The notes beneath the pieces were generated by a model. The model made no database searches. It was given only the letters and a program-made list of their open reading frames with translations, and was not told the origin of the DNA. Below, piece after piece: positions 1 through 38,199 of a stretch of 38,199 bases of DNA (its first letter is position 1; each line of letters starts with the position of its first letter). The position numbers and the translations under genes were made by a program. This DNA comes from Methanobacteriota archaeon (GTDB lineage Archaea; Thermoplasmatota; Poseidoniia; Poseidoniales; Thalassarchaeaceae), in the NCBI GenBank assembly GCA_002717835.1, contig PBBV01000007.1, forward strand, positions 40,134 through 78,332, given 5' to 3'.

Positions 1-1255
1 GGCTACCCATGAGCGGTTGGAGGGCCTCTGGAATCGCAACCCCCCCATCCTCTGTCTGATATTGCTCCATTATCGCCACTAGGGCCCTGCTTGTCGCAAC
101 AGCTGTAGAGTTGAGCGTATGCACCGCCTCATTCCCCTTGCTTGTACGGTAACGCATCCTAAGCCGATTTGCCTGGTAGTCCGTGCAGTTAGAGCATGAG
201 ACAACCTCCTTGAAAGCACCTGCTCCAGGCAACCATACTTCCAGATCATACTTCCTTGAGGCAACGGTCCCCATGTCCCCTGTGCAGATGTCAACAACTC
301 TGTAGTGGAGCCCTAGGCTATCCCAGAGATCCTTTGCGTTGGAAAGCAACTCCTCATGCATGACCCAAGAATCCTCAGGTCTGCAGATTACAATCTGCTC
401 GACTTTGGTGAATTGATGGACCCGCCATATCCCCCTATCTGAAAGTCCATGCGCCCCAACCTCTCTTCGGAAACAGGGGCTGGTGCCAACCATTCGGATG
501 GGAAGCTCAGAGGGTTCGATAATCTCATCCATTCTCATCGCGGTAAGAGGATGCTCGCTCGTGGCTATGAGGTGGTAACCATCTGGCTCTATCCCATACA
601 TGACCGTCTCGAAGTCGGAGAGATCTGTCACTCCCTCGTATGCAGTCCTATTCATCATAAGTGGCGGCTGTACAAGCGTGAATGCCCTGTCAATGAGGAA
701 GTCAGATGCATAGTGCTGGAGCGCCATCTCGAGCCTTGCCAGGTCCCCAATCAGGAAGTACTGGCGCGACCCTGTAACCTTGGCCCCACGAGCGAGATCG
801 ACCCATCCATTTTCCTCGATGATTTCATTGTGGGTCTTGGGGCTGAAACTGAAAACTCTCTCCGGCCCGTGCCGGCTAATCTCCACGTTCTTCTGATCAT
901 CCTTGCCGACAGGAACATCTGGATGCAGGATATTGGGAATCCGCATTCTGATATCATCGCGTTCCTCGATCATCTCACTGGCCTCCGACTCCAAATTCTC
1001 GATCATCTCTCCGAGATTGGATACCTCGTCCATGATACGCTTGAACTCGTCTTCGTCGCCGGATTTCTTCGCCGAAGCAATCCCTCTGGCTGCCGAATTC
1101 TTCTCTTTCCGAAGTTGATCGACTTCATATCGAATATGTCTCCAAATCTCGTCTAGACGTATTACCTCATCGATAGGGGAGTCATCGATTCCCCTCTTCG
1201 AAAAGTCAGCACGGATGCTGGCCGGATTGTCGCGGAAGATCTGGATATCTAACAT
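1..1255 (-). CDS. serS: Seryl-tRNA synthetase (3' end beyond the window)
   Basis: Charges tRNA-Ser with serine in the cytosol. Reading back from ATG at 1255 gives 418 residues in one open frame, running off the left edge; bacterial-type SerRS is about 425-450 residues, so little is missing. The N-terminal part is a long charged helical arm (about residues 30-100, rich in Lys/Glu), as in the tRNA-binding coiled coil of the family. Class II motif 2 is clear (TSPCFRREVGAHG, then RVHQFTKVEQ) and motif 3 begins near CSNCTDYQANRLRMRYR. It is the common SerRS type, not the rare methanogen type. It lies 54 bases downstream of the presenilin-like gene on the same strand and may be cotranscribed with it. 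Confidence 0.95.
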   Translation of the reverse strand, partial: MLDIQIFRDNPASIRADFSKRGIDDSPIDEVIRLDEIWRHIRYEVDQLRKEKNSAARGIASAKKSGDEDEFKRIMDEVSNLGEMIENLESEASEMIEERDDIRMRIPNILHPDVPVGKDDQKNVEISRHGPERVFSFSPKTHNEIIEENGWVDLARGAKVTGSRQYFLIGDLARLEMALQHYASDFLIDRAFTLVQPPLMMNRTAYEGVTDLSDFETVMYGIEPDGYHLIATSEHPLTAMRMDEIIEPSELPIRMVGTSPCFRREVGAHGLSDRGIWRVHQFTKVEQIVICRPEDSWVMHEELLSNAKDLWDSLGLHYRVVDICTGDMGTVASRKYDLEVWLPGAGAFKEVVSCSNCTDYQANRLRMRYRTSKGNEAVHTLNSTAVATSRALVAIMEQYQTEDGGVAIPEALQPLMGS

Positions 1256-1309
1256 GAGTCCCAATCCGTGGCCATCCTCGGGCCACTTGAGGGATTCGGC
1301 TTCCAGCCT

Positions 1310-2356
1310 TCATAGGAACGTTATGTCCTGCCAAAGAGCAGCAGGCCCGACAACAATAATTCCTGTGATGATATATCCCAGAATCGCTCCTCCATTGAGA
1401 AGAGGCAAGCCCGGCTGAGCCTTCCCCTTTGCAACGAACCTCATCAGGGCCCCATATCCGAACAGCCCCCCGGCGAGAGTGCCCAATGCCACCAATATTT
1501 GGCTGAGATACATCGAGCCATACGGGTTGTATATCTCGCCGCCGAGCTCAGGCATGTAAGTCAGGCTTGAGATGACGAGCATGCCTGGGAAAATCACGTC
1601 ACCCAGTCCCATGAAAAGCGCATCCCTCCCTTTCTTCGGTGCTGCTCCATCACTCTGCTGAATTCCAGAACTCTCAGTGATCGACCCTGAGTCACGCATA
1701 GTACCCTGTTCACCTCTAAAGCTGTAACTGGCATCCTTCGGAGCAACAAGAACGACTGGTAGTTTGAGATCAATCATCGTATCAGCCAGTTCAAGCATGT
1801 GTTTGGAGCGATGCACTGCCCAGTAGTCATAGACAGCCGCCGCGATCATGAAAATGCATATCAGAACCGGAACGAAGCTGATACCAATCATGACAATCAC
1901 TCCCGAACCAACAATCATGCCCACGCCATTCACCACCCACCATTCAGGATATTTGTAAAGCCCGATTATTGCGCCCAAGGAGAGAATGGGGGATGCGATA
2001 AACGCCATGTTCCAAGGCTCTTGCCCTCCCATTCCAACAATTGAACCAATCAGTGCAATCAGGGGTAAAGTGGCGTAAAGCATGGAGATCCAGAGAGCAA
2101 AAAGAACGAATGCTTTGATTAAGACCTGTAATCCCTTTCTAGCAAGCCATATCACTAGAGCGGTGAATATGAAAATCATGATCAGTTCGAAAAATATGTT
2201 CGCCGCCTCTGTGGAACCCTCTTCGCCAAAAGCCTTCGCTTCTTCGAAATTCCATGCAGGCTGGATGAAAATTCCCGTGCATATCGTAAGGATGAACATT
2301 CCGGCCATCCCAAGCATCGATGACCATGCCATGGGCCTGTTTTTGACGTCGGACAT
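1310..2356 (-). CDS. Presenilin/signal-peptide-peptidase-like intramembrane aspartyl protease
   Basis: Polytopic membrane protein of 348 residues with about nine hydrophobic segments. The two catalytic aspartates of family A22 are visible: AAVYDYW (Asp177) in a mid-protein helix and GLGD (Asp253) in the next one, followed by a PAL-like QPGLP near residues 314-318. This matches archaeal presenilin homologues (PSH/DUF1119 type), which cleave transmembrane helices. Between the two catalytic helices is a hydrophilic loop of about 60 residues rich in Ser, Gly and Gln. The ATG at 2356 is chosen over an in-frame GTG at 2368 because GGTGAGGTGG, which contains that GTG, makes a good ribosome binding site for it. 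Substrates are unknown. Confidence 0.85.
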   Translation of the reverse strand: MSDVKNRPMAWSSMLGMAGMFILTICTGIFIQPAWNFEEAKAFGEEGSTEAANIFFELIMIFIFTALVIWLARKGLQVLIKAFVLFALWISMLYATLPLIALIGSIVGMGGQEPWNMAFIASPILSLGAIIGLYKYPEWWVVNGVGMIVGSGVIVMIGISFVPVLICIFMIAAAVYDYWAVHRSKHMLELADTMIDLKLPVVLVAPKDASYSFRGEQGTMRDSGSITESSGIQQSDGAAPKKGRDALFMGLGDVIFPGMLVISSLTYMPELGGEIYNPYGSMYLSQILVALGTLAGGLFGYGALMRFVAKGKAQPGLPLLNGGAILGYIITGIIVVGPAALWQDITFL

Positions 2357-2360
2357 ATAC
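2354..2360 (+). promoter_or_regulatory. Possible TATA element of folC overlapping the divergent start codon
   Basis: CATATAC lies about 30 bases before the folC ATG, the usual archaeal distance for a short-leader transcript, and overlaps the start codon of the divergent presenilin-like gene. The gap between the two start codons is only 31 bases, so the promoters must be interleaved. Position and composition are the only evidence. Confidence 0.35.
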
Positions 2361-2387
2361 CACCTCACCGCCTAGGCTCATATCAAC

Positions 2388-3638
2388 ATGGCTCGTCCCG
2401 GATGCATGCCGCACTGGACCCATGATGACCTTCGAGCATGGCTTGCCCCCGTCCAAGGACGCCGTCGAATGAGGCTTGGACTATCCCACGTCAAGCAGAT
2501 GCTTGCACGCTTGTCGAATCCCCAAGACGCATTTCCATCGGTCCATGTAGCTGGAACCAATGGCAAGGGCTCTCTTTGCGCACATCTCGCAGCCAGAGCC
2601 GCTGCATCTGGCAATTTGGTGGGATTATTCACATCTCCCCATTTGATTCATGTCGAGGAGCGTGCTAGGATTGATGGAAGGCCGATTGATGAGAAAGAGT
2701 TCGATGAATGCCTCGCTCTTGTCAGGAAGGCAAGTGAGGAGGCGCCTCCCATCGCTATAACTTACTATGAGAAGACATTTCTGGTCGCTCTTATTTCTTT
2801 CAAAAGAGCAGGAGTCAGTAGAGCGATAATTGAGACTGGATTGGGAGGCAGGCTGGATGCCACTAAATGTGTTAATGCTGATTTTTGCGCCATCACAACC
2901 ATCTCGGAGGACCATCTTGAAATTCTAGGACCGGAACTTGTTGATGTTGCAAGAGAGAAAGCGGGAATCCATCGCTCAGGCGTTCCAATCATGATGTTCG
3001 ATCCAGACAACGAAGAGATCGAATCACAAGTACGTCAGATGGTGGGTCAAGATTTCCTGTTGCATACGGACAATTCATCAGACAAACCCTGGAAAAAATG
3101 GTACAACATGGCTTCAAAGATCGGACAGCATTTGGGGTGGCAAAAAGATCCAATGCATGTTAGATGGCCCGGCCGAGATGGAATTTCGTATACATCCGGG
3201 AATGTTGCTGTGAGACTTAGTGCAGCGCATAACTTGGAAGGGATCAGGGACGAGGCCTCCCGCCTAGAACGGGACACCGTGATAATGATCGGACTTACAC
3301 AAAAGGACAATCTGAATGAAATCTTGGCACCTTTGATCAACGAACAGACGTCGAGAAAAATTATCCATGCAGTCATCACAGAACCTGAACACGGTAGGCT
3401 CCCTCCACATCCTGCAGAAGAGATCAGTGACTCTATCGGGACGACGATTAGTCATTCACTTTCAGACGGTGTCCTTTCAGCGTTCGAAGAGGCTTTTCAA
3501 CGTGCATCTGAGAGGAAAGTGGAACTTCTTATCATGGGAAGCGTACATTTGATTGGAGATATACTGTCGGTGCTAAACCCTCTGAAACACGATCTCTCCA
3601 GTGCTCTGTTAGTACACCCCCCTCGGGAACACTCTTGA
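2388..3638 (+). CDS. folC: Folylpolyglutamate synthase / dihydrofolate synthase family
   Basis: Mur-ligase-like ATP-dependent enzyme adding glutamate to folates (or joining dihydropteroate and glutamate); cytosolic. The 416-residue length is normal. The P-loop is HVAGTNGKGS (residues 53-62), followed by the family's FTSPHL and ERARIDG region; IIETGLGGRLDATK and the following TTISEDHLEILG are typical of FolC, and the C-terminus has MGSVHLIGDIL, matching the family's closing motif. ATG at 2388 is used; ATG at 2406 is an alternative start. The next gene is dCMP deaminase 23 bases downstream, linking folate and thymidylate supply. Whether it has one or both FolC activities cannot be told. Confidence 0.92.
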   Translation: MARPGCMPHWTHDDLRAWLAPVQGRRRMRLGLSHVKQMLARLSNPQDAFPSVHVAGTNGKGSLCAHLAARAAASGNLVGLFTSPHLIHVEERARIDGRPIDEKEFDECLALVRKASEEAPPIAITYYEKTFLVALISFKRAGVSRAIIETGLGGRLDATKCVNADFCAITTISEDHLEILGPELVDVAREKAGIHRSGVPIMMFDPDNEEIESQVRQMVGQDFLLHTDNSSDKPWKKWYNMASKIGQHLGWQKDPMHVRWPGRDGISYTSGNVAVRLSAAHNLEGIRDEASRLERDTVIMIGLTQKDNLNEILAPLINEQTSRKIIHAVITEPEHGRLPPHPAEEISDSIGTTISHSLSDGVLSAFEEAFQRASERKVELLIMGSVHLIGDILSVLNPLKHDLSSALLVHPPREHS

Positions 3639-3661
3639 CTAGGAGTGCATGAGATGTAGTT

Positions 3662-4099
3662 ATGAGCCAAAAGTGGGACGGACGGTTCCTTGATCTTGCA
3701 ACCCATATATCGGACTGGAGCAAGGACCCCTCAACAAAGGTAGGGTGCGTCGTTGTTGGTCCAGACAGGGAGATCAGATCAACAGGCTTCAATGGCTTTC
3801 CAAGAGGTATCGCCGATACGGATGAGAGGCTGACTGATAGGGATCTCAAGTATCCGCTCATATGCCACGCTGAAGAGAATGCGATTATGCACGCAGCGAG
3901 AATTGGACTCGCTCTCAAAGATTGCACTGCCTATGTGACTTGGCCCCCATGCACCCGATGTGCAAGAAGCCTAATCCAAGCTGGTATATCTGAGGTGGTC
4001 ATCCCTTCCGGTCTTGAAATTCCAGGTAGATGGAAAGAAGATTTCGAGCGTTCTATGGCTCTTTTGCGAGAGTCTGGAGTGGTCATTAGAACTGCTTGA
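3662..4099 (+). CDS. dCMP deaminase (zinc-dependent cytidine deaminase superfamily)
   Basis: Converts dCMP to dUMP, feeding thymidylate synthesis. At 145 residues it is a typical ComEB/dCMP deaminase. The zinc and catalytic residues are present: HAE (His69, Glu71) and PCTRC (Cys97, Cys100). The N-terminal STKVGCVVV and TGFNGFPRG are the family's substrate-site segments. It follows folC closely on the same strand. Its stop codon directly abuts the stop codon of the opposite-strand kinase at 4100, with no intergenic base, so the transcripts of the two genes must overlap. Confidence 0.93.
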   Translation: MSQKWDGRFLDLATHISDWSKDPSTKVGCVVVGPDREIRSTGFNGFPRGIADTDERLTDRDLKYPLICHAEENAIMHAARIGLALKDCTAYVTWPPCTRCARSLIQAGISEVVIPSGLEIPGRWKEDFERSMALLRESGVVIRTA

Positions 4100-4642
4100 T
4101 CAAGACATATCAGACATGATTCGATTTAATTCACTCCCCAGAGCGTCTAAATCGCCATCATTCTCGATTTTGAAATCGGCCATGGCTGCAGTTGCGATAA
4201 GTGCTTGACCGGCTTCGTCAGTGGCCTCCAATTCCATTTTTTCTGATTCTATAAAATCCGCTTCACTGGACGGGTCACCAGGTCTCGATCGGTTTTTAGC
4301 TCTAGACCATCTTATTTTCAGGTCCGCTACAACCTCGATTAGGATGAAGTCATCTCTTTGACGAAGAGCATTCACCTCCGCCGGGGTACGTATCGAGTCA
4401 ATGACCGCATCTCTCCCATTCAGACGTTCAAGAAGCATCTCAGCCAGAACGCCGCCGCCGCCTTGCCTACGCAACTCTCTTCCGCCTTCGATGAGATTCT
4501 CCCTTGTTGCTTCCATCCCTTTTTCAGTCAACCAGGTTCTTATCGAATCAGAACATGACTCAGCAACAAATCCACGTTCAGAGAACCACTCAACCACAGT
4601 TGTCTTGCCAGAGGCGTTCCTTCCTGTGAGGCCAATCAGCAT
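4100..4642 (-). CDS. Small P-loop kinase, UPF0200/dephospho-CoA-kinase-like
   Basis: A 180-residue nucleotide kinase-like protein with Walker A GRNASGKTT at residues 7-15. Downstream are a helical region (ENLIEGGRELRRQGG), a strand with VIDSIRTPAEVNALR and a lid-like basic stretch RWSRAKNRSRPGDP. This layout matches archaeal UPF0200 and dephospho-CoA kinase-like proteins. The phosphate acceptor cannot be named from sequence; the neighbouring dCMP deaminase makes a nucleotide kinase role possible, but CoA synthesis is equally open. The start is ATG 4642, preceded by a GGAGGG ribosome binding site. Confidence 0.75.
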   Translation of the reverse strand: MLIGLTGRNASGKTTVVEWFSERGFVAESCSDSIRTWLTEKGMEATRENLIEGGRELRRQGGGGVLAEMLLERLNGRDAVIDSIRTPAEVNALRQRDDFILIEVVADLKIRWSRAKNRSRPGDPSSEADFIESEKMELEATDEAGQALIATAAMADFKIENDGDLDALGSELNRIMSDMS

Positions 4643-4678
4643 GCCCTCCGGAGCAACATCACCTGAATAGCGATTGCG

Positions 4679-7663
4679 TCAAGACCAGTATCTCCTGGTA
4701 CGAGCGTATCCGATCTCGGCGTTGTGTATCGATCTCAAAAGGTCAGTCCGAGTCTTCCCAGAATGCGACCTCAGAATACGCGTGGCAGTTTCCTCGCCCA
4801 CTCCTCTGGCCATGAGGCACAGGATTGCCTCAAATCCATGATTGCGTATTAATTCGGCATTTTTTTGAACTCGTCCGCGATCCTTAGGATCATGGCTCGA
4901 GACCCACCCAGATAGCATGTTCTCCATTCTTTCTGGAGCACAGCATCTCATCGTGCCACCACACACCGAACAATCATCCATCCCATTCTCAAGACGTCCG
5001 ACACGTTTCCTCTCGAGGGATGAGCAGTTGATACATATCAGGACGCATCGTTCCGAAAGGAGCCTTGTCTCAAGACGCTCTCGCAGATCTTTATCGCTCC
5101 AGGCGGGAAGCAGCATGTCTCGTTCAGAGCGAGGAGACTGGCCAAGGGGCCCCGGCCCCGTGACCACAACAGATACGCGACCATTCTGTATATCTGACAT
5201 CAGGTCCATCGTCCCCTCTATGTCCATTCTTTCGTGGAATAATTTGGATAGAGTTTCTTCAACCACTGGTGTGCCTGAATATCGCTTCATCATGCCTTCG
5301 ATATTCACCCTCCTCGGATCTACATCTTTTTTCAATACCCCGAATCTCCGGGCCACTTGTACAAATCTGGCCCTAATTGCTCTACCATTAGGGATAGTCA
5401 TTCTCAGAATTGCTTCAAGAGCAGATGGAGAGGTAGTCCTTAACCACTCTTCGATATGCCCTGCATCTACCCTGGGTATCTTGAATGATATTCTGTATGG
5501 GTCAATCACAGCCATCCCTGTGGAACCTCCGAGTGCCGACCCCATTGCTTGGATGAAATGTGCTAGAGTCTCGTTAATTTTTGAACCACGACAGCAATTC
5601 AATACGATAGCATGCTCTCTTACTTCAAGAGTAAGCTTGAGATCATCCGGTAGGTGTCCTGTTGAATCAAGATGATCCATGACAGATTGTAAGTAGCCCG
5701 ATGAAGCCTCATTTGAGAGGGGGTATCTATGGAAGGGGATGATTCCCTCCCGCTCTTCTAAAGAACCGGTCATTTCAGCGATACTCCTTCTGAGTTGACC
5801 CACTTCCCGAGCGACTTCTTTCGGTACGGGTGGTAATTCCCCGGACCACACGGGTGCATTGCCAATTTCTGAGATAGGAGCAACAGTCAGCTCATTTTGT
5901 TCAGGGTCGGCATCGATTATCTGCCAAGTTCGACCTGCCATGACAAATGTTCTGGGCCTCCCTGCTCCTTCTTCGCTCCCATCAGAGCCAAGAGATAGAA
6001 CAAATGCCTCATCCACGGTCCCCAATACCCGCCTACTCACAACATCACGAATTCTGTATAACGACTCATCTGGAATCATCGAGTAATGATGAGTTCTTGT
6101 TGACATCAACTTACCAGCCGGTTGAAACCAACCTCTCGAAATCTTTTTTGGGAGCTTTGGAATCATGATTTTCTTCCATTTTTCAATCTTCCCAGGCTCC
6201 ATATCATCAGATGCAGAGGGCCTGATACTCGGAATCGAATCATCTCCCAAATCCGAATAAATCGCTTCCCATATCTTTGGACTCCAAGATATAATATCTG
6301 ATTTTCTAGGATTATCGAATAATCTCAGAAGCCACCTGTCATCCAATACTTTCAGAGTAGCAAGAGTATCTTCAATGTCCCATTTCTGGAATATAGAGGC
6401 AGAGGTCAGCACTGCATGCGCTTCCTCGATTGAGACGACGCCTTCCTGCATCGCCATCTGCATAAGCTGGTTAGCAGCAACTATTGCCGGGTCAGTACGC
6501 CATTCCACATCTGGGATGTCTCCTTCCAAGGCTCTTCTGGCTATTACTGCAGATTCTGCAATATCATCATCTTCCCATACGAGAATCTCACCTCTGCCTG
6601 TTCCTCCAACCCTGTGGTCAGACCTTCCTATTCGCTGTAGCAAGCTGTCTACACTCCTCGGAGATTGTAGCTGATGCACAGCACGTATCGAACCAACATC
6701 TATTCCGAGCTCTAGGCTCGAGGTACAGATCATAGCATCGATACCTCCTTGTTTCAGTGCTTCCTCTACTTCTTTTCTGGAATCCGCAGCGAGGCTTCCA
6801 TGATGGACCCCGATTTCAATTTCGGGAGCAATCGTGAGCATTCTCTGCGCAACTGTCTCCGAATTAGATCTCGAATTTACGAAGACAAGAGCCGGTGATG
6901 ATTTTCGTAAAAGCTGGGACAGCCTCCTAAGGGAAGATATCGCCCTCGGAGATACGTTCCATGTGACGGCCAGAGCCTCATCCTCAGGCGTCGAATGTTC
7001 AACATGCACTCGTATTTCAGTTGCTCTTGGGGATGGTCCTCTGACAACAACAGCGTCTTTTGAAAACCACCTTGCTACTTCCTCAGGATTCCCAATTGTC
7101 GCTGATAACCCTACAATCTGGACGTCCCTCTTCGCCAATGCACGAATTCTTTCTATTCCCACAAGAAGTTGGGAACCACGTTCAGATCCAGCCAAATCGT
7201 GAACCTCGTCGATAACTATCGCACGAACCTTCGAAAGATGCTTACGCAATCTTGAACCAAGTAGCATAATTTGGGCAGTTTCAGGAGTCGTGATCAGCAT
7301 ATGCGGGGGATTTTTTGATTGTCTAGCACGCTCTGATTTGCTTGTATCGCCATGTCTCAATGAAACATTGAGCCCCAGAGGTTCAAGGAATGGCCCGAGT
7401 CGTTGATCCATGTCTCTGTTTAATGCCCTCAGGGGTGTTATGTAGAGGATGGATAGAGACTCCCATTTCTGATCTAGTGCCCTAGAAACGAGAGGAATCA
7501 CTGCCGCCTCTGTTTTCCCACTGCCTGTGGGAGCAACTAAGAGAGCGTCTTTGCCAGAAAGGAGGACCCCTTCACTCTCTCTTTGAATCGGCGTTGGATC
7601 CCATTCAAGTCCTTGAAGCAGGGCAGATACCCGGGATTCGAGCCCAATCGCCCCGCCAGCCAT
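4679..7663 (-). CDS. Lhr-like superfamily 2 ATP-dependent helicase with C-terminal zinc finger
   Basis: A 994-residue helicase, probably in DNA repair. Motifs run in order: Q-like TPIQRES, Walker A APTGSGKTEAAV (about residue 45), DEVH box (152-155), SATIGN (about 187), and QRIGRSDHR motif VI. After the two RecA domains comes the long Lhr-type C-terminal part, ending with a CINC...CSVC zinc finger near residues 875-905 and an HhH-like segment (LMARGVGEETATRIL). The longest open frame begins with a TTG at 7735, so the internal ATG at 7663 is preferred. Its start lies only 17 bases from the start of a divergent membrane-protein gene. Known Lhr proteins unwind 3'-to-5'; the subgroup is uncertain. 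Confidence 0.88.
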   Translation of the reverse strand: MAGGAIGLESRVSALLQGLEWDPTPIQRESEGVLLSGKDALLVAPTGSGKTEAAVIPLVSRALDQKWESLSILYITPLRALNRDMDQRLGPFLEPLGLNVSLRHGDTSKSERARQSKNPPHMLITTPETAQIMLLGSRLRKHLSKVRAIVIDEVHDLAGSERGSQLLVGIERIRALAKRDVQIVGLSATIGNPEEVARWFSKDAVVVRGPSPRATEIRVHVEHSTPEDEALAVTWNVSPRAISSLRRLSQLLRKSSPALVFVNSRSNSETVAQRMLTIAPEIEIGVHHGSLAADSRKEVEEALKQGGIDAMICTSSLELGIDVGSIRAVHQLQSPRSVDSLLQRIGRSDHRVGGTGRGEILVWEDDDIAESAVIARRALEGDIPDVEWRTDPAIVAANQLMQMAMQEGVVSIEEAHAVLTSASIFQKWDIEDTLATLKVLDDRWLLRLFDNPRKSDIISWSPKIWEAIYSDLGDDSIPSIRPSASDDMEPGKIEKWKKIMIPKLPKKISRGWFQPAGKLMSTRTHHYSMIPDESLYRIRDVVSRRVLGTVDEAFVLSLGSDGSEEGAGRPRTFVMAGRTWQIIDADPEQNELTVAPISEIGNAPVWSGELPPVPKEVAREVGQLRRSIAEMTGSLEEREGIIPFHRYPLSNEASSGYLQSVMDHLDSTGHLPDDLKLTLEVREHAIVLNCCRGSKINETLAHFIQAMGSALGGSTGMAVIDPYRISFKIPRVDAGHIEEWLRTTSPSALEAILRMTIPNGRAIRARFVQVARRFGVLKKDVDPRRVNIEGMMKRYSGTPVVEETLSKLFHERMDIEGTMDLMSDIQNGRVSVVVTGPGPLGQSPRSERDMLLPAWSDKDLRERLETRLLSERCVLICINCSSLERKRVGRLENGMDDCSVCGGTMRCCAPERMENMLSGWVSSHDPKDRGRVQKNAELIRNHGFEAILCLMARGVGEETATRILRSHSGKTRTDLLRSIHNAEIGYARTRRYWS

Positions 7664-7680
7664 GCCTAGTCGCCAGAGAC

Positions 7681-8505
7681 ATGGCAAAAAAGCCCTCTTC
7701 GTCAGACTCCGGAACCCGGAAGGCCCTAATCCCAATTGCCTTGCCCAGTGATGTGGCTCGACCGTCTCCGATACAAAGGATTCGAAAATGGTGGAGGGAT
7801 AATCCTGACATACACTACTCCGTCACGGCCTACACATCGATCTTGTTTGCAGGTGCTGCGGGATGGGGACTCTTATTCTTGATGCTCGGGGGAGCAACTG
7901 ATCCTGCAACCTCGTCATTGGTCCCGTTCAGTTGGACGTGCCTTATCCTTGGAGGTGCAGGGTGCTTCTTCCTCCTTCCCGAGTTTTTCGCTTACTTGTC
8001 TCTCAGAGATACCTTCGAAGAGATTTGTGCCTTGGAATCTAGGACTGAAGTAATCAGGCGCAGGAAAGAGGCTGAGGATGCGGCTGAGGCGCTTGGAGCC
8101 ATGTATAGATCTAGGCTACTAGGTGTTTACCTAGATCTCGAGATTAAGCCGAATCGCAGATGGAGGGAACGACCGAAGAATGGTGCACAGCCAATTTCGT
8201 GGTGGTCCAACCCGCGATCCAAGATTTCAGTCATCCTTCCCGGCCTTGATGCTTTGAGGAAAGTGGAAATACACAGAGCATTAATCTCTCTCACATCTTT
8301 TTTACTTGCGATCATAATGTTTGAGTCGATATTTGGCGGCTTTGACGGCTCCTCTGGTTCCTTAAATGACATAATCATCGGAAGTTCAGTAGAAAATCAT
8401 ACTCCGCCGTATATTGATTCAGTCAGCGCAGTAATCGCACTTGCACTTTCGATGTTACTGTGGATGACAACTCCCGCTAAATCCATCGAAGAGGATGTGG
8501 AATGA
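7681..8505 (+). CDS. Uncharacterised four-helix membrane protein upstream of signal peptidase
   Basis: A 274-residue protein I do not recognise. It has a basic cytosolic N-terminus with a Ser-rich patch, two hydrophobic helices (about residues 50-70 and 84-106), a charged helical stretch (108-160) with many Arg/Glu, and two more helices (199-218 and 246-263). ATG 7681 is chosen because the frame upstream lies inside the opposite-strand helicase. The stop overlaps the signal peptidase start region (8495 or 8507), so the two are probably translationally coupled. A role as a partner or assembly factor of the signal peptidase is only inference from this coupling. Confidence 0.7.
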   Translation: MAKKPSSSDSGTRKALIPIALPSDVARPSPIQRIRKWWRDNPDIHYSVTAYTSILFAGAAGWGLLFLMLGGATDPATSSLVPFSWTCLILGGAGCFFLLPEFFAYLSLRDTFEEICALESRTEVIRRRKEAEDAAEALGAMYRSRLLGVYLDLEIKPNRRWRERPKNGAQPISWWSNPRSKISVILPGLDALRKVEIHRALISLTSFLLAIIMFESIFGGFDGSSGSLNDIIIGSSVENHTPPYIDSVSAVIALALSMLLWMTTPAKSIEEDVE

Positions 8506-8506
8506 G

Positions 8507-9358
8507 ATGACATCATCGGTAATCAGGGAGGTAATGATATCTATCTCACTAGTCACTATCATATTGTCCGGTTTGTGGGTCGTTACCGGTTCATGGCCAC
8601 CTCTTGTAGTGGTTGAGAGCAATTCTATGATTCATTCTGAAGATGGCGAAATAGGGTCGATAGACGCCGGCGATCTCATTCTGGTAACTGCCCCGGTAAG
8701 AGCAGATCGAATAATAACATTCGTCGAGTCAATGCAAGAAGGCAACCCGCATCAAGGGTATGAAAGCCATGGTATGCCCGGTGATGTCATCATCTACAAG
8801 AAGAATGGTGGAATTGACACTCCAGTTATTCATAGAGCCATACTCAAGGCGATTAACAATGAATCTGGTGGATGGGACGTACCTGGCACCGATTTAAGAG
8901 GCGTGGAGGAAATATCCTTGACACTCCAGTACGAATGTTATCCCCACGGAGGAAATCTGAGGATTGACCGATGGATACCCAACCACGAGGGATATCTCAC
9001 AACAGGAGATAATGAAAAGTCGAATGGATGTAGGATTGATCAACTCAGAGCCACAGACAGAGACGCTTCCGATCAATACATAATGAGCCAAGGACTCAAG
9101 GATGAGAGTGGTAATCCCGTTCTTGCTGTCAAGGACGAGTGGGTCATTGGTATTGCTTCAACTGAAATTCCGTGGCTTGGATCAATAAAACTTCTAACGA
9201 CTGGCGCGTGGCCTGCTGTACCATCGTCTAGCTGGATGAAGCTTGCATTAGTGATAGGCGGTATAATCGCAGCACCCCTTATCATTGACTCTTTCAGAGC
9301 CAATCTAGAAGAATCTGGGGAGGATAATGGGGACCATAACCAAGGCGAGGACGAGTAG
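8507..9358 (+). CDS. Archaeal/ER-type signal peptidase I (S26B)
   Basis: Removes signal peptides from secreted proteins at the membrane. A TM helix (about residues 8-28) precedes the catalytic serine in ESNSMIH (Ser40); the second catalytic residue is His109 in VIHRAI, the archaeal/ER Ser-His arrangement rather than bacterial Ser-Lys. A third motif, TTGDNEKSNG, carries the conserved Asp. A second TM helix sits near the C-terminus (about 245-262). At about 283 residues it is longer than many archaeal signal peptidases, because of a roughly 50-residue insert between the Ser and His motifs. ATG 8495 is an alternative start; GAGGATGTGG favours 8507. Its last 54 bases overlap the convergent site-2 protease gene. 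Confidence 0.87.
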   Translation: MTSSVIREVMISISLVTIILSGLWVVTGSWPPLVVVESNSMIHSEDGEIGSIDAGDLILVTAPVRADRIITFVESMQEGNPHQGYESHGMPGDVIIYKKNGGIDTPVIHRAILKAINNESGGWDVPGTDLRGVEEISLTLQYECYPHGGNLRIDRWIPNHEGYLTTGDNEKSNGCRIDQLRATDRDASDQYIMSQGLKDESGNPVLAVKDEWVIGIASTEIPWLGSIKLLTTGAWPAVPSSSWMKLALVIGGIIAAPLIIDSFRANLEESGEDNGDHNQGEDE

Positions 9359-10804
9359 GCTACTGTAACCACTCAGCCTGTCCGCAAAACGCTCAATCTT
9401 CAGAGGATTGGAACCGCGCATAATCTTCCTCGCTACTATGTGTCCTGCATCTCTAACCATGTGCCCCCCATCAAATGGTATCAGAGGTATCAGATTTGCA
9501 ACACCCAATAGAAAACTGATCCACATTATCCAAAATAGGAAGTCAAAGAGCCCCAACATGCCAACGGTTCCTAGGATAGATGGAATCAGACCCTCTCCAG
9601 CGCTCAGAAAAGCCCTCTCTTGCAGCACCATCGTCTGTCCTTGGTTCTGAATCGGGATTGCTCCAAAAAGCAGGGGGGACAGTGCTACCAAAATTGCACG
9701 TTGCCCTATGCTGAGCCCGTCTTCAAAAGGGAGACCATATACTCGAGCAGCACTGTCTGCCGATCTTATGCCGCTGACCCCGAGAAAACCCTCGCCATCT
9801 TCTATTCCAGCCTGGTCTACAATAGATTTGCACTCTGAATCTTCTCCACATAATTCGTAATAATACGCTTTTTTGTCTGTTAGTGTCGTTTCAACTGTTC
9901 TAGTTTCCATCGGCCCGTAGAACGGGTTGGTTCCGACGGTCAGAAGAATCGTATCTCCAGCCACATGTGATTCAAGTACGTTGGTCAGATCCTCTGGATT
10001 TTCAATATGAATGTCATCAACTTGCATGATCAGTTCATACGGTAGAAGACCCGCTTCTTCTGCCCCCGAGTCCTCTACTATGCCAACTGCATAAACTCCC
10101 TTTTCAGTTGCCACTAAGCCATGTGACGCTCCGGCCAATAAAATTACTAGAATGTACGTCAAAACGATATTTATCGAGGGTCCAGCCGCGAATAATCGAA
10201 GTCTTTCGCGAGAGGGCGCGATTCGAATTTCTTCTTGCTCTGGCTCATAAAAAGCCCCTACTGGAATGATTCCTGCGAGAAGTACACCGAAACTTCGAAT
10301 GCGCATTCCATGAGCTCTGGCCTGAAGGCCATGCCCATATTCATGAATTACCACCGTCACGATTAGTGCTAATAGAGGCCAAAATATTGGTACGAAACTC
10401 GTTACTCCCGGAATAAATAGTATGTCTGTAGCCGGCAGAACTTGCTGTTCGGCCGGAGCTCTTGCGGTCTCAAGAGCACTTGCAAGAATGCCGAAAATTA
10501 AGAGAATCATGACACTGAAGCAAAGCCATATGGAAAGCTCTCCGAAAATTCTCCAAAGACGCCTGGGACGAGCAATCAATTCTGCTGCCTTCTTCCCCCG
10601 ATCGGTCCTAATCATGAGTATTAGCCCCAGCACTCTAGTTGAATTCCATTTATCCAGAACGCCCCGGCGATCCAAGATAAGGATGCTAACATACCATATC
10701 GACAACATAAATCCAATGAAAACCGATAAGACTCCATTCAACGTGAGAAGTGCTATCCCAAGCAATAGGAGAAACTGATTCATGCCTATCGCCTGATTCT
10801 CCAT
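9305..10804 (-). CDS. Site-2-type intramembrane metalloprotease (M50) with PDZ domain
   Basis: Zinc protease that cuts within membrane helices. The HEYGH zinc motif (His154, Glu155, His158) lies in a TM helix, and NLIPLIPFDGGH near the C-terminus supplies the third zinc ligand (Asp). Between them, at roughly residues 225-310, is a PDZ-like region (GIVEDSGAEEAGLLP). Several further TM helices flank both ends. The longest frame starts at GTG 10855; ATG 10804 is preferred and ATG 10783 is possible, because a TTTTAA element lies about 40 bases before 10804. The 3' end overlaps the signal peptidase gene tail-to-tail by 54 bases. Substrates are unknown. Confidence 0.88.
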   Translation of the reverse strand: MENQAIGMNQFLLLLGIALLTLNGVLSVFIGFMLSIWYVSILILDRRGVLDKWNSTRVLGLILMIRTDRGKKAAELIARPRRLWRIFGELSIWLCFSVMILLIFGILASALETARAPAEQQVLPATDILFIPGVTSFVPIFWPLLALIVTVVIHEYGHGLQARAHGMRIRSFGVLLAGIIPVGAFYEPEQEEIRIAPSRERLRLFAAGPSINIVLTYILVILLAGASHGLVATEKGVYAVGIVEDSGAEEAGLLPYELIMQVDDIHIENPEDLTNVLESHVAGDTILLTVGTNPFYGPMETRTVETTLTDKKAYYYELCGEDSECKSIVDQAGIEDGEGFLGVSGIRSADSAARVYGLPFEDGLSIGQRAILVALSPLLFGAIPIQNQGQTMVLQERAFLSAGEGLIPSILGTVGMLGLFDFLFWIMWISFLLGVANLIPLIPFDGGHMVRDAGHIVARKIMRGSNPLKIERFADRLSGYSSLLVLALVMVPIILPRFF

Positions 10805-10883
10805 GCTTTTCTGCAAATGAACCCCTGCTTGAATATGTCGTGTTAAAAGTAACACCCAAGTTCATTGAAATTGGGGGAATAGC

Positions 10884-11048
10884 ATGGATGGCGATGGTAA
10901 GCGCACTCAGAGAATTTTAGCTCGCATAAAAAAAGAGCGAGATGCTGTATCCGCGCGACTAGAGAGAATCGATCTCGATACATCAAAATCTGAAATCAAC
11001 GAGACGAAGAAGGTCATAGAAGAAATTGAAAAAGAGCTCACGGATTAA
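10884..11048 (+). CDS. Small 54-residue coiled-coil protein
   Basis: Short frame from ATG 10884 to TAA 11046-11048, preceded by GGGGGAA, a plausible ribosome binding site, and by a TTAAAAG TATA-like element about 38 bases upstream. The peptide is nearly all charged helix (RILARIKKERDAVSARLE, then a Lys/Glu-rich second helix), compatible with a helical hairpin or coiled coil. It fills the gap between the divergent site-2 protease and the convergent Hjc-like gene, and its last 11 bases overlap the latter's 3' end. No family is recognised. Coding status rests on the promoter and RBS, the fit in the gap and the regular helix pattern. Confidence 0.55.
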   Translation: MDGDGKRTQRILARIKKERDAVSARLERIDLDTSKSEINETKKVIEEIEKELTD

Positions 11049-11583
11049 TGCCCAAGGCCGGCCTAGAACCATCAGAACGACAGATCATTGCAATGAATCC
11101 GTTTAGAGGCATCCCCTTTTCCCAGTCAAGATGTGGGGCCCCGTTCCGTGTAAGGGGGAGTTCTGGAACACGATTTGCTATCAACCTCATCTTCCCTCTC
11201 AACCCTTTTACAGGAACCGAAAATATCCTCCAACTGTCCCCTCTTACACCTTTCAACCTGAAGGCATAAAGTGGTAAGAGGCCACAGCGGGTACCAGTTT
11301 TCTGAAATGCTTCATATTGGGTCATTGTTCTGCCTGACAAGTATATTTTGCTAACTTTAGATGATTTGACCTCTATCGGAAAGCAAACATCCCCCCTTAA
11401 GACTAACAAATCACCAGTGCCTTCAGAACCACTACCCGGCGCTCTGACGACAAGAAATGGCCTCTCACAGACTTGCATGGCTCGAGCTCTCTCGACCTCA
11501 TTACACGATCTCGTGATGGCGATTACACCCTTTTTCTCGCCGGCTAAGACCGATCGTAATTCTCGCTCATACGGGCCGCTCAT
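11038..11583 (-). CDS. hjc: Holliday junction resolvase Hjc-like nuclease
   Basis: Structure-specific endonuclease cutting four-way DNA junctions. From ATG 11583 it is 181 residues: GPYERELRSVLAG matches the N-terminal helix with its catalytic Glu; FLVVRAPGSGSEGTGDLLVL gives the active-site Asp; FPIEVKSSK is the E-x-K motif. It is longer than the usual ~120-140 residues, with an insert of about 27 residues after the first helix and a C-terminal extension of about 40 residues. The frame is open further upstream to GTG 11697, but 11583 fits the family start. A possible bidirectional TATA element (about 11658-11664) lies between it and the divergent RNase H-fold gene. Confidence 0.82.
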   Translation of the reverse strand: MSGPYERELRSVLAGEKKGVIAITRSCNEVERARAMQVCERPFLVVRAPGSGSEGTGDLLVLRGDVCFPIEVKSSKVSKIYLSGRTMTQYEAFQKTGTRCGLLPLYAFRLKGVRGDSWRIFSVPVKGLRGKMRLIANRVPELPLTRNGAPHLDWEKGMPLNGFIAMICRSDGSRPALGINP

Positions 11584-11719
11584 ACTTGTAATCAAATCGG
11601 GTGGGCTAATGACGACACCGGTCGTAAAGCGTCCTAATTGGGAATAATAGCAGTTTCTTATATCCGCGACCGTCCATCTACAGCAAGGCTTGAACACCGT
11701 CTCGTTCTAAAGTCTCATT

Positions 11720-12469
11720 GTGGAATGCGCTGGTATCCGGACTCAGGATTATCAACTTGCATACAGATTGATCGATGCACTTCGCTCATCTGGGATAAGA
11801 CCGATACAGTTTGCTCCAGAAGACCCAGTTCCCGCTTCGATGCCGGTATGGTTTGGAACCCCTTCTGAGGTCGAGTCACAGCGTGACTCTCGGGGGGTAG
11901 CATGTACGGTAGATAATTTAGAGACAGCAATAGTTTCAGCTATACTTGGGCCAATGGCTCCCGTCAAGCATCTGGTCTTTGGCGTAGATTCCGGTCCTAG
12001 GCCCGGGCTTGCATGGTTGTCATGCGGCAAACTGTTGGGCGCAATTCAACTTGAGTCAGTAGATGAAGCACTTGATCAAATAGGGTTAATCGTTGAAAAT
12101 ATGTCTCCTAAAACATATGTTGTCCGCGTTGGCGACGGATCAAGAACTATAGCAAGAAGACTCGCTAACGTATGTTTGGCAAGAGGACACATCGTAGAAT
12201 TTGTCGATGAGAGAAGAACATCAAGGGGTTCGAGACACAATCATTCAGCTTCAGCTGCAAGAATAGCAAGAAAGATCGGAACGCGAGTAATCCAACGATT
12301 GGTAGTCGATCCTACAAATGGAGAATTAAGGGAGATTCAGAGGAGATCTCGCACAATATCTGAGGGTAGGCTTACAATTCCAAGATCTCTTGCAAAAGCT
12401 GTAGCGGTTGGTCGTATGTCTATGAATGAGGCAATAGAGACACATTCAAATCGAGTCAAAGCCAACTAA
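11720..12469 (+). CDS. RNase H-fold (RuvC/YqgF-like) predicted nuclease
   Basis: A 249-residue protein not assigned to a named family. The middle looks like an RNase H fold: strand one with FGVDSGPRPGLAW (Asp90), a later strand VVRVGDGS (Asp139), then FVDERRTSRG (Asp163/Glu164) followed by HNHSASAARIA, recalling the VDE-R-T motif of YqgF/RuvX. The first ~80 residues form a separate small domain (DYQLAYRLIDALRSSGIRP). The Arg-rich C-terminus could bind nucleic acid. The start is GTG 11720; no better start is seen. It is divergent from the Hjc-like resolvase, suggesting a role in recombination or RNA/DNA processing. Its stop overlaps the convergent macro-domain gene by 4 bases. Confidence 0.65.
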   Translation: MECAGIRTQDYQLAYRLIDALRSSGIRPIQFAPEDPVPASMPVWFGTPSEVESQRDSRGVACTVDNLETAIVSAILGPMAPVKHLVFGVDSGPRPGLAWLSCGKLLGAIQLESVDEALDQIGLIVENMSPKTYVVRVGDGSRTIARRLANVCLARGHIVEFVDERRTSRGSRHNHSASAARIARKIGTRVIQRLVVDPTNGELREIQRRSRTISEGRLTIPRSLAKAVAVGRMSMNEAIETHSNRVKAN

Positions 12470-13107
12470 TCAATGAGGCCACGTCGATATTCTCTTGTTC
12501 GATCAACACCAGGGAACCTGTCTTCAGATTCCCTATACACCGTCTTCATATTGTTAATGAAATTCCCTTCTTGGGTGATGATTTTGACTTTCTTTACGCC
12601 AGGATCATCCCCAGAATCCATCCAAGCAAGAACGATTTCCATTGTCATTCTTGCACCTTCGCGATGAGGGTATTGGAATATATCCATACTAAGAGGAGGT
12701 AGAACAATCGTATCCCTATTCTCTATTCCTTCAATTTCTTTGAATAGCGATGCATAAGCTGCTTTCAGGAGTTCTCTTCTGTCTGTGTCTTGCGTTGGGC
12801 GTCGACAATCAGGTCCAACTACATGGACAAGACTCCCATGCGGGAGCAAGAATGTGGGAGTGACCACCGCTTCGCCGACACCGCAAGGGGGGAGATTCTC
12901 CTTTCGCCGTTCAACCGCGATTCCGTGAGTATGCTCCCGAAGCTCTGGACCGGCGGCTTGATGCACCATTTCATCGACGCCTTCCCTGCCCGCAAGCCGA
13001 TTATTCGCAGGCGTAACAAGCACGTCGCCTTCTTCTTTTGTGAGGTCTCCGTACATTACGCGAACTTGCCCATACAGGCATTCCCTTACGATGATGGTGT
13101 CGGCCAT
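12466..13107 (-). CDS. Macro-domain (ADP-ribose binding/hydrolysing) protein
   Basis: A 213-residue single macro domain, which binds or removes ADP-ribose and related metabolites. The signature TPANNRLAGREGVDEMVHQAAG-type segment (about residues 32-53) has the Asn pair of the active site and the GVD loop, though the usual Gly-Gly-Gly is Gly-Arg-Glu here. Later LPPLSMDIFQYP aligns with the phosphate-binding loop that is usually Pro-x-hydrophobic-Ser-x-Gly-x-Phe-x-Tyr-Pro, with Met-Asp replacing the usual residues around the Gly. The substituted loops leave catalysis uncertain. ATG 13107 is clear. The stop (TAG) overlaps the convergent RNase H-fold gene's stop by 4 bases. Confidence 0.82.
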   Translation of the reverse strand: MADTIIVRECLYGQVRVMYGDLTKEEGDVLVTPANNRLAGREGVDEMVHQAAGPELREHTHGIAVERRKENLPPCGVGEAVVTPTFLLPHGSLVHVVGPDCRRPTQDTDRRELLKAAYASLFKEIEGIENRDTIVLPPLSMDIFQYPHREGARMTMEIVLAWMDSGDDPGVKKVKIITQEGNFINNMKTVYRESEDRFPGVDRTREYRRGLID

Positions 13108-13201
13108 ACAGCCGGGCGAACGGACTCCGACCTATATCCCCATCGACTAAAAGTGGTAATTTTACGAAGCATTCATGTCTTTGATACTTTCATTGGAACA
13201 C

Positions 13202-13435
13202 ATGGCAACAGGTTTCGTACTGATCAATGTTGAACCGGGATCTGAAATTGAGGTTCACAAGGCGGCATCAAAAATGGATTTCGTATCTGAGGCAAATGTT
13301 CTATTTGGTGACCATGATCTTATCGTTAAGGTCGAGGCAAATTCGGTTGGCGAGATAGCCAGAATGGTTGTTGAAAGTATACGATCCATAAGCGGTGTGA
13401 CAACCACAAAGACCCTTGCATGCGCAGAATTTTGA
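13202..13435 (+). CDS. Stand-alone Lrp/AsnC effector (RAM) domain protein
   Basis: A 77-residue protein resembling the C-terminal ligand-binding domain of Lrp/AsnC regulators without a helix-turn-helix. It begins GFVLINVEPGSE, continues with LFGDHDLIVKVEA and ends with an IRSISGVTTTKTL strand, the usual RAM order. Such proteins form oligomers that bind amino acids and can modulate other regulators. ATG 13202 is preferred; ATG 13175 would add nine residues. It stands alone between the divergent macro-domain gene and MC1, so its partner is not indicated by context. Confidence 0.78.
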   Translation: MATGFVLINVEPGSEIEVHKAASKMDFVSEANVLFGDHDLIVKVEANSVGEIARMVVESIRSISGVTTTKTLACAEF

Positions 13436-13519
13436 CAAAGCGAAAAGACGGTTTTCTCCCTTCCGGAACGCCCATTTTGGTACTCTCAGCCTCGCAGTCA
13501 ATCGAAATCGGGGAAACGG

Positions 13520-13528
13520 ATATATATA
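13520..13528 (+). promoter_or_regulatory. Strong TATA box of the MC1 gene
   Basis: ATATATATA preceded by a purine-rich BRE-like GGGAAACGG. Transcription should start about 25 bases later, near 13546-13548, giving a leader of roughly 16 bases that contains the GGAGGT ribosome binding site (13549-13554), 8 bases before ATG 13563. This is the clearest promoter in the window and fits an abundant chromatin protein. Confidence 0.7.
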
Positions 13529-13562
13529 GTAAAGCATGCTTGTGTGTCGGAGGTATTGTACC

Positions 13563-13829
13563 ATGAGTGACAAGAAGTACTTCGTACTGCTAAATAAAGA
13601 CGGAAGCGATTCGGACCACGTGTTCGTTTCGAAGCAACCCCGAGGAGCTGCCCTGAAGGCGGCAACTCGAGGACATACCAGCATTGAGCTGAGGGAGAGG
13701 GGAACCAATAGGGTCCACTGTTTCTCTGGCTCTGTGTCTATGGTAGACAGGCCAGCTTCTGGCCCTGCATGGCTTCCTGCTAAGATTAAGAAAGCCAATG
13801 TGAAGAAGTCAGGTATCAGGCGCCTTTGA
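13563..13829 (+). CDS. Archaeal chromosomal protein MC1
   Basis: Small basic DNA-bending chromatin protein, known mainly from Methanosarcina and haloarchaea. At 88 residues it matches the MC1 length. Diagnostic segments: KYFVLLNKDG, KQPRGAALKAATRG, ELRERGTNRVHCF and PAWLPAKIKKANVKK, aligning along the whole family consensus. MC1 binds as a monomer and sharply bends DNA. The ATG at 13563 is fixed by GGAGGT 8 bases upstream. It is monocistronic, with its own strong TATA box and a hairpin about 40 bases after the stop. Confidence 0.92.
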   Translation: MSDKKYFVLLNKDGSDSDHVFVSKQPRGAALKAATRGHTSIELRERGTNRVHCFSGSVSMVDRPASGPAWLPAKIKKANVKKSGIRRL

Positions 13830-13870
13830 GTGCCAATCCCGCCTACATCATAGGTTAGATTTACGAAACC

Positions 13871-13896
13871 CCCCCGAGGGCCGCTGCTCTCGGGGG
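13871..13896. terminator. GC-rich hairpin between convergent MC1 and sdhB
   Basis: Eight-base perfect stem (CCCCCGAG with CTCGGGGG) around a 10-base loop, placed between the stop codons of MC1 (plus) and sdhB (minus). It is not followed by a long T run, which archaeal terminators usually have, so it may act as a transcript end or 3' stabiliser on either strand. Confidence 0.5.
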
Positions 13897-13934
13897 CTAT
13901 ATATCCAATATCGGAAACTAAGACGTTTTGTAGC

Positions 13935-14723
13935 TTAACGCTTGAGTCCAATTTTCTTAGCAATCATCGCGATTGGATCATAATATTCTGTCACGACTCT
14001 TTCTTTGAGAGGTATGATCGCATTATCTGTTATGTTTATTCCAGCTGGGCATACTTCAGTACAGCATCTCGTAATGTTGCAATAACCAATGCCGAAGTCT
14101 TCTTTGATCTGAGGTATTCGACTTTCAGTATCAAGAGGGTGCATTTCCAGTCCCGCCATTCTCACAAAGAATCGCGGCCCCGCAAAATTGTCAAATTTCT
14201 CATGTTCTCTGAGAACATGACAGGTATTTACGCACAACATGCACTCTATGCATTGCCTGAACTCCTGAATCCTATCTGCTTCGTTTTGATTGAACTCCCA
14301 GTCGAGTTTGTCTGGACCGTTTACAGGAACCATCTTCTTATTCATCTCGTAAGCCCAGCTGATGTCGGTTACTAGATCCCGAATTAGTGGAAAGCCTTGC
14401 ATCGGACGTACAGTAACTGGTTCATCTTCGGGAGTTTCTTCCATGATATCTGACATTCTAGTCATGCACATTAGGCGGGATTTACCATTGACCTCTGCAG
14501 AGCAAGAGCCACATTTTCCCGCTTTGCAGTTCCAACGACATGCCAAATCTGGAGCATGTTCGGCTTGTATTCTGTGGATAACGTCTAGAACAACCATCCC
14601 CTCATCATATTCAACGTCATAATCGGACATACTTCCGACTGATGATTCGGTTCTGGGATGGCTAGCATAGGGTCGTTCCCCTGAATGACTTCTGAACACA
14701 CGGAAGGTTACTTGCTTCTTCAT
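13935..14723 (-). CDS. sdhB: Succinate dehydrogenase iron-sulfur subunit
   Basis: Passes electrons from the flavoprotein to the membrane subunits. The 262 residues carry all three cluster sites: [2Fe-2S] Cys66-x4-Cys71-x2-Cys74-x11-Cys86; first ferredoxin motif Cys158, 161, 164, 168 (CIECMLC); second set Cys215, Cys220 or 221, and Cys225 (CCTEVCPAGI). The usual Pro after the fourth Cys of the first motif is His here. The start is ATG 14723 (an upstream GTG at 14726 is in frame); the ATG overlaps the sdhA stop by one base (TGATG), indicating translational coupling. Last gene of the operon. Confidence 0.95.
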   Translation of the reverse strand: MKKQVTFRVFRSHSGERPYASHPRTESSVGSMSDYDVEYDEGMVVLDVIHRIQAEHAPDLACRWNCKAGKCGSCSAEVNGKSRLMCMTRMSDIMEETPEDEPVTVRPMQGFPLIRDLVTDISWAYEMNKKMVPVNGPDKLDWEFNQNEADRIQEFRQCIECMLCVNTCHVLREHEKFDNFAGPRFFVRMAGLEMHPLDTESRIPQIKEDFGIGYCNITRCCTEVCPAGINITDNAIIPLKERVVTEYYDPIAMIAKKIGLKR

Positions 14724-16552
14724 CACGAGTCACCATCCAAGTCGTCTGAATCAAGCAATTCCTTCAACTCATCTGGAATTGGCGGATAACTCCTGTGCTC
14801 AATTTTCATATTGCCATCCGAGTCTTGCATGATCACGCTGTTTACTTTACCCCAGTAATCATAGTTGGGAGTCGGAAAATCATCTCGCGTATGCCCGCCA
14901 CGGCTCTCTTCCCGCTCTAGTGCTGCTAAAGCACACATTTTACTTACATCGATCATGGCCTCTAGCTCTAGAGCTTGATGCCAACCCGGATTGTAGATCA
15001 CTCCTCCGCCAGGCGAGCAAGATTTTGAACGTACTCTCAATGCTTCCAAGTCATCTAATGCCTCTACTAAATGTTCGCGGGTTCTGATTATCCCTACCTT
15101 TTCTTGCATCATCTCCCTGAGATCATGAACAATGGCAGCTGGATTTTCCCCGCCCTCACGATTCAACGGAGCCATCATGTAATCGATTCCATCTTGGATT
15201 TCATCTTCTCCTATCTCTTGCCAGGCATCCATAGCAGATGCCGCCTTCGAGGCATATAGCCCTGCCCTCCTACCAAATGTCACCAGATCGGAAAGGGAGT
15301 TCCCGCCCAATCTGTTTGCGCCATGCAATCCAGTCGCAGATTCCCCTGCGGCAAATAGTCCCGGAACAGTCGACTCTTGGGAGTCAGGGTCTACCTTAAC
15401 GCCCCCCATCACATAATGCGCTGTGGGCCCAACTTCCATCGCTTGCTTTGTTATGTCCACTCCTGCAAGTTCCTTGAATTGATGATACATCCCAGGCAAT
15501 TTCTTACGAACCTGATCAGCAGGCCGCCAAGATATATCCAGATACGCTCCTCCATGCTCACTTGCCCGGCCTGCTGCCTTTTCGCTGTTAATTGCCTTGG
15601 CAACTACGTCGCGCGTCAGAAGTTCGGGAGGCCTCCTCTTCGTAGCCTGTTTGTCTGATATTACTTCCTCAACCCATGCTAGAGCTTCTTCTTCAGTATC
15701 AGCAAATTCCTTTCTGAACATCTCTGGGACATAATCGAACATGAAACGATCTCCCTCCGAGTTTCTCAGCATACCACCCTCTCCTCTAACCCCTTCGGTA
15801 ACTAGTATGCCACGAACACTTGGCGGCCATATCATTCCAGTCGGGTGGAACTGAACGAATTCCATATCGCCCATTTCTGCACCTGTCCAATATGCTAATG
15901 CATGACCATCTCCTGTATATTCCCAAGAGCCAGAGCATACTGACCAACATCGAGTTATTCCTCCGGTGGCAAGTACGATAGTTTTCGCTTTGAAGACATG
16001 AGCCCTTCCTCTCTGTCTATCATATGCTAGACATCCAGATATCCGCCCATCAGATGTGAATAACCTACATACTGTAAATTCCATGAAAACATCCATTCCC
16101 ATATGAACTCCTTTTTCTTGAAGAGTACGGATTATTTCGAGTCCGGTAGCATCTCCAATGTGTGCAAGCCGAGGGTATGTGTGGCCGCCAAAATTTCGCT
16201 GATTGATTTGCCCTTCTCGAGTCCGATCGAATACGGCCCCCCACGTCTCAAGCTCCCTTATCCGATCAGGAGCTTCTTGAGCATGGATACGCGCCATTCT
16301 CCAATCACTGAGGTATTTTCCGCCCTTCATCGTATCTCGGAAGTGCGTTTTCCATGAATCGCGCGAGTCCTTGTTAGAAAGTGCCGCCGCAGCACCTCCC
16401 TCTGCCATAACAGTGTGTGCTTTACCTAACATTGATTTACAGACCAATGCAACGCTGACGCCCATGGAACTGGCTTCAATAGCCGCTCTGAGCCCTGCCC
16501 CACCTGCTCCTATAACCACAACATCGTGCTCGTGACATTCGTAATCGTACAT
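14723..16552 (-). CDS. sdhA: Succinate dehydrogenase/fumarate reductase flavoprotein subunit
   Basis: Oxidises succinate to fumarate in the TCA cycle. The 609 residues have the normal SdhA layout: FAD-binding GAGGAG at 15-20, the covalent-FAD histidine His46 in AHTVMAEGG, the FVQFHPTG segment, the capping-domain Arg and the HYVMGGVKVD active-site stretch, then GLHGANRLGGNSL. The C-terminal helical domain contains LEALRVRSKS and a HTRDDFP segment. It begins 4 bases after the sdhC-like stop and is followed by sdhB with one-base overlap, so the three are one operon. Direction (succinate oxidation versus fumarate reduction) cannot be proven, but an aerobic surface-ocean lifestyle would favour oxidation. 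Confidence 0.96.
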   Translation of the reverse strand: MYDYECHEHDVVVIGAGGAGLRAAIEASSMGVSVALVCKSMLGKAHTVMAEGGAAAALSNKDSRDSWKTHFRDTMKGGKYLSDWRMARIHAQEAPDRIRELETWGAVFDRTREGQINQRNFGGHTYPRLAHIGDATGLEIIRTLQEKGVHMGMDVFMEFTVCRLFTSDGRISGCLAYDRQRGRAHVFKAKTIVLATGGITRCWSVCSGSWEYTGDGHALAYWTGAEMGDMEFVQFHPTGMIWPPSVRGILVTEGVRGEGGMLRNSEGDRFMFDYVPEMFRKEFADTEEEALAWVEEVISDKQATKRRPPELLTRDVVAKAINSEKAAGRASEHGGAYLDISWRPADQVRKKLPGMYHQFKELAGVDITKQAMEVGPTAHYVMGGVKVDPDSQESTVPGLFAAGESATGLHGANRLGGNSLSDLVTFGRRAGLYASKAASAMDAWQEIGEDEIQDGIDYMMAPLNREGGENPAAIVHDLREMMQEKVGIIRTREHLVEALDDLEALRVRSKSCSPGGGVIYNPGWHQALELEAMIDVSKMCALAALEREESRGGHTRDDFPTPNYDYWGKVNSVIMQDSDGNMKIEHRSYPPIPDELKELLDSDDLDGDS

Positions 16553-16556
16553 TCAA

Positions 16557-17417
16557 TCACCCCATTATGAACCTAGGATCGGTGATTACACCTTCAGCGA
16601 CTGAGAGAACGAATATATCTCCCAGGAATACCATTGTAAGAGACGTCCAAAACCAGAGGTTGTGGCTTGCATTATGGCGACTCGAGAATCTGAACATCCA
16701 TCCAGCCACTGTAGAAATACCCCCCCTCCACTGATCAAGAGAACCACCAAAAAGATGCCTAAATGCATGACATGAGACTACATACATTGTCAGCAGGAAG
16801 GACTCGAAAGCGAGTACCAGTGTGCCTAGGGAGAATCCCCAGGATCCGTTGAACCTCATAGTGAGTATTACGTCGTAGTATTTCATTGAGAGGATAATGA
16901 CTGCAAGATATAACATGTAGCGATGAATATTGTTGAAAATGAAGACCCCTCGCTCTCCTGAGTATCCAACTCCATGGTTTATGTTGGGCTTAGCAACAAG
17001 GCAGGCAGTTGGATTCTGGAGGAAAGTTCGATGGTACACCTTTCGCATGTAGTAACAGGTTCCTCTGAATCCAAACGGTATCCATAGAATCAGCATTGCA
17101 GAATTCATCCACCCGGGATGATTAGTTATGTGAAACATGTGTAATATGTCTGGAGAGAAGATCGGAGAAGTAACCCGATGATTTTCATAATGAATACTGC
17201 CGTCCAACAAGATTACTCTGAGGCCCGTGTAAATCATTGCTATTCCCAGAGCTGCGGCCATTATTGCGGGTTGATTCCACCAGTTGTCTATCCTCTGAGT
17301 TTTACCAAAACCCTTCACAAGGGGCAGACGTTGATACCCTCTCATCCACGGCGCCCCGGTAATTCCCTGAATTGGCACTGCATAAGGCTGACCATTTTGC
17401 ATCTCCATCAAACTCAT
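16557..17417 (-). CDS. sdhC: Succinate dehydrogenase membrane anchor, cytochrome b-like
   Basis: Large (286 residue) five-helix membrane subunit, assigned from its place directly before sdhA and from its histidines. Hydrophobic segments are near 50-72, 100-118, 156-176, 190-212 and 258-280. Candidate haem ligands are the His in FNNIHRYMLY and the His residues in VVSCHAFRHLFGG. An unusual loop with NPTACLVAKPNINHG lies between helices 2 and 3. The frame is open to a TTG at 17477, but ATG 17417 is the first sensible start; no Shine-Dalgarno sequence is visible, so it may be leaderless or coupled. A 144-base gap before it holds an opposite-strand zinc-ribbon frame. Confidence 0.75.
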   Translation of the reverse strand: MSLMEMQNGQPYAVPIQGITGAPWMRGYQRLPLVKGFGKTQRIDNWWNQPAIMAAALGIAMIYTGLRVILLDGSIHYENHRVTSPIFSPDILHMFHITNHPGWMNSAMLILWIPFGFRGTCYYMRKVYHRTFLQNPTACLVAKPNINHGVGYSGERGVFIFNNIHRYMLYLAVIILSMKYYDVILTMRFNGSWGFSLGTLVLAFESFLLTMYVVSCHAFRHLFGGSLDQWRGGISTVAGWMFRFSSRHNASHNLWFWTSLTMVFLGDIFVLSVAEGVITDPRFIMG

Positions 17418-17422
17418 GAATA

Positions 17423-17560
17423 ATGAATGGAAAATTTGATCCCAAGGTGACGCTGTTGGCAGAGATATCTTCCTCAATTTGCATCAATTGCGGATATATG
17501 CCGGGTGCCTTCCTCCCTGGTGTACCGTGCCCTGAATGCGGAGAACCATTCTTTCCCTGA
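17423..17560 (+). CDS. Candidate zinc-ribbon microprotein, antisense within the sdh operon
   Basis: A 45-residue frame on the strand opposite the operon, ATG 17423 to TGA 17558-17560. Its second half reads CINCGYMPGAFLPG then CPECGEPFFP: two C-x2-C-G knuckles 15 residues apart, typical of rubredoxin/rubrerythrin-like zinc ribbons. It exactly fills the only large gap in the operon, starting 6 bases from the sdhC ATG and ending 1 base from the stop of the upstream membrane gene. No ribosome binding site or TATA box is obvious. Two metal knuckles in so short a random frame are unlikely, but expression is unproven and overlap with an antisense transcript would be complete. Confidence 0.5.
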   Translation: MNGKFDPKVTLLAEISSSICINCGYMPGAFLPGVPCPECGEPFFP

Positions 17561-17561
17561 A

Positions 17562-18119
17562 TCACCACGGATATAACCAGACCCAAAGAATTCCATCATT
17601 CACTATAATTTGAATTCCAAGCATCAGGCTCCCAAGCAGAGGGAGTATATCTGTCCCATCGGCACCGCCGCTCCACGCACTCCATCCAAACAGAATCAGA
17701 AGTATATTGCCAAAAACCACAAGCCATAGGTTTGCAATGACAATCCACTGAGTTAACAACGAGTCATGTTGTATGTGCATTCGTGTTAATTCGAGCCATA
17801 GCATCGAGGGTATAAGTATCAGGAGGAAGGCTATGAGGATTCGTCTATGACCGCCCTCTGAAACTTCCCCGTCCCATGGCCAACCTATCGCCTCGACAAC
17901 AGCGGCATCCCATCCGAAGAGAAGTTTCCACCACGTAATTAGAAAACCTGCGGCAGCAATGAACATGCACATTACGTTGAGACTTATCCAAGATTCGGGA
18001 ATACCGCCCCATAACTCCATTGGGTCATCCATTCTCCATACTCCGACAACATATGATGCTAGAACCATCGGGCCAAATACGAATACTATGTTGCGAACGG
18101 CGTTTCTAGAAACTTTCAT
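17562..18119 (-). CDS. Five-helix membrane protein heading the sdh operon (possible SdhD)
   Basis: A 185-residue integral membrane protein not recognised by family. Helices lie near 10-28, 45-66, 92-112, 122-148 and 158-182, with a Trp/Gly/Asp-rich cytosolic or external loop (67-90) containing GWPWDGEVSEGGHRR and a short loop with RMHIQHD. The His residues at 91, 115 and 118 could bind haem or quinone. Its place first in the minus-strand run with sdhC, sdhA and sdhB suggests a second anchor subunit or a maturation partner, but no SdhD motif is certain. ATG 18119 overlaps the end of a short unexplained upstream frame by 14 bases. Confidence 0.6.
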   Translation of the reverse strand: MKVSRNAVRNIVFVFGPMVLASYVVGVWRMDDPMELWGGIPESWISLNVMCMFIAAAGFLITWWKLLFGWDAAVVEAIGWPWDGEVSEGGHRRILIAFLLILIPSMLWLELTRMHIQHDSLLTQWIVIANLWLVVFGNILLILFGWSAWSGGADGTDILPLLGSLMLGIQIIVNDGILWVWLYPW

Positions 18120-18206
18120 GGAACATTCTCATCGTATCTAGTGCTTCAATGTCGCTGATCTCTGCACCCCAGTATTCATGACCGCAAGGGCAATCGGGAG
18201 TTCCAA
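18106..18206 (-). pseudogene. Possible remnant or 3' end of a lost gene upstream of the sdh operon
   Basis: A minus-strand frame ends at TAG 18106-18108, overlapping the start of the membrane gene by 14 bases, as coupled genes do. It reads DCPCGHEYWGAEISDIEAL and then DTMRMFHESF, protein-like and with a CPC knuckle. Going upstream it enters the tRNA-Gly gene on the other strand and hits a stop there without any ATG, GTG or TTG. It may be the tail of a gene truncated at the tRNA, or chance. Confidence 0.25.
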
Positions 18207-18281
18207 GCGCACGTGATCTAGCGGTTATGATACGAGGTTCCCAACCTCGTTACCCGGGTTCAAGTCCCGGCGTGCGCACCA
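18207..18281 (+). tRNA. tRNA-Gly (anticodon CCC), 3' CCA encoded
   Basis: Acceptor stem GCGCACG pairs perfectly with CGTGCGC, followed by discriminator A and an encoded CCA. The anticodon stem CGAGG/CCTCG encloses the loop TTCCCAA, giving anticodon CCC (glycine). The T arm is CCGGG-TTCAAGT-CCCGG and the variable region is 4 bases. The D arm is short (ATC/GAT). No intron. It sits alone between convergent-free neighbours, in the opposite direction to both the sdh operon and the surface-protein gene. Confidence 0.92.
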
Positions 18282-18312
18282 CGCGTCATTGTTGCCCACA
18301 AAGCGGAGGACG

Positions 18313-21300
18313 TCACTTCTGCTCTCTGTTAGAGATCATTATTGCAGCACCTAACAGCATCGTTAAGGCGGTGAAAGAAGAAAATCCGGGTAGTAACCCC
18401 CCCTCGTCCTCTTTCTCAATACAGCCTATTTGACCCGGAGTGGGTTGATGTTCTCCTTGAGGACATGCTATCTGATCTGCTGATCCAGCCTCTGGAACAT
18501 AGTAGTTTATTGATGAGTATATGCAATTCGAACGCCCTTCAATTGGCTGGTATGATCCTGCCTCACAAGGGGTCTGTTCTGTGGCCCCTGCCGCTTCAAC
18601 GAAGTATCCTGCATCAGCACTCATACATTCGGAGGAACCCGTCGATGGTTGATAAGTCCCCTCTGAGCAAGGCGTCTGCGTCAATTGAGATGATTCTCCG
18701 ACATAGTTGCCCTGATCAGCATCGATGCATTCTGACATACCTGATGTTGGCTGATATGTCCCTGGCGTGCATGCAATGAAATCAACGGAGCCCAGGCCGA
18801 CTGAATAGTGGCCGGCAGGGACGATTTTACAATTCGTCGACTTGCTAGAAGGCTGATATTCTCCCGCATCGCAGGGTATCTGTTCTCCCGTCCCGACCCC
18901 GTCTGCATAGTGACCGGGTTCGACATCCATGCAGGCCGTCTGGCCAGTTTGAGGTTGATACGTAGTTACCGGGCAGGGTATCTGACTTTTCGCTGCTCTT
19001 AGGGTGATATAGTGCCCCGGATCTGCCTCGATGCACGCAGATTGCCCTGACTGAGGCTGGTAAGTACCTGGTGAGCATTCAACCACATCGATGCTCCCCT
19101 CTGAGGCGACGTAGCTGCCGGGGAAAGCATCGATGCACCTCTCTGCACCTGCTGAGGGCTGATACGTCCCAGCTGAGCAATTCAGAGGAGCAGTGAAGGA
19201 TGCCCCCGGCGTATACGTCCCCGGAGACGTAGTTACGCAACCAGTCATCCCTTCCGCAGACTGGTATTGACCTGAGAGACATGATTGATAGGACGAAGCC
19301 ATCGATTCTGAGACATAATGTCCGGCAGGGGCCAAGAGGCACGAGTCTTGATTGAAGTCAGGTTGATATGAACCAGGATCACAAGATATTGGTTGGGTGG
19401 AAGCTGGAGTGTCAGTGTACTGTCCAGGGGATGTCGAGATGCATGATATCGCTCCATGTGCAGGCGTGTATGAGCCGGGTGAGCATGGAACCTCTTCTTC
19501 AGAGCCGCTATTCGCCACATAATATCCAGGCTGCGCCCTGACACACTCTGTCGACCCGCTCGAAGATGAAAATCTTCCAGCATTACAGGCAGTCTGCTCT
19601 ATTTTACCAGGAGTCCCCACCATGTACCCGGGATCAGCCAAGAGGCAAGAATCTGAGGCACTACCGGGCTGATAACTCCCAGCTGGGCATATCGTCTGAG
19701 AATATTCTCCAGAGGTTGGTACGTAATAGCCTGGATCAGATTCCAAACACTCCGTTTGAGCGGTGTTAGGCTGATATGTGCCCGGTGAGCAGACAACTAG
19801 ATTCCACGGATTCGAGGATTCAGCATAGTTTCCTCGAGGAGACTCAGTGCAAGAATTGTGCGAGTCTTGATACCAACCAGAAGGACAGCCGTTCGGGAAC
19901 ATGTCGAATGGGACGAGTATCCCATCGCCATCAATGTCGAGATTGGTTTGGAGAACAGAGGTGTTATCGAGCATCGGCATGAATATGGGAAGCCTGACCC
20001 CAGAATACGTGTTATGGACCGAACCATTGACTCCATTCCAAGCATATGCGCCCCAGCAATAAAGACTGTTATTAGCCATAATTCCGCATGTATTCGACGC
20101 CCCCATAACCACTGATGTGAAGTGTATGTCGTCATTTTCACCGCTCCAAACTGCATTCGGAGTTGATACATCTGCGCAATTATTGTTCCCGCCTCCATTG
20201 GAACCTCCCGTGTAATTGCAAAACCAGTCATTTGTACCATCGTAATCACCTGCGTTTCCGCCCCAGTTATCGCCCCAACAGAATGCACCAGACTCGTTGA
20301 ACAGAGCACAAGCTTGAGCAGTTGACGCTGTTATGCTGAGTGCGTGCTCCCCTGATGGAGCAATAGCCTCGGTGGGAACTACCTGAGCGGGATTGTTGCT
20401 GTTTGAACCAACACCTTGCTGACTTTCGGTGTTGGCGCCCCAGCAAATTATGGAGCCTGTATCCGTCAAACCACAAGAGAAAACCCAACCGACCGCGACT
20501 TGGACAAAAGAGAGATTTTCCTTGTCAGGTATGGTAATATCTGCGCTCTGGAACATCAACTTCCTCGGAGATTCGTGCAGATGACCGTAGTTGCATACGG
20601 GGTCGCCCGTTACAGATGTGGTCGCATCACCTCCCGTAACCCTGCAGTTCATGTCTGATCCCCAACAGTAGACCCCGTGATCGGTACCAGTGGCGCATGT
20701 ATGATCGCCTCCCATGCTGATGGAGGTTATGCTGACCCCAACAGGCATATCGACTAGTTGAGGCGTAACTACGTATTCTGCATATCCATTGTAGTGGCAC
20801 GAAGATGTACTCGCTCCTGTATTCGAGTCGCATATCTCACCATTCCCTAGCTGCCCACGGTTGTTATTCCCCCAGCAGTATCCATCCCCATCCGTGCTGA
20901 TAATGCAGCTATGATAGCTAGGCCCTTGGCTCAATGAGGCGGCTTGGACGCCAGGTGGGAGAGATACTTGTACTGGCGTAGTTGAATCCGTGGTCCCTCC
21001 GTTACCGAGCATTCCCATGGAATTCCTGCCCCAGCAGTAGACTTCTCCTTGATCGCTCAAAGCACATGCATGGTCCCAGTGAGCAGCTACTTCTACGATA
21101 TTCACACCAGATAGCCCGATAACATAGCTGGCATTGTTGTACGCTTCAATCCCAGTCAAGCCACTCCCTGTCTCACCGTAGTCAGTCCTGCCCCAGCAAA
21201 TTACACTTGAGTTGTCTGTCACCACGCAAGTGAACTGAATGCCTATTGACAGGGTATCATGTGTATCGATGTGCCCTTGATTACTACCAATCATTAGGTT

Positions 21301-21438
21301 CACGGCGTTCGTTGTCAAACTCTTTTCCGACTCGGGAAGCGATTCTTCCGCTGAAAAAGGGTCTGCTATAATCGCAACAGTGGTGAATGATATCATCAGT
21401 AAAGCAAGAGAGAGGGAGACTATCCGCTTGGTATGCAT
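18313..21438 (-). CDS. Giant secreted surface protein: RCC1-like propeller, 14 Cys repeats, PGF-CTERM-like tail
   Basis: A 1041-residue exported protein. N-terminal signal peptide (Lys-Arg then hydrophobic to about residue 25). Residues ~60-480 hold at least seven RCC1/BNR-like blades with repeated ICWG/YCWG strands (VICWGRTDYGETG, VYCWGRNSMGMLG, GYCWGNNNRGQLG and others), a beta-propeller. Residues 532-1007 are fourteen 34-residue repeats with two Cys each, like GCC2/GCC3 (ephrin-receptor-like) modules. The end is GGLLPGF, a hydrophobic helix and NREQK, matching PGF-CTERM sorting signals cut by archaeosortase A. It is likely lipid-anchored at the cell surface and involved in contact or substrate binding; the ligand is unknown. 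No neighbour shares its function. Confidence 0.85.
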   Translation of the reverse strand: MHTKRIVSLSLALLMISFTTVAIIADPFSAEESLPESEKSLTTNAVNLMIGSNQGHIDTHDTLSIGIQFTCVVTDNSSVICWGRTDYGETGSGLTGIEAYNNASYVIGLSGVNIVEVAAHWDHACALSDQGEVYCWGRNSMGMLGNGGTTDSTTPVQVSLPPGVQAASLSQGPSYHSCIISTDGDGYCWGNNNRGQLGNGEICDSNTGASTSSCHYNGYAEYVVTPQLVDMPVGVSITSISMGGDHTCATGTDHGVYCWGSDMNCRVTGGDATTSVTGDPVCNYGHLHESPRKLMFQSADITIPDKENLSFVQVAVGWVFSCGLTDTGSIICWGANTESQQGVGSNSNNPAQVVPTEAIAPSGEHALSITASTAQACALFNESGAFCWGDNWGGNAGDYDGTNDWFCNYTGGSNGGGNNNCADVSTPNAVWSGENDDIHFTSVVMGASNTCGIMANNSLYCWGAYAWNGVNGSVHNTYSGVRLPIFMPMLDNTSVLQTNLDIDGDGILVPFDMFPNGCPSGWYQDSHNSCTESPRGNYAESSNPWNLVVCSPGTYQPNTAQTECLESDPGYYVPTSGEYSQTICPAGSYQPGSASDSCLLADPGYMVGTPGKIEQTACNAGRFSSSSGSTECVRAQPGYYVANSGSEEEVPCSPGSYTPAHGAISCISTSPGQYTDTPASTQPISCDPGSYQPDFNQDSCLLAPAGHYVSESMASSYQSCLSGQYQSAEGMTGCVTTSPGTYTPGASFTAPLNCSAGTYQPSAGAERCIDAFPGSYVASEGSIDVVECSPGTYQPQSGQSACIEADPGHYITLRAAKSQIPCPVTTYQPQTGQTACMDVEPGHYADGVGTGEQIPCDAGEYQPSSKSTNCKIVPAGHYSVGLGSVDFIACTPGTYQPTSGMSECIDADQGNYVGESSQLTQTPCSEGTYQPSTGSSECMSADAGYFVEAAGATEQTPCEAGSYQPIEGRSNCIYSSINYYVPEAGSADQIACPQGEHQPTPGQIGCIEKEDEGGLLPGFSSFTALTMLLGAAIMISNREQK
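18418..19845 (-). repeat. Fourteen tandem 102-base coding repeats (34-residue Cys modules)
   Basis: Each unit follows DPGxY, a variable 11-residue stretch, CxxGxYQPxxGxxxC and a hydrophobic residue. The fourteen units are contiguous with constant 34-residue length and residues 532-1007 of the protein. Protein-level similarity is high at the PGxY, Cys and GTYQP positions and low elsewhere, so the array is old enough to have diverged and is not a recent DNA duplication. Each unit has two Cys, allowing one disulfide per unit. Confidence 0.85.
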
Positions 21439-21502
21439 GCCCGCTGAGATGGCGCAGAGAAAATAGAATTTTTGCGAGTCGAATGTTAGGAATACTTGAA
21501 AA

Positions 21503-23131
21503 TCATGCTAGAGATTTGTAATCTGCCTCTGCCTCTTCGATATGAATTTCATCAACATCCATCTGTGCCAACTGAAGCTTTCCAGAAAGCTCGTCGTTTA
21601 CTGCATGCCAGTATGAGTAAGCCTCAATCACCCAAATGCCAGATTCCCTGGTGCCATTGCCAGAACCCTTAACGCCCCCAAAGGGAAGGTGTGCCTCGGC
21701 GCCAGTCGTCGAGTTGTTTATCCCAGTCATACCGGCCTTTATGCCCGTCTTGAATCGATATGCTTCTAGCCTATCGTTTGTATAAATCGCGCTTGAGAGT
21801 CCGTATGGCGATGCATTTGCCAAGTAAAGAGCATGATCGAAATCCTTGGCCTTGACGACCGTGACTGCAGGCCCAAAAACCTCTTCATGGAAGCATTCCA
21901 TGTCATCTGTGACATCAACGTACACGTGGGGCCACATGTACACCCCACTATCAGCGTCACCAACAAAACCCGATGGCGATGAATCTGTAGTTATCCTGCC
22001 TTCTCCATAAATCCTTCTTGCTCCACTCGATTCACATATTTCCAACGTATCAAGAAAATCCAATGCATATTTCTCAGACAACATCGGGCCGTACAGGACA
22101 TCATCGTTATCCAATGAATCACCTATCTTTGTATGCCGTACTTTTTCCATGAAAATGTGCATGAAATCGTCGTAGATATCCTCGTGCACTATGAGGTTAC
22201 CAAGACTCGTACATCTCTGTCCTGCAGTACCAAAACCAGCCCAATAAGCCCCTTCTACGGCATTCTCAAGATTGGCCGAGGGCATGACGACAAGTGGATT
22301 TTTACCACCTAATTCGAGTGAACACGAAACAAGATTTCGACCACAAATCTCTCCGATCATTTTGCCAACTGAAGTAGATCCAGTGAATGAAATCTTGTCG
22401 ACCATCCCTTCGTCAACTGCATTGACTAGATACTGGCCAGCACCACTTCCTTTTCCATGAACAAGATTCACAACCCCGTCTGGCAAACCAGCCTCATGCA
22501 TAATCCTAGCCAATGCAAACGAGAGAAGAGGGCTGTCTTGGGGGGACTTCCAGACACAGGTGTTGCCGCACATGATTGCCGGGATCATTTTCCAGAATGG
22601 CACAGCAGACGGGAAATTGCACGCATTGATGATGCCACAAACCCCAAGCGGTCTTCGATATGTAAACAACTCCTTGTCAGGGAGCTCGCTGTTGACGGTT
22701 TGTCCATACAGACGCCTCCCTTCTGATTGAAAGAAGAGGCATGTGTCTATGGCTTCTTGAATTTCCCCAGCACTCTCTTTCAATGTCTTCCCTATTTCGC
22801 GAGTCTCAAGGCGCACGAGGTCTTCCTTATGTTCCATTAATAATCTACCCATATTGCCTATAATTTGGCCGCGTGTGGGAGCAGGAGTAGTCGACCAGCC
22901 AGAGAACGCCGATCTCGCTGAGATCAATGCTTTGTGCACATCATCTTTTGTTGACAGTGGAAAGACTCCAAGGCAATCGGTAAGGATTGCCGGATTCTTA
23001 GATTCAAATGTCGAACCATCAGATGCGAGTTCTAACCGCCCGCCGATTATATTGTATCCACGAATCTTCGGTGAACCATTTGGGTTTTCATTGTCTATCG
23101 CCTCAAATCCAGTCTCAAGTACATGGGGCAT
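21503..23131 (-). CDS. NAD(P)-dependent aldehyde dehydrogenase
   Basis: Oxidises an aldehyde to the acid with NAD(P)+. All family landmarks are present: GIINACNFPSAVPFWK (substrate/cofactor entry), FTGSTSVGK (nucleotide-binding), the general base Glu in LELGGKNPLVV, the catalytic Cys307 in GQRCTS, EEVFGPAVTV, and PFGGVKGSGNGTRESG near the end. At 542 residues from ATG 23131 it has a longer N-terminus than usual; the frame also opens at GTG 23209, adding 26 residues, and a TTAAAC element about 24 bases before that GTG would suit a leaderless start. The resemblance is closest to amino-acid semialdehyde types (ALDH7/P5C-like), but the substrate is not certain. Confidence 0.88.
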   Translation of the reverse strand: MPHVLETGFEAIDNENPNGSPKIRGYNIIGGRLELASDGSTFESKNPAILTDCLGVFPLSTKDDVHKALISARSAFSGWSTTPAPTRGQIIGNMGRLLMEHKEDLVRLETREIGKTLKESAGEIQEAIDTCLFFQSEGRRLYGQTVNSELPDKELFTYRRPLGVCGIINACNFPSAVPFWKMIPAIMCGNTCVWKSPQDSPLLSFALARIMHEAGLPDGVVNLVHGKGSGAGQYLVNAVDEGMVDKISFTGSTSVGKMIGEICGRNLVSCSLELGGKNPLVVMPSANLENAVEGAYWAGFGTAGQRCTSLGNLIVHEDIYDDFMHIFMEKVRHTKIGDSLDNDDVLYGPMLSEKYALDFLDTLEICESSGARRIYGEGRITTDSSPSGFVGDADSGVYMWPHVYVDVTDDMECFHEEVFGPAVTVVKAKDFDHALYLANASPYGLSSAIYTNDRLEAYRFKTGIKAGMTGINNSTTGAEAHLPFGGVKGSGNGTRESGIWVIEAYSYWHAVNDELSGKLQLAQMDVDEIHIEEAEADYKSLA

Positions 23132-23226
23132 GCCACGCCGACCACGGTTATTCACATGAATGCTGCTAACGTCGTCATCGCACAAGTCGTCTGGTAAGTG
23201 AGGGAACACGACAAGTTTGGATATGG

Positions 23227-23237
23227 GGGTTTAAGGA
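23227..23237. promoter_or_regulatory. Shared TATA-like element between aldehyde dehydrogenase and VAT genes
   Basis: GGGTTTAAGG reads as a TATA element in both directions. It lies about 40 bases before the VAT ATG (leader of about 15 bases containing GAGGG) and about 24 bases before the upstream GTG of the aldehyde dehydrogenase. This supports divergent transcription from the 62-base gap. Confidence 0.4.
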
Positions 23238-23271
23238 GGCCCAATACATAGACATCTCCGAGGGATACTCT

Positions 23272-25494
23272 ATGTCGGGCGAAGAAGGGGAACTTACACT
23301 CAGGGTTGCAAAGGCAATTCCTAGTGATGTGGGACACGGAAGAGCTAGAGTACCATTCGACAATGATTTGAATCTGAAACCGGGTGACGTTATCGAAATT
23401 AAGGGAGAGAAATCCACTGCCGCCATCGTTTGGAGATGTAGACCAGAAGATGCAAATCTAGGAGTCATAAGGATAGATGGTATAATTCGAAAAAATGCAG
23501 CAGTATCCTTGGGAGATCGGGTCAACATAAGCAAAGTCGAGGTATCCGAGTGCGAGAAACTTGTGCTCTCCCCAGTAATGGCCAAACAACAAAAGGTCCG
23601 TTTTGGGCCTGGTATCGAAGGATTTGCCCGCAGGGGTCTAAACAAGCGACCAGTTGTAGCTGGAGATAGAATTTTCATCCCGGGGATGACATTGTTTGCT
23701 GAGGCTCTTCCATTTCAGATAGTCAGCACAAAGCCAAAAGGGATTGTACAGGTTTTACCTTCAACGGAGATAGTTATCAAAGAAGATCCAGTTGATGAGG
23801 AAGATGAGAGCACCATTCAGACGATTTCCTACGAGGACATAGGAGGTCTGGGGGACCAACTTCAGAAAGTTAGGGAGATGATTGAGTTGCCACTCAAGCA
23901 CCCCATATTATTCCGCAGACTAGGCATAGACCCTCCTCGAGGAGTCCTTCTTCATGGCCCACCTGGTACAGGAAAGACATTGATCGCTAAGGCTGTTGCT
24001 GCAGAAACACAGGCACATTTCACATCAATCAATGGCCCCGAGATTATCTCCAAGTACTACGGTGAGAGTGAAAAGCAACTTCGCGAAATATTCGATGAAG
24101 CTGCCTCCAATGCCCCTGCTATCATATTCATCGACGAATTAGATTCAATCGCCCCCAAGCGAGAAGATGTAAGTGGAGAAGTAGAAAGGCGAGTAGTCGC
24201 ACAACTCCTAACGCTCCTTGATGGCATGCAAGGGCGGGACAACGTCGTTGTGATTGGCGCCACCAACAGAAGGGACGCAATAGACCCCGCTTTGCGAAGA
24301 CCCGGTCGATTTGATAGGGAGCTGGAAATAGGTGTACCAGATAAAAACGGCCGCTCTGAGATCATTGACATACACACTCGTGGTATGCCCATAAGTGATG
24401 ACTTTGAAATGGATTGGCTTCTTGAAAATTCATATGGATTCGTAGGGGCCGACATATCTGCCTTAGTCCGAGAATCAGCGATGAAAGCCCTACGAAGATA
24501 CCTTCCTGAGATTGATTTGGATGAAGATGAGATTCCCGCAGAAGTACTCGAGAAGATGGAAGTCAAAATGGTCGACTTCCGCGAGGCCATCAAGGAGATA
24601 GAGCCTAGTGCACTAAGGGAGATCTATGTCGAAGTCCCGACTGCCTCATGGGATGATGTCGGCGGATTGGATGAAATCAAAGAGAGATTGAAGGAAAGTA
24701 TTGAATGGCCCTTGAATCAACCAGAAACGTTTGAGCACTTTGGCATCAAGCCTCCGCGCGGAATTGTCCTGTTCGGTGCTCCAGGAACCGGGAAGACGCT
24801 GATCGCCAAAGCTATTGCTAACGAGGCAAAGGCTAATTTCATCTCAATCAAGGGACCGGAAATGATCTCCAAGTGGGTTGGAGAATCAGAAAGAGCAGTA
24901 CGCGAAGTTTTCAAGAAGGCGAAACAAGCAGCACCATCAATCATCTTCCTTGACGAGTTCGAGTCTATTGCTGGGGTCCGTAGATCAATGTCCGGCGATG
25001 GGTCTGACGTCATGAACAGAGTTGTTAATCAGATTCTCTCCAGTATGGACGGTGTCGAGTCGATGGAAGGAGTTATTGTCGTAGCCGCGACCAACCGGCC
25101 TGAAATGATAGATCCCGCGCTTCTAAGAAGCGGACGCTTCGAACGAGTTCTGCATGTACCGCCCCCGGATCGCAATTCTAGACTGGAGATTCTAAAGATC
25201 CATTCCTCAGAAATGCCGTTAGGCCGATTCAATCTTGATGATCTTGTTGATAGACTTGAGAATTACACCGGTGCCGACATAGAGGCAATATGCCGAGAAG
25301 CCGCACTCATTGCTATGAGGGCGGGTAGGAAGAGCGTCTCAAAAAGCCACTTCGAGGATGCTATCAACAGAGTCAGACCAACGGTCAACAAAGACATGTT
25401 AGACTACTATTCTAAGATGGAAGAGACCCTTGTTAGCGGTCTTGAGTCTGTTAAGAGAGATTCTAACACTCTTCAGGGTATTGAATCGGTGTGA
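23272..25494 (+). CDS. VAT/Cdc48-type AAA+ unfoldase
   Basis: Hexameric ATPase that unfolds proteins, often feeding the proteasome; cytosolic. The 740 residues have the archaeal VAT layout: N-terminal double-psi barrel (about 8-90), then a four-stranded N2 domain, then two AAA domains. D1 has Walker A GPPGTGKT (229-236), Walker B FIDELDS and the RRPGRFD arginine-finger region; D2 has GAPGTGKT (502-509), FLDEFES and RSGRFER. Pore-loop KYYGES is in D1 and KWVGES in D2. The ATG is preceded by GAGGG. It is followed after 5 bases by a PRC-barrel gene. Confidence 0.96.
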
Positions 25495-25499
25495 TGTAG

Positions 25500-25742
25500 A
25501 TGCCGTCAGGATTCGGCCGGGAAATTCTAAACCGGCCAATCCTAGATGGTGCAGGCGACACTCTAGGATACCTGTCTGATTTCAGTTTCGACCCAAGATC
25601 TGGAAAAGTGATTTCACTGCTAGTTTTGATATCAGAAGAACTTGATCCCGCCTTACTTCCTTGGCCCGTCAAGAAAGGACTACTCGAAGTCCCTGTCGAA
25701 GAAGTCGCCGAGATATCAAACGCCATACGATTGCATCAGTGA
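25500..25742 (+). CDS. PRC-barrel domain protein
   Basis: An 80-residue single-domain protein: GREILNRPILDGAGDTLGYLSD is the opening strand pair, and FDPRSGKVISLLVL and the closing VPVEEVAEI fit the PRC-barrel fold, a small beta-barrel used in RNA processing (RimM-like) or in photosynthetic reaction centres. Archaeal stand-alone members are small and of unknown role. It starts 5 bases after the VAT stop, on the same strand, so it is likely cotranscribed with the ATPase. Confidence 0.8.
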   Translation: MPSGFGREILNRPILDGAGDTLGYLSDFSFDPRSGKVISLLVLISEELDPALLPWPVKKGLLEVPVEEVAEISNAIRLHQ

Positions 25743-25766
25743 TTCGTCCCAAAGCCGGACAAGCGT

Positions 25767-25774
25767 CTTATATC
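25767..25774 (+). promoter_or_regulatory. TATA box of the DUF4350-DUF58 operon
   Basis: CTTATATC lies about 42 bases before the GTG start at 25814. Transcription from about 25797-25800 would leave a short leader that includes the GAGGTGA ribosome binding site. It sits in the 71-base gap between the PRC-barrel gene and this operon. Confidence 0.45.
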
Positions 25775-25813
25775 GTTGGATTGGGTTTTGCCTTGCTGCT
25801 GTGAGGTGACCAG

Positions 25814-27463
25814 GTGATAGAGAGTCCAAGAAGAGCATCCCGATTCTTCAACGCAACGAATCGAAGAAGGTTCCTAATGTTCTCATTCTGGTCTGTTTTA
25901 ACGCTTCTAGTTGCTTTTATTGCTTCAACATATATCGTGGATGGGAAAACACAACAGTCCGCATATGGTAACGATTGGAATGATCTCGGCGATTTTCGTT
26001 CTGATATCAATGCCATAGGCGTCGAGACAACAGCCATGGTGTCCAGCCCACTTCTCCTCGGAGAAATCGACAATCCTGACGAGACAGTCTTCGTGATATC
26101 GGGGGTAGAGCGTGACACAATCTCTCTCCCTCGATTCACAAACGACGATTCTGTAATCGAGCTATCCGACTCAGATGGATACACGGGATCAGAAATTGAA
26201 GCTATACTGCAGTACGTACAAGCAGGTGGAACGCTGCTCCTTATGGATGATTTCGGCTATTCATCTGCACTTGCACAGGAATATAACATTGTTTTCTCAA
26301 ACCACCAGCTGTACGACGGAGAAGCTTGGGCGAGAGAACTCGATTACAACTATGTGTGGACAAACGTAACTGATGCATACAACTTGACACAAACATCTGG
26401 ATCAACATCTAACTATCATCCCTGTCTTGCTGATAGAGATGGAGATGGCATATTAGATTCGATAGATCCAAATCCAGATTCTACAGATACGGGATTTACG
26501 CCAGATGAAGGCTCATTTGGTCTTTGCAGCCATCGTTGGAACAATGTCGACAAGATTTACGATTTTAGCGAAGATTATGACCTTCTCACCAGCACCCCAT
26601 CAGCATTCGATAAGGAGTCTGCATTCTCTCCGGCTGAAAACCGTTATCCTGTTGTCACATCGACATTAGATTCCTATTTGGACTCGAATGATGACGGAGA
26701 CCTGACACCCGCCTTCGAAGCAGCAGGCATACAGGGCGATGAACAGGGCCCATTTGCAGTATATGCAAGAATCTGCTCATCAAGGTTGTGTGCAGAGCCC
26801 TCCTCTGGACAGGTACACATTGCGTCGGATGGGTCACTGCTGATCAATGCAATATACTCAGCCTCTAATATCGATGACTCCCCAGTCCCCGAGAACGACA
26901 ATAGGATGTGGGCACTCGATATTATCGCGGATGCTTTGTTAATCGGCAACGGGTCTCTGACTCCAAGCGACGATGCAGTCGTTATATTCGATGAGAGTCG
27001 ACATCAACAGTCCAATCCGCTTTCCGACACTTACAATTTAGCCTACTACTTTCTTGTTTACTTTACCAATGATTGGATGGCCATGCTTATTCTGTTTCTT
27101 GCTCTCTTCATGATGCTCGAAGTCGTGCTCATCCGCAAAGAAGACCCTGAAGATTGGAGACATGTGTTCAGAATCATCTACTATGGTTTTGGTGACGCTA
27201 AAAGATACGAATTTTATCAACACCCGGACAAGATCAGACAGGTATTACTCTCGAGAATCAGGAGTAGCAATACCCTAACCAGGGAAGAGTTCGACGCTCT
27301 CTCTTCAGAAGAGTTGCAAGCACTTGTTGAAGACCCCATACTGATCAGATTCATCTATGATAACCGACGGTACAAGATGGAAGAATTAGTTGCAATAGTC
27401 AAGCGCATGAAGGAATGGGGACCAGATGATGATGAGTCAGAAGACGATTCAATGGAGGTTTGA
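25814..27463 (+). CDS. DUF4350-like membrane protein with thrombospondin-type-3 motif
   Basis: A 549-residue protein with one TM helix near the start (about 20-42), a large extracellular region and a second TM helix (about 430-455), then a charged cytosolic tail. The external part has the DUF4350 look (VQAGGTLLLMDDFGYSS, later VVIFDESRHQQSN). It carries a calcium-type motif DRDGDGILDSIDPNPDS (about 208-224). DUF4350 proteins often sit beside DUF58 and MoxR genes in a membrane/chaperone system; a DUF58 gene follows here. The start is GTG 25814, preceded by GAGGTGA. The C-terminal 100 residues are helical with repeated acidic clusters. Confidence 0.75.
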   Translation: MIESPRRASRFFNATNRRRFLMFSFWSVLTLLVAFIASTYIVDGKTQQSAYGNDWNDLGDFRSDINAIGVETTAMVSSPLLLGEIDNPDETVFVISGVERDTISLPRFTNDDSVIELSDSDGYTGSEIEAILQYVQAGGTLLLMDDFGYSSALAQEYNIVFSNHQLYDGEAWARELDYNYVWTNVTDAYNLTQTSGSTSNYHPCLADRDGDGILDSIDPNPDSTDTGFTPDEGSFGLCSHRWNNVDKIYDFSEDYDLLTSTPSAFDKESAFSPAENRYPVVTSTLDSYLDSNDDGDLTPAFEAAGIQGDEQGPFAVYARICSSRLCAEPSSGQVHIASDGSLLINAIYSASNIDDSPVPENDNRMWALDIIADALLIGNGSLTPSDDAVVIFDESRHQQSNPLSDTYNLAYYFLVYFTNDWMAMLILFLALFMMLEVVLIRKEDPEDWRHVFRIIYYGFGDAKRYEFYQHPDKIRQVLLSRIRSSNTLTREEFDALSSEELQALVEDPILIRFIYDNRRYKMEELVAIVKRMKEWGPDDDESEDDSMEV

Positions 27464-27465
27464 AT

Positions 27466-28719
27466 TTGTGGACTAGAAAAGCTACAATGATGATTGTTGG
27501 AGGAGTGTCGTTGATACTTATTGGCATGATGGTTAGCCACTTCCATCTGATGATTCTCGGGATGCTAATGGTTTCAATTCTGGTGATGGCTAGCTGGATT
27601 AGCGGATTTCCACGATTGGTCGTAGATCGTGAATTATCTGAGGAGAATGTGTACAAAGGGGACGATATAACAGTCACCCTGAGGATAAAAAACCCCTCAC
27701 GACGGAGAACACAGATACTCGACATCTATGACAATGTCCCGCATGAAATGAAAATAAGACGCGGAATCAATCTAATCCGAGCAAATTTGGGGCCAGGGCA
27801 ATCCACAACCCTCAGATATACGGTGAGATGCCCTCTTCGAGGCCACTATTCCATTGGTCCAACTTCTCTTAGATATCGAGATGTGTTTGGACTTTTCACA
27901 GACGAGGGCGTTGCAGATACAAGAAGTGACGTAATTGTATTTCCCCAAGTCAGAGATATCGAGGACGCTCTTCTTAGATCGAACGTTCCAAAGATGTACA
28001 CCGGCGCAACAACTCTCAGAACCCCCGGTCAAGGTACCGAGTTTTACTCACTTCGCGAATACATGCCAGGAGATTCATTCAGATCAATCAATTGGAAGGC
28101 ATTCGCTAGAACTGGAGACTTGATGGTGAATGAGAAGGTTAGGGATGCAGTCACTGATGTTCATATCCTATTCGATATTCGCGATATCTCAAGAATCGGG
28201 ACCGTTTTGAAAAATCCTTTGGAAATGGGGGCAGTTGCCACTGCCTCGATATCCAACCACTTCATTAGAAGGCGTGATGCTGTCTCACTCACGACTTACG
28301 GGAGAAGAATGGACCATTTACCCGCTGAGGCAGGCGATAAGCAACAATACAAGATTCTGAGTCTCCTAGCCGGAGTCTCTGCTGGGGGGTCTATGCCGCT
28401 TCAAGCAGTCACAAACGCCCTAATCCCTAGGATGAATCGGGGATCTCCAGTCTTTGTAATCAGTAGCTTAGAAGGCGATGGAACAACACTGCCTGCAATC
28501 AGGGCACTATCCAGTCACGGCCATACTGTCTATGTTCTGTCCCCTAATTCAATAGATCTCGAGAGGCTCGTAAGCAGGATACCCAGAATGGCATACGAGG
28601 TACTCAAGATGGAACGACAGAATAGGCTCATGTCCCTCAACGGATACGGGGCGAACGTCATCGACTGGGTGCCAGACATTGATTTGGCACAGGCGTTGTT
28701 GCAGGTTAAGAAGGGTTGA
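27466..28719 (+). CDS. DUF58 (von Willebrand factor A-like) membrane protein
   Basis: About 417 residues, with two TM helices in the first 45 residues and a soluble domain. DUF58 signature: SLREYMPGDSFRSINWKAFA, with the FDIRD strand (about residue 230) of the vWA-like fold downstream. DUF58 proteins act with MoxR ATPases and DUF4350 proteins in an ill-defined stress or assembly role. The start is uncertain: TTG 27466 is favoured by GGAGGT (27454-27459); TTG 27460 overlaps the upstream stop. The gene overlaps or abuts DUF4350 and leads into the polytopic protein after 9 bases. Confidence 0.85.
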   Translation: MWTRKATMMIVGGVSLILIGMMVSHFHLMILGMLMVSILVMASWISGFPRLVVDRELSEENVYKGDDITVTLRIKNPSRRRTQILDIYDNVPHEMKIRRGINLIRANLGPGQSTTLRYTVRCPLRGHYSIGPTSLRYRDVFGLFTDEGVADTRSDVIVFPQVRDIEDALLRSNVPKMYTGATTLRTPGQGTEFYSLREYMPGDSFRSINWKAFARTGDLMVNEKVRDAVTDVHILFDIRDISRIGTVLKNPLEMGAVATASISNHFIRRRDAVSLTTYGRRMDHLPAEAGDKQQYKILSLLAGVSAGGSMPLQAVTNALIPRMNRGSPVFVISSLEGDGTTLPAIRALSSHGHTVYVLSPNSIDLERLVSRIPRMAYEVLKMERQNRLMSLNGYGANVIDWVPDIDLAQALLQVKKG

Positions 28720-28728
28720 GGTGATCAA

Positions 28729-29961
28729 GTGTCAGATGAAAACCTAGAGCAAAAATACACCCTGAGACTCCGTTCGTTGCGTACTAGATGGCAGATATTG
28801 ACTCTTCAATTAGTGGCTACATTCGCCCTTGCGTCCCTTCTGCTTACGATGACTTCTGTGTACGGTGAATGTAACCAAGACTTCATCGATGAGGCCGAGG
28901 GCTCCACCTATTGGTGCCCCGCTTTCGAACATACACGAGGTATGGCTTATGTTGAGGATGCTTTCGGTCGTGAATCAATACTTCCCGATTTCATCACAGG
29001 AGCAGATCGGACGGGAGAAGCGGCTTTGCTCATTCCTTCCCTATTTTGCCTTTTGCTGACAGGCATGCATGCCTATTCCTCTAGCAGGACATCTAAGACA
29101 CGTCGAAGAATCAAAAATACAATTTACACAACGATCTTCATCGCAGGATTTGGTCCATTCCTTCTTGAATGGATTGCGAGCATGGTAAGCTATCAGCGGC
29201 TTTACATTCCTTTCGGTCAAGAGTTTTCTGCATTGAATCACGGAGCCAGACTCTCGTTGACCATGCAGGCAATATCAGAAATAATCGTAATGGGCGTGGT
29301 TTTCATACCCGTTCTATTCGGCTTGATTGGAATTTGGAATATCTCAATGCGTGCAATAATTGCAACAATCAGTTACACCATCATGTTCATCATTTTTCAT
29401 GCTTTACTAACCTTCGAGGCAGTGCTAGAATCTGTACAAGGAATCGGACTCAAGCCGCTCCCTGCTCAAATTGGCGACTCAACGCTGTTTGGGGGCTTAG
29501 TATCGCCTTTGGCTTTTGAGCTAATCACCATATCGATCCTACTCTTCTTGTTTTTCGAGTCATCACATATGGTTGTTCGATTGTTCGAGTATGTAGCTAT
29601 GTTACCGGAAAGTGCTAGAACCGATAATGAGCATATACGGATGTTTCAAACAGTACTCAATACTCATCTCTCTCAACTTGTTGGAGTCCTTTCTCTTGCC
29701 ACAGTACTGACTGCGATAGCACTCGATTTCGATGAGATAATGATCATGGTGATATCAGAATTCCAACCCAATCAATGGAGTCAACAGGTCAATGACTCTC
29801 TTGAATTGCAAATGACCTATGGCAAGGTGATATCTGCTGGTCTTTTCCTCCTCTTTGTTAGTATGCTCAGATATCTGGTACCATGGCAAACAGTTCTAGG
29901 ATGGTTTGAATCGATTTTCAGAGGGTTCTCAGGTTCCCGTTCCGAAGAAGCAGATTCGTAA
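28729..29961 (+). CDS. Eight-helix membrane protein, third gene of the DUF58 operon
   Basis: A 410-residue polytopic protein not recognised by family. Hydrophobic helices lie near 24-44, 97-115, 131-151, 180-203, 207-228, 256-277, 313-335 and 368-388. An external loop after helix 1 contains Cys48 and Cys63, which could form a disulfide. The N-terminus (residues 1-20) is charged and cytosolic. The start is GTG 28729 with GAGGTGATC upstream. Its position after DUF4350 and DUF58 suggests a membrane partner, by context only. Confidence 0.68.
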   Translation: MSDENLEQKYTLRLRSLRTRWQILTLQLVATFALASLLLTMTSVYGECNQDFIDEAEGSTYWCPAFEHTRGMAYVEDAFGRESILPDFITGADRTGEAALLIPSLFCLLLTGMHAYSSSRTSKTRRRIKNTIYTTIFIAGFGPFLLEWIASMVSYQRLYIPFGQEFSALNHGARLSLTMQAISEIIVMGVVFIPVLFGLIGIWNISMRAIIATISYTIMFIIFHALLTFEAVLESVQGIGLKPLPAQIGDSTLFGGLVSPLAFELITISILLFLFFESSHMVVRLFEYVAMLPESARTDNEHIRMFQTVLNTHLSQLVGVLSLATVLTAIALDFDEIMIMVISEFQPNQWSQQVNDSLELQMTYGKVISAGLFLLFVSMLRYLVPWQTVLGWFESIFRGFSGSRSEEADS

Positions 29962-29963
29962 TT

Positions 29964-30215
29964 TTACCTTATAGAAAATAGCCTTTCTACCAGCCGCACA
30001 AGATGTTCAGTAACGATGAATGAGAAGAGTATTGATATTGGATAAATTAGAATTGATACCAGAAATCCGGTCGAGTCAGAGATCGAAGGGCGGATTTCGC
30101 CTGCAAGTATGATGAATATGATAATGTTAGATACAAGCAGTATACGCTCCAGCCAAGGACTAGATACTCTCCCGTACCATTTTTCCGAGTTTGGAAGTTC
30201 TGGGCCCTCATCCAT
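29964..30215 (-). CDS. Small two-helix membrane protein
   Basis: An 83-residue protein from ATG 30215 (a GTG at 30284 would make 106). Two hydrophobic helices (about 22-40 and 50-69) with a short external loop and a C-terminal Arg-rich end. No family is recognised. It is convergent with the DUF58 operon (2 bases after its stop) and divergent from the tRNA thiolase gene. The gene is likely but its role is unknown. Confidence 0.5.
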   Translation of the reverse strand: MDEGPELPNSEKWYGRVSSPWLERILLVSNIIIFIILAGEIRPSISDSTGFLVSILIYPISILFSFIVTEHLVRLVERLFSIR

Positions 30216-30295
30216 GGAAGTCTGCACAAAGTTATCTCGCAAGAACCTCTCGCTACCTCCATCGTGTTGAAACACAGATGGCACCTCCCATTGTT

Positions 30296-31291
30296 ATGTG
30301 CGGACTGAAGGTTGAGTCATGTAGCCGGTGTGATCATACCAGCCTGATACACCAGCCATACAGCGGTCAGAGATTATGTGGTCGGCATTTACACGAGTCA
30401 ATAAGACGGAGAGTGTCGAGAGATCTAAGAGTCCAGCTACCACTTCCAAAGGATGCCAGAAAAGAAGATGGAAGTCCATTACGAATACTCGCCGCCGTTA
30501 GCGGAGGGAAGGATTCTGCTATAATGCTCAAACTCATTGTCGACATACTCGGACGTAGAAGAGATCTAGAAATAATAGCAGGCGTGATCGATGAAGGAAT
30601 AGACGGCTATCGCTCTCCCTCCATCACTTGCATAGAGGAACTATGCGAAACTCTTGGAATAGAATTACTTCAATTAGCGTATGAAGAAATGGGATACTCA
30701 AGAATGGATGAAGTAGTCCGTATGATGCCAAATATAGCAATGAAAAATCCTCAAGCGGATGGAATGATGCCATGTTCGTTTTGCGGTGTTTTCAGAAGAC
30801 AGAGTCTGAATACTCTCGCTGAACGGTCAGGTGCAGACGTCATGGCACTGGGCCATAATTTGGATGATATGGCCCAATCCATACTCATGAATCTACAGAA
30901 AGGAGAAGTTGACAGATCTGTAAGGCTGGCGCCACATACGACCACACCAATCGACGGGCTCCCTCCCAGAATAGTTCCGCTTCGATGGATTCCTGAACAA
31001 GAAGTCCATGCACTTGCTATGGTGCTCAAAGTGCCATTCCATCACGGTGATTGCCCTCACGCAGCTGGAGCCCAACGACAACGAAGTCGAGAGATTATAG
31101 CAGCCCTTGAGACAGAAACGCCTGGTGCTAGACACGGCCTATTACACAGTCTAGAACAGATACGACAGATGCATGCGTCCCTTGGAAATACCTCCTCTGA
31201 AATTCGCTCATGCTCGACGTGCGGGAGCGTCACAAGTCGGGAAATATGCCAGTCTTGTATCATGCGTTCCTGGTTGGATGAACAGAAATAA
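30296..31291 (+). CDS. tRNA 2-thiolation enzyme, TtuA/NcsA (CTU1) family
   Basis: Adds sulfur to tRNA uridines using ATP and a sulfur carrier. The 331 residues begin with a zinc site Cys9-x2-Cys12...Cys28-x2-His31. The PP-loop SGGKDS is at residues 69-74. Three cysteines expected to bind the [4Fe-4S] cluster in TtuA are present: Cys160, Cys163 (CSFC) and Cys253 (GDCPH). A C-terminal second zinc motif is CSTC...CQSC. The start is ambiguous: ATG 30278 would add 6 residues. Archaeal NcsA acts at U34 of tRNA, while bacterial TtuA acts at U54; sequence alone does not settle the position. Confidence 0.92.
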   Translation: MCGLKVESCSRCDHTSLIHQPYSGQRLCGRHLHESIRRRVSRDLRVQLPLPKDARKEDGSPLRILAAVSGGKDSAIMLKLIVDILGRRRDLEIIAGVIDEGIDGYRSPSITCIEELCETLGIELLQLAYEEMGYSRMDEVVRMMPNIAMKNPQADGMMPCSFCGVFRRQSLNTLAERSGADVMALGHNLDDMAQSILMNLQKGEVDRSVRLAPHTTTPIDGLPPRIVPLRWIPEQEVHALAMVLKVPFHHGDCPHAAGAQRQRSREIIAALETETPGARHGLLHSLEQIRQMHASLGNTSSEIRSCSTCGSVTSREICQSCIMRSWLDEQK

Positions 31292-31313
31292 ACTCCAAAT
31301 TAATCTACTCGTG

Positions 31314-31320
31314 GATTAAG
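31314..31320 (+). promoter_or_regulatory. Possible TATA box for the SAP-TM gene
   Basis: GATTAAG sits about 26 bases before ATG 31344, the spacing expected if transcription starts at the start codon (leaderless mRNA). No ribosome binding site is seen before the ATG, which agrees with a leaderless message. Confidence 0.4.
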
Positions 31321-31343
31321 TACCGTGTCCCGTATCCAATACC

Positions 31344-31673
31344 ATGGACCGCGATAGTCTAAACTCAATGACAGTCGCCAAACTAAAGGAACTCCTTGCT
31401 GATCTCTCGCTGCCAGTGTCAGGACGAAAGGCAGAATTGATTGACAGAATCATCAAGAATCAGGAGGATATTGGGGGAGAGGATTCGGACGAGAAAGAGG
31501 AAATTGATATTTCAGAATCCAGACAAGACACCGCAGCAGAGGCGATTGAAACGGTCGTTTCTGACATTGGAGATGGCCCGGTTACGGTTGAGGAATCCGA
31601 TGTGACTCTACAGACTATGATACTCATCGGAGCCGTGATTTTGGCTCTAGGGCTAGTCATCTTTTCTTTATGA
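31344..31673 (+). CDS. SAP-domain protein with C-terminal transmembrane helix
   Basis: A 109-residue protein: SAP motif (MTVAKLKELLADLSLPVSG, then RKAELIDRI) at about residues 9-38, a strongly acidic linker (41-88) with several Glu/Asp runs, and a hydrophobic helix at 89-108 ending at the C-terminus. SAP is a helix-extended-loop-helix that binds DNA, often AT-rich DNA. With a tail-anchored helix the protein could tie DNA to the membrane; that is inference. The gene is monocistronic; the downstream region is AT-rich. Confidence 0.8.
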   Translation: MDRDSLNSMTVAKLKELLADLSLPVSGRKAELIDRIIKNQEDIGGEDSDEKEEIDISESRQDTAAEAIETVVSDIGDGPVTVEESDVTLQTMILIGAVILALGLVIFSL

Positions 31674-31838
31674 TAAGATCATTTACTTCGGCTTTCAAAA
31701 ACAATTACCGTTTTCAGGAGGAACGACCTTCCTCAGAACTCCTCTCCGGAGCGACTCCTGCCAGATCTTCTCCGAGAGGTATGTCTAAACTCAAACTCAT
31801 TCGACAAAATTATTAATTAATAATAAAATATAAGTCCT
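31674..31838. other. AT-rich convergent intergenic region with a small hairpin
   Basis: Non-coding gap between the stop codons of the SAP-TM gene and the convergent aldo/keto reductase. At 31718-31734 is a 6-base hairpin (GAGGAA/TTCCTC, 5-base loop). The segment 31805-31832 is almost all A and T and read on the minus strand is T-rich just after the reductase stop, as an archaeal terminator should be. No gene over 12 codons is seen. Confidence 0.5.
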
Positions 31839-32921
31839 CTACAACGTTTTCAGATCTCTATTCCCGCTTCCACCTGGACCAATCCATTCCTCTGGCTTAT
31901 TCCCGAGAATCTCGTCTATCGATTCCATATGAGAGTCATCGAGTTCCAAGGCTACACGAATACAACCCAAATTCTCTCTCAATTGCTTTGAATTCGTGGC
32001 GCCAAGAAGAATCGTTGAAACATTTTTATTCTTCAAACACCAAGCTAGAGCCAATTGTGCCATCGTACAATTCAACTCATTTTCAGCATAAGCAGTCAAA
32101 TCTCTAACAATCTCTACTTCACCCCTCCCTCGCCTGTCTTCCAACTCTTCCTTCAACCAGCCATAGATTTCCACAGTCGCACGAGAACCCTCGGGTATAC
32201 CATCATTGTATTTCCCCGTCAAGAAACCAGATCTTAGGGGCGACCAGATCGTTGTCCCAATTGAATATGGAGGTCGATAAAGAGGGAAATACTCCCTCTC
32301 AAAACGTTCCCTGTGTAGCATGTTGTATTGAGGCTGCTCAAATGAAGGGGGCTCAAGTCCTTCGCTTCTTGCAATCCAGAATGCCTCAGTGATTTGCTGT
32401 GCTGACCATTCGCTTGTACCCCAGGCAGTGGACGCCCCTGATCTCACGATGTCGGTCATTGCTCTAACTACTGTCGAGGTTGGAGTGTGCGGATCTGGTC
32501 GATGACAGAATACCATGTCGACGTAGTCCAATCCGAGACGATCTAGAGAAGCATCCATACCTTCCATGATGTGCTTGCGAGATAGTCCACGTTCATTGAC
32601 GCCTGCCCCTCCCCAGAATATCTTAGTGGTAATTACCAGATCCGACCTTCTCCATAATTCAGGGTCCTCTTCAATCAATTCTGACAAGGCAAGACCGAAA
32701 ATCCTCTCTGCTTCTCCTGTTGGTGTTCCATAGGCCTCTGCATGATCAAAGCAGTTCACTCCTGCCTCCCTTGCGATCTTCAGGAGCTCTTTTGCAGTTT
32801 CTAACCCTTGATCGCCCGAAAGATCGTCCTTGACACCATATGTGGCCCAAAATCCGTACGATAATACTGAAACTTGTATTCCCGTAGGGCCCATCATTCT
32901 GTAATACATGTCTTCTGCCAT
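31839..32921 (-). CDS. Aldo/keto reductase, voltage-gated potassium channel beta-like (AKR6 type)
   Basis: NADPH-dependent oxidoreductase with a TIM-barrel fold. The 360 residues carry the full catalytic tetrad Asp59 and Tyr64 (FDHAEAYG), Lys100 (TTKIFWGG) and His140 (FCHRPDP). The IFWGG motif and SPLRSGFLTGKY segment are typical of the Kv-beta/YghZ group. In bacteria such enzymes detoxify aldehydes or methylglyoxal, in animals they regulate K+ channels; no channel gene is adjacent here. It stands alone, convergent with the SAP-TM gene and divergent from pyrB. Confidence 0.92.
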   Translation of the reverse strand: MAEDMYYRMMGPTGIQVSVLSYGFWATYGVKDDLSGDQGLETAKELLKIAREAGVNCFDHAEAYGTPTGEAERIFGLALSELIEEDPELWRRSDLVITTKIFWGGAGVNERGLSRKHIMEGMDASLDRLGLDYVDMVFCHRPDPHTPTSTVVRAMTDIVRSGASTAWGTSEWSAQQITEAFWIARSEGLEPPSFEQPQYNMLHRERFEREYFPLYRPPYSIGTTIWSPLRSGFLTGKYNDGIPEGSRATVEIYGWLKEELEDRRGRGEVEIVRDLTAYAENELNCTMAQLALAWCLKNKNVSTILLGATNSKQLRENLGCIRVALELDDSHMESIDEILGNKPEEWIGPGGSGNRDLKTL

Positions 32922-33044
32922 GAATACCCGCTCACGGCCATATACTCAAGCCTTCGCCAAGTTATTCAACTCGTATCTTTCAATACCCCATGTATGGCAA
33001 GACATATGTCCGGTCAGCCATTGAAAGGGTCGGAGGAGTGAAGC

Positions 33045-33971
33045 GTGGACCTCATTACAATGGACGATTTGACTAATGAAGAGGCGATTTCACTACTGGA
33101 TAATGCAGAGCGCCTCCTCCCTATTGCCCGGGGTGATGCATACCTCCCACTACTCAAAGGCAAAGTTTTAGCAAATCTCTTTTTTGAGAATTCAACAAGA
33201 ACACGGTTATCTTTCGAAACGTCAATGAAAAGACTTGGCGGAGAGGTTTTGAATCTTAGTGAGGCAGGGTCTTCGGTTAAGAAAGGTGAAACTCTCTATG
33301 ACACGATGCAGATGATAAATGGATATGCAGATGTTGCGGTAATAAGACACCCGAGACAAGGTGCTGCACAATACGCTGCTGACTCAGTGCAAATACCCGT
33401 AATGAATGCAGGCGACGGCGCTGGCAACCATCCCACACAAACGCTCCTTGATTTATTTACAATCCGCCAAGGTCAGGGCAAGATTGAGGGCCTCAATGTG
33501 GTGATGGTTGGTGATCTCAGATACGGTCGGACTGCCCACAGTCTGAGCCATGCCCTCAGTCGTTTTGGAGCTTCACTGACCTTAGTATCTCCAGAACCTC
33601 TCAAAATGCCTTCCGAGATCGTAAGAGACCTCAAATCTTCAGGATGCCATGTCGAAGAAAGTGAAGACCTACTACCTGCTATTTCATCTGCGGATGTCGT
33701 CTACATGACTCGGATCCAGAGAGAGAGATTCCCTGATGAAGCAGAGTATGAGAAGGTCGCGGGGATATATACCTTGAATGCCGAAGATTTGAGGAGCGTG
33801 CAGTCTGATATGATGGTCATGCATCCCCTCCCAAGAGTGAATGAAATTCATCCAAGTATTGACGCTACTAGTCATGCTTGGTATTTCAAACAAGCATTCA
33901 ACGGAGTCCCAACACGTATGGCCCTACTCTGCCGTAGTCTGGGCATTGACATCCCGGAGGCGATTGAATGA
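33045..33971 (+). CDS. pyrB: Aspartate carbamoyltransferase catalytic chain
   Basis: Joins carbamoyl phosphate and aspartate in pyrimidine synthesis. The 308 residues match the E. coli chain length. STRTR (50-54) binds carbamoyl phosphate; VKKGET marks the mobile 80s loop; HPTQTLLD and MHPLPRVNEI (catalytic and aspartate-binding segments) follow. The start is GTG 33045, with GGAGGAG at 33032-33038. It overlaps pyrI by 4 bases (ATGA), giving the classical pyrBI pair with allosteric control. Confidence 0.97.
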   Translation: MDLITMDDLTNEEAISLLDNAERLLPIARGDAYLPLLKGKVLANLFFENSTRTRLSFETSMKRLGGEVLNLSEAGSSVKKGETLYDTMQMINGYADVAVIRHPRQGAAQYAADSVQIPVMNAGDGAGNHPTQTLLDLFTIRQGQGKIEGLNVVMVGDLRYGRTAHSLSHALSRFGASLTLVSPEPLKMPSEIVRDLKSSGCHVEESEDLLPAISSADVVYMTRIQRERFPDEAEYEKVAGIYTLNAEDLRSVQSDMMVMHPLPRVNEIHPSIDATSHAWYFKQAFNGVPTRMALLCRSLGIDIPEAIE

Positions 33972-34435
33972 GTGAAATGAGGAGAGTTTCAGCAATATGC
34001 AACGGTACTGTGATTGATCACATACCATCTGGAAGCGCTGTGCAGGTTATGCGAATGCTCCACATTGATGGTTCCCATTCAAATCCAATTTCACTTGTCA
34101 TGAATGTTCCCAGCAGCAAAGTAGGCAGCAAAGACGTACTCAAGATTGAAGATCGAGAATTGAGTCAAGAAGAATTAGACCGACTTGCATTGATAGCACC
34201 CTCCGCGTCAATCGCGATAATTCGTAATTATGGTGTGGCTGAGAAGAGACAAATCGAACTTGGCTCAGAACTCGTAAACATTGCAAGATGTTCATTTTTC
34301 AATTGCATAACCCAGAATTTGAACGAGCCTTTGCCACACCGTTTGCGAGTCGTTACTCGAGATCCCCTAGAGATAAGGTGCGCATATTGTGGCCGATCAC
34401 AATCTGTGAGCGAGATAATTGATTCACTAATCTAG
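33968..34435 (+). CDS. pyrI: Aspartate carbamoyltransferase regulatory chain
   Basis: Binds CTP/ATP and transmits allosteric inhibition or activation to PyrB. The 155-residue protein has the N-terminal nucleotide domain (NGTVIDHIPSG start) and the C-terminal zinc domain with Cys108, Cys113, Cys138 and Cys141 (CSFFNC, CAYC). It starts inside the last codons of pyrB (ATGA overlap), so the two chains are translated together in a fixed ratio, as expected for the holoenzyme. Confidence 0.96.
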   Translation: MSEMRRVSAICNGTVIDHIPSGSAVQVMRMLHIDGSHSNPISLVMNVPSSKVGSKDVLKIEDRELSQEELDRLALIAPSASIAIIRNYGVAEKRQIELGSELVNIARCSFFNCITQNLNEPLPHRLRVVTRDPLEIRCAYCGRSQSVSEIIDSLI

Positions 34436-34487
34436 ATGCTATTGCATGAACGCCCAAACTTCAAACCCCACCCAGTGAGCAAGAAAC

Positions 34488-35237
34488 ATGGCTGACAGCC
34501 GACTTAACTTCTTTTTGCACTTTAGGAAGGCCGGAGGTACGAGAATCGTAAACTTGGCCATTGCAAATGGCGAAACACTCTGGCCGAGGCACGATAATGG
34601 GAAGCCTTGCGATGAATCTGGAACAGCAAAAAATCTCACATCCATGGATCATTCAACAGCGACCGATTTCTTCAATCGAGCCATTGAAAGAAAAGTATCT
34701 TTTATGTCCGCACCAGGGGGGAAAGAACTTGTTGAAGCAGCACTGAACCATCCTAATGTCAGGACAATATGCTCTCTTAGGGACCCTGTAAGAACGTGCC
34801 TTTCAAATTATAATTACGATTATTATCTTGGTCTTACTAACGAGAGAAACCTAACCTCGTACTTGCTAAATAATGAATACTCCAATCCTTTCATAGAATC
34901 TCTTCTTGGCCACGGAAATTTAGGACAAAGAGAAGGGGATCTGGTCACTGAGGCTGTCAGAATCCTACAACAGTTTGATCTTCTTATCAGATTAGGCGAT
35001 TCTGATTCCGATTCTAAAATTAGAAATGAGACAGGCTGGTCCAATTTTGATGTCAAGTCACATAGCACGAGTGGCGAAGATAAGCTATGGAAAATCTACA
35101 ATCTAATTAGTAGAGGACGCCTAATACGAGCGCTTGAACTCATGTCAGAAAAGAAGAGAGGTAATTTGCAGGACGTCCCGCCTCATTCCATAGAACATGA
35201 TTCAGAACTCATGAAAAGACTCTTTGAGAATGATTAG
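34488..35237 (+). CDS. Sulfotransferase-like protein (PAPS-dependent family)
   Basis: A 249-residue protein. NFFLHFRKAGGTRI (residues 7-20) matches the PAPS 5'-phosphate loop of the Sulfotransferase_2 families (usually H-x-PKTGGTS). CSLRDPVRTCLSNYNY (about 95-110) matches the 3'-phosphate site RDP-x-R...S-x-Y. The two sites and the overall length fit a sulfotransferase or a related haem-type transferase fold. It lies 52 bases after pyrI on the same strand but is functionally unrelated. The acceptor (glycan, lipid or protein) cannot be told. Possible horizontal acquisition, not tested. Confidence 0.65.
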   Translation: MADSRLNFFLHFRKAGGTRIVNLAIANGETLWPRHDNGKPCDESGTAKNLTSMDHSTATDFFNRAIERKVSFMSAPGGKELVEAALNHPNVRTICSLRDPVRTCLSNYNYDYYLGLTNERNLTSYLLNNEYSNPFIESLLGHGNLGQREGDLVTEAVRILQQFDLLIRLGDSDSDSKIRNETGWSNFDVKSHSTSGEDKLWKIYNLISRGRLIRALELMSEKKRGNLQDVPPHSIEHDSELMKRLFEND

Positions 35238-35264
35238 AAGAATGCTAAATCTAATCTTTATCAT

Positions 35265-37274
35265 TCAAAGGCGCTCAATTATACTTCTGAAAAGATCAGA
35301 TTCAGACCCGTTAGTACGAGCTTCCAGCCTTCTCAAGATCAATTCAGGGGTGGATCTCGCCGGAATTCCGATTCTGGGTACTCGATCGACGATTAATTCC
35401 ATTTGCTCGTCCAATCCCTTGGCTTCAATTCCATCGATTCTCGCATCTGCAATCATTTTCTTTCTTATTGAGGCACCTATGTGCGTCACCATGACAACTG
35501 AAATCAAAGGGTTCGAAGCAGCTGCGTCAAGCAACCCTGCCAGAATTCCCGAGGCTGCTTCTGGCTCAGTAATAGCCTCAAGCTCATCTGCTAGTATGAA
35601 CTTCTTTTTACTAGAAATGACAATTCTCGAAAGCCCCATCAGGGTTCTTTCCAGAGCTCCTGCACTTTGAGTTCCGGTGACCTTAGCCAAAAGATGAATC
35701 TCATCTGCTAGGGAAACCACGGCTTGATCCGCTGGAACAGGTAAACCAGCGTGAGAGAGAAGCAGAATCGAAGCTATGCCCTCAATCAACGAAGTCTTCC
35801 CACCGGAGTTAGCCCCTGTTAGAAGTACAATCGACCCTTCCGGACACGGCTCCGGGAGGTTTCCAAATCCATACCTAATGGGAATAGGATCAACTCCAAG
35901 CAGAGGATGTCTAAACCCTGAGAAGTAGCAACTAGGTTCCACATCCGGTTTAATGTCTGGAAGAACGCATTTTCGATACCTCGCCCATTTTGCGATTCCA
36001 ATCCACATATCGATATCAATAATCTCAGATATAGAATCCTGAGCCTTATCAACGAGCAAGGAGGCCTTTTCGGCTCGAACCATGGCGCCTTCAATTTCAA
36101 AATTTGAAATCATACTATCCAGTTCTTGTTCGATCAACTCAATCGTTACCCTGCTAAAAGAACATGGATATTCGCTTTCGAAGCAGTTTACTGGTATCGA
36201 GATACCACTTATTTCTAGATAATCTGAGAGTTTTTGACGTCCAAGCTCGAGTGATTCAGATATCGAATCCGATACCACTCCTCTGAGTCTGTGTTGAAGC
36301 CTATTGGCGTCCGAATAATAAGCTAACATCTCTGATCCATCCAGAGAAAGACTAGCCTCTGAAGTGGAACTCACTATTGAGTCGTCCACTGAACCTTCTA
36401 TCGCTTTGATTTCACTCCATAGTCCATCTCTGAGAATTTCAATATCTGCTCCGAAGATTTCATTTTTTAGAAGCCAACCAAGATCATCAAGACCATCTAC
36501 TGCATCTCTAATCCTCTCACTAAGCGAGTCTGCTCCAAGCGCGATATTGCTTAGATCTACAAGCGATTCAAGACTGCTTCTGTTGTTTTCAATCCATTGA
36601 AGTGATATTTCAGGAATCATTGATCGAAAATCATCATTTATCTTACAAAACACCCAACCTGGCGGCATTTGATCAGGCGCATAGGGCCCAATCCATGTTA
36701 CTCGAGGAAGCCCTTCGTAGTCTTTCCAAGTCTCATTTTTACCACGTACCACCAATCTAGCGAATTTTTCTATGTTCTTGATTTGCTGTGCCGATGCAGA
36801 ATCTGGAACAACAATTACCCTGTCTACCTTCCCAACATGACTCTTCAAACTCTTTACGCCTCTGGATCCCTTATCCCATTCAATAACAGAGGAGGGGGCT
36901 GTTGCAACAAATGATATTGCTTCTGAAACTAACTTACGCCGATTTTCAATTTCACTAATCGATCCGACGCCCATAGGTTGTAAGACGCCTAACCTTTTTT
37001 TTGCCGGCGATGAAGAAATATGAGACTCAATATCGTTGAGGAGGCGATCGTGGAGTTTCTGCGCATCGCTTGTTAGGGCGATACTTTTTCCATCCCCTCC
37101 AAACTCATTGATTATACGAACGGCACGACTTGTAGAAAGCCCCTCAATCTTCGAAAGAGATGCTACATCCTTATTCTTGATTATGCGGAGAACCTCTTCT
37201 TCGTCGCCAAGTTCCTCGATAAGCCTTCGAGATAGAGATTCACCAACCCCCGGTATAGCAATCAATGTGTTCAT
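35265..37274 (-). CDS. HhH-containing MutS-like ATPase
   Basis: A 669-residue DNA-repair-type ATPase. It begins with helix-hairpin-helix segments (LIAIPGVGESLSRRLIEELG; about residues 1-55), has a long middle region with no mismatch-recognition motif visible and extended acidic helices, then the MutS ATPase: Walker A TGANSGGKTS (about residue 480; canonical MutS has GPNMAGKST) and Walker B ILADELEAITEP (canonical LLDEIGRGT). There is no Smr nuclease tail. Such HhH-MutS-like proteins occur in archaea and are of unsettled role (recombination or junction processing). ATG 37274 is preferred over an upstream TTG at 37328. Confidence 0.82.
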   Translation of the reverse strand: MNTLIAIPGVGESLSRRLIEELGDEEEVLRIIKNKDVASLSKIEGLSTSRAVRIINEFGGDGKSIALTSDAQKLHDRLLNDIESHISSSPAKKRLGVLQPMGVGSISEIENRRKLVSEAISFVATAPSSVIEWDKGSRGVKSLKSHVGKVDRVIVVPDSASAQQIKNIEKFARLVVRGKNETWKDYEGLPRVTWIGPYAPDQMPPGWVFCKINDDFRSMIPEISLQWIENNRSSLESLVDLSNIALGADSLSERIRDAVDGLDDLGWLLKNEIFGADIEILRDGLWSEIKAIEGSVDDSIVSSTSEASLSLDGSEMLAYYSDANRLQHRLRGVVSDSISESLELGRQKLSDYLEISGISIPVNCFESEYPCSFSRVTIELIEQELDSMISNFEIEGAMVRAEKASLLVDKAQDSISEIIDIDMWIGIAKWARYRKCVLPDIKPDVEPSCYFSGFRHPLLGVDPIPIRYGFGNLPEPCPEGSIVLLTGANSGGKTSLIEGIASILLLSHAGLPVPADQAVVSLADEIHLLAKVTGTQSAGALERTLMGLSRIVISSKKKFILADELEAITEPEAASGILAGLLDAAASNPLISVVMVTHIGASIRKKMIADARIDGIEAKGLDEQMELIVDRVPRIGIPARSTPELILRRLEARTNGSESDLFRSIIERL

Positions 37275-37365
37275 CAAGTAAAACGAGAAAGTAGGGTACT
37301 TGATGACATCGGTGAAACCAAACGCCAATCAACCTCGATGTAGGCCATTTGTGTGTGTTGGAGGC

Positions 37366-37557
37366 TTACTTGATACCGCCTTTCTCATATCTTCGCGTCC
37401 ATTTGAGACGTCTGGGATTACGATTCAGGTTTACATGATTCTTCCTAGCCTTCGAGTCCTTGAACCACAGAACTGTACCATCCCTTCGAACAAACATGAT
37501 TCCTGTCCCAGGCTCTATTTCTTCTCTGGTGAAACTGCAGATTCTCGTCTCGGGCAT
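37366..37557 (-). CDS. rpl24e: 50S ribosomal protein L24e, zinc-free variant
   Basis: A 63-residue ribosomal protein of the large subunit. It follows the family pattern RICSF...EIEPGTGIMFVRRDGTVLWF...RNPRRLKWTRRY. The usual archaeal zinc ligands are missing: the CxxC is CSFT and the second pair (FCSSKC) is FKDSKA, leaving a single Cys. Eukaryotic eL24 has also lost zinc ligands. The start ATG 37557 has GGAAG 8 bases upstream; an in-frame GTG at 37581 lies within S28e. It follows S28e by 13 bases. Confidence 0.93.
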   Translation of the reverse strand: MPETRICSFTREEIEPGTGIMFVRRDGTVLWFKDSKARKNHVNLNRNPRRLKWTRRYEKGGIK

Positions 37558-37570
37558 TGACAACACTTCC

Positions 37571-37789
37571 TTACCTGGCACCGAGCTTGCGAGCTTCTCT
37601 GCCCGTATCTTTGAGCATCAAGATGTCTCCAATCCTTACGGGACCGACAACGTTCCTCGTTATAATTCGGCCAATGTCGCGGGGGTTGGGTGCATCGTTG
37701 ACACGTACTTTTACTTGAGTGGCTTCTCCAGTCATGCCAGTACGACCGACAACTTCGACCACTTCGGCAGGCCACGATTCTTGTGACAT
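37571..37789 (-). CDS. rps28e: 30S ribosomal protein S28e
   Basis: A 72-residue small-subunit protein. [24 protein letters not shown] and the closing [16 protein letters not shown] are diagnostic. It binds near the decoding/exit region of the small subunit. Starts 12 bases after the L7Ae stop with an AAAGG leader, second gene of the L7Ae-S28e-L24e cluster conserved in Archaea. Confidence 0.97.
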
Positions 37790-37801
37790 CCTTTAACCAC
37801 C

Positions 37802-38182
37802 TCAAGCAGAGAGGGTCTCATAGTGGCCCTTAACTTCATTGAATCGATCTTCACCGTCTTTCTTTACATCAACAACAGCTACTGCAGCAGTCTTTGTTCC
37901 ATCAGACATCCCCGCTGCTTCAGCCAAGTATGCTTGGTCTGGCACGTACATGAATGGAATCGATTTTTCCCTGCATATCATCGGTATGTGGGCTAACAGC
38001 TCACTTGGATTCACATCCTCGGCCATGACTACCATCATTGCAGTTCCTCTCTCAGCAGCCTTGGTAACTTCATTTGCTCCCTTCTTCAGGCCACCTCTGC
38101 CATCTTTTCCGAGGGCCTTGACCATCTCGTAAACAATCTCATGAACATCTTGTGGGGTTTCGAAGGCAACGTGTACACTCAT
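37802..38182 (-). CDS. rpl7ae: Ribosomal protein L7Ae (k-turn RNA-binding protein)
   Basis: A 126-residue protein. It binds kink-turn RNA in the large ribosomal subunit and, in archaea, also in box C/D and H/ACA guide RNPs and RNase P. Features: GLKKGANEVTKAAERGTAMMVVMAEDVNPSELLAHIP and CREKSIPFMYVP match the family core (L7Ae/L30e fold). Two ATGs (38191 and 38182) are in frame; 38182 is preferred because GAGGATG precedes it at a good distance. First gene of the cluster in this window; its promoter lies beyond the edge. Confidence 0.96.
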   Translation of the reverse strand: MSVHVAFETPQDVHEIVYEMVKALGKDGRGGLKKGANEVTKAAERGTAMMVVMAEDVNPSELLAHIPMICREKSIPFMYVPDQAYLAEAAGMSDGTKTAAVAVVDVKKDGEDRFNEVKGHYETLSA

Positions 38183-38199
38183 TGGAATCATCCTCGTGC

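Follow-up and report, generated by a model that had tools for sequence, protein, structure and literature searches.

A putative archaeal surface receptor with an RCC1-like head on a Cys-module rod, and apparent exchange of the head between lineages

The Cys-rich region of Mst1, a protein of the Chlamydomonas mastigoneme, forms one 26-nm domain (residues 1176-1853, 678 residues) with 26 disulfides, and Mst1 also contains Ig-like domains and a polyproline helix (PMC11015965). In Haloferax, archaeosortase A (ArtA) recognises and cleaves the PGF segment and also mediates lipid attachment (PMC8559796). For Ca. Poseidoniales, replacement of a resident proteorhodopsin gene copy by a transferred one has been described, and published accounts of contact in these archaea invoke flagella, thrombospondin and flotillin genes (PMC6461757).

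Here we analysed a surface-protein gene in a stretch of 38,199 nucleotides of archaeal DNA (the window). Each domain of the encoded protein is already known. Their combination and the head/rod exchange appear to be undescribed for these archaea: in the literature searched, with few subscription journals covered, no paper described RCC1 together with PF07699 or such an exchange, and nothing relevant was found for Marine Group II on archaeosortase or on proteins of the RCC1/ephrin type. The hosts are marine archaea known mainly from MAGs. A sequence-only reading of the window had proposed the domain order; the breadth of the family, the fixed module number, the variety of anchors and the exchange of heads go beyond it.

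Propeller, rod and family

The gene is a single ORF on the minus strand (18313..21438, start codon ATG) encoding 1041 aa, and full-length relatives (orthologues) were found in ten MAGs. All of its parts lie on the same strand. A signal peptide (residues ~1-25, 21364..21438) was recognised from MHTKR followed by a hydrophobic run, with a Kyte-Doolittle peak of 2.4 and a helix predicted at residues 5-20. It is followed by a seven-bladed RCC1-like head (residues ~51-500, 19939..21288), a linker with a DxDxDG motif plus a short cap module (C518/C530, 19792..19938), a rod of 14 Cys modules of 34 residues (C550-C1006, 18421..19791) and a PGF-hydrophobic-basic tail. The ORF, the signal peptide, the two kinds of Pfam match and the tail agree with the domain order and surface layout proposed before. 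The protein has 50 Cys in total, and so has the mature part of each of the 8 clean orthologues; all 50 are invariant among them, with none left over. The regularity of this pattern is far beyond chance.

In the N-terminal half of the protein, the Pfam families RCC1_2 (PF13540; 2.4e-41, 138.9 bits versus a cut-off of 22), RCC1 (PF00415; 3.6e-20, 72.7 bits versus 21.7) and WD40_RLD (1.7e-47, above cut-off) were matched. Seven C-x9-CWG motifs provide one Cys pair per blade (71/81, 125/135, 178/188, 248/258, 322/332, 377/387 and 451/461), and 3 extra pairs lie in the loops. UVR8 and HERC2 were the best solved relatives. A full-length AlphaFold model built from 8 sequences was discarded as too poor for use (pLDDT 49); its strands form seven groups. 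Judged from the profile matches and the Cys motifs, the head is an RCC1-like propeller, and the seven blades proposed by the sequence-only reading are borne out by the seven motifs and the RCC1_2 match.

The C-terminal half matched Ephrin_rec_like (PF07699; 4.9e-34, 116.3 bits versus a cut-off of 23.1) in 12 stretches, so that both families named earlier for HMM searches, PF00415 and PF07699, scored above cut-off. The rod contains 14 Cys pairs, from C550-C564 to C992-C1006, preceded by the short 518/530 pair of the cap. Their spacing is 14/20 without exception, which gives a constant period of 34 residues and 14 x 34 codons, i.e. the 1428 bases stated before. A gap-free three-module alignment (44 sequence stretches from 4 genomes, 106 columns) was used as input to AlphaFold2, and the predicted piece had a mean pLDDT of 95.2. 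In a Foldseek search with this model, the first five matches were chains of the Chlamydomonas mastigoneme (8wa2, E 1.8e-5, TMq 0.84). A sequence-profile search with the rod returned Mst1 (8e-27) as the sole strong solved relative. These predictions support the disulfide rod suggested earlier, in which the Cys would pair within the modules. Scaling its 489 residues by residue number to the 26 nm and 678 residues of Mst1, we infer a rod length of about 19 nm. The VKOR disulfide enzyme was not found in the 11 genomes of the genus. The earlier description of the protein as eukaryote-flavoured fits its closest solved relatives (Mst1, UVR8 and ephrin receptors), as a likeness only.

Relatives of the gene occur in 131 of 148 family genomes and in 10 of the 11 genera searched. 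Many matches per genome are common in related genera, and the window's own genome (79% complete) has one family member. When 293 genomes sampled evenly across the phylum were scanned, PF07699 was confined to two families of a single order, that of the window's genus, which is probably Ca. Poseidoniales (Marine Group II). Among 56 complete relatives, 16 Cys pairs were counted in 44, 15 in 11 and 13 in 1; most of the 56 were picked by open-frame length (~1000-1170), so the count is biased against very different numbers. The 15-pair set consists of ten records of the window's genus (three are duplicates) and L072. The family also includes longer proteins of 1600-3900 residues. Thus the module number is near-constant among most complete relatives of similar size, which raises a testable question: what sets the rod length?

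This near-constancy would also suit a lattice. The protein could be a structural part of the envelope or of a filament, with rods packed into an S-layer-like coat or a mastigoneme-like fibre and the propeller as assembly contact. The closest solved match of the rod is the filament-forming Mst1, and S-layer proteins of euryarchaea typically carry PGF-CTERM (PMC8559796). However, for one lattice protein it is unusual that genomes of related genera hold many matches each and that heads are swapped independently of rods (see below). The features that accompany the Cys-rich region in Mst1 are absent as well: no Ig-like domain was matched by Pfam in the 1041 aa, and the sequence has no polyproline stretch. 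We therefore regard a structural role as unlikely.

Several records in the wider family deserve mention. Open frames of 3900-4700 residues with PGF-CTERM-like ends were seen in G115:C7 and G127:C16; another of this set, in G028:C8 (L069), carries repeated propellers and rod modules. L079 and L125 share a gene with 98-99% identity in genomes assigned to two genera (G096, G028), probably by a misbinned contig or a very recent transfer. A contig titled Acidimicrobiaceae bacterium (L008) carries an archaeal gene 65% identical to that of the window and probably belongs to a mislabelled MAG.

The C-terminal tail and archaeosortase A

The tail (18316..18420, minus strand), delimited by sequence and hydropathy, comprises a linker, GGLLPGF (PGF at 18382-18390), a hydrophobic segment and NREQK, a weak basic end with one R and one K. 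With the signal peptide, all tripartite elements are present. The NCBIfam profile for PGF-CTERM (TIGR04126, cut-off 24.5 bits) did not match the window protein even at E<=1, and orthologue tails also scored below cut-off (G010 22.2, G005 20.0, G007 19.2 bits). So the PGF-CTERM-like tail of the sequence-only reading stands as a motif order and fails as a profile match. It is conserved across orthologues save L011/L034. PGF is kept in 10 of the 11 genus members; in G013 the tail reads LLPALG although ArtA is present.

ArtA was found in the window's genome (L002) with 86.3 bits against a TIGR04125 cut-off of 75, and its motifs SCSALQS, NAFRNAG and EFAHSY contain the expected Cys, Arg and His. The same genome encodes a second PGF-CTERM protein, which was above cut-off in the genome search and reached 19.7 bits on the whole-ORF scan. 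Hence the two things whose joint absence the earlier reading had named as fatal to its idea were both found. Over the family, ArtA is present in 124 of 148 genomes, and PGF-CTERM-like matches occur at E<=0.1 in 131 of 148, above cut-off in 41. The lhr-type helicase gene and artA (reference L047:3075-9329) are both missing in G005, G007, G010 and G011, either because the bins share a gap or because the region was really lost. As the adjacent helicase gene is absent from the same four bins, a bin gap is probable, and we do not take these absences as evidence that the subclade lost ArtA.

Bodies are alike across the family and anchors differ. PGF-type anchors occur in the window's genus and in L107/L081; the other relatives have an ordinary transmembrane (TM) segment, in most of them with a basic cytoplasmic extension of 20-58 residues behind it. 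Compared with most TM-type anchors of same-bodied relatives, the PGF-type tails are less hydrophobic; they are also short, with 6-9 residues following the hydrophobic segment.

Processing of the window tail by ArtA, as claimed before, is supported by the archaeosortase and the second PGF-CTERM protein; it is plausible and unproven, since TIGR04126 missed the tail and one orthologue lost PGF. We consider such processing fairly probable. A possible, less probable alternative concerns this step only and is compatible with a receptor: the PGF-like tail may be a short TM helix that archaeosortase leaves unprocessed. The missed profile and the LLPALG tail of G013 despite its ArtA fit such a helix, and a plain TM segment is what most relatives with the same body use in other genera. 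On the other hand, ArtA exists in this genome and most of the family, another PGF-CTERM protein is encoded in the genome, PGF is retained by nearly the whole genus, and the short, mildly hydrophobic tail with its few following residues is unlike most TM-type relatives.

Head exchange within the genus

Gene order around the orthologues is conserved (Cdc48, ALDH, the gene, a small membrane protein and the SdhA cluster). In the far clade the flanks are 67-99% identical, versus 54% for the gene itself. Three genomes (G006, G009 and G012) combine parts of both clades. Their heads are 90-92% identical to that of G007 from the far clade and 57-59% to that of the window, and their rods are 52-54% identical to G007 and 84-87% to the window. 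The flanking genes of L014 (G006) side with the window clade. On window coordinates, the exchanged segment spans 19645..21460 (minus strand), as located by sliding identity, max-chi-square and tree tests. Besides the signal peptide, the propeller and the first two modules, it takes in the region immediately before the start codon.

The 5' breakpoint (~21460) falls within the intergenic gap that precedes the start codon, and the 3' breakpoint (~19645) at codon 598. The max chi-square values were 646 and 464, given in the order of the points 21460 and 19645. In the permutation, carried out for the 19645 point only, 0 of 500 reached the observed value. The head data rejected the rod topology (delta logL 312, p-AU 3e-5), and the rod data rejected the head topology marginally (p-AU 0.038). 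In another genus, L070/L125 are 94% identical in the head and 57% in the rod; L117/L118 are discordant too (head 65%, rod 84%).

Every genome here is a MAG, so the discordance might reflect chimeric assembly. We hold this to be very improbable: the same pattern is seen in three separate genomes, which share 94-96% identity among themselves in head and rod alike, and a similar discordance exists in the second genus. By these identity and tree comparisons, the head has been exchanged between lineages of the genus, with rod, anchor and chromosomal position kept. An origin of either head outside the genus was unsupported, as the two head types, A and B, group as sisters on a single long branch.

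The dN/dS values (NG86) were 0.05-0.32 across head and rod. Both are under purifying selection; as domain averages, these low values gave no signal of positive selection, which was thus unsupported for either part.

A tRNA-Gly(CCC) gene (18207-18281, plus strand) lies directly downstream of the surface-protein gene. Between-clade identity peaks there, so it may act as flanking homology for exchange. Near 18300, identity between L009 and L010 falls a second time, from 83-92% inside the rod to 49-64% just after it, which suggests that a further recombined segment ends close to the tRNA.

Possible role and comparison with known systems

We favour, with somewhat better than even confidence, a membrane-anchored adhesin or receptor whose rod has a fixed length and whose head can be exchanged. 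The exported protein would present the propeller outside the cell, on a chain of 14 (+1) equally long, disulfide-closed modules that sets it about 15-20 nm off the membrane. Its PGF-type anchor would keep it at the surface, where archaeosortase A probably cuts the tail and adds lipid instead. The propeller would bind a putative partner, such as a particle, cell, glycan or virus. As partners or predators change, homologous recombination with other lineages could bring in a new head, and rod, anchor and locus would stay. Swapping of the head over a constant remainder suggests that it is the recognition part under pressure to change.

A narrower proposal makes the protein mainly a virus receptor or decoy, with head exchange as escape from infection. 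It accounts for replacement of the head only at a fixed locus, and RCC1-like proteins are carried by phages and viral contigs. However, the viral homologues found are propeller-only, none having the head-plus-rod architecture, and any partner-driven selection would give the same pattern. Virus-driven variation is thus doubtful as the main cause.

For the family as a whole, an adhesin/receptor reading implies a large archaeal set of modular surface receptors: rods with a fixed number of modules, interchangeable anchors, and heads passed between lineages by recombination, giving these planktonic archaea a variable recognition repertoire. We put this forward tentatively, at slightly less than even confidence. 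If true, it would be comparable in logic to tip exchange in bacterial adhesins or phage tail fibres. The family is a concrete, widespread candidate contact device for particles, cells and viruses. The exchange would mark the part facing changing selection, and it provides naturally occurring heads that ligand screens could use.

Compared with described systems, the rod is like the MST1 Cys-rich domain (PDB 8wa2, 8tx1), in which small disulfide-closed modules are strung into an extended rod outside the cell. Unlike MST1, for which no propeller is described and which forms filaments, the window protein has a propeller and modules of strictly 34 residues. The modules resemble PF07699, although here, unlike in the usual ones, 14 of them follow each other without interruption, each with 2 Cys in its 34 residues. 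The head shares seven repeats with the RCC1 signature with UVR8, RCC1 and HERC2; in contrast to these, it is exported and has a Cys pair in each blade, and there is no hint of a GTPase partner or of a role at chromatin. Signal peptide, tripartite tail (PGF, TM and basic end) and ArtA in the genome are shared with the Haloferax S-layer glycoprotein, a PGF-CTERM/ArtA substrate. The window tail, unlike those of such substrates, is below the TIGR04126 cut-off, and the body consists of RCC1 and PF07699 domains. Finally, whereas a whole proteorhodopsin gene copy was replaced in Ca. Poseidoniales, the exchanged unit here is part of a gene.
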